Below, piece by piece: positions 1 through 64,000 of a DNA stretch of 64,000 nt; position 1 is the stretch's first letter; each line of letters begins with the position of its first letter. This DNA comes from Perkinsus olseni (lineage: Eukaryota; Perkinsozoa; Perkinsida; Perkinsidae). A program made the translations under genes and the position numbers. A model generated the notes under the pieces. It made no database searches and had not been told where the DNA came from. It saw only the letters and a program-made list of their open reading frames with translations. The stretch spans positions 101,237-165,236 of the forward strand of contig JABANP010000077.1 of NCBI GenBank assembly GCA_013115135.1, written 5' to 3'.

Positions 1-52
1 ATGGACCTACGTATAGTGGCCTGGACGCTCAGTATGCGCGCCGATGCTACTG

Positions 53-500
53 CTACAGCGACCGTCGCTGAGCGACGTCCGGGTGGGCGAGACAGCTCAA
101 GAAACGATGACCAGATTCTGAGTAGCGGAGCTGGATGAGAGACGCTACCTTCACACCATTCTTGAGGATGACTGGCTCCTGCACGCAGTAGTCCAGCTGA
201 GGGGACTTGGACCCCTTGGAGAACTTCTGTTGGAGCTCCTCCACTCTCGACCAATCGATACACTGAGTGGCCCGAAGAAAGCACATCTGGCAGATATTCC
301 TATCGACCCCATCCGGGGCTACACTCGTCTCGGCGTCCCCAAGAATCTCTTCCACCGCTGTCGTCATCATAGCCGCCTCTGACTTCTTCGTGTGCGTCTT
401 TGATGAGCGCAGGTAGTCCGGACAGCTCCCAGCCAGCCGGTCGAATATACTCGGCACTTCGAGAGGCTCGACCTACAAGAACCCCAGGGGACTGATATCG
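53..500 (-). CDS. hypothetical protein, exon fragment
   Basis: An open minus-strand stretch of about 134 codons with protein-like composition. It includes a C-x2-C pair (ICQMC) and charged helical stretches such as WSRVEELQQKF. I do not recognise a family. The frame has no convincing ATG at its upstream end, so this is probably an internal exon of a gene whose other exons lie nearby or off the left edge. No regulatory signal was identified. Confidence 0.3.
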
Positions 501-1391
501 CCAAATTATCGCGTGCTGTAGGATCTGTTTCGGACACAGTGCGTCCTAATTCCCCAGCTATAGCTAGAACTGCGTTGCTGTCCTTCTACTGCTGTAAATC
601 CAGTTTTTATTTCCTCTACCGAGTTGCGTTCTGGCAAGTGCTATATCAACAGTAAAATGATCCGTGATAACGAATGACCTGAAGGGTGATCAAGGCAAGT
701 CCCCAGGCACGGAGTCCAGGAGGGAGTGGAGACCCCACTGGAGTAACCCCAGGAGCTGAACAGGCGCAGGCAGGAGCGATCCCGACCTTACTATTTCTGC
801 CGGAGCCTTCGGCTTCTGTCGAGGACTCATAATGAGAACAACTGTGACACCATCGAGTACAAAGCAATACGGCCCCCATCTAACCAACACTAACCCTGCC
901 GCCTCTCTATAAACAGTATAATAATAATGTTACGAAACAATACACTCGATCGGACTAAGCTGAACGACGTCACTCGCCACTGTGGACTATTCTTTCCGTC
1001 GCTTCCTGAGTAGCTCGACGATTGTGTTCACACATGTTGACGTACTTCGTCTTAGCTCGCGCCCTGTTGAAGCAGAACACAATTGAAGCAACACAAGGAG
1101 GGGCCAGTCCTCCTCCTCCTCACCTGAAGGCCTCCACAGGATCCGAAATGTTAAAGTCGGATATCACAGGGGGAGCATCCGAGAAGTTGGATCGTCGCGG
1201 GATCTTCGCCGGCGGGGCAGACTCTCGGCTCCTCGACGTTGACCTGATAACGCAGCAGCCGCGTCCCTCGAACTAACAGGCCTCAGCAGACTCACCGAGA
1301 CTCCGATTTCGTTCGGGACTTCGAGGGACTACTGGAGCGCGACGATACGGACTCTGAGAGAGGGCCAACATGGCCGAGGTGGGCACCCTCC
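501..1391. other. unassigned stretch
   Basis: About 0.9 kb without a coding region I can support. Short open frames occur on both strands, but none shows a conserved motif or a consistent splice pattern. It may hold introns or UTR of the flanking minus-strand fragments. Confidence 0.3.
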
Positions 1392-2043
1392 TCAGTGCTC
1401 GTCCCTACCTGAGTCGCTGTCGTCCTTCAGCGGTATGAGGGACTCAATGAGCGCAACAGCCCTCTCAGGTGGGCGAGGCTCTGCCGACAGGTACTGGGGT
1501 ACCATCGCCAGCACTACTGGGTCCAGGGGGGTGTAGGGCACAACAGCGACCTGGGTGTTTAGGGTAGGGAAGCCTGGTCGACGCCAGCGAGGTCTCCTGA
1601 GCTCACCTGCTGCTCTCGGGCTCTCCGGCCGGAAGCCTTCACGAGGGAGGCCAACACCCCCACGGATACATTTTCTGCCGTAGCGGGTCTGACCAGGGCC
1701 CAGCATGAGTCCAGAACTCGACAGGCAGTATGAAGCTTACCGATCGGAGTAGTAGCCCTTGGAGTGGCGGGGGAGGCTTGGGCTTGGCCTTAGCCGCCGC
1801 TGCTGCTGCTTCTGCCGCCGCTTTAGGATCGGACTTCTCCGAAGGCCTGCAAGTGCTACATAGAAGACATAGACAGTACAAGAGCTTGTACGTCCTATAT
1901 TGGTGCCTCTTGCCAGTGTCCTTCGACCCTTCACCATGCAGACCTCCGTAGATCATCGAGGGCAACAGGAGTGGTGGCTCCGGCGGTGGCTTAGCGCTGA
2001 TCGCAAGAAGCCAGCAATGAAAGCCAAGACCAGCTAACAGCAT
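1392..2043 (-). CDS. hypothetical Ala/Lys/Pro-rich exons
   Basis: Two overlapping minus-strand open frames look coding in part. One carries an Ala-rich, Lys/Pro-rich run (KAAAEAAAAAAKAKPKPPPP). The other ends in an acidic tail (PLKDDSDSGRDEH). The two frames would have to be joined by an intron that I could not fix. Composition suggests a low-complexity, possibly nuclear protein, but no domain is visible. It lies just downstream, in minus-strand order, of the CID-type gene that stops at 2131. Confidence 0.28.
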
Positions 2044-2130
2044 CAGTTAACACGCAAGAGCTCGGAATCCGACTCGATATTTTAAGGGGTGGCGCAGGCG
2101 AGTCCAGGCGAGACTAACGGCCGCATAGTC

Positions 2131-4043
2131 TTACAAAGCGTGCTCTTCCGTGGCGAGCTTGTCGAAGTCCCTGGCCTCATCGGCAGTAATGATACCTTGG
2201 TCCTTCCATATTTGTATCAGCCGCGTCACGTTCTTCTGCTGCGGGGTGAGGTCGTGCTGTGACAGATGTGAACCTTCCGTCCCCTCCAGCTCAAGGACAA
2301 TGACCACCTACCCCAGGCTTCCGGGAATTCCTATTGTAGCAAGCGCCATAAGCCGCCCGGCACATCCAGGGTAGGTAATTCTTCAACAGCACCCGTACCA
2401 CCACACCCTGGGGACCGCTCGTTTGCTGCAGGACCTACCCGGTCGTGACTGTACGGTCTGCTCATGACGGCCGCCGCCTACCTCGTGAATAACGAACAGC
2501 ATGCTCATGGCGTGATGTCCATCCTTCGGCATCCGCATTGACCGGAGCAAGGACCTGCAGCAATACTACCACACCATCACCAACTCCGCGGCATCCTACG
2601 CAGCAATAGCACTGGTCTGTTGACGATTCTCTAGCAGCCACGCAGCGGCATCCCGAATAGAGTCGTCACTGGCCGGTACCTGCGACAGCACCATCTCACC
2701 TGGCTACCTCATCCTCCATGCCTACCCCGCCTGCCAATGATACTATAATAGCTCCGTAACGGGCCGCCAGCTGAGGGTTCAGATTCGCTGTGGTATCCGG
2801 AAGGTGATAATTGTCCGCTATCGCCTGAAGACCACTTCGAGCCATCAGACTGGCCGCAGATTAGAAGCCACCCACCTGCAGCTCCTTAGAAAACTTTTCC
2901 TCGATGGGAGCCGGTGGAGGTATCGGCTGTTGCTGCTGTTGTGGAGGCCGTGGCGGTGGCATGAACCCTCCGTGCTGCGGAGGTGGGCCGCCATAGGGCA
3001 TCTGCGCTGGCGGTGGGGGGTGAGTATAGGGTAGCGGCTGCGAGTAAGGCGGGGGCTGCTGCTGCTGCTGACCACCGACATAAGGCATCGGAGGGACCTG
3101 TGAAGGACTGAGGAAGCACAATGATATATTAAAGGCAGGCCCATTAGTCCCCCTACAATTGCTGATTCACTGGAGGCATGTAGCTCGGTGGATGCTGCTG
3201 CTGTTGCTGCCATGGCATTGGCGGTGGCTGCTGCTGCTGGGGTGGACCTTAGGATATTCACACATCATGCGAGGGCGCGGTGGAGTATTATAGGTACTAC
3301 CCAAAGGATGCTCTGGTGGCGGATAAAACGCTTGCCGGGGCGGCGACTGACCTTCATCACTGAAGGAACGAGTTCAGAGATCGACCAAGTGCAGAGGAGA
3401 TCGTACCTCCAAGCCCTCATACGACCTCCCCCTCCCCACTGCTGCTGCTGTTGGTGTTGCGGAGGCCAAGCCTGGCCCTGTGGCGGTGGATACCCCCCTA
3501 AGGGCTGCTGCTGCGGCGGCGGCATTGGTGGTGGTCCTGGCCATTGCTGAGCATTCGGGCGGATAGTAGCCAGGTAATGGAGGACCACCGCCCATCTGCA
3601 TCGGCCCCGCCGCTGGTGGTGGCCCGTTCCACATCGACCGGGATGCCAATAAAAACACTGCCGACAGCGCCTGTGATGCAACAGGAGACCGACGCTTGCC
3701 CAACTCAAGAGCACCCTCATCGCAGAAACACGCACAGAAACATGCGAGCCGTCATCATCAGAGCTGTCCATGAACACCCTCATCATCAGAGACCTGAGGC
3801 TCTTGTTCATTCTCACTATCACCATCGTCTCCACCGAAGTCGTAGTTGGGAGAATCGTTGAGGTCGACAAAGTAGCTGTTGGGGGTATCTTCGGACCATC
3901 ACCGTGCCGACGAGTATCGACAGCAAGTACTACTCTTGGCACTCCACATGGCCTCGCCGAGACTCTGAACATCCTTCTTGTGCTGTAGGAATATCTCAGA
4001 GTTCCTCACAGACAGGTCAATCACTGCTGCTTCAGAGTGCTCC
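2131..4043 (-). CDS. Gln/Pro-rich protein with CID-like domain (SR140/CHERP type)
   Basis: A minus-strand multi-exon gene. The N-terminal exons (about 4043-3770) contain an acidic stretch (DDGDSENEQEPQVSDDE). The middle (about 3700-2880) is a long Gln/Pro/Gly-rich region (PPPMPPPQQQPLGGYPPPQ and similar). The C-terminal part (about 2720-2131) resembles a CID (RPR) domain: DDSIRDAAAWLLENRQQ, a helix reading MSMLFVIHEV, and a last helix VTRLIQIWKDQGIIT, ending in a TAA stop at 2131. CID domains bind the RNA polymerase II C-terminal tail, and proteins with this composition (CHERP, SR140) act in splicing. At about 3556-3562 the Pro-rich frame continues only if one base of a CCC run is skipped. 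The start and several exon borders are uncertain, and no SURP domain was confirmed. Confidence 0.5.
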
Positions 4044-4067
4044 AACATACACCTACACCGGTACTCC

Positions 4068-4104
4068 TCAACAACAGCAACAACAACAACAACAACAACA
4101 ACAG
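4068..4104 (+). repeat. (CAA/CAG)n trinucleotide repeat
   Basis: About 12 tandem CAA units with one CAG interruption. On the plus strand it would encode poly-Gln inside a short open frame, but the neighbouring coding evidence is on the minus strand. It is most likely an intronic or upstream microsatellite of the CID-type gene. Confidence 0.8.
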
Positions 4105-4482
4105 TGTCAGCGATTCCTAGACAACAACAATTCAGATCCCTCTTGACTTCGGTTTGAATAAAACAACTATTGACAACGCTATTTTGATATACAGGAATTG
4201 CGCCACAATACCGTTGGAATAGCGCGGAGTATAAAGGTCCATGTGGAACATGACTAATACGTTCACTCTATGATAGCTATATACCATTGAAAGCACATAC
4301 AGATCAATTGTGAGCTCAGCACTACTGCTCGACACCAGACTTTTTTCGACCACCCGTCTTACCTGGTCTCCTCTACATCCGCAGGGTCGTTGAAATCAGT
4401 CTCGATCGGCTCATCATCATAGTAGACCTCTTGTTGCTCAAACCTTCACGAAATACATCCACTGCAGCCCCCCAACGCAATA
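4105..4482. other. unassigned stretch
   Basis: AT-richer interval between two minus-strand genes. A 73-codon open frame exists on the minus strand but has no recognisable feature. Probably the 3' flank of the gene ending at 4483 and the 5' flank of the gene below. Confidence 0.3.
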
Positions 4483-5119
4483 CTACTTCTGCCATTTAGC
4501 CCGCTGTCCTCTCATCTCGCTGTACGGATGCTCCAATATGCTGAAGTCCTTCACTCGGAACCCAGCTAGCGGATCGAACCGGGGCACCTAATACTCCCCC
4601 TAGACACAGACAGAGTAGGGGAGAGTTGCACCTTGAGGGCACCATAAAGCTTCTGTGACCACTTCCACTTCTTAAACTCCATAAAGTAGTCACGCTGACG
4701 GAGCTCAGAGTCCCTGTAGCGGATGAGAGTAGCCCGTGTAACTGGTAGAAAGATAGTCTCACTTGAGCCTCTGTTTCTTAGCGGCCCATTCTGACACCCA
4801 GCCGGGGACCTTATCGGGCACGGGAGCCGGTCGACCATCAGGAGTAGCATGCTTAGGCAACCACCCTCTCTGAAATTCTCGGAAGTGGCAGCGCACACGA
4901 TAGACTCTGGAACTTGCTTTCTTCGGATAGTTATTTATCTCGGCTATGAGTTTGTGAAGTGCTTGCTCGGTGATGACGATCTGCCTGTACTTCAACAGGT
5001 TGTACCTGACCCCTAGGAGTCGTCGAAAACTAAGAGTATCTTTCAGGAAGGGCATACATCCATCAGGGTACGTTCGGGTCACAAATAAAAGCTAATTTGT
5101 GCCATTGCGCACGAGCCAT
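4483..5119 (-). CDS. conserved-looking basic protein, possibly mitochondrial ribosomal uL30m
   Basis: A minus-strand gene of about 190 residues starting MARAQWHKLAFI at 5119 and ending AKWQK with a TAG at 4483-4485. The N-terminal 60 residues (VTRTYPDG, LKDTLSFRRLLGVRY, HKLIAEINNYP) loosely resemble the ribosomal L30 fold. The rest is a basic extension (RDYFMEFKKWKWSQKLYG, FDPLAGFRVKDFSILEHPY). One intron of about 45 nt separates LYGALK from VPRFDP. Two places need one base skipped: near 5086 (ATT T GTG) and near 4767 (AGG C TCA). The family assignment is weak; it could be another basic organellar protein. Confidence 0.42.
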
Positions 5120-7434
5120 AGAATCCTTTCAAGCGCTCTTGCATATACCACAACGATCGCCACTATCTCCTTTAACCAGCTTCAACTAAGGACTACTACT
5201 ACAATGACCACTTACGTGGAGACGCCCTCGACATCTTCTCGTCTCACTTGCGCTATATGGGCTGTACCCCATCGGAAATTATCATTGACATCGCTGGTAC
5301 CGACATGGACCTGACACCCTCTACCGGCCGCAACAGCAGTCGGGATGCTACCAACAGCGCAGAGTTGCAGTGACGGCCGAGTAGTCGACGGAGATGCGCA
5401 GCCACATGTCTCGTCTTGTGAGTGCCGACGTTGAAGGAGTCCACTACTGTTATCTCGCCTTGAGCGAACTTGGCGCTCAGCATCATCCTGCATGATAGAG
5501 CACTACCAAGCCTTCTTCGGAGTGAGCAAAGGCGGCGAGTGACAAGCCTCCATTAGTAGGGTTCTCATCGGATAATCACTGCCGTGTACCACTCAGATGG
5601 AGTTCTAGTGGCGAGAGGGACGAATAAGTTCTGCCACACATAGATGATAGCCACGCATGCGACTCTTATTTCTCCGCAGCCGCGGATGCTCAGGGCCCCG
5701 AAGCAAGTCCAATCCTATGCTGCCCAGAGGGAAGAATGTGTCACACTGTATCACAGTCACCACGGCCATCCTCTGCCACTCCCCGTACTACTACTTCAGC
5801 GACTTCCACACTCGCCGTTTGAGCTCCCCTTGCCTCCATTCCCGCGGTCGTTGGGGGATCGAGAAAACACCATCATACTTTCCCTGGAGCCTTTCGCCGA
5901 CCCATACGAGACTTTCCGATATTTTTGTGCGACCGAGCTTTCCTGAGATCCCCGACACCCTGACCTCCAACGGCAGAACCAGAGACTACTTGTTAGAGCC
6001 CGGCCACTCCCATTTGAAGAGCTGCATGTCCTGCTGGTAGCCAGCCATACACCCTCGATGCCACCAGTAAGTAAAATAGAGAATGTCTTTCCGTATTGGC
6101 TCCGCGAATATCGAGTTGGGGACTACAGCAGACTAGAGTCGAATTGCATCGGAGAACTACTCAGCAACAGCGGCCTCTAACGCATGAGATGCCCAGGCTC
6201 GGCTGCTCTAGTCTACTGCCTACTCAGAAGACTAGGTGGACTCAAGGAGGCCGACACGCGCAACCGATCTGCCTGACACTTCTCCTTGTTGACGCACCAG
6301 AGTAGATGGACGTATGATCACGCTAAAGATCGCCCTCTGATGTACTACCAATGATCGATCCAATCTCCTCCGGCGGGTCATCGCTGCTGGTTGGCTCTCC
6401 ATTCACCGGACAGGTGACCTCGAACTTGTACCTGATGGCCACCATCTGCGCGCCCTAGGGGAGCAGAGACGGTGGCGTTACACAGGCATCTCCAGAACGG
6501 CATTAAAACCGACTGCAGGAAAACTCCACCAATTCCGAAGTACAGTTCTCAGGTCTGCCAAATCGCCTGATCACCGACAACTGACCATAACGAGCTCCAG
6601 CGGTCAGTACCAGGCCGTCTGACCACTGGCGGGTCATGGATAGAGGCACCGGGCTCTGGTTCGGGAGGGGCCATTGGAACTCCCGATGCTGATACTGTGA
6701 ATCCAGCGGTGGTACCTGCAGCACAGTGGCACGACCTAGGGAGGGGCGACAGTGCCCTACAAAATCGGTTGATGACAGCTATCAGCCGTGCTGGCTGTGG
6801 TGGACTCGGACTTCCTCCCAGCCGGAGAGATGGTATCATACAGCAAACAATCCCTGGTGGCCGATAGGTGCTCGTGAGGCAGTACGACGGTCCTCCCCTC
6901 CGCCACGCCAATGACCGTGGGACTCGAAGGGCAGTCGGGAGAACTTCAAGAAGCAATTCACTCCCCTATCTGTGGGCAGACCGTCCGACTGCGAAGAACT
7001 CTATGCTCCCATTCACCAGAACGTACCATGGTGTGCACCATTTAGGGAGGCACAGATACGCCGTAGGGCTGTAAAATTGACGTGAGATTAGGCGATAGGT
7101 AGGAGCTAAGCGGCTCCCTGCAGAGTGCCCATGGATAGCCATCTGAGGGATAGCCAAAACGAGGTGATAACGTCCGATTTACTTGAGGCAATCGGGGCCA
7201 ACAGGAGCACGGAGGACAAAACTTTTCAAATCCTCATATAGCCGACAAGATCGCGCGCGCCCGTTGATGGACCCTCTCGAGCCACCACCTATTTCCTCTC
7301 GACTTCTACGCCCTTATGACCGGGCAGGCAGCAGAAGGCACCACGGCAGTGGCATCATCCGCGGACGGGCCATCAGATAGTGTAGTGCGGGTTATCGGAA
7401 AACTCTTACACGGATAAGCGCTAGCAATGGGAGG
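5120..7434. other. unresolved 2.3-kb region
   Basis: Many short open frames on both strands, none longer than about 135 codons and none with a motif I recognise. Intron-like GT-AG segments can be drawn in several ways. It may contain a fast-evolving intron-rich gene, but I cannot support any model. Confidence 0.3.
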
Positions 7435-8160
7435 TTGAGCGTTCTTTCACTCAGGCAGAGGCAGTGGTCGCGGGTCGGAAAAGACTCGTCTAAGCCGCAG
7501 AGGAGTGGACCTGGCTTCGACGTCTATGTGTCTCTCACCTGTACAGTACTTATGTTGGCTATAACGGCGTGGTACTATTGGCAGATGGTAGCCATGACCG
7601 ATCAAATGCAGAAGAGCTCTATTTTTGGTAGGGGGACTCATCACACCAATTAGCATGCATACAGCGGGTGATGGGAGCGTATCCTTGAGGCTTGTTTTCA
7701 GCAAGCGTCCATACGGAGTACGCGAGCTCGGATATACTGGATGCCATCGAGACCATCGAGGACTTCGTCGAGGAGCACTCTCTTGACCAAGATCCATACT
7801 ACGTCACTTTCTTGCGCTTGAAGTAGGCAGGGCGTTCGACGTGCTCCCCTACTTCGATCTAATAGGTACTCTCACGACCCTCGAGGGCGGCAACTCGACC
7901 ATGCCCGGCGGAAGATGGTCAGTTGGTTCATGAAGGTCCGCTACTTCTACGATCTTGGCTATCTACCCGTCACTGACGCTAGCTATGTGGAAAAGATACC
8001 CGGGAAGTAGGTGGTGGTTATGGCTCCTGAGAACCACAGTCTGAGCCTTCAGGGACCGGGCACGATTCCTCTCCGAACTCGTTGGGCCGCTCGACGACGC
8101 TGTCAGACTGTCAACAGGGCGGACGCCGAGGTCGGTTTTTGAGTTTTTCCGAGAAATGTA
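7435..8160 (+). CDS. membrane protein exon fragments, unknown
   Basis: Plus-strand exon-like pieces. At 7525-7610 a hydrophobic segment (VSLTCTVLMLAITAWYYW) looks like a transmembrane helix. At 7695-7825 an acidic stretch reads ILDAIETIEDFVEEHSLDQD. At 7830-8010 there are pieces reading FDVLPYFDLIGTL and VRYFYDLGYLPVTDASY. They lie in different frames, consistent with short introns. The family is not recognised. It could be continuous with the ARM-like gene that follows. Confidence 0.28.
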
Positions 8161-8167
8161 ATAGCTA

Positions 8168-9343
8168 GTGAGCGTGAAGTCAGTTGGGCTGTCCATGGGC
8201 TGTCGCAGGTACTCTGTACCATCGGAGAATGCTGTGTCCCACTTAACCTTGGAGGACCTGCCGCCGGATCTTCGTAACATGAGCCTTACTGCCATACGCC
8301 AAGGTGTAGCATCATCATCACGGCAGCAGCGGCAGCGAACGAGTGCGCCCTCCATACAGGGTCATAGCAGCTCGCCTTATGACGAGGAGTTATGACCTAA
8401 GCCCTTGCTTGATAAATCTCTACTCGGCTGGTGTATTGTGTTCTTCTAGGTTTGGCGTCTGAAGGAATCTTCTACGTGAGGCCGCCACAAGGGAAGCCAC
8501 TGTGGCCCGTGTCAGCTACTCCTTTCCTATGCTCAATGACATACCCAACTTGCCTCCGACGCTTAGCGTAGCGAAGCTCCTCGAGGAGCTCAAAGGATCT
8601 GTGGATAAGTTGCATGTAGCCATGTTGATGAGGGAGCTGTCCAGAATAGTGAGACGGAGTGCTGAGCAGGAAGGCGATGCCACACTCGTTGTGGACGTGA
8701 GCTCACCATCGTCTACCGGCGTCGTGGATCCAGTTTTCAGGTTATCCTACAGCATGCTCTTTCGAAGTACCCATATGCTTCTGAAGTGGCCGTTCCGGTG
8801 TGCGAGATATTTCGCCATTACGCCCTAGTACCGACCATGAGGATCTTCTTTATCGAGACGGCTGTGGATGTAGGCAAGGGGGGAGGCGGCTCATCACTAG
8901 CGGAGTGCATATGTTTAGCATGTGACCGTCTTGCTGGGGACATTGGTGGATCTCTGAAGGTGTTGGCATGAGGCTTCCCTTTTGAGTCTTGGGCTGAGCC
9001 AATGCCAACTATGTGGTCAGGCACCGTATATATCGGTCCTTATCCGCCTTGCTAGTGGTAATATGGCATTCCCACACAAAGCTGACGCTCGACTGGTTAC
9101 CGAGGTAGTGGCCTTTTTGGCCAATTTATCGAGTGGTTCAACTTACTGTGATATTGGGACTTGGACTGCCCTGGACTTTGGTGCCAGAGACCTCGCCCGA
9201 AGGGCTCTCAAGGTGACTACCATCGAGCCTTGTTCTTCCTTCTGTCTCAGCGTACTGCCCCTGGCAGGTGTTCCCCGCCGACCTTGCAGTACATGAGCAG
9301 TGTAATAGACTGTTGAAGGTGTCAAGCATGGCCATGACTTCCC
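8168..9343 (+). CDS. ARM/HEAT-like helical repeat protein (tentative)
   Basis: Plus-strand exons with strongly helical, Leu-rich sequence: LSVAKLLEELKGSVDKLHVA and LMRELSRIVRRSAEQEGD (about 8560-8680), VAVPVCEIFRHYALVPT (about 8785-8835) and TEVVAFLANLSSGS (about 9100-9140). The last resembles the ARM-repeat signature of a helix ending in xLxNLS. An in-frame ATG lies at 8195. The frame between about 8730 and 8790 changes, by an intron or a base discrepancy. The gene lies directly upstream of EF-G on the same strand. Function unknown. Confidence 0.33.
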
Positions 9344-9383
9344 GTGCTCCATCTAGACTAATCCGTGGCTAGCTTGTTGTTAT

Positions 9384-12300
9384 ATGAAGATTCTTCTGTG
9401 TTCAGTAAGGGAGATCTGTCGGACAACCTCTCGTTTCCGCAGCCTTCTTGATACATGCTCCTTGTTTTCTCGGCGTGCTCGCGGGCACGCCCTCCCGCGG
9501 TCCTTAGCGAGGTCGGCTGCTCCCTCGCTGTGGTCGGCAGTAGCGGCGTCTCAGCGATGCTTCTCGACCCGAGGCAATCTCCCGTTAGACCGAGTGAGGA
9601 ACATCGGCATCTCGGCTCACGTTGATTCGGGCAAGACCACGCTAACGGAAAGAGTACTCTTTTATACTGGTAGTAGGCGGCCTATCGCGTGCTATGGCGA
9701 GGGTCTTGTCGACCAGGTCGGATAGAAGATATTCACGAGATACAGGGCAGTGATGGTGTGGGGTGCAAGATGGACCACATGGAGCTGGAGCGAGAGAAAG
9801 GTGAGTCTGTCGTGCGACGGCATAGTGACCTTGTTGTTAGGCATCACCATTACTAGTGCCGCTACCTACTGCCAGTGGACGACCAAGGACAAGGATGACT
9901 ATCATATTAACATCATCGATACGCCTGGTCATGTTGACTTCACGTTCGAAGTTGAGAGGTGTGGTCCATAGCTGGTACTTAGAGGGGCGTCAGTTGCTCC
10001 CTTCCAGGTCCCTTCGAGTCCTCGATGGTGCAGTGATGGTGGTATGTGCTATAGGTTGCGTACAGAGTCAGACTGTCACAGTTGACCGTCAAATGCAGAG
10101 GTGGTTCAGAAAGGCTGATGTACGAAAGTTATGGGAGATTTCGAGGGTTTTAGGTATGAAGTGCCGAGGATTATTTTTATCAACAAGTTGGACCGGTATG
10201 GCTCTGAGCCATACACCGCATTGAAGCAGGTAGGCCACTGAGCTCAGAGATGGAGGGGAAACTCATATTTTCTTTCCAGCTCAAGACCAAACTTGGCCTT
10301 TGTGCGGCGCTCACGCAAGTACCCTTGGGTGCTGAGGATAAGTTTGCTGGTGCGACTGGAGTCGGCTGCGGCGTGCCATATCGGTGGTCTGCCAGGTGTA
10401 GTGGATGTGGTAAGAAGAGAAGCTCATCACTTCGAGGGCTACAAGGGTCTCTCGTGGAACACGACTGAGGTGGGCAGGCTAACCCGTTCCTTGTATCCGT
10501 GTGGAGCGTCTTTATTGGAAGGTGCCGGCAAAGCTGGTGGAACAGGTTGAGGAGACCAGGAAAGACTCTAGTGGAGCTGATGGCGGGTAGGTGGGACTCC
10601 CACCGTGGGATACGAAGCGGTGGTGAGCATGTGTGTTACGGTCAGACCTGGATGACGACCTTGCTGAGTCTTTCCTGGTGGACGAGAACGTCCCCGCGGA
10701 TGAGCTAGAGCGGGCCATCCGTCGTCAAACTATAGCGAGAAAGTGGGTACACGGAGCTTCCGTCGATGGAGATTGCATGGCTTGACTTTGCCGACAGATT
10801 CTGTCCGGTTCTGCTTGGGTCCGCGTATAAGAATAAAGGGGTACAGCCTCTCCTGGATGCCGTATGTAAATACCTGCCGAGCCCTGGCGATAGGTAGTTG
10901 GGTGAGCATCAGCCCAGTTGTCTTCAATACTGTTTGATATCTTCGTCGAGGGCTGCCATCGCATCCTCTCACAATCGAATGGCGTCCTTATAGTTCCACA
11001 GTTAGTCGTTGGTCTCCTGTTTCCCGTCAGAACCTACAGTGGTTACGACCAGTCACGTAATGCAGAGCGTGTAGAGATAACGCCTGATGAGAAGAAGCCA
11101 TTCTTGGGTAGTCGTCAGTGCTGCTGCTGCTGCTTCTCGTTCCATGCAGTGCGGGAGGCACCCGTCATCAGGTATGGCCTTCAAGAGCCAGGATCTTCCC
11201 CCCAACGGCACTCTAACGTACATGAGGGTTTACCAAGGCAGTTTGAAGAAAGGTCAGAGCGTAGTGGACACCAAGACCAACAAACGGCAAAGTCTTAAGA
11301 AGCTGGTCGGCTGCGGTCACAGCCGTACGCCCTCATCATCCTCTTGTGCAGCTCCGTCTCCACTCGAGCGAGACCAGGGAGGTCACTTCAGCCGGTCCTG
11401 GGGACATAGTAGCGTGCACAGGCCTGGACGTCTTCTCTGGAGTTACCTGTACTGATGGTGAGAGGATAGGCGGTGCGGCGTCTATTCGTGGTAGCGGCCT
11501 TGCGGCTGTAGGTAAAATAAACTGGACCATGTCCCCATTACACATCCCGGCCCCGGTGGTGTCATTGTCGATCTCACCGGCTAGCCGAGAGGATTCTACG
11601 AAGATGGCTAAGGCTCTGGCGAGGTTCAAGAGAGAGGACCCCACCTTTATAGTGTCGACAGATCCTGGCACGAAGGAAACCATTGTGTCGGGTGGGGGAA
11701 TCCTGCTGTTGTAGTGGTACCTGGCCTACACGGTGCGGACTCAGGAATGGGAGAGCTGCATCTCTTCATTTACGCCGAGCGCATCCGTCGAGAATATAAT
11801 GCTAATGTCACCACTGGGGAGCCTAGGGTTAACTTCCGTGAGGCGATTAATGAGAGGGTACTGAGCTGTTGTTGATTCGTCATCTCTCTCTTTGAAGTCT
11901 AGGTTGTAGGTGCCGTTTGACTATACTCACAAAAGGCAGAGTGGCGGTCGCGGTCAGTACGGTAAGGTGACCGGCTATTTTGAGCCGCTGAGCTACGATG
12001 AAGTACAAGAGATCCTTACGAAGTATCAAGGCGAGATCACTCCTATGAATGCCTCTAAGTACCTGACTATATTCCAGAACAATATCAGGGTGAGAAATGG
12101 TGGCACCGGGGGTTGAACCTGCGTCGGACACTTTCTAGCTTGGTCTGGCTGAGCCGCATTCTTAGCCGCATGTCAGGGAAATGAGATCCCCAAGAACTTC
12201 ATTGCGTACATTGAGAAAGGTTTCCGAGAGTGTCTGGAAGAGGGCCCGCTGACGGGCTCGGCTGTCTGCAATCTGCGGATAGTGCTAGAGGGCGGCAAGC

Positions 12301-12839
12301 ACCATGAGGTTGACTCTTCGGAAGTCGCCTTCAAGGCAGCTGCCCAGGGAGCCTTCGAGCAAGCATTCTATGGTGGATCGCCTACCATCCTGCAGCCAGT
12401 CATGTAAGACGCCTAGGGGTGGTTGTGGTAGCTAACCGTGCGTTGAAGCTAGGGCGCTACAGCTGACCTCAGCTTGTGTGTTGTGAGGGTTCGAGCTCAG
12501 GAATGTGGAAGTACTGTCCCAACTGACAAGACTGGTTCGCTGATGTCTGGTATCACTGTGAGGAAAGGCCTGGTCACGGGGTCGGAGGCCTTGACGGACC
12601 TGGATACGCTCGTCCGAGCTAAAGGTCCCTCTGAGGAACATGTTCGGCTTCACAACAGAGTTGAGGTCTATCACACAGGTGGGGCTGCTGTCAGGAGGGT
12701 GGCGTGAGTGTACTGATAGGGTCATGGTGAGTGGGCGATGGACTTCCATGCCTACGAGGAGATGCCGGCCGATGACCAGGAGTCAGTCAAGAAGCAGTAC
12801 GTCCAGCGGCGAGCGAGAGAAAAGAAGCTCGAGGAGTGA
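9384..12839 (+). CDS. GFM1: mitochondrial translation elongation factor G (EF-G1), 19 exons
   Basis: GTPase that translocates tRNA and mRNA on the mitochondrial ribosome. The protein starts with an Arg/Ser/Ala-rich N-terminus of about 70 residues, a probable mitochondrial presequence. The G1 motif AHVDSGKTT follows, then [13 protein letters not shown] (G3), NKLDR (G4), the domain II region ([18 protein letters not shown]), [32 protein letters not shown], and a C-terminus [17 protein letters not shown]. Exons: 9384-9669, 9717-9800, 9841-9958, 10008-10100, 10154-10229, 10280-10349, 10396-10469, 10522-10586, 10646-10742, 10798-10893, 11031-11107, 11172-11305, 11352-11457, 11512-11691, 11745-11857, 11910-12089, 12177-12403, 12501-12678, 12720-12839. 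The conserved frame needs one base skipped at 10561-10563 and at about 12621-12625, and is one base short at about 12511. Otherwise full length with a clean TGA stop. Confidence 0.93.
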
Positions 12840-13090
12840 AGAGGGAGTAGAGCGTTTTCGTTTCCGCGTGATGGTTCATCACTGCTGGCGTGTGCATGAG
12901 GTTTCTGGGCATTCCTCTGGTGTTGAGTACTTTGCCAGTATCGGCTAGTTTGATGGTCTTTCTCCTATCAGTTGTCTAGATTGCATTGAAAGGCGTCTGC
13001 CGCCGCACCGTCATCTCCCTCCCCTGTATTTAACCAATCGCTATCGTCGTTCTACCACTACTAGTCTACCTGCTATTCCTATCACTGACT

Positions 13091-14561
13091 ATGCCGGGCC
13101 ATACTGCTAGACACGCTGTCATCCCTCGCAACCGATCTATAGAGTCTGTTGGAGGGCCAGACTCGGCACTCATTATTGCTGGGGACATAGGAGGCACCAA
13201 CTGCAGGCTGCGGCTGTTACTCGTATCGAAGGCTGCTGATAAGAAAGATACTGGCTCGGATTCGGAGAGTGAGGAGGTAATGTTGGTCTCAAAGGACTTT
13301 GTATGATAGCTTTTTTCATACCAGCCAAAGACCAAGACGCAGTTATTATACGCTGCCAAGTATCCGACGGCTTCCTGCCCTAGTTTGGAGGAGGCCCTTA
13401 CTCGATTCACATCGGAGGCACCGGCATTGGACGAGGCTGAGATGTCGAATGTTGTGTGTGTTGTTGGACTGCCTAGCGACGTGAAGAACAATAGAGTTGG
13501 TGAGTTCGAGGCTCGACCCTTTCCCGCTGTTCGAGTGCGGTGTCTCTTCAGCTCGAATCGCTAACATACCCCATTGGGTGGACACGGATGGCGATGCTAT
13601 AGCGGAGAAGCTCGGCCTTGGGAAGATCGTTCTTCTCAACGATTTCGAGAGTGCATGCTGGGGTAGGGGAGGGAGATGGAGGATCCTATTTTATGTGTGG
13701 TCATCTCGAGGTATCCCTATGCTGGATGAGTCGGAGCTGATATGTCTCAATTCGGGAATACCAATCAACAAGGCCCGGACATCGGCCCCGGCCATCACTA
13801 GCGTTCTCATCGGCCCTGGAACTGGCCTTGGGGAAGGGTAGTAAGGGACGAATTAATCTTGGTGGCACCTTCCAAGTTTATCAGGTATTTGGTAACGGCA
13901 CGAGCCACCAATCATGTCTCGGCGCATGCTTCGGAAGGCGCATGGGTGAGCTTCGCACCTCAAGATGAGTAGGTTCGACCTAGTGGGGTGGGCATCGGCC
14001 CTCGAGTGTTGATGTCTCTCAGGGAGGAGTTCGAGTTGTTGAAGTTTGTTAAGAAAGACTTAGGGGTTCCCAGAGTGGTCGTTGAGCACTTAACTGCAGG
14101 GTGAGAAGCTTTCGTGGTAGAGCTTCCCTTCGACCTTGGATTATTTCAGGCCGGCTCTCCCAATGTTGACTCGCTTCTACGGGCAGAAGGAAGGCATGGA
14201 CCTCGCCGATTTGCCGAAGACGGCACCCGAGGTTGCGGGGAAGTACGCTACGTGTCCAGTCTGCACCAAGGCCTGTGATAAGGCGATGGAGATCCTTGGC
14301 CGGGAATTGGCCTTCCTGTGCTTGAAGTTCAAACCACAAGGTGGTATCTTCCTCATCGGCAACGTTGTCGATTCACTAAGAGATTCCATCCTAGCTGAGG
14401 GCTCCAGCTTGAGAAAGGGCCTTTTCCATAGCCTGTACCACCCCATCTTGGAGGGTATTGTAAGAGACACTCCTATCAACATAGTCGATGCTAATGGTGT
14501 GAGTATGGGCATGGAAGGCGCCATCAACAGAGCCACTCGTCTGGCCTTGGCTCGACTGTAG
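13091..14561 (+). CDS. glk: glucokinase, bacterial type, 7 exons
   Basis: ATP-dependent glucose phosphorylation to glucose-6-phosphate, expected in the cytosol. The protein contains the N-terminal phosphate-binding motif AGDIGGTNCRLR, the LLNDFESACWG motif with the catalytic Asp, IGPGTGLGEG, an EGAWVSFAPQDE segment matching the glk-family region that contacts sugar, and a C-terminal GGIFLIGNVVDSL that matches the GGVFIAGG segment. Exons: 13091-13300, 13325-13499, 13552-13662, 13711-13837, 13885-13968, 14023-14100, 14150-14561. All joins keep frame without any correction, which makes this gene a useful control for sequence quality. It has an insert of about 25 acidic residues after strand 2 (GSDSESEE). 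The first intron may be only 24 nt. No organelle signal is obvious. Confidence 0.93.
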
Positions 14562-14984
14562 TCCCCCGATTCAGTGCGTATTTTTAGGGCTGTGTATTAA
14601 GTTTGTATTGCTGTTGTTGTTTGCTGTGATGTAGAACACAGAGAGGCAATGCCTCTCCCAACCGGGGGCGCATCGTGGCCTGCGAGGGAGCAGCTATCAG
14701 CGTTCCCAAAAAGCCAGTTTCCGTTGTAATTATCGTAACACTCGTAGCCGTGGGTGGCTACTTGTGCTTCCGTGTATATCGTACCAAGCCTTTGTAGCGG
14801 TCAAGGCGCCGCCATTGGCCGTGCTATGTCGAATTGTTCATTTCTTCCGAACATTGCAAAGTTCCTACTGTGTGCCTGTAGTAGCGTTCTGGGGGAGCGG
14901 GAATAAAGTATCGATGGGTGATAGGGTCGGGACCAGTCGACCGCCGCCTGAGTCGGGATTGGGTTCTTGCAGCGTAGCCCTTCG
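14562..14984. other. intergenic region between glucokinase and ESF2-like genes
   Basis: 423 bases between two same-strand genes. A plus-strand open frame at 14764-15060 has no recognisable content. A TTCTTGCAG sequence at 14964-14972, 12 bases upstream of the ESF2-like ATG, could be a splice or trans-splice acceptor. That is inference. Confidence 0.4.
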
Positions 14985-15895
14985 ATGGACTCCGGTAAGG
15001 AACGAGATTGCCCGCCGTCTGCCGCTACTACTGCCGAGGCGGCTTCAGCCGACGACGTGAAGGGTGAGGACACAAGACTAGAAGGGGATGTTGAGGGTGA
15101 GGAGACGACTGCTTCTGTGGACGAGCTCGGTAACAACGATCCTACAATGGGCGACACGGTGATCGATGGGGAGGCTGGTGAGGGAGGGAAGAAGGACAAG
15201 AATGGTGTCGTCTATTTCTCGAGGATACCGCCCTTCATGCAGGTGAGCTCACAGTGTGCGTTGAAGCTTTTCCTTCACTCTTTGTCGTTCAGCCATGCAA
15301 GCTTCGGCATTTGATGGAACAACTCGGACGGGTTGGCAGAGTCTACCTAACGCCAGAGGATGAGACGCAACAGGCTCGGCGTAAGAAGTCAGGTGGCAAC
15401 AAAAAGACGAAGTTCGTGGATGGCTGGGTCGAGTTTGAGAGCAAGTCCGTGGCGAAGCGTGTGGCAGCGACGCTGAACAACACACCGGTTGGAGGGAAGA
15501 AGCGCCACAACGCCTACAGAGACGACATGTGGCTCTGCCGTTACTTGCCCAAGTTCAAGTGGCATCACTTGAAGGAGCACGTTATCTACAATCGTGAGGT
15601 CCGCGGCGCCCGACTGGAGCAGAAGCTCTCTCAACAACGTAAAATAAACAACTTCTACCAAGAGCAGCTATTGGAAGAGAAACGTATGGACAAGATGAAG
15701 GAACGCAGAGAGAAGAAGGCGGCTGAGCACGGGGAGGAAGTGGTTCAGCCGGCACACAAGAAGGCTCGAACAGGGGTCCACCAACGTACCCCGCATCTTG
15801 CCTCCTCGCAGAAGAGCGCTGCTGCTCCTGCTAAGTCTACTACCAAGCAAGCAGAGGTTTCTTCTGATACGTTACTCGATAGCCTGGCTCTCTAA
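14985..15895 (+). CDS. ESF2: ESF2/ABT1 family rRNA-processing protein
   Basis: Nucleolar RNA-binding protein of the small-subunit processome that assists early 18S rRNA cleavage. Exon 1 (14985-15242) encodes an acidic 85-residue N-terminus ending GVVYFSRIPPFMQ. Exon 2 (15293-15895) encodes the rest, and the 50-nt intron is phase 0. The core matches ABT1/Esf2: LMEQLGRVGRVYLTPED, then GWVEFESKSVAKRVAATLNN, DDMWLCRYLPKFKWHHLKEH, and the coiled Arg/Lys-rich C-terminus (REVRGARLEQKLSQQRKINN). The family RRM is atypical, with no clear aromatic RNP residues, as in its relatives. ATG 14985 is the only in-frame ATG before the core. It follows glucokinase on the same strand and is intact. Confidence 0.93.
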
Positions 15896-16734
15896 CTTGT
15901 ACTGTCTCGATGATGTTGCGTTGTTCAATGGTCGTTGGGTTGGAGTTTGTAGGAGTTTAGTAGTTTGTTTGTGGAATTTTCTCTCTCAAATTGATGCAGG
16001 TCTGTCTCGGGTATCGGCTGAGCAGCAGCTTCGAGTGGTTGCCTTTTGGGACTCACCTCTCCCCTAGCGCTGAACTCAGACTGTGCGTTATCCGTTATAG
16101 CTTTTTCCCACTTTTTGAATGATGTATGCGAGAGTTTTGGCTTTCTCTCTATTTCTTTCGTAGCCTTTTGGAAACGGCTATAACTTTCTTTGCGTTATCA
16201 TTGAGTGATCGGCCAGTGGTCGTCTAAGTTATTAGCTCGTTGTTCACATCCGCCATCCTTGTTTTCGCGCGGTTCCGCGACGGTTTCGTTATCCATCGGC
16301 CGCTCGCCTGCACGCACGTGCAATGATTTTCGCCATGGTTGAGAATCTTCGTAGTGCGGGGTTGCTTAAGTGCATCTCTCCCCCACGTCATGCTACCTCT
16401 CAGCCATCGCATTCTCCCGGTTTGTCGCAGGTCTACCCCTCTTCGGGTGCAGTAACTTACTCTCTCCATATAGGTGTGGTCAGCTGACTCGGCTCTTACT
16501 TCCCTTCTCATGTTTCACTGCTATCGGCTTCCGAGTCTCCTGGTCTGCTCTCGCTCGGTTCCTCGCGGCTTCATTGTTTCTGTCGCGGCTTCCTATGAGA
16601 GGGGCTCTCCGTCGTGGTTGTGCATGCGTGCATTCCGCACGCACGTGTCACCGGCTCATTCGCTCCGCCTCGTGCGCCTTGACAGCCTATGACTGCCTCC
16701 TTTCAGTTACGAACCCGTTTATAACTCGTTCTTA
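15896..16734. promoter_or_regulatory. upstream region of the fumarate reductase gene
   Basis: 839 bases with no supported gene. The sequence is pyrimidine-rich on the plus strand, especially 16360-16735, with T-rich stretches at 15950-16200. Such tracts would suit a 5' UTR or splice/trans-splice acceptor region for the gene at 16735. I see no TATA-like element that I would defend. Confidence 0.35.
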
Positions 16735-18194
16735 ATGTCTTCTCCCCCCAAGAGAGCCATCGTTGTTGGCGGGGGTCTCGCGGGCTTCAGTGCAGCTAAC
16801 ACCATCCTGGAGGCTGGCGGTCGTGTACTTCTACTCGACAAGTCGGCCTTCTGCGGAGGGAACTCCTCTAAGGCCACGTCGGGTATCAACGGCGCCGTGA
16901 CTAAAACGCAGAAGGCGTTGAATGTTCAGGACTCTAATGAGCTCTTCGAGTCAGACTGTATGAAGGGTGGTGCTAAGCACCCTGAACTTGTCAAGGTTAT
17001 GGTCGAGAATTCCGGTGCCTCTGTCGACTGGTTGATGGACAACTTCGACTTGGACCTTTCTCTTTTGGCCCGCCTCGGTGGTCACTCTGTCGAGCGTACT
17101 CATCGTGGTAAGGAGAGGTTCCCTGGCATGACCATCACCTATGCCGAGATCCAGATGGCTGAGGCTATCGCCAAGAAGTTCCCTGACAGGTGTGAGATCC
17201 TGAACAAGTGCAGGGTTACCAAGCTGCTCACTACCCCTAATGGTGATGTCAATGGCGTGCAGTACACCACTAGGAAGGGAGACGTCGTTGAGGAGTATGG
17301 CCCTGTGATCCTTGCCACTGGTGGCTTTGGCGCCGATTTTTCGGAATCTGGCATTCTCGCCAAGGTCCGCCCTGATCTACTCAAGTTGTCAACCACTAAT
17401 GGCGAGCATTGCACTGGTGATGGTATCAAGATGGGTCAGGAGATCGGTGCCCAAACCGTTGACTTGGACTTTGTTCAAGTTCATCCCACTGGTTTGGTCA
17501 ACCCCAAGGACCCTGATTCGAAGGTGAAGTTCCTAGCCGCCGAGGCCCTTAGAGGTGTAGGTGGCATACTCCTGGACTCTAATGGTAAGAGGTTCGTTAA
17601 CGAGCTTCATCGTCGTGACTATGTGTCCAACACTATGTTCAAGAACAAGGCCCCTTTCAGACTTGTACTCAACAGCAAGTCTGCTCAGGAGATCCACTGG
17701 CACTGTGAGCACTATAAGGGTCGTGGTGTCATGAAGGAGTTCAAGACCGGTCGGGATCTGGCGAAGGAGATGGGTATCAGTCCCTCCGTTCTGGAACAGA
17801 CCTTCAAGGAGTACAATGAGATTATGAAGAAGCAAATTGCTGATCCGAACGGGGGACCCTATGAGGCCTACCCCTCTGGCAAGACCCATGATCCCTACGG
17901 CAAGAAGTTCTTCAAGGACTACCCCATGTCCGTCGACGATACTTTCCAGGTGGCCATTGTTACTCCTCTGGTCCACTACACGATGGGCGGGTTGAAGATC
18001 AACACCTTCGGCCAAGTTCTTGGTGCCAAGAACAAGCCAATCAAGGGTCTCTACGCTGCCGGTGAGGTTATGGGTGGCGTCCACGGCAACAACAGGTTGG
18101 GCGGCAACTCCCTTCTTGACTGTGTGGCCTATGGTCGCGTTACCGGTAAGCACTGTGCCTCTGAGGTGATGAAGCTCAAGGCATCTGATGCAGT
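16735..18194 (+). other. fumarate reductase flavoprotein module 1
   Basis: FAD_binding_2 type module, frame 1. It contains the Rossmann motif VVGGGLAGFSAANTI at residues 7-21, CGGNSSKATSGING, HRGKERFPGMTITYAE, VQVHPTGLVNPKDP, NELHRRDYVSNTMF and MGGVHGNNRLGGNSLLDC. If translation stayed in this frame it would stop at 18324 after about 40 unrelated residues, giving a free single-module enzyme like soluble yeast-type fumarate reductases. Confidence 0.9.
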
Positions 18195-21100
18195 CCCCAC
18201 TCAAGGATCTCAAGGAAGGTCGCACTACTCCCAACGTGCGTGCTATCGTGGTTGGTGGTGGTCTAGCTGGATTCTCGGCTGCCAACACTATCCTAGAGAA
18301 CGGTGGCAATGTCATCTTGCTTGACAAGTCGGCCTTCTGTGGTGGCAACTCTTCCAAGGCTACTTCGGGTATTAATGGTGCTTGTACCAAGACTCAGAAG
18401 GCTCTGGGCGTCAAGGACTCCAAGGAACTCTTCTACAACGACTGCATGAAGGGAGGTGCGAAGCATCCCCACCTGGTCAAGGCGATGGTCGACAACTCTG
18501 GGTCTTCAGTGAACTGGTTGATGGATAACTTCGACCTGGATCTTTCCCTTCTTGCTCGCCTCGGTGGTCACTCTGCGGAGCGTACTCATCGTGGTAAGGA
18601 GAGGTTCCCTGGTATGACTATCACCTACGCCGAGATCCAGATGGCTGAGGCTATCGCCAAGAAGTTCCCTGACAGATGCCAGATCATCAACAAGGCCCGA
18701 GTCACCGAGTTGCTCACTGCCAACGGTACCGTTGTCGGCTGCAAGTACACTGACAAGAAGGGTCAAGTCCACGAGCAGAAGGGCCCGGTCATCTTGGCCA
18801 CTGGTGGTTTCGGTGCTGACTTCTCTCCGGATGGGATCCTGGCCAAGGTCCGACCCGATCTCTTGAAGCTGGCCACCACTAATGGTGAGCACTGCACTGG
18901 TGATGGCATCAAGATGGGCACTGCTGTTGGGGCGCAGACGGTGGACTTGGAGTTCGTCCAGGTGCATCCTACCGGTCTGGTGAACCCTAAAGACCCTGAG
19001 GCTAAGGTGAAGTTCTTGGCTGCCGAGGCTCTGCGTGGTGTTGGTGGCATCCTTCTTGACGCTGATGGCAAGCGCTTCGTCAATGAGCTCCATCGTCGTG
19101 ACTACGTCTCGAACACCATGTTCAAGAACAAGGGGCCGTTCAGGCTGGTCTTGAACTCTTCGTCGGCCGAGGAGATCCACTGGCACTGTGAACACTACAA
19201 GGGCCGCGGTGTGATGAAGGAGTTCGCCAGTGGCAACGCTCTTGCTCAGGAGATGGGTATTGAACCTTCTGTTCTCGAGCAGACGTTTAAGGACTACAAC
19301 GTGGTCATGAAGAAGCAGATCGACGACCCCGACAACGGTCCGTATGAGGCTTATCCTAGCGGCAAGACCCACGATTCCTTCGGGAAGAAGTTCTTCAAGC
19401 CCTACCCTATGAAGATGGATGATAACTTCCATGTGGCTATTGTTACTCCACTCATCCACTATACGATGGGTGGCTTGAAGATTGATGACGCCGGGCGCGT
19501 TCTCGGTGAGGGCGACAAGCCTATTGAGGGTCTGTATGCTGCTGGTGAGCTCATGGGTGGTGTCCACGGCAACAACCGTCTTGGCGGTAACTCGTTGCTG
19601 GACTGCGTGGTGTATGGTCGCCTCAGTGGCAAGGACTGTGCCACGTATATGATGAAGGGCAAGACCAGACCGGTGCCTTTGAAGTGCCTTAAGCAGGGGC
19701 TCACCAAGGATGTCAAGACAGTTATCGTCATTGGTGGTGGTCTTGCTGGCTTCTCTGCCTGCAATACAGTCTTGGAGAAGGGTGGTCAGGTGCTTTTGCT
19801 TGACAAGTCGGCCTTCTGTGGTGGTAACTCCTCGAAGGCTACTTCTGGTATCAATGGTGCTTGCACTAAGACTCAGCAGGCTCTTGGTATCAAGGACTCC
19901 AATGATCTGTTCTACTCCGACTGTATGAAGGGTGGTGCCAAGAAGCCCGATTTGGTCAACGCCATGGTCCAGAACTCTGGTGCCTCTGTCAACTGGTTGA
20001 TGGACAACTTCGACTTGGACCTTTCTCTTTTGGCTCGCCTCGGTGGTCACTCTGTCGAGCGTACTCATCGTGGTAAGGAGAGGTTCCCTGGTATGACCAT
20101 CACCTACGCTGAGATCCAGATGGCTGAGGCTATCGCCAAGAATCACCCTGACAAGTGCAAGATCATGAACAAGGCCCGTGCCACCAAGCTGCTGACTGGA
20201 GAAGATGGCTCTGTCACAGGTGTCGTGTACGAGACCAAGGACGGCCAGACCCACGAGGCCCATGGTCCAGTTATTTTGGCAACTGGCGGTTTCGGTGCTG
20301 ACTTCTCTCCTGATGGAATTCTCGCCAAGGTTCGCCCTGACTTGCTCGGTCTCTCTACCACCAACGGTGAGCATTGTACCGGCGATGGCATCAAGATGGG
20401 TATGGAGGTTGGAGCCGACACTCTCGACTTGGAGTTCGTACAAGTCCACCCGACGGGTCTAGTTAACCCCAAGGATCCCAAGTCAAAGGTGAAGTTCCTC
20501 GCCGCTGAAGCTCTAAGAGGTGTGGGTGGTATTCTGTTGGATGCCGATGGAAACCGCTTTGTCAACGAGCTTCATCGTCGTGATTACGTCTCCAACACCA
20601 TGTTCAAGAACAAGGGCCCCTTCAGACTTGTACTCAACAGCAAGTCTGCTCAGGAGATCCACTGGCACTGTGAGCACTACAAGGGTCGTGGTGTCATGAA
20701 GGAGTTCGCCACCGGTGCTGCCTTGGCTGCTGAGATGGGCATTCCGACATCTAAGCTCGAGCAGACCTTCAAGACGTATAACGAGGTCATGCAGAAGCAG
20801 ATCAAGGACCCCGATGGAGGCCCGTATGACGCCTACCCCTCAGGCAAGACCCATGATCCCTTCGGCAAGAAGTTCTTCAAGGACTACCCCATGTCGGTCA
20901 ACGACACCTTCCAAGTTGCCATTGTCACACCCTTGGTGCACTATACCATGGGAGGTCTCACCATTGACCCGAAGGGGCGTGTCCTAAACAAGAGCGGCAA
21001 GGTCATCAAGGGTCTCTACGCTGCTGGCGAGGTCATGGGAGGCGTCCATGGCAACAACCGGTTGGGAGGCAACTCTCTTCTGGACTGCGTCGTCTATGGT

Positions 21101-23043
21101 CGTCTCACCGGTGCGGATTGTGCCACTTACGCCGGAGCTGACGAGCCGGTCAGCTTGAAGCAGCTGAAGACCACAACATCTGCCCCTGCTGCTGCAGCTG
21201 CTCCTGCCGCTCCTGCGAAGGCCGCTCCCAAACCTGCCCCTGTGGCCGCCCCTGTTCCTGCCGCCCCCACTGGTCCTGCTCCCGATCACTATGACCGATG
21301 TAGCCAAGCACAATACCAAGGATGACTGCTGGGTCGTTATCAATGGTGATGTCCTCAACGTCACCGACTTCCTTCCCGACCACCCCGGTGGAGACCTTGC
21401 CATCATGACTTTCGCTGGTAGAGATGCCTCGACCGAGTTCAACATGATTCACCCGCCGGATGTCATCGAGAAGTACGCTCCGGAGTCTGTACTCGGTCAA
21501 GTGGGTGTTGCTCCAGCTGGTGGCGCTGCCGCTGCTGCCGCTGCTCCGGCTGCACAGGTGGCTCCAGCTGCTGGTGGTGGTATCGCCTTTGGAAGATGTG
21601 GGTAAGCACAACACCAAGGAGGATTGCTGGGTGGTTATTAACGGCCAAGTCTTGGATGTCACTGAGTTCCTACCCGACCATCCTGGTGGTGAGCTTGCTA
21701 TTCTCACCTTCGCTGGTCGTGACGCTACCCACGAGTTCAATATGATACATCCACCAGATGTCATCGAGAAGTATGCCCCGGAGGCTATCATTGGAGAGCT
21801 CGGTGTTGCTGCCCCTGCTGGTGCGCCGGCTGCGGCCGCAGCCCCTGCTGCTCCTATTCCCGCCAACGGCAAGACCCTAGAGGAAGTCGCCAAGCACAAC
21901 ACCAAGGAGGATTGCTGGGTGGTTATCAATGGACAAGTTCTGGACGTCACAGAGTTCCTTCCTGATCATCCTGGCGGAGATCTGGCTATTCTCACCTTCG
22001 CTGGTCGTGACGCTACCAACGAGTTCAACATGATCCACCCGCCGGATGTCATCGAGAAGTACGCTGCGGACTCTATACTCGGTCCTCTGGTACAGGCTGC
22101 AGCCCAGCCTGCTGCTCCTGCTGTCGGTGGAGGACTAACTCAGCCCCTGCTGGCTGATCCCAAGGTTGCCAAGGAGCAATGGTGGGGCGAGGACCGCAAC
22201 ACTGCTGTCATGCATGGTCCATTAGGGGAGTCAATGTACTCTTACTGTGCTGGGGTGTTCTACTTCGCCTGGCTATTGATCTTGGAGACTCTGAAGACTA
22301 TCTTCACGGTGAAGAACTATAAAGTCATTCACGACAAGTCTGGACTGACTAGGTCTGCTATGTTCTTGATCGTGTTCGTGATTATTCACGGTCTTGGTAA
22401 TCTTCACTGTTTCTTCGGGCCTGATCACTTTAATGGGTACGCCTACTTCCTCAACCACCCATGCCCTTGGAGTGCTCTTCTTCTACCAGTCGAGATCTAC
22501 CTCCTAGCCGCTGGTCTCCTCCACGTTGCTGTTGGTCTGGTTCGTACGTACAAGTTCAAGACTATCAACACAGCCTTTGATCAGCTGTGGCTCATTGTCA
22601 CTGGAGTGGTACTCCTTGTGTTCCTAATCGTCCACTTGATGCAGTTCCGTCTTGTTTCCGAGGCCGGTGCTCCGCAGTACTACTTCCGTGCTAAGTGGAT
22701 GTATCCCTTCTTCTGTGACAAGTACGACACTTCGTGTGAGGTGGTTCACTTCAAGGATCTATATAAGTTGGAGTTCCAGATCTTCGAGCACTTCGGATGG
22801 GTCTGCTTCTACCTTGTCGGTGTCACCTCCTTCATCCTTCACGTCAGAGAGGGTTTGAGGAAGGTCATCGCCGCTCATCCGTCAGTCCCGAGGAAGTACA
22901 AGGGTAGGGCCACTACTATCGGCAATATCGTCATAACATTGCTGGGTCTCATCTATCTGTCCTATCCTATATTCTGTTACTTCGCCCCTGTGAAGAGTTG
23001 GGCTAAGTACGATGAGGAGATGATTCAGCCAGGCACACCATAG
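16735..23043 (+). CDS. fused membrane fumarate reductase: 3 flavoprotein + 3 cytochrome b5 + cytochrome b modules
   Basis: A 6.3-kb coding region without introns, about 2,100 residues if read as one polypeptide. In order: three FAD-dependent fumarate reductase modules of about 480 residues (16735-18194, 18200-19680, 19720-21130), an Ala/Pro linker, three cytochrome b5 modules, and a C-terminal anchor with about six membrane segments. Each flavoprotein module has the FAD-binding GGGLAGFSA motif, HPTG, the active-site region NELHRRDYVSNTMF and HYTMGGL. No iron-sulfur subunit is present, so electrons would plausibly pass from quinol to the cytochrome b, then b5 haems, then FAD and fumarate (inference). 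Modules 1/2, 3/b5-1 and b5-1/b5-2 are in different reading frames, each offset by one extra base in the linker (18195-18198, 21281-21283, 21588-21590). Modules 2/3, b5-2/b5-3 and b5-3/anchor are in frame. The ATG at 16735 directly precedes the first FAD motif, so no obvious presequence is seen. Confidence 0.88.
18200..19680 (+). other. fumarate reductase flavoprotein module 2
   Basis: Same motifs as module 1, in frame 2. The frame has an in-frame ATG at 18188, 48 bases before the FAD motif, so independent initiation is conceivable. Amino-acid identity to modules 1 and 3 is high by eye. Its synonymous sites differ more from module 1 than module 3 does in the shared central blocks. Confidence 0.9.
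19720..21130 (+). other. fumarate reductase flavoprotein module 3
   Basis: In frame with module 2, joined by a short linker (LKCLKQGLTKDVKTV). It is followed by an Ala/Pro-rich flexible linker at 21170-21285. All catalytic motifs are kept, including HPTG and HRRDYVSNT. Confidence 0.9.
21291..21490 (+). other. cytochrome b5 module 1
   Basis: Cytochrome b5-like haem domain in frame 3: VAKHNTKDDCWVVINGDVL, then the HPGG haem-ligand motif (PDHPGGDLAIMTFAGRDA) and the second histidine in FNMIHPPDVIEKY. One extra base relative to the preceding module. A second Ala/Pro linker follows. Confidence 0.9.
21589..21800 (+). other. cytochrome b5 module 2
   Basis: Same haem motifs (HPGG, FNMIHPPD) in frame 1, one extra base relative to b5 module 1. 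It is nearly identical to module 3 over the haem core, which suggests recent duplication or conversion. Confidence 0.9.
21870..22085 (+). other. cytochrome b5 module 3
   Basis: In frame with module 2. It starts KTLEEVAKHNTKEDCW and keeps HPGG and the second His in NMIHPPD. It leads directly into the membrane anchor. Confidence 0.9.
22140..23043 (+). other. SdhC/FrdC-like cytochrome b membrane anchor
   Basis: About 300 residues with some six hydrophobic helices. The motifs HGLGNLHCFFG, FNGYAYFL, AAGLLHVAVGLVRTYKFK and LIVHLMQFRL resemble the single-subunit cytochrome b558 (SdhC/FrdC) family of bacterial succinate/fumarate dehydrogenases, with several candidate haem-ligand histidines. The translation ends with a TAG at 23041-23043. 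Assignment to the b558 class is from motif recall and should be tested by profile search. Confidence 0.75.
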
Positions 23044-24144
23044 AGGGCTGAGATTTTTTTCCAATGCACAAGTGTGCCACTGTCATTGAAGTGAGAGAAA
23101 AGTTTGTTGAACGATTGAGATTAACTGATGGTCCAGTTACCATCTTTCCCCTCTATTTTATGTAGTAAACCGTAATACCTATTCATTTATATTGCATACC
23201 GAGTTGTGTTAGTAAGTGGCATCAGCGGGGTATTTGTTGAAAGAAGAAGCTCAACTCATATCATACGGTCTAATAGACGGCTTCGTTGCGATGCCTAACT
23301 TCTTCCCAGTAAAAGTCGAATCCTGTGTGAAAGGCTTGCGTAACCCGTGGTGATGCTTGATCTCGCTGTTCGGGGTAAAGCGGATCTCTCTGGGGTCTCT
23401 ACCGTAGCGTACTGATCTAGCGGGTGGCTCAAGTCAGATTGAGAGCATTTCCTGTACGTCGCGAAATCACTACCTGCTGTGCTGGTGACAAGATCACTGC
23501 GGATCTCTTAACAAGAAATTACCGCTATCCGCTCTCCTTCCAGCCACATCAGGAATAGCAAGCGAACTCATCACGTGGCCGCTCCAATCGCCTCGTCTAA
23601 CATCGCCAGCTTCTCACTCTGCAAGCGCGAAGGGTCCAATGTTTGTGCGTCACCATGGCTTGGCGACCAAGCCCTTGGTATGGTTGATCGATAAGGACCA
23701 CATCCAACTTGCTAATGTCGTCTTATCAAAGTTGTGCTCTACTATTTCTAGGTCGCTATACCCGCTGATCGTCTAGAGACTCTGATTGTCTAGGCGTAGT
23801 GACTTGTCTTCGGTGATGCCAGTGTCCGCGAGTGGTGATGTGGTCAATTCACCGCAGACATCTTTCGCTACTAGCGAATCGCTAGAACGCAGTTTCAGGG
23901 GAGATCATTGAGATCTTCTTCTCTCCACCGTTCAGAGGTCGGGGGCTTATTGAGCGCTAAAGTAGGCGTGGCCTGGGCCTTCAGTGGTATCGAGTGTGAT
24001 TAACAGAAGTCGGCAGTTTCATTCAATTCTCACGTTCTCTCGGAAATCACATTCAACTCAACTCGTCCATGGTCACCGTTTCTGACAGCTTAATTGGTCC
24101 ACTAAACCCAGTAGACTAACACAAAGCATTTTGCTTCGAAAAAG
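23044..24144. other. intergenic region between convergent genes
   Basis: 1.1 kb between the plus-strand fumarate reductase stop and the minus-strand CtlX-like stop. No open frame with coding character. It should hold the 3' UTRs of both genes. A T-rich run follows the fumarate reductase stop (23053-23060). Confidence 0.5.
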
Positions 24145-25365
24145 TTATGAAGCGAGTGGAAGGAAATTCGCCGCAAGCATGCAACGGGCACTTCCCCCCG
24201 ATATCTCAATCGTCGTCAGAGGCACCGGCACGACCTCAACGTACTTACCGAGAATGGCGAGTTGGGGTTCAGTCAGTGACGCGAATGCTGTTTCCGAGAG
24301 CACCAGCCGATGCACCCCATCACAGCCCCGGAGCTCAAACGCGTTCCCGGCGAAGTTATCGACTTGGCTTAAAGACAGCGGTATGATCTCCTTCCCTGTA
24401 TCCATCAACTTCGTTTGCAGCCGAGCTTTGTCTTCCTCGTCTTTCACAGAGTCCAAACACACCAGCGCGAAATCGGTTCCCACAGTGAGCATGACATTAG
24501 TGTGGTAGATAGGGACATCTCTGGCGTCAAGTGCAGAGAACGATACAACCTCGTAGTCAGGGAAACGACTGCCCCACTGAGCCAAACCCTCGCTGGTTGC
24601 TCTCTGCGAGAGAGCTACATATACCACTCGGTTTGGAGAATCGAAGACCAACGCACCTGTCCCTTCTAAAAACGACCCTGTTTCTTCCAATCTAGAGAAG
24701 TCCACGGATCGTTTGACGTTGTAGCCCAGCCATTGTAGCTGAGCTAGTAACCTGTTTAGTAGCCGGCGTTCTAGACGACGGGTAGGAGCGAGCATGGGGT
24801 AGATGACGAACGTACCATCAGCATGAGTAGTGAACCAGTTATTAGGGAAGATGGCATCGGGCTTCGGAGGCTGTGCGACGTCCTGCAATACAGTTACTTC
24901 AACCTGAGATGGCTCAACAGTTGTCGATTCAACTGAACCGCTAGAGAATTGAATGCCTAGCCTTCTTCGAATCAGACCCTGAATAATCTACGGGCGGCCC
25001 GAACTACGGGACAGCGCGGTGAATACGGCGATCCCTCTACGCTAGGGCACGGTGAATACGGCGATCCCTCTTCGCTAGGGCGCGGTGAATACGGCGATCC
25101 CTCTTCGCTAGGGCGCGGTGACTAGCGACACGCGAGGCACATTTGCACCATCGAGTCGTGACAACAATGAGTCGAGGCTTAACTTAACAGTATCCCGCAG
25201 AATGCTGACGAAGTTGTCGAACTCTTCTTGGGCCTTCAGAAGGAGATCTCCCTGATCCATCCCAACTGCGGTCTGGAACGCGTTGTCAGCTGCGGTCTCA
25301 GGGTTCGAATAGAATACAGCTGGACGAACCATGATAACCGCTGAGGGTGATTGTTGGCAAGACAT
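24145..25365 (-). CDS. CtlX-type guanidino-group modifying enzyme (amidinotransferase superfamily)
   Basis: Two exons, 25365-25141 and 24903-24145, joined in phase 0 over a 237-nt intron. The product is about 328 residues. The N-terminus reads SAVIMVRPAVFYSNPETAADN, then QPPKPDAIFPNNWFTTHADG, GSFLEGTGALVFD, IYHTNVMLTVGTDFALVCL, DNFAGNAFEL and finally ISGGSARCMLAANF, with the likely catalytic Cys. These blocks match citrulline-utilisation hydrolase (CtlX) and arginine-deiminase-related proteins, which act on guanidino or ureido groups. The exact substrate is unknown. The start MSCQQS gives no clear targeting signal. The intron carries a 33-bp tandem repeat. The frame is intact throughout. Confidence 0.88.
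25014..25121. repeat. 33-bp minisatellite, about 3.2 copies
   Basis: Unit starts at 25014, 25047, 25080 and a partial at 25113 (GCGCGGTGAATACGGCGATC...). Copies differ at one or two positions. It lies wholly within the single intron of the CtlX-like gene. Confidence 0.92.
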
Positions 25366-26552
25366 GGTACACAAAATGCTGAAAGAGGCTCCGAGACAGG
25401 GTGCATACCTTGCGGTTGGTCCGAATGCCGAGCTTAGCTCGGTGAGCTGGATGTCATCGCGAGCACAAAGCGCCTACGAGCAGCATTGACGAGGATCACA
25501 TGCGTTCATATGAGTGAGATGGAAGCGTGGGTAAACACTTTGACTTTCCTCGACGCGTGCGCTAGTGTGTTCGCCATTTCAAGCGTTCGTGCATTCGACC
25601 AAGTACAACCCAAAAGTGAAAGAAAATAGGAAACTGTTCAAATCCACGAACTGGCATCTGCCACGGAGAAAACGCCATCCTGTCTAGCCCGGGAACGTAA
25701 AGAAACTCAGCCAGTAACACTATGAGATCGGCCATTCTTGCGCTTGCTCACGGACCAATAGCAGGCCATTCCCGAGGAATGCGGTGCTATAAAGTCGATT
25801 CGCAACACGAGCCTCTTTTCCTAATGTTAGACGAGATCGCGGGCTAAAACCGGCGATTTACAGTCGTATAATAGCTGGTTGCCGACGGTCAATGCGGTGG
25901 TAGCGGCGCTGCCGCAGCGTAAGTCACCAATTACACGGCAGACTCTGGCGGCCAGAGCTTCTTCTACAAACATAGAACCTTCCCAAGCGTACAGTCCACA
26001 TTCCGACGACCCTACTCTGCTATCTACTTTCAAGATGATTCCAGTCAGTGCATCCTGTGATAGTTGTGGGCCCGTATTATCCTCGAAGCACCGCTCCTCT
26101 TACCTCTCATCCCGCAGGTGAAGTCCTACCGGGTTAGCTAAGGGCTCACAATCATTCGTGAATCCGTCAATTTCTCTGCATAAATGCACCTGCGGGCTCC
26201 ACGTTTCAAGTCAGAACTCCCAAAAGGAAAATACCACAGTGATGACGAAGTTGTGAGCGATTTGCGTCACCGCTGCGCAGCAATGGTATCGCGCACGCCA
26301 ACCCGGATTCAACCCCTCAGCCGTACCACCGAAGGACGGGTTGTTCACTAGCTCACTTTTGAGATCCGTAACCAATTTCGGCGTCGATAACTCTCGTACG
26401 TGGTCAGCTTTCGTTCGGCACTCCTAGAGAAAATATCAGGAAGGCTCTTCCCCGGTGATTCACTGCATGCCCTTGGCCTCACGTGCCCTCCTTGGTAGCC
26501 TAGTCCACGACATGCTGCTTAGTTCCTCTTTCTCCCGGAGTGACCGTCTCTA
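25366..26552. promoter_or_regulatory. divergent intergenic region
   Basis: 1.2 kb between the minus-strand CtlX-like start and the plus-strand CREC start, so both promoters should lie here. A minus-strand open frame at 25827-26033 looks mildly protein-like but has no motif, ATG context or partner exon that I can support. Confidence 0.4.
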
Positions 26553-27852
26553 ATGCGCCTTGTTCGTGCTACACTACTCACCGGTTTCTGCTTCTTCTAC
26601 GGGAGAGCGTCAATAGAGGACCTCTTCGACGAAGACTGGGACGCTGAAGATGCCGAGGAAGATGATGATTTTGATATGGAAGGAGGTAGGCCGGGCTCGA
26701 TACCTGTGTGTGACAAGCAACTACCGGAGAACGTCTCGAGGAGCTGTGGACCTCTTTGAGATTCACTTCTATCGAAGGCCTAGCCTGATGTTGTTCCCTC
26801 AGAGTATGGTGATCCAGGCGACTTCATGATGGATCAAATTCATCCTCTGGACAGTGACGATCTGCTGACCCTCTTCACAGAGTATCTTGATGTTGATCAG
26901 TGAGCAAGGCATGTGTAGTAGGGCTCTAGTAACACACTCAGGGACGGCTTCGTTACGCTACTAGAGATGGAGCAAGCTTCTCAAAGGGCCAAGAGGCTGG
27001 AAGCTCGCCAACAGGTTATTACCCGTAATGATAAGCTTGCCTGCGTATTAACAGTGCCTCAGATCGAAGCAGAGAGGGAAGGTATGGATATAGACGGAGA
27101 CGGGGCATTGAGCCTAGTGGAGTTCCTGGCTATCTACGACTTGAGTGAAGGTGGGTGGTGCTAAGGGCTTTCCTTCATCGCACTGGGCGCTGAGTTTAGG
27201 CGGCCCTGGCGGGTGATGTGCGTCAGCAGTGGGTAGGTCCAATTCTCCTAACAGGCTGGTCAAGCACCTTGATCTCTCAGGTTGATGCCAATAGGCGTGC
27301 CCTCGAAAGCTTGTTTGAAGCGGGGAGATGCCAACAACGACGGGAAGCTGGATTTCGACGAGTTCTCCTCACTAGTCAGCCCGACCCCGGGGACCGACCT
27401 GGCTAAGGTCCGTCGTCGCCGGCACGCGCATCTTGTGGAACTCCGGTTGGTGGCTGGTCGCAGGCTCTGATGGCGGCGGAGTTCGTGTATAGAGACCTAG
27501 ACCAGGATGGCAAGCTAGACTCGAAGGAGAGGCAGCCAGTGGTAGGCGAGAAGAGCTTCGTTGTGGGCGACGCATTTTTCAGCAGTATCCCGAGGAGGAT
27601 GCGGCCGTGGACGAGATCGGAGAGGAGGAGTTCAAGAAATACGATGTTGACGGTCAGACGTGGCCGATGGTGCTTGGCTGCTTCCACGGCTGATGTTCCC
27701 CAGGCGATGGCTACCTGAGTATGGAGGAGTTCGAGAAGTATGGCAGCGAGATTGAGGCGGCGAATCTTGAGGTCAGACGTGACCTTCTGGAGGAGATCGA
27801 CTCGGATAAAGACGGGAAAATCAGCATAGAGGAGGTGCTATACGGTATATAG
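26553..27852 (+). CDS. secreted/ER six-EF-hand calcium-binding protein (CREC/reticulocalbin type)
   Basis: A cleavable signal peptide (MRLVRATLLTGFCFFYGRAS) is followed by a very acidic stretch and six canonical EF-hand loops: DVDQDGFVTLLE, DIDGDGALSLVE, DANNDGKLDFDE, DLDQDGKLDSKE, DVDGDGYLSMEE, DSDKDGKISIEE. Six hands after a signal peptide fit the CREC family (calumenin/reticulocalbin), low-affinity Ca2+ binders of the secretory pathway. Exons: 26553-26685, 26803-26899, 26942-27014, 27063-27150, about 27255-27407, 27464-27541, 27583-27652, 27704-27852. It ends EVLYGI, so the usual HDEF/HDEL-like ER retention tail is absent. Around 27322-27325 (GGGG) the third hand needs either one base skipped or an alternative acceptor near 27294. 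Confidence 0.8.
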
Positions 27853-27941
27853 CCTATACCAGCGTATCTTTGTTCGACGTGCGGCTCTTCGGCGATTGCC
27901 GTGATTGAGGAGCGTGTCTGCGCGGGATTCCACGGTTATTG

Positions 27942-28811
27942 ATGGACCCGGTTTTGTGCGCTTCTCAGCTGGAGAAAGTCCTGGAAGTTTTGGGAGAGTC
28001 TCGTAGCCTTGGAACTCACCCGCTCGTCCAGGAGTGGGTCGTGCTGCTGCAGCAGGTAAGGGACCGGGTGGACCCTCGGTCCTGCTCTATTGGTAACGCT
28101 TACCTACCGCGGTCCTTTCATCGTTCAGGATGGGCGTGGCGGAGGAAAGACGACACCAGACTTAGATGATGAGGTGAGTTGGCAGTGGAGTGTGGGGTGT
28201 CTGAGTATTGTGCTGTTACAGGAGAGCGAAGGTGATGACGAAGATCTCTGAGTGGTCCCCTACCTGTGTCATGGAGTCTGTTGCTTGTTTTTTTTTACCC
28301 ATTGACATCGTGCGTTGCGTTGGACAGTCTTTCAATAGCTAATCGGGAGGCATTAGACGAGTTCATGCCTGGCCGAGGGTTGGCCGAGCAGGTGGAGGAT
28401 CTTGGAGTTCTGGCGAGGGAGAGGATGGCTGAGTCCCAGCTCCTGTTAGCGGAGTCCGACCGTCTGCGAGCCCGAGCGATGAAGGCTGCAGCCATGGTCC
28501 TTGATCCCAGGTCAGCTTCGGATGATCCTCGTTCCTTGGTAGGTGGATACGGTACTAGGTCGCCTCGTCATCGAAGCCAGGGAGAGTCTCGTGGCAGCAG
28601 CCGGCGCCCACTACCAGGTAAGACGGTGCCCTAGTTGAATGGAAAGCCAAGGTGCATGGCTAATCTATGAGGGGGAGTGTGGGATTTTTGCTCCGGTCTA
28701 TCTTTGCAGGAGCTCCAGGGGATCGCTGCCTCGAGGCTCGGCGACTATCCTATGATGGCCAGACACCGGGAGGCTCGCAAGGGACGGATACGGGTATCCA
28801 GCGGCGGGGTC
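27942..28811 (+). CDS. hypothetical small acidic/coiled-coil protein
   Basis: Starts MDPVLCASQLEKVLEVLGES, then after introns at about 28056-28128 and 28174-28220 an acidic stretch DLDDEESEGDDEDL. A further exon at about 28328-28620 is helical (REALDEFMPGRG, VEDLGVLARERMAESQLLLA, SDRLRARAMKAAAMVLD) and Arg/Ser-rich at its end. The join between the acidic exon and the helical exon is not fixed, so these may be two genes. No family recognised. Confidence 0.33.
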
Positions 28812-29820
28812 GTTGTTGTTATGGGGGTTGTTCATAACATCAGGATCTGATTACCGACCTTGAGGTTTTGCAGCAGAGATTGAAGCGATTGGAGAGGCAT
28901 GTTGGCATAGGGCGGAATATGGATAATCATGTTGGCTGCTGCGGAGCGGGGGATGAGTTTGTACCAATGGGGGTAGTCGATGCCGAGGCCGCGTAGTACT
29001 AGTAGCAGCAGGGTCGCCACCGTATGGGATTGCGATACGGTGACTCGCATTGCAGTTTCTTAGCGATCTACTTCTGCTGCTGCTCCTCAATGCTTGCGCC
29101 AGCGGACTCTGAGAAGTGGTCACGTTGCTGCTCGGTAGAACGATCTCGGATTGTTTCATACCGAAGTCGCGCTGGGAGTACGGCTGTTACCACGGCCAAC
29201 AGCGGAGCTCAGCTGCTTAGTAGGGGATGGTAAGGGCCCAACTTGTCACTGTCAGTGACAAGTTGTCAGATAGGGGACGGAACCGGTGTCTTAATGAGCT
29301 GTTCTTCAAAGTTTCGTGGTCACCTCGCTGCAATCGCACAGTTTGGTAACTTGGATTTCTGCTGCCCAAAGCTAGTCCAGGGAGGTTACCCGTCATATTC
29401 ACGAGGACAGTGGAGCAAGTTACAAGTTGTGGTATGTAGGAGGATGGGCTGGTGCCACGCGCTAAATAGCAGACCGATGGCTCCTCCACCTCTAGCCCTC
29501 ACGCGTGGCTATGATCGCCTCTTGGAGGCAATGCAAGCGCGAGATCTCCGAGACTCGGCGTGGTGACGCCCCCGCAGTACCATTACGTTGGAGAGTGTGG
29601 ATGTGCAGGACCAAGCCCCCGATAGGGAGATGCAGGTCCGCTATAGGGGTATAATGCCGCAGACCTTCCGGATGTCTCCCGGCCCATGCCGTGGTCATGG
29701 AGAAGTTTTCATGCTCTCAGTGTAGAGATGTCGAGCTAGTGACGATGGGTTGGTGCCGCAGGGCTGACAGACGTCGCTGAAACTGTACAGCAGGAAGAAG
29801 GTGAATATTACCATTCTACC
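28812..29820. other. mostly unassigned stretch
   Basis: About 1 kb with no supported gene model. It contains a 27-base near-perfect inverted repeat at 29239-29265. A short plus-strand frame at 29477-29566 (DRLLEAMQARDLRDS) is the only coding-like piece. Confidence 0.35.
29239..29265. repeat. 13-bp perfect inverted repeat with 1-base centre
   Basis: Arms CAACTTGTCACTG and CAGTGACAAGTTG around a single T. Such a tight palindrome could be a dimeric protein-binding site or an extruding hairpin. No gene start can be tied to it. Confidence 0.85.
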
Positions 29821-30870
29821 ATGTCCTGGCGGTCCACCTTTACTCGTCACTTCCTCAAGCAGAGGTTCATGGAGGCGGCCAAGGTTGCTGGAGCTACTGG
29901 GGCCCTAGCCGCTTCAGGAGTTGTACTGGTTGGCGGGGTTACCTTCTGTTACGAGACCGCTGGCCCGATGATCATACGGAGGGCTGTGCCAGAGTGGGAT
30001 GCTCTTTCCTTGCTACGCGCGTCCTTCCACCTCCTCCCCAGGTACTCCAGCTTCCGGGACGACACCCCTTACATCGAGGAAACCCTGGGGCGTGCAGTTC
30101 CCAACTAAAATAGCTGTTGGAGTGCCTCCCAACCTGAGGTCGTATCACAGTAGCTGTTATCCTCGAGCCCGATGAGCCTCCCACAGGTCACACGTTATCG
30201 TCGGTGCAGCTCCGAGATGCATGCAGAATGTCTGCTGGTTTCCACCGGCTCGGGCGTATGCCCTAGGTAGTGACGCGGGGCTTGAGAGGGGCATTAGGCG
30301 CCGTTACAGGCATCTACGTCTCCGAGGCCCACCTGAATCGCGTCAAAGCTGATGGTGGCTCTGCTGATAGCGTCTTTGCCCCGGCGGTGGAGAAGACTTT
30401 TTACTATAATTTCATCACAAAGAAGGACTCCAAGTACCCCACTCCTCATCAGTTGCGGGCTGTTCGAGCTCTTCTTCCTCAGGCATGTCAGACAGGGCTT
30501 CGAGAGGTCTATGAACTCGTATTTGGATGTGATAGAAGTGTCTGGTAAGCAGAAGCCCGCCCAGGAGCAGGTGTCTGAGTTCATCGCTGTGCTGAAGGGG
30601 AAGGAGCTGCAGAAAGGTGATGTGTTGGAGGTGAGACTGCCGCAGTACGGACTACTGAAGCATCACCACCACCTCTAGGTGCAGTGCCTCCCAAGCGAGC
30701 GAAGGGTTGTTGTGAAGTTCAATGGCGAAGTAGAGGCAGATATACGGGGTAAGTGCGGAACGTGTGGCGCCTCTGTTTTAGTCCCTTCTCGTGTAGGCAC
30801 TGTCCTCATCCATGTTCTCCATGCTATATACTTCGGCAACGCTGCTAGAGGGCCAAAGCAGGGGGCTTGA
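29821..30870 (+). CDS. chalcone-isomerase-fold protein (AIM18/CHI-like)
   Basis: Exon 1 starts MSWRSTFTRHFLKQRFMEAA and carries a hydrophobic segment (GALAASGVVLVGGVTFCY), which together look like a mitochondrial presequence plus membrane anchor, as in fungal AIM18/AIM46. The later exons show CHI-domain blocks: GALGAVTGIYVSEAHLNRV, RHVRQGFERSMNSYLDV, EFIAVLKGKELQKGDVLEVR, VVVKFNGEVEADIRG and HVLHAIYFGNAARGPKQGA. In this family the last blocks form the fatty-acid-binding fold. Enzymatic chalcone isomerase activity is not implied. After ETLGRAV (near 30100) the frame continues as PTKIAVGVPPNL only if one base of a CCC run is skipped, or a very short intron is removed. Exon borders are approximate. 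Confidence 0.72.
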
Positions 30871-31017
30871 GCAGCTGCCATTCTGGTTCACGATGCTGTA
30901 TCAGGTATCGCAACATGACCGATCGGTTCATCACCGGGGCTTCGAAGTGTCTGGCGGCATCCGATTAGCGACTAGCATGATTGCTCTGACGTCGTTTCTG
31001 TTTCTCCCACCTCCCTA

Positions 31018-31775
31018 TTGAGTTATCAACACAGTGGGATATTTTGTTTTCCTCGGAAGCTCTACTTGCCCTCCATGCTGGGTGACCCTAGGGGAGTATT
31101 TGGCAGCAGCCGTGATGCGATTGAGAATGACAACGAGGAGAAGGACCTCAATCCCGCTGACTTGGCCGTTGTGGTACTTACTGGGCGAGAGGGGGTGGGG
31201 CGGCAGTCAGGGAGCGTCAGGTTGTTTCGGGGTTGGTTCGACCAGTGCGGCCAGCAGCGGTGACCAGGCTACTCACCAACAATAGCAGTGTACGGATAGT
31301 GCGAGAATGGACGGAACCAGCCAAGAAGGTAGTTCGGTGGAGTGTGAGAAATTATGAGGGGCAACTGTTCCACCGTCAGAGTTTTGCGGTGGTCGAGTAC
31401 TACGACGAGGGTACAGCAAGGCGGATGGGCAAAGCCATCCAAGACACTAAATGGAACCAGGAGCACAGACTCGTTGTGGACTTCCTTAGAAGGAGCCAGG
31501 TAGAGTTGCCTGCTTACCGCTCCGACGACTCATGCGGGATTTATTTCAGTTTTCTGAAGTAGCGGTGGATCCGAAAGGCTCCTCCAGCGGACCGAAAGCG
31601 TGGTGGGAGCTCGCCCGAAGGGGCCGACGAGTCGCGGAAGCGGCACAGTGGGACGACCAGCAGTCGAACGCGCGAGATGGACAAGCGGGAAATCGAAGAG
31701 ATGGTCGAGGAGAAGCAACGAGTGCTGAGTGAACTGAGGAACGTACTGTCCGGATGGCATCACTCCTGTTCATGA
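31018..31775 (+). CDS. RRM-like RNA-binding protein, Acinus-like (tentative)
   Basis: The core exon (about 31280-31500) reads VRIVREWTEPAKKVVRWSVR, then SFAVVEYYDEGTARRMGKAI and DTKWNQEHRLVVDFLRRSQ. The second half resembles the RRM of Acinus, where the beta3 strand is followed by a short helix and a K-W-x-Q segment. An upstream piece near 31100 (DAIENDNEEKDLNPADLA) could be an earlier exon. The 3' part can be read in two frames after the intron at 31500, giving either a tail rich in Arg/Ser and a coiled helix (KREIEEMVEEKQRVL) ending at 31775, or a different basic tail. Acinus belongs to the exon-junction ASAP complex. The assignment is weak. Confidence 0.35.
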
Positions 31776-32247
31776 GTTGTCTCTGTCCTGCAGCATAAAT
31801 TCCTACCTGCGACGTCCGCCGCTTCCAATACTACTCTGCTATGGATGCCGTGCACACACAAGCAAACGGAGAAGCTGCAAGCTCAGGTCAGGACAACGCT
31901 GTGGTATGCTCGTGATCTTAACCGATGAATTTTCGTTACTTCGAAGTCCTTGGGCCTCGGATAGCATCTACTCGTTGTTTGCCCCTTCAGGTTTCAAAGA
32001 ATGGTGGGAAGTTCCCGACGATTCCGGCTCCCGCGGACTACCCTGCGGTGCGGAGTAGCCGATAGGATTAACAGTCACAATTTATTCAGGATATTTGACA
32101 GGCGACCTGCTGACAAAAGTAAACTTTCACTGTTCCGTGAGGTGCTTGCAGTGCGGGTCAATTGAATCGGGTCTAACGCCTACTATGGTTGATTCTTCAT
32201 GGCAGCATACGCGGGGCCCTACTCAGTTCGATTCACTCTCCCGAACC
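31776..32247. other. intergenic region
   Basis: No supported coding region between the RRM-like gene and the signal-peptide ATG at 32248. Short frames only. Confidence 0.4.
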
Positions 32248-35203
32248 ATGTCCGTATTCGTGGCATGTGGGAACATCTTCCTATACCTTATGATACTCTC
32301 CTGGTACGAGTTGGTATCTGCGCAGATCCCGTGTGATGTGAGACACGGGTCGCACATCGCTAGCGACTGTCAGTCGCCGGCTGGTGTTAGCCGATCTTCT
32401 CAGCCGTCGATAGACGTTTCATGTTGTGGTGCTGGACAACGTTTAGACTCCTCTGCAGACTGCAAAAACTGTTCGAGAGGGCAATTCCAGGTGAGTAGTT
32501 GAATTGGAATATTCGACACCGGCAGGATTCGAACCTGCGCGGGCTGAGCCCATTGGATTTCAAGTCCAACTCCTTAACCACTCGGACACGATGTCTCTGT
32601 TTCTGTGGTGTACTGTTTCGACTGGCCCCGTCCTCAGCCACTTCCAGGACAATCGACCTGCTTCCCTTGCCTACCAGGATCGTACACTGATTCAGAAGGA
32701 CAGAGATCGTGCAAGCCCTGTCCCATCGGGACGTACGAGTCCAATTCTGGTGAGGCCACAGCCGGCCGCCGCGGCAGATGCTCGGACAAAGTCTTTCCTT
32801 TCGACTGTCTTCCGAAGATTGAACGCAAAGTGCTTCTACTTTCCCTTGAGGAACTGCCTGTCAGGGTCGTCTGGTTGCACACCTTGTCCTGAATCGGAGA
32901 AGCGGAAGACGATAGGCCCGGCCACACAGTCTGCGCAAGGGTGTGTGTGCGCAGAGGGATACTTCGTCTCCTACCCTACCCCTGAGGGGTTACTCCCTGT
33001 CTATGGACCATCCAACAGTAGCGAGCTTGCACCGTGCGAGGCATGTCCCGAGAGAATGACCTGCAGAGGCGGGGCAGAGTGGCGTGGTGAAGGTTCTTCC
33101 AGGGTAATAGAACCACGGGATCTTCAACCTTCCCGTCCATCCAGTTGTTGGAAATTGGGTTCGTTCAGGTTGCCTACCACGCCCGTCCATTGGTACCATC
33201 CGGGAACTGGGCTACTCCAACAGACCCTTTCAGGCTTCGGAAGTGCCTCAGCGGAAGAGAATGCCCAGGCGGTGATCCACAGAGGCGGACCCGCTACGGT
33301 AGGCTCGCCCAGCGTCGTTCGTGAATCAGGCCCAATAGGAGACCTGTGCTCGGACCATCGTCTCGGGTTGGTATGTGCTCTGTGTGACTCCGGGTAGGGC
33401 AGTATCGTCGCTCTGCGACCTCGCCATGTTACCTTGCATGATAGATTCTATCACAGCGGCGGGGGATGTGCCCAATGCAGCGGATCAGACAGCATCATTC
33501 TGCCTCTCGTGATCCTCTCGATCATAGTGGTTTACCATCTGACCTACAACCTCATGAATCGGGAAGTCCAACAAGTGCGTCCCGTCCGTTCTTCAGGACG
33601 ACCTCGAACCTGCGTGGGAGGGGCACAGATATCCTCATTCGCTCAGGCCGTGACTGCTGACGTATCAATAGCGATGTCCATCGGCTCACTGGTCACATAT
33701 CTTCAACTCATCGCCTTATTCTCGGAGATCGGCTTTGACTGGTCCAGCGAAGTAGGGCTGTAACAGCCTTGCCTCTGGTCACTCCTATCATGTGGCTCAG
33801 ATATCCACACTCCTGGACATTGCAAAGATATCGCTCTTCAATTTCGACATCCTCAGACTCGAGTGCTTCATGGACGGGCCTCAGCAGAGCCTCTGGCGAT
33901 ACCTCACGGGTTTCGCTCCTGCCCTATGCAATCATAATGTCGGTTGGCAACCAGGGATACTCAGACTGTCGCGTATTCGAGCGCGCCTCTTCCGACTTCA
34001 CTCACTGCTTCGGTATGGCCGAATAAAGGTGTCCATGGAGAGTCAAACTTCGGAAGATCGACCCGAACACTGCCTCCGATGTGTGCCTGTCTGTTAATAT
34101 TGCTGCAGATATATTTGGCTGTTCTATCTCTTTGCCCGTGGTTCCAATGTAGCGTGGAGACTGGGAGTGACGAGAGACAAAACTATCAATATGACCGGCC
34201 AAGTGAGACGTTGAACAACCTGCGTCCGTTCGTCTGCCCCTAGCGCTACTTTCGGGCCATCGGTCTCCTCATCGCAGGTCATATGCGTGATGCTGCTGGC
34301 AATGGTCTCAACAGCCGTGGCCCCCTTCCAGTGCTACTCCCATAACGACCTCGGAGACCGCAGCCTCGTACGGTACCCCGACATCGAGTGCGGCTCCAAT
34401 GACCATCAAGCAAGTCCCGCTTAGTGCTCCCTGAGCCCCCCAGCTACCGCCGCCCTTCTCAGATTATGGTCGCGGTCGGTGTGGTATCATCCATCCTCAT
34501 CATCGTCTTTCCTTATATTCTGTTACCAGTTGAACCGTTGGGCTGGTGATGAGCTATCAGGCGAGCGTGGCGCTGCCTTCAGCGTTCGGTATCGCTTCCT
34601 CTTCTACCGACTGCGTCAAGACCGCTACCAGTTTGGCCTGTGGATGATGCTCCGTAACGTAGCCCTCGCCTTGGTCCCAGTCATCCGACCAGACGACCCC
34701 TACATCAAGCTACTCCTCTTCGCGCTCTTCGGTGGTGCAGGCCTCGGGGCGCTCAGTGCTTTTTCTGGCCGTGGCGCACGAGCATGGCCAACGTTTGTGA
34801 CCTCGCTTGCATGCTACTCATCATCTTCGTCTCTGCTGCAGCATCATTCTTCATCCCAGAGGTCGTCACTGTCGGTCCCGACGGTTACAAGATCGCGCTC
34901 ATAGTCTTCTTCTTCCTCGGGCTCTGTTACCTGTTGGTTCAGTTGGGGTACTTTCTCTATCTGCTACGCGATAGAGGCCCCCTCGGCATCATATGCGATG
35001 ATGTGGACCTCAGGCATGAGCTCAACGGCCTGTGGAACAAAGTGATGCTGGTGTGCTCTAAGGACAAGTCTGGCTATGACTTCACTGAGGAGATGAACCA
35101 ATACGAGCTCCGCCGTCTATCACTCTTGCTTGGTACGACTCACGTCTCTTCCAGTGCACTCGCGATGATTCGCCGGAAACTCTACTGTCGTTGTGCTGCC
35201 TGA
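32248..35203 (+). CDS. GCC2/GCC3-type cysteine-rich multi-pass membrane protein
   Basis: A signal peptide (MSVFVACGNIFLYLMILSWY) is followed by an ectodomain with repeated Cys-rich GCC2/GCC3 (ephrin-receptor-like) modules: CKNCSRGQFQ joined to CFPCLPGSYTDSEGQRSCKP, CPIGTYESNSG, CTPCPESEKRKTI and CEACPERMTC. A first membrane helix follows (SIILPLVILSIIVVYHLTYN), then several more between about 33650 and 34970, including VALALVPVIRP, IALIVFFFLGLCYLLVQLGY and related segments. The tail is cytosolic and ends RRLSLLLG... near 35203. Large proteins of this layout are common in alveolates. Function unknown. Introns include 32491-32637, which contains an antisense tRNA gene. Several exon joins and the exact C-terminus are uncertain; an open frame continues to 35483 in another phase. 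Confidence 0.7.
32514..32595 (-). tRNA. tRNA-Ser(TGA)
   Basis: 82-base class II tRNA on the minus strand. A 7-bp acceptor stem pairs GACATCG with CGGTGTC. The D-arm contains the A-box-like CCGAGTGGTTAAGG, the anticodon loop CTTGAAA carries TGA, the variable arm is long (TGGGCTCAGCCCG) and the T-arm contains GGTTCGAATCC. The discriminator base is G, typical of tRNA-Ser. It sits inside an intron of the plus-strand GCC2/GCC3 gene, transcribed in the opposite direction. No CCA is encoded. Confidence 0.95.
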
Positions 35204-35603
35204 ATTCCTTTCTCGGGATTGCCCCGTGGAAATAGCCGTATTGGCTGTTAGACAGCAGTTAAAGCCGCGTCCACGCCCCAGAGGTTGTTGCCCTGTGGAG
35301 CCGTACTTCTTGCTGTCAGATGTGATCTCTCGGCACATACTCCTGCAGCCACCACCAGACCCGACACCACCTCGCCAACGAAGTCTAGTGAGACAACTCA
35401 CGATGGGAAGAGTCAATCGTGTCCACTATGAGCGTGGCCGTACAGTGATGGCGAAGAGGGGGTCTTCGATAGTTGCCACATGACTCGCTCCCTCCACGGT
35501 GTCAATCTTCTCGTCTGTTGTGTTACTTGGTCCTTCTGTGCGGTCTTTCATCTACTGTTCGTCTTGACTTGGTCTTCCCGTGCAGCCTCTAGTATACCGT
35601 CTT

Positions 35604-36603
35604 ATGGCAGCCGACTCTAGGGTCGATATCAATGACCTTCTGAAGGCCACCAAGATTCCACCGAGGGCTCCGAAGTCCTGTCCCGTCTGCCACAAAATCT
35701 TCTCGAAGTACGCTGGACCAACGCAGCAGATGAGACACATCGAGGCTTGCCAGAGGAAAAAGCTGCTTGCTTCTCTCCCAGCGCCTCTGAGGAAAGGCAC
35801 CTCACACAATGACGCCCGAAGCAACGCCTCTTTCCAGCACTTTTGCTTCAGAGAGCTCCGTCATCGGCGACGCGGCAGACGGCTCTGTCAACGGGCCAGT
35901 ACCGATCAGATAAAGCGAAGCATTCAACTCTCAACTTGGACCTCGTCCGGCTAGCTAAGGACCGGGCGGTACCTCTCGAGTGTCTCTCCAGTGGGGTAGC
36001 CAGTCTCGGACGGTGGGAGGAGGTCAACAAGTACAGATCACAAATTCTGGAAGATACCAGGAACTTCGCGGCCAGAGTACGGCAGCTGGCATCAGAGACG
36101 AGCCCCATCCCGCTGGAGGACTCATCTTGGATTCGGACAGTTCCCCAGGGCGACCATCTTGTGGGGTACGGAGGCCTATGTTACCGACGCCAAGGTGCCC
36201 CTTGGGAGAGCATGGCAACAGCGCTGTCGACAGAGACAGTCGGACATATTGGAGCTCGAGGCCGACCCCCGATGTGTGGTGGCTCTGGGCATGCTTGACC
36301 TGTCCAGCGCCTTTGCTGAATTGGAGTCCCGGTTCCGCGTGAACCCTCGGGAGAGGCTGAATGCCCGGCGACGACTCGAGCGGCAACTGAAGGCTAAAAC
36401 CAAGAGCAAGCCCGAGGCTGAATCTACGAGCGGCCCTACGAGTTCTACAGCTGAAGGCCATCCCAACGCTTGATGTTGCCTTTCGGGCCACAAAGTTACT
36501 GCAGCGACAAGAAGGTCACGCCGTGGCCGTCCCCGAGTCCATCGATATTCCTCCAGAGGCGACGCCTCATGTGTTACTTGGTCACAACATGACCTGCATG
36601 TGA
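35604..36603 (+). CDS. C2HC (UBZ4-like) zinc-finger protein, unknown
   Basis: Starts MAADSRVDINDLLKATK at 35604. Residues 29-53 hold a Cys-x2-Cys ... His-x4-Cys finger (CPVCHKIFSKYAG, MRHIEACQRKK), like UBZ4-type fingers of DNA-repair scaffolds such as SLX4. The remainder has helical segments: RWEEVNKYRSQILEDTRNFA, RQRQSDILELEADP and FRVNPRERLNARRRLERQLK, ending GHNMTCM with a TGA at 36601. Frame changes near 35797 (AAA G), 36163 (GGGG) and 36433 (CCC) are each relieved by skipping one base. An intron around 35900-35960 is likely but not fixed. Function unknown. Confidence 0.5.
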
Positions 36604-36704
36604 CTCCACAAGAGCATTCTTGTGTTGGCCATGGGAGGGTATCGAATCATGGTGCTGTCCTATCTATGGTCATCAGTAGATTTTCCTGCGCCAGGTCTTC
36701 GCCG

Positions 36705-38701
36705 ATGCCGTCCGACATGTCCAGGATCGACCTAGAGGAGGAAGACCTGGTTGAGGAGGATCCCGAACAGTGAGTTCCCTATTACTGCTCTCACCCGTAG
36801 AGGATGCCTTCTCGTCCAATAACAGCGCTGTAGTGAACTTGTCGCAACCTTCGTGAAATCCAAGACTAGCGGGTGGCGACCCTCCGCGGTTCGCCGGGGC
36901 CCCAGATGATGCCTGGTTTCGTTTCAGCGTGGTCGTTCATCGCCCTACCTATCCGACCCTGGCCGACGTGGATGAGGGGCTCGCCGAGGACACCGAGGAG
37001 AGAGGCTTGGCCTCGACTATTGATTACAATGAAGTCCAAACCTACCCAGAGAGGCCTACGTTCGAGTCCAAACCGTTGCCACTAAGATATGAAACCCAAT
37101 GTAAGGCGTCGGCTCGGTGGGCGCCTCATTCTGGAGTACAGCCACCTGTAGCGTTCGTAATTGGAGTGTGCTTCCACAGTACGGGTTCTGATGCCATGGC
37201 AGGTGTGGCGTTCGACCCTTGCAAGGCTGACCCTCATCATCCCTCCAGCATGCCGATATACCAGACGGCCACTTTCGTCCAGCCTAGCATCGAGCGGTTT
37301 CGGGCCCTACGACTATACCAGATCTGGCAACCCTACTCGGACTGCTGTAGAGCAGCTACTAGCCGGTATGCGGTAGGTGAGCGGACCCGTGCCTCCAACG
37401 GTCGAAATGACAGGCCTTGAGGGGAGCCCACGCTGCCTTCTCCTTCAACACGGGTATGGCGGCACTGGCGGCGGTCACCCGACTCTGCGATGCGGGAGAT
37501 GAGATCATCTGCGGAGACGACATCTACGGCGGCATGCATCGGTAGGCTCGCGGTCTTCCACTATTGAGTGACCATTTCCCTCAGCCTGCTGAGCCGCATC
37601 GTCAAACGATACGGCATTAAAGTCCACTTTGTTGACTTGGGCGATGCTGATGCCGTGGCAGCAGTGCTCAATGAGAACATTCGCATCGTGCATTGCGAGA
37701 GCCCCTCCAACCCTCTCATGAGAATCACTGATCTCCGAAGGTCGGTGTAGTCGCTCCGTCCATCGCCAGGGGTCCGTCCTGTTCTCAGACTCTCCGCTCA
37801 GCTCAAGGCGTTCTCGTCGCGTATAGTCCTCTCAGTGGACAGTACCATGATGAGTCCGTACTGGATGCAGCCCCTCCGCCTGGGTGCCGACATCGTAGTC
37901 CACAGCGCCACCAAGTTCCTCCTCGGACACAGCGACACCATGGCGGGCTTCGTCTGCACTTCCAGCCCAGAGCTCAGCTCTGCTATTGCCTTCGTCCAGA
38001 ATGCTGAGGGAACAGCGTGCTCACCGTTCGACTGCTGGCTTATTCTGAGAGGCTTGAAGACACTCTGCATCAGACAGGACCGAGCTGAGGAGAATGCACG
38101 GAAGGTGGTGGCGTTCCTGGCCAACCATCCAATCGTCAGGGAGGTGAGATGCTCAATACTCCGAGATTCATACCACAACTTCCTCTAATTGTTCCGTTCG
38201 TCACAATTCTGACCTCCCATGAAGCCCATGAAGCGTCTCAACAAGTCTGTCGGCTACTTCAGCGTCCGATGACGTTTGTCTGTGTTCTCTGCCAACCCCT
38301 CACTTACTCGCCATTACTTCCTACAGGTGTATTACGCATCGTACTGCCCTCCTGATGCCTCGGGAAAGCGTCTCCAAGACCAGCGCATACACCTCAGCCA
38401 GGCTCGTACGGGTGGCGCGGTCCTCAGTTTTACCACAGGGAGTGTCCGCCTCTCGCGGAAGATATGCGACGCCGTCCACCTGTTCAAGATCACCGTATCT
38501 TTTGGTTCGTGTAACTCTCTGATCGAGATGCCGTGCGTGCTTTCGCACGCCTCTATCCCTGCGGAGATGCGCTCATTGCCCGAGGACCTTCTAAGACTGA
38601 GCATTGGCATCGAGCACTACGAAGATTTGATCGCCGATCTCGAACAGGCGTTCCGTGCTGCCCTGCCCGGTGGAGTGCCCTCTCAGAGAAAGTCTCCCTG
38701 A
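36705..38701 (+). CDS. cystathionine beta-lyase, plant-type PLP enzyme
   Basis: Cleaves cystathionine to homocysteine, pyruvate and ammonia in methionine synthesis. Residues shown: MPIYQTATFVQPS, YDYTRSGNPTRTAVEQLL, FSFNTGMAALAAVTRL, GDDIYGGMHRLLSR, the PLP-Lys motif HSATKFLLGHSDTMAGF, and a C-terminus with LIEMPCVLSHASIPAEMR and LLRLSIGIEHYEDLIADLEQ. The last block matches plant cystathionine beta-lyase better than gamma-lyase. Upstream exons add an acidic N-terminus (MSRIDLEEEDLVEEDPEQ) and a piece rich in Pro/Glu. Introns follow codons at about 36770, 37101, 37367, 37542, 37740 and 38142. Two places need one base skipped: about 37298 (TTT C GGG) and about 37422 (GAG GGG A GCC). Stop TGA at 38699-38701. 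Confidence 0.85.
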
Positions 38702-38891
38702 GAGAGCGCCGGTGGGAATCATGAACTTCGCTCCGCTCGTCCAATTTTGTTTTTTCGTGGTCGCTGTTGCATTGCGTAAAAGTCGTGCCCCGGGCCGAAC
38801 TGAACGTTTGAAGGGTCCCCTACATCACAAAAGTGCGCGAATCCTCACTACCTGGAGTACCGCCTGCGGCAGCGTCTAGCTTCGAGCCCTC

Positions 38892-41850
38892 ATGTTCTCA
38901 TCCCGGGCCCCGCGATTCCTCGCCGACGAGATGGCGATCGACTCCGCACCCGCTGTGCTATCGGTTAGCTCATCCTCAGAGGTCCGGACCAAACCCAAAT
39001 TCAAGATAGGAACGACAGCTCGATGGGGCAATAGTAGGAGAGATACTCTTCAAAAGAGCACGCTACAGGCCGTGCAGATAAAGGCGACAGCAGAATGGAG
39101 CCTGCTACGGACTGCCAAGGCGCTCCTCATTGGGACTGGGGCGAGAGGCTGGGTTCTGTGCAAGCGGGTTTTCCCCAGAGTGAGCGCTTCCATAACCCGA
39201 GGGCTGGAACAAAAGGCGTGAGTGGGCAGACCAGGGAGCATCACTCCGAGGAGGCCAACGCTGTCTTACCGCTGTAGGCGTTTACCAATCCGGGAGACTC
39301 AGATCTCAACTCCTGTAAGCGGCAGCATGGCCGGTGCTCAGCGGTGATGCGGAAGCCTGTCATTGACCGACGCCCACCAGCTGCCTTGTCGAGCCGACCT
39401 CGTTCGCGTGCTGTGCCGAAAACACATCCGTTGGAAATCGTTGTTCCAAGTAAGAAGGGTGTGGTGCCATAGCGGACATTCTCGGACCCTCAGCGCGTCA
39501 CAGGGCTATAGGTCATCCCGGCAGAATATCGCTCCACCGACAACCCGACGGTCGCTTCGGCCTCAAGGTGGTTGACGGCGAGCTGAGAACTCCGAGAGGT
39601 GAGCATAGAGTTGTGAGCATAGACGGCAAGAGGCTCGACAATCGAAGGCTCATAGAGCTGGCCCGTCGGATATCACAGGGAACGACGGCCCGCTGCATGA
39701 TGATAGAGAAAGGCCGGCCTCGACCGCCACAGGAAGAGGAGCTTGGGGCAGAGAATAGTGAAGCACATGCCGACGATGAGACAGATTCCACTGAGGGCGG
39801 ATCCGGGGCTGAAAGCGTAGCAAAACAGAAGACGCCCGACGATGAATGCCCGACGTTGCCGCGTGACGATTTGGGCAGCGGTGAAGCCTGTAATCTGCTG
39901 ACGGCGGCCGCCCTCTCTAGACTTGCCGCACAGAAGTCGCCGAGGTGCTTACCTTCCTCGCCGCGTGCAGCGCCGAATGTTGCAGCCTCGGAGATCTCCA
40001 CCGGCGCTTCAACCACAGTCCAGCAGGAGAGGCCTGCTCGGTCCACCGCGACATTCGGACGATCAAAGACGGACAGATTTGAGAGCTCCCATAACGAAGC
40101 GAGCCACGACTGGCCATTGAACCCCACCGGGCCGCCTAAGCGGGTGAAAGGTGGAAGCATTATGCCTCCTCATTGCTACGAGCGGAAATCCGTGGACCAG
40201 CAGGAGTTATCGGAGATTGACCCTAAGCTAGACTTGGTCAGAGAGCGCGTCCCCAGCGCGATGATTACGCCGGTACCGACACCGGTGGTGGCGACAGGGG
40301 GATCTTCTTGTGGGCCCGGAAGCTACGACCCAGCTCCGCCCTCTCCTGGGCCGTGCAGTGCCGTCATAAGAGCTTCCCCAATCCCGGATTGGAGAGCAGC
40401 ACGTATCCTGGGATCCATCTCGAGCCTGGCCCAGGGACATACGAGGTCGCAGCCGATGAACGCTCGAGAGCGCCTTCACTGAGCCTTGATAGAGCGCCAA
40501 GATTCACCAAGAGTGAGTGTGAACATGTGGATGCCTTCCAGGCTCGGTGCTGCGTAGGTCAGTCCGTATTCTCCCACGAGATCGGAGGCTACGAGCGGAA
40601 GCCGCGAAGGAGGCGTGTCCCTAGCGCTGTCATATTGCCAGCGGGAGCTCGCCTCGCTACGATGGTGAGCAGGCTAAAGCGCCACACCACTTCTCTGTTA
40701 GCAAGGGACCCATCTCAACTCTCAAGGATTTACAGTGCAACGATGTCAGATGAAGGAGATCCATCCTGACCCCGGCACCTACACTCCGCACCATATGGAC
40801 ATCCACAGGCCTGACGTGGGCATCCTACACTGGAGTCGTGCTCGAGATGTGGCAATAAGATACGCCCATGAGCGTCTCTTCGGTCGAAGCCGGCGAGAAA
40901 TCGACAACTGGGTATGAGGGTCTTCACTTCGGTCTAGCGGCATCCTATTTATCAGGAAGTCCGCGGGATCGATTTGGCGTCCCCAGGCTGTGACAAATCT
41001 ATTCGACCCGGGAGCAGATCGCTGGTGGATTATGGACGATCGGCGACAACGGCTGCTGAAGCCGCGCCACATGTGAGTTATCCTTCCTGGTTGCCCAATA
41101 CGACGCCGTTAGCTGCATACCAGGGCCGACTTCATCGGAGAATGGCTGTGGTGCCAGGCCCCGTCCTCCAAGGTTTGTGGAGATACGTGGAGGTTCTACG
41201 ACATCAAGGCCCCGGAGTGTGAGGAGTTCACGGCATTCTTCGGCTGCAAACAAGATTTCGATCAATGGAAGAACGTCGCCAGACGCCGTGAACTACAACG
41301 CAGCATCGCTCGGCGACGTGACCACCCGCAGTCTGAGCTTCTCGCATACTCGCTTCCCCGAGTTGCCCAAAGGGGTGTGGAGGTTGATTTTAGTGCTGCG
41401 CCAGGACGCGTGGCACGGGCTAGAGAGACTGAAGGCACCGCAGTCGAGGGAGACGTTCTAATGCTCGACCCAGAAGGATATTCCAAGAACGTCGGGGGAG
41501 TTCCATTCCGTCTGCAGAAGCCTCGGGATAACCCCGACACAGAGGTGGAGGGTGACGTGTTGCTCCTATCGCCAAAGAAACTCCCGAAGGGTGTCGGAGG
41601 GGCTATCAAGCTAGACCTACAGCCGGTCAGAGAAACAAGGCTCAAGTGTGACGTGACGGGTGTTGGGCCAGGAGAGCAGATGTACACTACGGAGCCACCT
41701 CGGGCAGAAGAGGCTGATGATGCAAGTGAGGAGTGTCTGTTACATTTCAAGAAAAAAGACCGCTCTCGGCCACTCGGTCATCTGCCGAAGTGGCTCCTCA
41801 AAATGAAGCAGCAGAGGCGTAGCGAACTACCAGTCGTGCATGAAAGTTGA
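38892..41850 (+). CDS. PDZ-domain protein with PG-rich (SHIPPO/STPG-like) repeats
   Basis: An intron-containing plus-strand gene; its exact 5' part is uncertain. At about 39530-39720 a PDZ-like domain reads GRFGLKVVDGE, HRVVSIDGKRLDNRRLIELA. A low-complexity acidic and Pro/Ser-rich region follows. The second half has Pro-Gly-x-Tyr repeats: GPGSYDPAPP, GPGTYEVAADERS, DPGTYTPHHMD. These resemble the PG-rich repeats of sperm-tail and ciliary microtubule inner proteins. The C-terminal exon (about 41360-41850) contains two copies of a motif EGDVLxLxPxxxxKxVGG and ends LPVVHES. The likely role is in an axoneme or cortical microtubules (inference). Some joins are unresolved, so parts before 39500 may belong to another gene. 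Confidence 0.5.
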
Positions 41851-41960
41851 TGACTTTCAGTGTATTCCTGAGTGTTCGTGTTACCAAGTGTTGACTACAG
41901 GAACTCAACTCATGGAGGGAGTTCAAGAAAGTATTGAACGAAGGATACAGAAAATGTCAA

Positions 41961-43116
41961 TCAGAAAGTGCCAAACTGAGCAACATCAGAATGCGAGCTA
42001 CCAGACTCTTCCTCAAGCTCCTCGCCCGGCGGGCTGTCCGAATCGTTCATGGATAGCATATTGTCTCGGGCACTCTGCATGGTCTGCTCTCGATGAATCG
42101 ACTGTTGGGTAGCGGAGTTTGCACTAGACGCCATCGTGACTCCAGGAAACAATTCCTGCTCTATCTGTTCCATCTCGTCCTTGGCAGACGCTTGGTCGTA
42201 AAGCCACAGAACGACACGGGCAGCCTAAAGGAGTGAACCGCTGAGGACTCAAGCACAGACCTGATTCTTACCTGTGCGGGCGATAGCATCCCTCGTAGAT
42301 TCTCAACACACTTTTGCATGCTGTAAGCTCTGATGCTGAGCGCCCTCTTCATGTGCTCGATGGCACGCAGGCAGCTCAGAGTCTGCTGCTTCTCCTGGTC
42401 TATCATCTCCTCGATCTGCTGCAACTGGGTCTTCTGCTCGTCCGTGAGATCCAGTTGTTCCTCCAACTCTTCCAATCCTTCTCAACATCCTGGGCGTGGG
42501 AGTCGTTGGCCTTCGTCGCCTCCGAGTCCGGGTCTGGAAGAGCCCTGCTAGCGGGCCCACTCTCACTGCCGTAGGAGAACGGGCCAATCCTGCGCTCATT
42601 GAGCCAGAAGAGGAGCATGTTCACGGGGGATATGAAGAGCTCGGGGAGCTGCTCCAGATCCTTCTCGATGCCGACCCGCCTCTCGACGCCATTGGACCCC
42701 AGCCGCACCAGCAGGGTACCCACCAAACTGAATAGTTCTACGCTTGGTGTGGTGTCAGACGCCAGTGCCGTTCGGAGCTGGTTGACGTTGTTCCTGGTCT
42801 CCTGGTCCAGGCTTTCCAAAGACAACCCTGTAGCCGCATACTCCTTCATTCGGTTCACTTCAAAGCTCAACTTCTGGACCTTGTCTTCCAGGGTCTCCAA
42901 GTACATCTTCTTCCTCTTCCGAGACTGCCTGGCAGACTCCCTTCTCGTCAGTCGGCTGGCCTAACATGAAGGAAGAGAAATCCTGGAGGCTGGCGTGGAG
43001 ACGTTCTCTGCTACCTCTCCATCGGGATGGTGACCAGCGACCATACGCCCCTCACGCAGGTTGCGGTGGCCGCCACCGTCAACGCTATTATCCAAAGCCG
43101 GCGGCTCGGAGGACAT
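41961..43116 (-). CDS. bZIP transcription factor
   Basis: Exon 1 (43116-43015) starts MSSEPPALDNS. A 54-nt intron leads to exon 2 (from 42960) with the basic region SRLTRRESARQSRKRKK followed by the zipper MYLETLEDKVQKLSFEVNRM. In the bZIP consensus the basic region reads N-x7-R; here the conserved Asn is Arg (RRESARQSR). Downstream are helical segments (LFSLVGTLLVRLGSNG, SPVNMLLFWLNE, EELEEQLDLTDEQKTQLQQ, CLRAIEHMKRALSIRAYSM) and a Ser/Gln-rich acidic tail ending DVAQFGTF with a stop at 41961. The frame near 42478 is one base short unless a splice event is missed. Expected to act in the nucleus; target genes unknown. Confidence 0.75.
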
Positions 43117-43417
43117 GATGATGATACTGTAGTGCCAAAATGGACAACAATGTCTGCAGTATAGATGGAGTGACCGAGGACAGGCTCCTGCCGACGACAT
43201 TCGTCCACTCGACAACCACACAACAACCAACCTGGTACTCCACTGAAAATCGACAATAACAGACCTTGTGGGGCCAACTAGAGAGATTGAAAGAGTAGCT
43301 AGCAGGATTACAGAAGAGAAGCAGCCAGAGGGACGGCCCATCGGCGATGATACCAACAGTCAGATTCACAGCAAGATGGTGAGGGAGAGGGGCTTCCGGA
43401 GGGGCGTCGTTAGAGTC

Positions 43418-44424
43418 TCAGCCGCTATACACCGCCGAGAGCTCCTCGATCCTCTGAGATAGTTTATTGTAGATTCCGAGGCCCCTGTCACAGACATTGT
43501 CGAGGCCTAAGAGGCCAACGTAGTCCATCTGCTGTGTCCTATTGGCAATCCAATAGTGCAGATCGGAGAAGTAGACATCCATGAGAAGGCTCGAGTGGTA
43601 CTGCAGTATACCAGTGAATTGCTCTAGGTTGTACTGCCAGTGGCCAGCAGTACTGAGCAGCCGGCCGTCCTCTGGTGGTGGGACTGATGCCAGGCCCACC
43701 AGAGTATCAACCATCTCTGTGACTCCAGCAGAGGGCTCCCGAGGACCCCGTTGCAGGGAAGCAGGACTCGAACGTCTGCGAGTCGTCCGGCTTCGTGTAG
43801 CAATTGAGGTTGCCCCTGCCGAGCGTGCAGTTCTCACCAGCCTCGAAAACAAAGATGTGGCCACCATTCGCGAGTTTCCCATATTCCTTCGCTTCACCCA
43901 CGGTGAGTCCCTCGGAGCTTCTCGCAGGAGTCACCTCCTCCCCCGAGGGACTTCATCAACCCAAGGCCCTCAGAGACCTTCCACACCTCTCTCCGGCACT
44001 CCTCGGTGTCCGGCAAGTACTGCTGATACTGCACCAACAGCAACTCCTGAGGACGCTCTCCCGCTACGGCAATCAGGTCCTCGAGAGCCTGCCGTAAGGG
44101 GACGTCGATGACGAAAATGCCGTGGTGGATCCTGACGACACCATCGTCACCGCAAGCTCCTCGCATGTCGAACGCTCGGGCGCCGCAGTCCACTTGCTGT
44201 CTCAAGTGCCCCACTTGGTTCTTCGACCAGCGGACTATGTTCTGCAGGGAGGGCTCGGTGTAACCCATGCCAGCGTCATGGCTCATGATCTGAGGGAAAG
44301 AGGGTCTTCGACGGCTCGTCAGCTGGAGGGAGCTCACCATGGGGTAGTGGTTGAGGGGGATGTCGTCCACAGAGGCTGCGGAGAGGGTGATGAGGAGGCA
44401 CCCTACGAGGGAGAGGGGTATCAT
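43418..44424 (-). CDS. secreted PLC-like phosphodiesterase, paralog B
   Basis: Signal peptide MIPLSLVGCLLITLSAAS, then DDIPLNHYPM. A 48-nt intron (44337-44290) leads to IMSHDAGMGY with the first catalytic His, DCGARAFDMRGACGD, IHHGIFVIDVPL with the second His, and the C-terminal blocks GHWQYNLEQF, SSLLMDVYFSDLHYWIANR and LGLDNVCDRGLGI. The fold is the PI-PLC X-like TIM barrel, and the natural substrate is unknown. The conserved frame needs one base skipped at 43909-43911 (GGG A CTC) and at about 43746-43749 (GGGG). Without them the protein would stop after LRGTHRG. Its neighbour upstream on the same strand is the intact paralog A, with the intron at the same place. Confidence 0.8.
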
Positions 44425-44630
44425 TGAAGACGCGAGACTGGTGAGGGCTGGGAGGACAGGTGGCCTGTGCGACGCAACACAACCAGCGGATAAGCAAGGA
44501 CTGATAACAGGTAGGACTTCATGGAGATGACCAGCAAGCGAGATAACAAAAACGGTACAACAAACAAGAAAGGTATTGAAAAAACGGTGGTCTAGAGTAG
44601 CCCTAGAGGTCCGAGGAACGACAGACGTCG

Positions 44631-45647
44631 CTACGACACCGCTACCTTTCCCTTCGGATACTGTCTACCGAGGACCGTGGCACGCTCCTTCAGTTTCGCG
44701 TTCAGCTCGAGACCATGATCGCAGACGTTCTCCACCTGCAGCATGTTGATGTTGCTGAGCCCGTCTATACGCTCAACCAGGAAGTGATTGAGGCGACTGA
44801 AGTACTCATCCATGAGGAGGCTCGAGCTGGCCAGTCTGACCCCCTCGAATTGGTCCAGGTTGTATTGCCAGTGCGCCTCGTTGGTGAGAAATTTGGACCC
44901 ATTAGGCGTCAGTTGTGACACCGCCTGTATCGAGTTGAGGAAGTCCTCCACCTTCTCGGAAGGGCGACTTGAGTCGAATGCCGTGTAGCAGTGCACCGAC
45001 CACGCCCCACTGGAGTCTGTCGAATGGCAGTGACTACCGCCATGGTCCTCACCACAGTCCCTCTCGTAGACGAAAACATGGCCACCTACGGGTGTCCTCG
45101 AGAGCTCCTTTGCACCTCCGACGGTCATTCCATCTAGCCGACTACAAGGAACACCGGGGCTCCCGAGGGACTCCATCAGCTTCAACTCGGACAGGATAGG
45201 TGGAACCCTAGCCTTACACTCGGCCGTGTCCGGCCCGTACAACCCTAGACGAACGAAGATGATCTCATCAGGGTTCTCTTGCGCCCATCTCATGGCGTCT
45301 TCCAGGACCGACTTTAACGGCACATGGACGACTTGGAGCCCATGGTGGACGACCACATCCTCGCCAACGCAGGCTGGCCGCAGGTCGAAGGCTCGAGCCC
45401 CACAGCTGAGCTGCTGGTAGAGGTTGCCGACTTGGTTCTTGCTACACCGATGAATGATCTCACTGCTGTTCTCGAGGTAGCCCATGGCGGCGTCGTGGGT
45501 CATGAGCTGAAAAGGCGTCAGTGGGCCTGGACAGGGGCTCGAGGGCTCACTATGGGGTAGTAGTTGAGAGGGATGTCGTCCACTCCCGCCCGTACGGCAA
45601 GGACCGTCACGCAGACGATAAGTGTGCTAGGACGACGAAACATCATG
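44631..45647 (-). CDS. secreted PLC-like phosphodiesterase, paralog A
   Basis: Exon 1 (45647-45551) encodes a signal peptide (MMFRRPSTLIVCVTVLAVRA) and DDIPLNYYPI. A 44-nt intron leads to exon 2 (45506-44631). Motifs: LMTHDAAMGYL (His 1), SCGARAFDLRPACVG, VVHHGLQVVHVPLKS (His 2), RLDGMTVGGAKEL, AHWQYNLDQF, SSLLMDEYFSRLNHF and NMLQVENVCDHGLEL. This is the secreted PLC-like phosphodiesterase family seen in oomycetes, fungi and alveolates. About 323 residues and fully in frame. The Cys-rich middle (CGEDHGGSHCHSTD) suggests disulfides, consistent with secretion. Likely source or sister of paralog B by tandem duplication. Confidence 0.85.
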
Positions 45648-45812
45648 AGGAAGCTGAAGCCCCTGCGTAGCCCCCAATGTACTGCAGAACTCGACACAGC
45701 GACGGAGTACTCAGAGAATCCTACGATGATCACAGCGAGAGCCGAGCATCGATGAGATCAGTAGAGACGGTCTGCTAAACAATCATAGTTTTGAAAAACA
45801 ATATCTCGGAGC

Positions 45813-48003
<2,191 letters not shown>

Positions 48004-48680
48004 CGTGAGCAAACACAAGCTACTCTAGAGAGAACTACTCTGAGTCAGCTGTAACGGATAAAGAGGATACCCTGCTCGCGGCTAGTGAGGGTATCAAAGT
48101 AAGCCTCGACGACACAAAGGCTGTCTACTATCACCGAGCAGTAAGATTCGAGAAAAGATATTCTGTCCTCTCCTGGGTGTACTACTAACCCAACAACAAC
48201 ATCAATGAGACTAAGACTGTTGTTCTTTTTGTTGTTTTTATTGCAGTACATGCTCCACAGTGGTTACTGCTGCTACTGCTGTACTCGCCAAATATGGTTG
48301 CAGGTAATTGGTCCAATCTACAGGCCGTTCGCGGAGGAATGGTATGAGCGCTCAATCAACAATGCATAATGGACTATCATGCCCTCATCGTCGCCGTGAT
48401 CATCCGGCAGAAGACGACCACGACGATGAGGACGACGAGGAGGAGGAGATGCAGCAGCGCCGCAGCAGACGGATCGCCTCAGCCATGTGGTCCTGATCCT
48501 CACTGAACACGGCTTGGCAGGCTGCAGTCTCAGGTGACCTGAATGGATACAGCACTGGTCATACCGTAGCTACTCCCCAGCCACCTACACTTCACGAGGG
48601 ACATAGTCATCCTCGTCCGGTGAGTACATTATAGTAGACCTGTCGCAAGTTCATCGCTACCTTCGCTCCGCCATCCCGTC
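48004..48680. other. intergenic region
   Basis: 677 bases between two minus-strand genes, no supported coding sequence. It should include the PGM promoter. It contains a GAC/GAG-rich purine tract at 48405-48450. Confidence 0.45.
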
Positions 48681-51177
48681 TCACATGCTGTCACTGCTCT
48701 CGCCGGTGTTCTCCCCACGTCTCCTTTGACCCTGCGGCTCGCACAGTCTGTATCTTTCCGCCAGCTTCCAGGCAGCTCTGTTGAAGGCTTCATTTCGGGG
48801 TAGCCGATAGAGGCCATTGAACAGCTTCGTCAACGCCCCATAATGTGACGGATCCTTTAATCGAGACAGTATCAGCGCCGTGAGCTTACTGCTCAAGCCA
48901 AAGACATGCGTGATATCCTCGAGACCCTCTACGTCCACCATAGGGATAGGGGACGGCTTCGCGTTTCTTGCATTCTTGCTATTTCTTAAATCTGGTAGCT
49001 CACCCTGCACATCAATGTACTTCATCGTCTTCGGGTTCACCCAGAAGCCGAATGCCCCTTTCGGCAGGTCTCTCAGAGGTATCACCGTAGCCGGGTCCGC
49101 TTGCCCTAGTTGTCCCGGCGACAGAGCTCTTATGATCCCATCGCACATGAAGATACGCTCACCCACAGCCACATCGCGTGCTGCCAGTACTCGGAAGGGG
49201 CCCTCCTTGGCCACTCTCTCGACCGGCATGGCCACAATCTGCACGGCGTCTGTGTCGAACACTGGTGACCGATGGACCTCGCCGTGGTTATGCAGATACC
49301 CATGAAGCAGGGCAGCATGGCCGTAGGAATCAGTGAGGTCCTCATAGACTTCCCCAAACCCCAGGCGTGGTGCTGATTCCCCCTCGCTCGTCCCGCCTCT
49401 TTTTTCCTCCCCTTCCGAGGCTTACTAGCTACTGACGATGTACTGGGCAAGCGGTAGACCGTAAGCTCATCTCGAGCCTTTATCGGCTGCAAGGCCACCA
49501 ACGCCTTCAACCCGAGGCGCATTCCAGGGTCGCCCCTGCTGGGGACTGATAGACCCACGTACAGTTGGGTGTGAGGGACCTGGTCAGGTACCTAGGGTGG
49601 GAAAATGGAGAGCCGCAGGACGTGGGCCGCGGTATCATCACTTCGCCACACCGCCCGAGCTGCAGTCAATAACAACAGTACGCTTTTGTTCCTTCACTGC
49701 CGTCTCCCCTTCCAGCCGGCACAGCAACAGCTTGGCCTCGTGTAGCTCCAAGACACAGTCATCCGAGGCCACCTCCGACATAGCGTTGAACTCAGCCGTG
49801 AGCTCATCACGCAATCCTCTCAGCCTGGCGGTTAAATACGACGCCATCTCCTCCCCAATTTCAGTGCCATATGCCTCCAGTATGCTGCTGAGCCACACAA
49901 TGCACCGGATGCGGCATATGGACGTGGTCGCCGTCGAGGATCCTGCTCGTCTCTCCTGACACACTCCCCATCACCCATAGTCCAAAAGCATGGGGAGGCC
50001 GCCACTCACCACTCGATCCATATCAATGGCCTTCTTCCACCACTTCAAAGCCTGCCGTAGATTGCTTCCGCGTTGGCTTCAACTCCGAGGCTGCCTCAGC
50101 GATAATAAGGTAGCACCAAAGGACCCAGCTGGCGGGCTCTCGGCTGAGACACTGTACGTGTAGGGGCAGGGTGACGATACCACTCCTTCCCCTACTCAAG
50201 GCCTTTGCCTGCTATTTGAAGAGCCTCCCTAGCATTCCTCGCCGCACCTTGCAGCTCTCTGAAGGCCCATTTAATTCGAGCCAGACCAACGAACCAAGGG
50301 AAGCATTTCTGTAATGCTAGGTACACGTCGTTGCAATCTCTCACACCGTCATCGTCCTGCTTCAGAGCGAACGTGTAAGCCTCACAGATCAACCTAAAGC
50401 GGGGACAGACAGAATACGGTCCAAAGGATCTCCCTCCTCCTCCTACTACTACCCAGCATTCAGAAGGCAATCCACCTTCTGCGTCACAGCCCATGCCTTC
50501 GTACACGCCGGCACCTTCTTTTGTCGGCGATCACTTTGCCGCATATCTTCACAGCACTGCGGTTCTGTCGACTCTCAGTATGGCACACTATCATCGTCTC
50601 TCTAATACCATCCAACACCCTAATCACACCACCTCAGCAGACAGCAGTAGACCTCAGCGGGCTGATTACCTGTAGCCGGGGTCGTAGCGCTCCAGTGCCC
50701 CACCCCATTCTCGCGTACCCCAGTCCTGGTTGAGTATATAGCTGGGCAATTTCAACAGGGCATTAGCGGCCTTGATACATCTGCTGTACTCAGCATTGTT
50801 GTAAGTACGGTCCAAGTCCTTCATCAGCCTGTCGAACTTCTCCCTTAACGCCTCCTCGTCCTCCCCGCCGCCTGCCGTCGATGGCGGTGTACCAGTAGTA
50901 GGCTCGCTCGTCTGTGGCTGCGTCTGCTGCTGTCCCGCCTACTACAGCACAGAAATAGCTAGGAAGGAAAGCGTGAGGTGAATGACCCCAACGTACTTAC
51001 CGAACCCTTCGCCAGTTGCTTCCTCAGTCTAGAAGAGCTCTTCAACCCTCGCCGCTGTTGGGCGTCAGACTCGGCAGGCCCAGACCCTCGCCCCGGGCCT
51101 CGGACCTTGGTACGTGGTCGCTTCTTCTCGTTGCCTCCCTCGGCTGATACGTTCCTCCGCTTCGTCGGGCCCTTCAT
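48681..51177 (-). CDS. multi-exon protein with TPR-like and SET-like parts (tentative)
   Basis: Minus-strand exons of one likely gene. Exon 1 from 51177 is basic (MKGPTKRRNVSAEGG, KKRPRTKVRGPGRG), like a nuclear localisation region. Exon 2 (about 50946-50674) reads EALREKFDRLMKDLDRTYNN and CIKAANALLKLPSYILN. Further helical pieces (IKWAFRELQGAARNAREALQ near 50250, LRQALKWWKKAIDMDR near 50020) look like TPRs. The 3' half has LKALVALQPIKARDELTVYR (about 49520) and LTDSYGHAALLHGYLHNHG (about 49310), which resemble the end of a SET domain of the Rubisco-LSMT/SETD type, where the D-S-Y-G Tyr is conserved. The tail ends GENTGESSDSM at 48681. Exon joins are partly unresolved, and methyltransferase activity is only a guess. 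Confidence 0.45.
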
Positions 51178-51292
51178 TGACTAAAACTCACTCAATCTGC
51201 GCAGACGACAGAAGAGCCACGGCCAGAACACAAGGAGACACGGAAATGTATGATCGAAAGATCAGCCTTGAAACATAAAGTTGGATTGGGCC

Positions 51293-52495
51293 TCAGAGGT
51301 ATCCCCGATCATGCATGGCACCGAGGGCTTCGGTGAGGTCTCCGACCACATCATCCGGAGTCAGCTCGCAGCCCAGCTTAGAAAAATCTATCTCACCTGA
51401 ATGTAACGAAGCATGCTGCGGTCCTTGACAGCGCTTAGCTCAATGGGAGGTATACGGACACCGCTCGTCTCGTACCCTTCCTGAGTTTCTCTCTGACCGA
51501 CCCAGTACGGTCCAAAACGAGGGCCTTCCATCCCGCCCCCATAGCACCAGCATAGTCCACGTTCAGTCTGTTACCCAGATGGAGCATCTCACCTGGGCCG
51601 ATATCTCCAACTCCATTGCCAAACATCCGCTGAGCCACGTTAGCCTGGAGGGAGAAGCCATCTCAGTGCTAGACGGCCTGCCGCGGAGCATAGTGGTGAC
51701 AGCGACTTCGATGCGGGTGGAACAGAAAAGGATAATGCCGATAGAGCTACCTTCCTCAAAGCCTCGTCGAATGCAGCAGCACTGGGCTTGAGCAGAGGTG
51801 GGTCATAGTCCGCACCAAGCACGCTGAAGTGGAGGGCCTCATGTAGACCATCACACAAGGGCAGCGTATCATCGATGTAACGCGCATAGGAGTTGTCCAG
51901 CAGGCCAGTTACCAGACCTGAACTACCGTTTGATACCACTGCCAGGGTGAGGGCCAAAGCAGGGCAGGGCATTCTGGACTGAGACGAGTCCCCCAGATGG
52001 AGTGATGGCTCACCAGCTGCCTGGCACTGCTGCAGGAACTCCTTAGCGTCCGGCTGAGCTTGCCAGGTGGTCACCGAGCCAAACTCCGAGAATACGTGTT
52101 GGAAAAAGAGGTCAAACTCATCACCAGACCATCCGGTAGCCTACTACCACGGTGGAGACTGTGGCGGCGAACTGGATCTCTCACCGGCATGCCCGGGGCA
52201 TTCAAGGTCTCAAAAACCGACACCCGCCACCAGTCTTTATAATACTTCAACGCTGAGAATCAGGCATCACTCCCGCCACCCTCGGACGTCGTGGCCTACC
52301 TCCATCCGGTGTCACTCCGAAATTGGGGTACTTCATCTGGGTGGTCTTGAAGCCGTGAGTGTACGCCCGTTTGACCATCTCCTCATCAACCCCGAGGCCA
52401 AACCGTTGCATCGCCGCACAGTATACAGCATGGACTGGACGTCTCAGCTGGATGAGGGTGGGGATGCACTCCACGGTAACGCACTTGACGGGCAT
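51293..52495 (-). CDS. HAD-superfamily protein (HDHD3-like), probably catalytically degenerate
   Basis: Starts MPVKCVTVECIPTLIQLRRP at 52495. The match to HDHD3 includes AYTHGFKTTQMKYPNFG, ALAVVSNGSSGLVTGLL (motif II), PPLLKPSAAAFDEAL (motif III Lys), LHLGNRLNVDYAGAMGAGW (motif IV) and a last exon DDVVGDLTEALGAMHDRGYL ending at 51293. In active HAD hydrolases motif I is DxDxT and motif IV carries GDxxxxD. Here the nucleophile Asp is Glu and the second Asp is Pro (VECIPTL), and motif IV reads GN. The last intron may be as short as 20 nt (51390-51371). A one-base frame change near 51490 is needed before the last exons. It may be a scaffold or pseudoenzyme. Confidence 0.65.
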
Positions 52496-52932
52496 TGCGG
52501 AAAGTAGAATCTTGAGCACCCGCAGCCCACCCAGGATTGATTCCACTAGCAACCCGACTGAAGCTTTCCATGGACAGCAGTAGTGGTCATAAGCATCATC
52601 ATGATAATAATCATCATCACTCACAGCTCACGTTACCCTACTCATCGGAGTAGTGTCAACGATAAAGGACTTCAATTCACCATCACTGCATCCAGCAATC
52701 CCCAATAGAGGACCGACAAACAACAACGATGATGATGAGGACAATGAAGAATGGAATGCTTTCCTGAGCTCTACCCATGCACAAGATGAAGATTAAGATA
52801 CGCATGGCCGCAATAAAGCGGCCGCCATACTACCATCAATGCTTCATCAAGATGTGAGCCCATCGTCTCCAAATTAGAGAGCAGCAGGGAATTAGATTCC
52901 GTTAACGGAATACGAAAAGTAAATGACCATCA
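52496..52932. other. intergenic region
   Basis: About 440 bases without coding signal. Rich in CAT/ATC trinucleotides (52590-52620 and 52925-52940). Confidence 0.45.
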
Positions 52933-55792
52933 TCATCGTCGAGGACGGGGCAATGAGCCCATCAACTCATTCCCGAACCCGGCTGCTGCTGGTAACATTC
53001 TCAGTCTCCTGTGCAACAACCGGTGGCTCATTCTCGAATGCCCGGGCCTGATTGGAAAAAGGCAATCATTTCCGCTAGGACCAATACGCGCCAACTCGAC
53101 CATCTCCATCTCGAGCTCGGCACTGGTCATAGCGTCGGTCGTGAGCAGGAGGTCCTTGATGAGCTTCTCTATCTCTTCCTCACCTTCCCCCACCGGAGTG
53201 GAGGGCGCTTGCTCCACGGGGAAGGCGGAGCCGCGCACGCCAACCTACAACCATCCGCCCGATAACCTCACAGACCTCGGGTAGCGTAGGGCGCTACCTG
53301 GGTAGCAGACAGTTGAGCGGCGATCGGCGGCGGCAAAGGGGAGGAGGCGGAGGTCGGCGGCGAGCTGTGTGGCGGCAGCAGTCGCGGGCAGTACTGGGCG
53401 ATATGGGCCGTAGGGGCCACTCTCATACGGCTGCCGCGCCCTAAGCACAACGCCTGCAACGGCAGCGACGCGGTACAGTGGTGCCCACCCAAGAGTGTCA
53501 TCTCATGCATGGCCCGCCAGGAATATCCTCAACTTCTTCACTTGCAGGACGTCCAAGTAGTAGTCCAACGCTCCCAGTGCCGGATAGGCCTTCTTCCACA
53601 GCTTGCGAACCGACGACACCCTCACTCCGATGGTCTTGCTTCTGACAGCGCACACCCCATGCGGCCTCCAACGACGTCAGCTCTACTGCCTACCGCTTAG
53701 TCTCCACCCTAGCCAGGAGCTTGGGGGTAATCCAAGCCTCGGGGACCTTCGATCCAAGGCCAGCCATGAGAACACTGAGCCTGGCCTTGCGGTAACTGTG
53801 CAACAGTCCCTTCTTAGCGGCCCACCACAGGCGCTATTCTACCTTGTATTATCATCATCATCCTCGTCCTCGCTGGACGACGAGCTAGTGTCACCATCGG
53901 TGGACCCGTCGCTGCTCCCTGCCAAGCTCTTCTCCAACGCCGCCATGTAATCTTCGTTATTCTCCCATCCGCGTGCTTGCTCTGCACAGTGGTCGCGGAT
54001 AGCCTGCCAACCACTCCCGCCTACCACACCTATCCTAACTCCTGTACTCACGCTAGAGAGAAGCCCCTTAAGGTCCTCCTTAGACAACGGCAGTGGCGCT
54101 CCCTTCACAACAGCAGCACTCAGAATCGGGTCGTAGGGCAGCACCTTCTGGGGCAGTTCAACGGGCGAATTGCAGCTCGAAGCGGAGGCATCCGATGAGC
54201 CATCCAATGGGACCTCGAAGCCCGGCGCGCCCTCCATAGGGGCCAGGGACAGGTCCACCAATGCCGATGGGACCTGACCCTCGGAAGTGGACAGCATTGG
54301 TTTCCCCGCTACACTACTTTGAGAGCACTCGACAGCAGAGCGCTAGGAGCGGGAGCAGGCAGTAGACCGTCACCGGGACGAACGGGCGCCTGGACACCGG
54401 GGGGTATACACGAATGCCGCGCGAGGATTCACTACCGGTAAGGGGAGCACCAAGGGGCTCGCAGCAGCAGATGACGATGACACTCCCGCAGCGAGCATGG
54501 GTGCTGCCAACAGATACTGCAAGGGAACATCTCTTGAAGGTTCGGACGAAGCAGGGAGGCCCTACGTTGGACAGGCTCTCACCGAGACTACCCTTGCCGT
54601 CAGTCGGAGGTCCCATTGGAGGTCCAGTCAGAGGCGCGGCCGCCATCTGGGACATCTCTGAGGAGACCAAGTGCGGGCATACACCGAAACCATCAATTGC
54701 TCTTACTGGTCTGTTGAACGATTTGAGCTGGTATCGTGTACTCGGCCTTCACTCTTATGCGGACCTACGGACTAATTCACGCACGATTATAGCCTGGTCC
54801 TCTCACCTCGGGATGAGTTCCCAGCATCTCCAGCTCCTTGCAGGAGAGTATGAAAGGCAGTAGCTTCATTACACCGAACTTGGCACGCATCCCCTTTCAA
54901 GCTGAGTGCCCCTCGGAAGTACCTTGGACCACAACGAACCGGTGGACGGCCAGGCCGCAGACTGAGGTCTACCTATCCCATTCGGCAGAGAACAAGGAGA
55001 GGGCCAAGCCTGGGGAGGGGGTCAGAAGACCCGAAGGAGTTAGATGGCTACTACGGTCGCAGAAGTCTCTGAAAAACCAAGCAGATGGAAACGTTAGAAC
55101 GACCACATTCTTCGACCTACCTGACTACGGCGACGACCAGCTCTCTGAAGAACGATAGGTCCTCGGTGTTGAGGCTGAAGGACTTGTCGCGCACCACCTT
55201 ATTAGCATAGTCGCCAATCACCAAGGGAGGGCATGTATCCGCACCTGTGACCACCTGGAATCGTCATTACCCGTGAGTCCCTCGCTTCTACCTTGGATGC
55301 CCGGCGTCGGCTCCATGACCACCACACCGTTATCAGGGTCGTACGTAGTAGCCTTCTCCATTCCGGGGGTAGGGGCCTTGGGGGAGTCATAAAACTCAAT
55401 CGACGGCTGAGAATGGGAGACTGCCGGTGAAGGGCAGTGGATTTGAGGGACTACCATAATAGCGTCAATGATAGACGACAAGGAGGCGAACTGAGTGCCC
55501 TCTATGATCAGCCACCTCCCTGTACGACGACGGTACTGATGAGGGATCTGCGTGACTCTAATACCCGGTCATCCCAGTGGCCCGTATAACCTACACCAGC
55601 ACCCTCGATCGGGCAGCCCTAGTCAGGTGGCCTCTTACGTTGAGTATCTCCGCCTTTAATAGTCTCGGTGTCAGGGATGCGCTTCGTGGCGGCAGCAGTG
55701 GATCCAGGAACGAACTCGGCGGCCTCGGCATTCAATTTCGAGGCTCCTCCCTCAGCCCTGCTGAGTGGTGAACTATCAGTTGAAACCGTCAT
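52933..55792 (-). CDS. lineage-specific PAM2-motif protein, tandem copy 1
   Basis: Starts MTVSTDSSPLSRAEGGAS at 55792 and immediately carries SKLNAEAAEFVPGS, a textbook PAM2 motif (L-N-x2-A-x2-F-x-P) that binds the MLLE domain of poly(A)-binding protein. Following exons read GIRVTQIPHQYRRRTGRW, SLSSIIDAIMVV, LVIGDYANKVVRDKSF, TEDLSFFRELVVAVVR, GVMKLLPFILSCKELEMLGT, LSKEDLKGLLSSVSTG, CAEQARGWENNEDYMAALEK, an acidic Ser/Asp tail (SSSSSEDEDDDD), and RSKTIGVRVSSVRKLWKKAY. The same blocks in the same order occur in copy 2 at 58-62 kb. Exon borders and the 3' end are approximate. Beyond PAM2 the domains are not recognised. A role in mRNA control is an inference. Confidence 0.6.
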
Positions 55793-56809
55793 AGTGGTAT
55801 CTTAGGTCGAACCGTGTACTCTACGGATCAGCAGATTCTAGCGAGGCCTACCTCTGTATTAGTAATAGACCTGTAAGAATAATGGCTTGTTGCTTGCCGC
55901 AGCAGCAACGGTGTTGTAATAATAAAGTTAACTGCAAAGTAGCACGGCCGATATCAACTGAGGCTGCTCCAACTCGCCCACTCCGAGTCAAATGCTATTG
56001 AAGAGGAGATCGTCTTGACGCTCTCTAGAGGTACCACACACATCCGCTCGGCTACTACTGACGGCTCCTTGCACGGCACCTTGCCGGTCGCCAGCCAACA
56101 GCCGCAAGCCAAAAGAACGTGGCCTTTTCATGCACTTTGCATGAAAGCTCTCGGCGTGTCTCAAATGATCCGGGTTCAATCCCCGCGGCCGGCACTTTTT
56201 CCTTCCGACTACTTATTGAACGCAACAGGTGGCACGAATGCGAGAAAAGGGATTCCTAGCCTCGACGATGATGATGTTGCCGATATTAACAATAACAGTA
56301 CTTCCCCACCATATGCAGTAGGAGAAGCGAAACCCATCAGAAGCAGCAGTAACAAGTAGCACTCGCAATAGCATCATCATCACCCAGGGAGTCATTATCA
56401 TTGACCCACGGCATCCTTCAAGGGACCCACACAACCACATGGTGGCAGTGGCAGAGCCCACAATGAGAGTGGTAACATGGTGATACTGTTGCTAAGATGG
56501 AAGTGACGATGCTGACACCACAGCACCTTCTACACTGACGTTGATAGTAAGAACTATCCCCCAGTGTACAGCAGGTGCAGAGGTATTAACATCATTTTTT
56601 CTTTTATTATTATTCTTATGACTATCGTTAAGATATTGTTTCACGACGATGGAGCAGTAGTTTGGTAATAGTAGTGGAGATAGTAGTAAGTCAGCAGTAC
56701 GACTGAGTGATTCCAATCTGCAACCACAATAACAACAACAACCATCAACATCCACAACGTGACTTCCTTCAATAGGAAGAGGAAAATGCTTAATTTGAGA
56801 ATGGAGACC
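55793..56809. other. intergenic region with Pol III-like element
   Basis: About 1 kb between minus-strand genes. AT-rich trinucleotide stretches (ATC/AAT) at 56250-56400 and 56580-56720. It contains the tRNA-like element at 56083-56194. No supported protein-coding region. Confidence 0.45.
56083..56194 (+). ncRNA. candidate tRNA-like Pol III transcript
   Basis: The ends pair as a 7-bp acceptor-like stem (GCCGGTC with GGCCGGC). A T-arm/B-box GGTTCAATCC precedes the 3' strand, followed by A and then a TTTTT terminator at 56196-56200. In the middle is a 9-bp hairpin (TTTCATGCA/TGCATGAAA). I cannot draw a normal D-arm or anticodon arm, and the length is 112 bases. It may be a tRNA with an unusual intron, a tRNA-derived SINE or another Pol III RNA. 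Confidence 0.35.
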
Positions 56810-57565
56810 TCATATGGCCGTGAGTGACTTGTGGAGCTCTTCGGGATCCTTCCAGATAGATGTCACCTCCTGGGCAGCAGCAGCAGCAGCATCGCTAGTC
56901 GTAGCAGTACCGCGGACAGCCTCTCGAGCATACAGACAACCCATCATATCATTGCCCGCTGTGGCCGAGTCCAAAGCAGTCTGCGTTTCGTTAGAAGGAG
57001 ATGCCCCGAAAGGTGTAACCCTCGTCGGGGGCGTATCAACTTCATCCAGGAGCCCCTCAACCGACAGCATAGGGGACTGAGGAGAAGATTCACTTATCCC
57101 ACAATCGACACTGTACCGCTGCCTTACCTGCTGCAAGAAGCTGTTGCTATTGTCAGTATTATTGATATCAGAGTAGCCATAGAGATCGTACGGATTAGTA
57201 CCAGCGGAGACGGTATTGGTGACCCCATCACAAGGCAACGACAAGAGTTCAAGGAGGGCGTCCGCGTCGGTAGTATAAGATGCTTGCTGAGTTGCAGGTG
57301 GTGCATCACTGCCGTACAGACCGGCTATGGCAGCTGGTATGAAATCAGCGTTACTGTTGGTTGCTGTCAAGTGCGGTGCAAATATTCCCTTCGATGCTGG
57401 GGTCGCCCTCGAGGAAGAGGAGCTACAAGCCGAAGTGCCAGACTGATCAGCATCCGGACTCATCCCAACCGGGGACTGAAACAGAGGGCAATCCGTCAGA
57501 AAGGTGGAGTGTCTACAATTGCATTCAAGTACTGTCCCGAGGAATGCGCAGACACTTGTAGCCAC
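56810..57565 (-). CDS. hypothetical Ser/Thr/Ala-rich protein
   Basis: A 251-codon open frame from 57565 ending QEVTSIWKDPEELHKSLTAI at 56810. The composition is Ser/Thr/Asn/Ala-rich with a poly-Ala run and short conserved-looking pieces (LLELLSLPCDGV, QQVRQRYSVDCG, SVEGLLDEVD). No domain recognised. It lies between the two PAM2-family copies and could be an exon of that locus or an independent gene. No signal peptide is obvious. Confidence 0.45.
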   Translation of the reverse strand: MATSVCAFLGTVLECNCRHSTFLTDCPLFQSPVGMSPDADQSGTSACSSSSSRATPASKGIFAPHLTATNSNADFIPAAIAGLYGSDAPPATQQASYTTDADALLELLSLPCDGVTNTVSAGTNPYDLYGYSDINNTDNSNSFLQQVRQRYSVDCGISESSPQSPMLSVEGLLDEVDTPPTRVTPFGASPSNETQTALDSATAGNDMMGCLYAREAVRGTATTSDAAAAAAQEVTSIWKDPEELHKSLTAI

Positions 57566-58358
57566 TCTCTACTGCAAACCAGACGAACAGTAAAAAGATC
57601 ATCATGCCGTATACTACACGTTTCAATTTTTCAAGAGAAGGCCGCACCATTTTCGTCCCAAGCTGATAGGCAACCCTCGTACGGAATTGGGAATTACAGT
57701 GAAATTAGATCTTCATTTCAAGGGTCAGGATGATTGAGATGATGCACCAGGATCCAGACACACTAATCTTGATTCGTGGTGTTAAAGATACCGAGCACGA
57801 GGTTGCTTAACTGCATCTTGAAATTATCAGGTTTACATAGAGCACTCCAAATTGAAGTTTCCACTGTTAAGATCACGAAAAAAGATACTCAAATTGATTC
57901 CACATCCTTCCTGAGGCGACAACGGTGTGTAGCGAGAACTGCATATACTGCCCGCTCATTCTGCGGTGAGAGTTACTATCGATACACTCGGTGACGGCGA
58001 CGCGCCTTAGTACCTCAACAGCACTAGGAAGGAGATCATCCGCCAGACAAATTGGGGTCTTAGTCGAGCCTTGCTGCTGCTGTTGAAGTTGCTGTTGTTG
58101 TTTCATTGGTGTGGGCAACGGCACCGTCTCAGGAGTAATGATCGATGGCCTAGTATCCACAGTCTTCGGTGATGACAATGACGCCTGAGCAACTTTAAAT
58201 CCACTCGAATGACGACAGCATCGATGCTGCTACCTTCTTGCCGACCCGGCATCTCATGCAGACGCCATGACCGAAGACTCTCAGGCCAGGGCAAGTGTGG
58301 ATGAGACGACTCGCCTACGGGAAATCACCAGTGATGAGCACCCCTCAAGTCGCGCATC
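57566..58358. other. mostly unassigned stretch
   Basis: No supported gene. A CTG/TTG-rich run at 58070-58105 would encode poly-Gln on the minus strand (PTPMKQQQQLQQQQQGST), possibly a 3' exon of the copy-2 gene. Confidence 0.35.
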
Positions 58359-61300
58359 TTACGTTCCTATATCCAGCAAGCTCCAACATTGGCTGCAGAT
58401 GCCTCTCATATTTCTCATACCACAGCCTCTCGATATCGCTGATTGGCACCCCTTCAGGCTGAGCAAGAGAAGTCTCCTCCTCCGAGAGCGGCTCACCCAG
58501 CAGCACCGCCGTACCTCCGGAACCATCCTTATGATCTCCTCCATACTGTCATCATCAGCCGAGGTCGCCGTAGTGGTATCGATCGGAGCCGGCTTACCAC
58601 GAACACTCGGAGGCACCACGCCGTCCTGCCATAGACACCGAGTAACTCTCCCGTAACAACCGTAAAGTACCTTCGCTCTCTCGGCTTCTTTCGACAGACT
58701 CTGTCCTGCCTCGCTGTACCTCTCCAACAATCCCCTGGCCTCAGCATCACCCAGCGTGGCCCTTAGTCGTAAGCTCTGCTAGCTGCTGCTCTTGGCACTT
58801 CTCCGCCACCAGATCGAATAACAACCTGCATCATCATCACGATCGGCATCCCACTGAGCGGCTACTACTTATGAAGTTGCTGGCGGAGTCCGTTCTTGCC
58901 GGCGAAGACCTCATCCGAGTCGAACCCAGTGGCGCCCGATCGACAGTCCGAAGGGAAAGGGTCACAATACTTCAAGGCGTGAGCGAAGGTCGCAACCCTC
59001 ATCGACCCGCCACTGCCTGAAATCAACCTTCGATATTCCTAGACCGCGGCAGCACTGAAAGCTACCAATAAGCAGCAGCTGCGGTATCTCCAGCAGTAGG
59101 AACTTCAGCTTGCGGATGCCAAAGTAGGTCATATAGAAATCGAGAGGATTGAGGCTTGGGATAAGCCCTCTTCCACGCCCGCTTCACAGACGACACCGGC
59201 ATGCCCACTGTCTTGTTCCTGAGCAGCACACTGCGATGGCTGTAGTACCGGATAGGGACGAACCTCTTCGATTGGGCCTGCATCTCCCTCTCTGCTGTGA
59301 TCAACGACTCCGGTATACTGCCTCCAAGGGAAGCCAACTTAGCATCCATCTCAGTACGTCGGAAGCTGAGCACCGCAGGACACGGTCATTCGGCAGTCTT
59401 CTACTGTGACAATCACACTACCTTATATCAGAGTTGCCTCCATCACTGTACGAACTGCTGTCGCTAGAGTCCGACTCATCTCCAGCAGCAGCCGTGAGAA
59501 CCGAAAGGAAATCCTCACGAGCGTCCCAAGCCCTTGCCTGTTCACCACAGGCTCCGTCCACAACCTAGACCGTACACGTGATAAACCATAAGGGATTCGT
59601 CAGGGCAGCACTCACGCTCAAGAGAAGCTGCTTCAGGTCGTCTTTAGAAATGAGAGCCGATGATACTGATGTGCCATGGCTCTCTACAGGTGTCGGTGAC
59701 GAACTCGAAGGTTTCTGAGGTACCTAAGCCCACACTCATAGCTGCCACAAAATCCAAAGATATGGGCCAACAACGACAAGAGCTCAATCCAGCCGAGCTT
59801 GAATAATCAGCTTGGCAAGTCATTGTATCAACAGAGATTTCCATGCACCAAATGGCCGGTGCCGCTGGTATTTCCCTAACAGAAAATTCAGTTCGGAGAA
59901 TCTTTGCTTACAGTGAAGGTTCAGCTCCTCAAGAGTGACTAAGATTTTATTGAAATACGCGTAAAGTGTAGAGAGCCCTCAATGAGCACAAATTGGGCGA
60001 AATCGCCCACAACGCACTGCTGGCCTCACCTCTGAGTCGTTGGTCGCGCTAATAGCACTGCCATCGGCAACTCCAGCATGCGCGTTATCCATACCGGCCA
60101 ACAAGCTCGTCAGGAGGGACTCCAACTCCGGCGCCTGGCCCTACAAAAGAACCCTGGCCACCTCTACTGCGTACTACAATATCGTTGTACTACCGTAGTA
60201 GAGGCTCCCATCATCGCTAGTTGCTGCTGCTGGTGACTTATCACCGCCATGAGCTGCTGTTGAGATTGCAGCAGCTGCTGTGCAAGGAGGGCCGTAGCTG
60301 TCGCTTGAGTAGAATAATCTTGGCGATGACTCTAACACAGACGGTGATGCGAGACCTCAAGGGGGACCACTTTTACGTTCGTTTGAGGAGGGGGTGCCGG
60401 CCGAGGATTCCCAGCGTGGAAGCGCCCATCACTGACCACAGGAGCTCCTGAGATTACAAGATACGCTAAATTGTTGGGCAAAAGCATCTCACTCGAATCG
60501 AAGCCCGGAGGGGCATGACTGGCAGCGCGAGCAGCAAGAGACTTCGGAGTGGTTGGAGAAGTGCTAGCAGCTGAAGGGCACGAGTAAAGATACTCTGGCT
60601 TCATCCGAACTCGGACCTGCACCAGACTAGCGAGGCCGAGGACGAGGACTCTTGAGACGAGTGCTACTACCTCAGGATGCGTCCCAACAATGTCCAATTC
60701 CTTTATAGAATGGAGGAAGGGCATCAGCTTCATAACCCCAAACCGTTCGCGCATCTCCTTCAGGCCGTGTGCTCCGTGAAAGTACCTCAAAAACCGCCTA
60801 CCAACGCCATCACAAAACCCTTCCCTCACCTATCCCATTCTGCGGCGAACAGGGAGAGCGCTAGTCCAGCTGGTCGCTGGTGAGGAGGGGCCCTCCGAGT
60901 GTTAGAGTGAGGGTCAATGGGGCTTGAACTGCTGCCATTCACGCCCCCTTCACTGCCACTCGCGCACTGATTCCGAAGGCAAAAATCCCTGACAGAAATA
61001 ATGCTCCACCAACCAGCGTGAATCGGTACGACTACCTAACAACCGCGACGACGAGCTGTCTAAAAAAATTTAGCTCCTCCGAGTAGTGGCCGAAATACTT
61101 GTCCATTACTATGCGGTCTGCATGATGCCCTATCACTAGGGGAGGGCAGGCCGCTGCACCTGATGAAACACCCAGCCTACCCACCCGAAGATAATGATCC
61201 GTAACGCTACCTGGAGCGTTGACTGAGGGTTCTACTACTAATTTCTTGTCACTGGCAGTAGAAGCAGTGGTTGAAGCGGGATGCCTATCAGTAGAGGGCC

Positions 61301-61994
61301 TCCCGGGCGTGTCGATGAACTCGATGCGAGCCTGTAAAGCGAGCCGTGATGACTCAATAATGGCGAAGAAGCAACCTACTTTAATATCATCGACAACGTC
61401 AGAGAGTGTTGAGAACTTGGTGTCCGATAGAATGAGCCACTTGCCGGTGCATCTTCGATATTGATGCGGCAACTGCGTTACGCGTATGCCAGTCATTCCC
61501 ATGGAATGGATAATCTACAATAAAGGTGATGAAAGCAAAAAGGAGACTCGCTGGTAGCGGCAGTAGAACCTGGCATATCTCTTCTTTAACCATCTCGCTC
61601 GGATCTGTAGGCACTTCATTACGTCCGCTACCACCAGCTGCGAGGTCGGCAGCAGCAGCGGCACCGCCAGGCACGAACACAGGAGCGTTCGCATTCAGTG
61701 ATGTATTGCCGGCATCATCCTGGAAGAGAATGTTCGACCAGTAGGAGGGACCATCCGAAGACTTACTCTCCCATCTGCCTTCCTAGCCGACTGCGGTATA
61801 AATTCAGCGGCATTCACATTGAAGGGCGTCATCGAGCGTGCTGGAGAGACCACGTTAGCGGCATCAACACTGATGCTTGCCAGGGAGTTCTTCAGGAGAG
61901 CCTTCAAGTCGTCACTCATCGCTGACTTCATAGGAGTACTCGTTTCGCCATTTGTCATACCTGATCGAGTCCTTGATCGGTAGAGGCTCATCAT
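58359..61994 (-). CDS. lineage-specific PAM2-motif protein, tandem copy 2
   Basis: Starts MMSLYRSRTRSGMTNGE at 61994. Two PAM2-like motifs occur near the N-terminus: FNVNAAEFIPQS (about 61790-61826) and SLNANAPVFVPGG (about 61666-61703). The later blocks parallel copy 1: GIRVTQLPHQYRRCTGKW, LVIGHHADRIVMDKYF, SEELNFFRQLVVAVVR, GVMKLMPFLHSIKELDIVGT, SKDDLKQLLLSVS, EQARAWDAREDFLSVL, an acidic Ser/Asp tail, and RNKTVGMPVSSVKRAWKRAY. A DDLKALL segment also occurs near the N-terminus (MSDDLKALLKNSLASIS), hinting at an internal repeat. Exon borders and the C-terminal end are approximate. No enzymatic domain is seen. Confidence 0.6.
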
Positions 61995-64000
61995 GATCGT
62001 CGTCGTCGGCGGCCTACTGTTAGACGTTTTGTCAGGGGTTTCTTGTGGATATCGTTAGTCTATCAATATCACAAGCTTCGAAGCCAAAGACGTCAACAAC
62101 AACGACAATAACAAAGAAGATGATGATCACTTGGTATCAACTGAGCAGTCGCAATGACCAACAACGACCTCCCCAACAGGAGGCCGCAGCCCAGCGGTAT
62201 CAGAGGCACTCGGCCGAGGGCAATTTGGGCACTAAGACACAACCCTCCGGCTGCACCGAAACGAAGTTCGATCAATAATTTCAAATTGGGTTCGACTAGG
62301 GGCGAAGTGGGAGGTAAGGTTAGCGCCGCTAAGGTAAGCGTTGCTGTTCCACACTGGGAATGATCGTCATCGATGGTGTCACTGATCCAGTGAAAGAAAT
62401 ACCATAGTCGGCGTGTGAAGCGCACACAGTTTGCGATCTTGTAATTCTTGCTCACACTTGCAATTCCCAAGTCATTTGTCAACGCGCATCGTGCTGTGGA
62501 CCGCCAACCAACGTACTTTGCCACACACCTCTACTGTGTACTGTTCGAGGCCCTCTTGTAATACAGCACCTCTCCCAATTAAATCTTGAGCACGATGGTG
62601 GCTCTGATTCTGATGACTGCGTGTCAGATGCCTCGTGTACGTGAGCGTCAACACGTGGTCAACCTCTGCGTCACCCTTGCGCGTACAAGTCATGAGAGCC
62701 GAACGCCAATAACCAGGAATGGAGTAGCGAGTGCTCGATTCATTGGAATAGCAATGCTATTGACATGACTTAACACGTCTTTTCAATAAGCCTATGAGAC
62801 CACTATTCTCTCATCTGGAGCTCATTTCTCTACTGTCTAGCTATAGTCGCGTGCGTGTGGATCACGCTATGTACTAACGCGCTGTCTCCAAAGCAGCATA
62901 TGTATGGCGACTCACGCGGTCAGCAATCATTACTCGCAGTACAGGACAGCGACACTAAACCGCCTTCATCGGCTGATTAGGTTCCTTTTCTGGTACTTGG
63001 AACGATCTGCAAGGTATATCACCCTTCATCCGACTGCCCTGAAGTTGAATGAACCCTTCCTTGCGCTCCGGGCTTGGCCCGTCTCGATCATGGTTCGGGT
63101 TCACTTTCCTCAAGGAGCATGTTGATGGTTAGGGGTGTGCCCCTGTGCAATGAAGAGAGAGATGGGGGTTCGCATATTCTAGCAAGTCAATCCCGCTTGA
63201 CAAGACCATGGAGGATCAGCCATGTGACGGGTTTCAAAATAGAGGGTAGATGGACGTTATAGGCTGACAATGGCAGTCACCAGCCTAGCGTCTACCCACA
63301 AAGCGAGAGCCGTTAAGTCGTAGGAAGTTGCTTAGCTGAGGGAGCTCGGGAGCAGCTGGAGAGGCGAGCTGAGAGGTAGCCAACTGTGAAGTGTTCAGCT
63401 ATGTACTCCATGAGGATTCGGAGTACCCTGTGACCTGCCCGGAGATCGCAACGAGTTGGAGCTTAGATCACCTACCGGCAATACTCGTGCTGCATCCGAC
63501 AATATCGGGGAACAGTCGATCGTAGCGAAATTGATCGTTCAGTTCCGCGGCGCAGTCACTGTATCAGCATGAGATGGTCTCGCTACAGTGACACTAGCGT
63601 CTCAGCGGATGTGCATGCACGCGCTCAGCTGAAAGTACATTGCGTAGCCAGACATGAGGATCTGATCTCCATTCGTGAGTCGCTTGGATCCAGAAGTACC
63701 GGGTCCCCTTACGACCTCGGATATTGAATTCGGCATTCTGTGCTATCACCTTGGGAAGCACGTCTGCTGAGCCAGCTCTTACTATTTGTGGAGCTGTACA
63801 GATCAAATGAGAGAACTGGGCTGGCCTTTAGATAGCCTGGCTTAGCTATAACATCGTACGTTCGCGAGTTCGATTAAGCGTTCTTGAGCTGCTCTCCTGC
63901 TACGCATCCTAAGGCGGCAGTTCGTCAGGGTGATTCATGACGCCAGCTGTGATCCTGCAGACTTCTTTCAGTTCCGCAGCATAGCTTGCTTACATGTGGT
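61995..64000. other. right-hand 2 kb without supported genes
   Basis: The longest frame (minus, 62093-62524) has a hydrophobic stretch but no motif or partner exon. Other frames are short. No tRNA, repeat array or conserved domain was recognised. Confidence 0.4.

Follow-up and report, generated by a model that had tools for sequence, protein, structure and literature searches.

Fused fumarate reductase, cytochrome b5 and b558-like domains in a gene family of Perkinsus olseni

Known fumarate reductases and the Perkinsus locus

Several described enzymes resemble parts of the fusion considered here. Complex II and quinol:fumarate reductase (SdhABC, FrdABC) perform the job proposed for it and possess the di-haem b558 domain that its own membrane domain, with four intramembrane His, distantly resembles. 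They are, however, composed of separate subunits, among them the SdhA/FrdA flavoprotein and an iron-sulfur subunit, whereas the fusion has a single chain, predicted cytochrome b5 haems and several FAD heads. Yeast Osm1/Frd1 has its FAD head and active-site residues in common with the fusion; it is a single soluble domain without b5 or membrane part, and the chain of known structure (PDB ID: 5glg) is 471 residues long. In Shewanella, Fcc3/Ifc3 together with CymA display, as is proposed for the fusion, a FAD head wired to haems fed by membrane quinol. There, the haems are of the c type and N-terminal, the enzyme is periplasmic and the quinol oxidase is separate; in the fusion, the b5 haems are instead C-terminal of the heads and joined to the membrane domain. 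Flavocytochrome b2, a soluble lactate dehydrogenase flavoenzyme with a single b5, likewise joins a b5 and a flavoenzyme in one molecule, between which electrons are passed, and proteins with single FAD_binding_2 and Cyt-b5 domains exist in fungi and other eukaryotes. Kinetoplastid FRDg is another multi-domain eukaryotic fumarate reductase, with an ApbE-FRD-cytochrome b5 reductase organization and NADH as donor; its description includes neither a b5 haem array nor a b558 domain (PMC8065229). Among the matches listed in the open-access literature, no description of a fumarate reductase-b5-b558 fusion was found.

The window, a stretch of 64,000 nucleotides of P. olseni DNA, harbors the following features:

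16705..16706, + strand: putative 3' splice acceptor AG (spliced-leader or cis), TTTCAG, 28 nt 5' of the ATG
16735..18195 (end approximate), + strand: fumarate reductase module 1, frame 1 (PF00890, E 9.9e-80)
~16756-18114, + strand: FAD_binding_2 of fumarate reductase module 1
18188..18205 (approximate), + strand: frame break 1, frame 1 to frame 2, in a linker, overlapping frames
18218..19645, + strand: fumarate reductase module 2, frame 2 (PF00890, one of two frame-2 copies)
19688..21145, + strand: fumarate reductase module 3, frame 2 (PF00890, frame-2 ORF residues 512-964)
~19721-21079, + strand: FAD_binding_2 of fumarate reductase module 3
21146..21296, + strand: Ala/Pro-rich linker with frame break 2, frame 2 to frame 3 (break ~21265-21291)
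21297..21503, + strand: cytochrome b5 module 1, frame 3 (PF00173, E 1.6e-23; HPGG and second His)
21504..21594, + strand: Ala/Pro/Gly linker with frame break 3, frame 3 to frame 1 (break ~21575-21594, overlapping frames)
21595..21810, + strand: cytochrome b5 module 2, frame 1 (PF00173, one of two in the frame; HPGG and second His)
21874..22089, + strand: cytochrome b5 module 3, frame 1 (PF00173, best stretch 139-210)
22177..23043, + strand: b558-like C-terminal membrane domain including the stop codon (TIGR02046, E 2.6e-12)

The three FAD-binding fumarate reductase modules and three HPGG-type b5 modules of the earlier, sequence-only reading are recovered by the Pfam scan as three FAD_binding_2 and three Cyt-b5 domains, with scores far over the gathering thresholds. 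The module repeats are in register, with spacings of ~1,480 nt and 288-298 nt.

At least four further genes of the same plan are found in the genome. Two of them, C67a and C70a, are each one open frame: one encodes FRDx2-b5x3-b558 (1,589 codons from the ATG, 1,605 stop to stop) and the other FRDx4-b5x4-b558 (2,718 and 2,788 codons, respectively). Furthermore, b5 arrays joined to a b558 domain without any FAD head are present in C70c, C67c and two genes on contig C75.

Domains of the fusion and its paralogs

The FAD heads are, by profile score, of the Osm1/Frd1 kind, i.e., of the flavocytochrome c type (TIGR01813), and not of the SdhA/FrdA type. Window module 1 scores 388.5 bits against TIGR01813 (cut-off 285.45), and modules 2 and 3 together 773.7 bits; module 1 stays under the cut-offs of TIGR01812 (169.5 bits, cut-off 567.3) and TIGR01176 (91 bits, cut-off 932.7). 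The best PDB match is Osm1 (5glg), with E 5e-87 for the single sequence and 1.9e-105 with a profile. His250, Glu270, Arg273, Arg294, His414 and Arg454 (numbering of window module 1) are invariant in all ten aligned modules, out of 16, and they align with the same residues in Osm1 and in Ifc3 (PDB ID: 1qo8); we take this set to be the active-site residues.

The b5 modules are assigned to the Cyt-b5 family and carry both axial-His motifs (HPGG and second His, 19/19 modules of the five FRD fusions), which suggests haem binding. The pair formed by modules 2 and 3 matches PF00173 with E 3.2e-52, and module 3 matches PDB 4b8n (E 1.5e-28) and flavocytochrome b2 (3ks0, E 8e-22). The earlier proposal that b5 haems stand at the place of the iron-sulfur subunit agrees with the Pfam scans, in which no Fe-S domain is detected in the window pieces or in the two intact paralogs. 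A separate Fe-S partner protein may nonetheless exist.

The C-terminal membrane domain appears to be a distant relative of SdhC/FrdC, the di-haem b558 subunit of complex II. The SdhC/FrdC-like character ascribed to it earlier is retained at this distance: TIGR02046 (sdhC_b558_fam) matches the last 288 residues with E 2.6e-12, and the score of 46.8 bits lies below the curated cut-off of 96. All eight paralogous b558 domains match this profile, none in the genome exceeding the cut-off. Pfam Sdh_cyt gives E 1.7 on the window copy and matches four of the eight domains (best E 0.0099); on the b558 PDB chain itself it reaches E 9.5. A profile of the eight domains matches PDB 9lay_C with E 1.8e-6. 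In the window copy, hydropathy and alignment reveal six hydrophobic segments and four invariant intramembrane His. These residues (H71, H116, H153 and H222) are distributed singly over hydrophobic segments 2-5 and are kept in 8/8 domains; their conservation argues that the b558 domain carries electrons and is more than an anchor. Six segments exceed the hydropathy threshold in five domains, and four do so in the other three. The predicted structure of b5 module 3 with the b558 domain, from the window alone, is poor (mean pLDDT 49.7, pTM 0.35).

Pattern scans for relatives returned 131 stretches in prokaryote genomes and 89 in viral contigs for the b558 domain, and seven in viral contigs for the FAD head, none of which was confirmed. 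These scans are weak evidence of absence, because the patterns were built from the present paralogs and run on prokaryote and viral sequences alone.

The tested modules, including the seven of the window, are under purifying selection as judged from substitution ratios. Of 19 module pairs, 16 have a finite dS, and these give dN/dS of 0.06-0.20 (0.086 for window module 2 versus module 1), some ratios being rough because several dS exceed 1. The three pairs with saturated dS yield pN/pS of 0.15, 0.32 and 0.37.

Proposed electron path and cell location

The explanation we favor, at roughly even chances as a whole, is a family of giant membrane-anchored quinol:fumarate reductases. In these, a single chain combines two to four FAD heads and a membrane domain of the di-haem b558 type with between three and six cytochrome b5 domains, which sit on flexible Ala/Pro arms. 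Electrons would enter the b558 domain from membrane quinol, and the tethered b5 haems would gather them on the cytosolic side, taking over the part of an iron-sulfur subunit. The b5 haems would then swing to any free FAD head, as do the lipoyl arms of pyruvate dehydrogenase, and the head reached would turn fumarate into succinate. Haem binding, electron direction, quinol as donor and the cytosol-facing location are inferred. A more specific version, which we hold as possible and lean against, has the one-chain enzyme extramitochondrial and cytosol-facing, with swinging b5 arms linking one di-haem membrane entry to two to four heads. Such arms would do for electron transfer what lipoyl arms do in pyruvate dehydrogenase, and module duplication would tune the number of heads and haems.

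Ubiquinol is, by its potential, a poor donor for fumarate, which counts against quinol as the source. Moreover, NADH-cytochrome b5 reductase is a common electron source for b5 domains, its classical acceptors, and the donor could therefore be something other than quinol. In that version, the tethered b5 domains would be reduced by a separate NADH-cytochrome b5 reductase and would feed the FAD heads, while the b558 domain would serve as an anchor or as a side route for electrons to or from membrane quinone. The paralogs without FAD head favor this version, as they suggest that b5-b558 works as a unit by itself. The kinetoplastid NADH-fumarate reductase has a fused b5-reductase domain (PMC8065229). 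However, Pfam detects neither an ApbE nor a cytochrome b5 reductase domain in the window pieces or the two intact fusions, and the conserved intramembrane His speak against a mere anchor. We consider the NADH-fed version rather improbable.

Regarding location, the FAD motif follows the first in-frame ATG by 10-14 residues in 5/5 genes. This leaves no room for a presequence and makes a cytosol-facing membrane likelier than the respiratory chain, although an upstream coding exon may precede this ATG. SdhA- and SdhB-like exons are encoded elsewhere in the genome, each exon match being under the whole-protein cut-off; the SdhB-like exons form four stretches on contig C445, none over the cut-off. 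Since a presequence has no room and these exons exist, a mitochondrial respiratory role is disfavored. As judged by eye, a CAG that may be a splice acceptor stands 18-28 nt 5' of the ATG in all five family genes, and spliced leaders of the dinoflagellate/Perkinsus type are present in the genome. A spliced-leader relic of a retrogene was rejected, as no leader-like match occurs across the window at ≤3 mismatches.

The K/R-rich loops TM1-2, TM3-4 and TM5-6 of the present domain agree with the orientation common in b558 proteins, which places the catalytic side in the cytosol. If the first hydrophobic segment were transmembrane, however, the positive-inside rule would place the N-terminal domains on the non-cytosolic side. 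This fits badly with the absence of a signal peptide; for the quinol model, the first segment would have to reside within the membrane or at its surface.

Frame breaks and the standing of the family

The earlier claim that no stop interrupts the modules does not hold for the window copy. Its coding path follows frame 1 from 16735 to ~18195, frame 2 to ~21285, frame 3 to ~21590 and frame 1 again to 23043, the first three frames being closed by stops at 18324, 21325 and 21605. The three breaks, over 6.3 kb, are each +1 and each inside a linker. Contig C825 carries a 99.4% identical copy of the first two heads, in which FRD1-FRD2 are in one frame without break 1. The synonymous to non-synonymous substitutions between the two copies are 5:1 before this break and 8:1 after it; both sides are therefore constrained. 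Given this copy and the two open paralogs, the FRD-b5-b558 fusion is, on comparative sequence grounds, genuine as a family, and the breaks in the window probably reflect errors of assembly or recent indels, as opposed to a functional state. The single-gene fusion proposed earlier thus stands in the two paralogs with a single open frame, while the window sequence itself is interrupted.

A decaying pseudogene in the window, with the unbroken paralogs alone functional, would account for three breaks in one gene, and breaks also occur in C67b (two), C70b, C67c and both C75 genes. Yet random decay should strike domains as well, as it does in C67b and C70b, and the window breaks all fall in linkers. 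Active-site and haem residues as well as low dN/dS are kept on both sides of the breaks, and the near-identical copy is free of break 1. Whole-gene decay is disfavored by the constraint seen on either side of break 1, and we regard it as quite unlikely.

Programmed +1 ribosomal frameshifting, in the style of Perkinsus mitochondria, could also join the frames: the window, C67b, C70b, C67c and the second C75 gene have eight frame changes between them, all of them +1. In Perkinsus mitochondrial genes, conserved frameshifts are described, and some of these fall at proline codons (PMC9550989). The locus, however, lies on a nuclear-type contig of 165 kb, break sites differ between paralogs, and two paralogs have no shift at all. 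The first C75 gene has three frame changes, one of which is not +1, and both breaks comparable with a second copy (break 1 in C825 and the C67c break in C765) are missing there. Such frameshifting is very improbable.

Introns are rejected at break 1, where the C825 coding sequence is contiguous, and at break 2, where the single AG within 21201-21300 sits at 21219, so that no canonical intron can end in the break zone. At break 3, a very short intron is only unlikely, because AGs adjoin it. That the modules are separate genes or intron-separated, as the frame switches at module borders and an ATG close to where frames 2 and 3 begin might suggest, deserves hardly any credence, since two paralogs are single-frame and breaks 1 and 2 offer no intron.

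If the fusion works as proposed, it would be a quinol:fumarate reductase without iron-sulfur subunit, made of one chain and possibly extramitochondrial, wired within itself where other organisms build the enzyme from separate subunits. It would represent a second solution for connecting a flavin head with a quinol site in the membrane. The family, with two to four heads and three to six haem domains, would offer a natural series for testing tethered electron delivery, and would be relevant to the disposal of electrons by a Perkinsus-like protist under oxygen shortage.

FAD heads, b5 modules and membrane domain

Three FAD-binding fumarate reductase modules and three cytochrome b5 modules had been read from the sequence alone, and Pfam bears out both counts:

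16735-18324, plus strand: one FAD_binding_2 copy within this stretch
18188-21325, plus strand: two FAD_binding_2 copies within this stretch
21291-21605, plus strand: one Cyt-b5 copy within this stretch
21460-23043, plus strand: two Cyt-b5 copies within this stretch

The FAD heads (FRD) also score above the cut-off of TIGR01813 (flavocytochrome c), and their best solved relative is the yeast "Fumarate reductase 2" (5glg, E 5e-87). All ten modules aligned, out of the 16 heads of the five fusions, share without variation the residues that correspond to the active-site His/Glu/Arg set in Osm1 and Ifc3. A second Osm1 entry, 6ku6, departs from 5glg at the Arg aligned with R294 and looks like a catalytic-mutant entry. 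A b5 module aligns with the host-origin cytochrome b5 4b8n and with flavocytochrome b2 across both axial-His motifs. In the paralogs C67a, C70a, and C70b, the linkers between b5 modules are 18-53 residues long with 56-78% Ala+Pro, the last one, ahead of the membrane domain, being less extreme (33-43%). These Ala/Pro linkers resemble the arms on which the lipoyl domains of pyruvate dehydrogenase E2 sit.

The SdhC/FrdC-like character proposed for the C-terminus would be a distant one: the last 288 residues match TIGR02046 (E 2.6e-12), under its curated cut-off, and Pfam Sdh_cyt yields little signal from these b558-like domains. All eight paralogous b558 domains match TIGR02046, likewise under the cut-off. 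A profile built from eight b558 domains reaches the b558 chain 9lay_C of the PDB at E 1.8e-6, versus only E 9.5 for the window domain by itself. The latter displays six hydrophobic segments, the last five forming the TIGR02046 stretch; by hydropathy, all six are above threshold in five of the eight family members, and four in the other three. One invariant His lies in each of segments 2 to 5, a fifth (H94) in the loop behind segment 2, and two invariant Cys in the loop behind segment 4. Domains of the b558 type have a usual membrane orientation, which the loop charges suit, loops 1-2, 3-4, and 5-6 being Lys/Arg-rich and loop 2-3 not.

Frame breaks

The sequence-only reading found no stop between modules, which is wrong for the window sequence: the coding run passes from frame 1 to 2, to 3, and back to 1, each change being +1 and within a linker. 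A copy of window 16667-19752 on contig C825 is 99.4% identical and carries heads 1 and 2 in one frame; it diverges past the 19752 copy end, and the comparison covers the first break only. Between the two copies, head 1 has five synonymous changes and one non-synonymous, head 2 eight and one. In paralogs C67b and C70b, the frame changes fall inside domains; C67b has a further change close to its end. Frame changes are +1 in eight of eight cases in the window gene, C67b, C70b, C67c, and the second C75 gene (window, L035, L036, L039, L040); the first C75 gene has three changes, one of them not +1. Contig C113 was omitted from the count because its gap looks intron-like. Two breaks can be compared with another copy, window against C825 and C67c against C765, and in both cases the other copy lacks the break. 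The breaks are best explained by assembly errors of the insertion type or by young indels.

Gene family and genomic setting

The assembly (61.5 Mb, 968 contigs), whose contig C745 holds the 64-kb window, was searched with the b5-b558 part, one FRD head, and TIGR02046, and the loci were then read; all counts are lower bounds.

Fusion genes and their numbers of FRD, b5, and b558 domains
Window gene: 3-3-1
C67a: 2-3-1; single frame, 1,605 codons stop to stop
C67b: 3-3-1
C70a: 4-4-1; single frame, 2,788 codons stop to stop
C70b: 4-6-1

These five genes total 16 heads and 19 b5 domains, the partial C825 copy not being counted, and Pfam confirms two FRD plus three b5 (C67a) and four plus four (C70a) in the intact paralogs. 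At least four headless paralogs (C70c, C67c, and two on C75) join b5 arrays to the same b558 without FRD, with 2, 5, at least 3, and 8 HPGG motifs (L037 minus, L036 minus, and the two genes of L040). Possible simpler relatives are found on C177 (L043, minus), with a single head followed by one b5 in a different open frame, and on C113 (L042, minus), with a lone head and an intron-like gap.

In a tree of 18 heads, leaving out C70b head 3 and C113, the window heads form a clade of their own (98/100), as do the C67 heads (96/97); at C67 and at C70, heads of the two adjacent genes interleave, first with first. This pattern suggests that heads were multiplied or homogenised at each locus before whole genes were copied. 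The dN/dS is 0.06-0.20 in 16 of 19 module pairs, those with finite dS; in the remaining three, dS is saturated and pN/pS is 0.15-0.37. In all five fusion genes, 10-14 residues separate the first in-frame ATG from the GGGLAGF motif behind it, with a CAG 18-28 nt upstream of the ATG (a count with no chance control beside it); a coding exon further upstream is formally possible.

A 22-nt spliced leader occurs at 146 genome places at ≤1 mismatch, versus none for the reversed control, and a pattern shorter by one base at one exact place, versus none; both patterns are of the dinoflagellate/Perkinsus type. Two leader types resembling the dinoflagellate leader are described for P. marinus (PMC3101222). 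Other window features are:

24145-24888, minus strand: dimethylarginine dimethylaminohydrolase match (DDAH_eukar, E 2.5e-74), downstream neighbour of the fusion gene
32514-32595, minus strand: tRNA-Ser (TGA), the sole tRNA gene found in the window
46958-47695, minus strand: phosphoglucomutase/phosphomannomutase domains I and II, partial open frame

A 2-kb segment (window 10605-12649) recurs at 95% identity on C825 (L033 7965-10000), directly behind the second FRD head; either the copy is rearranged or the contig is chimeric.

Proposed electron route and known systems

While the modules and residues of the fusion can be read directly, we infer its haem content, electron direction, donor, membrane, and oxygen dependence. 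Electrons probably run from quinol through b558 and b5 to FAD and fumarate: the b558 haems would receive them from quinol, the tethered b5 haems would ferry them to the FAD heads, and the heads would reduce fumarate to succinate. The main rival has NADH feeding the b5 domains through a separate b5 reductase. The quinol-driven route would liken the fusion to quinol:fumarate reductase and to the Shewanella flavocytochrome c3 system.

The ApbE-FRD-Cytb5R plan of kinetoplastid FRDg, as outlined in PMC8065229, is not seen in the window gene or the two intact paralogs. Two EST studies list fumarate reductase clusters of Oxyrrhis marina, best matched by Heterocapsa and Perkinsus, in gene redundancy and expression tables (PMC3942190), and a Cyt-b5 count of 12 in a Pfam domain table of P. 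marinus ESTs (PMC2868825). Pieces of such proteins may thus have been seen before without description of the architecture; no such description appears among the open-access papers listed by literature searches on the subject.

The fusion differs from complex II in two features that define membership, the flavoprotein type and the Fe-S subunit. Elsewhere in the genome, exons resembling SdhA lie on C101 and others resembling SdhB on C445, as exon matches, none above whole-protein cut-offs; the FRD-b5-b558 family thus appears to exist beside complex II, in addition to it.
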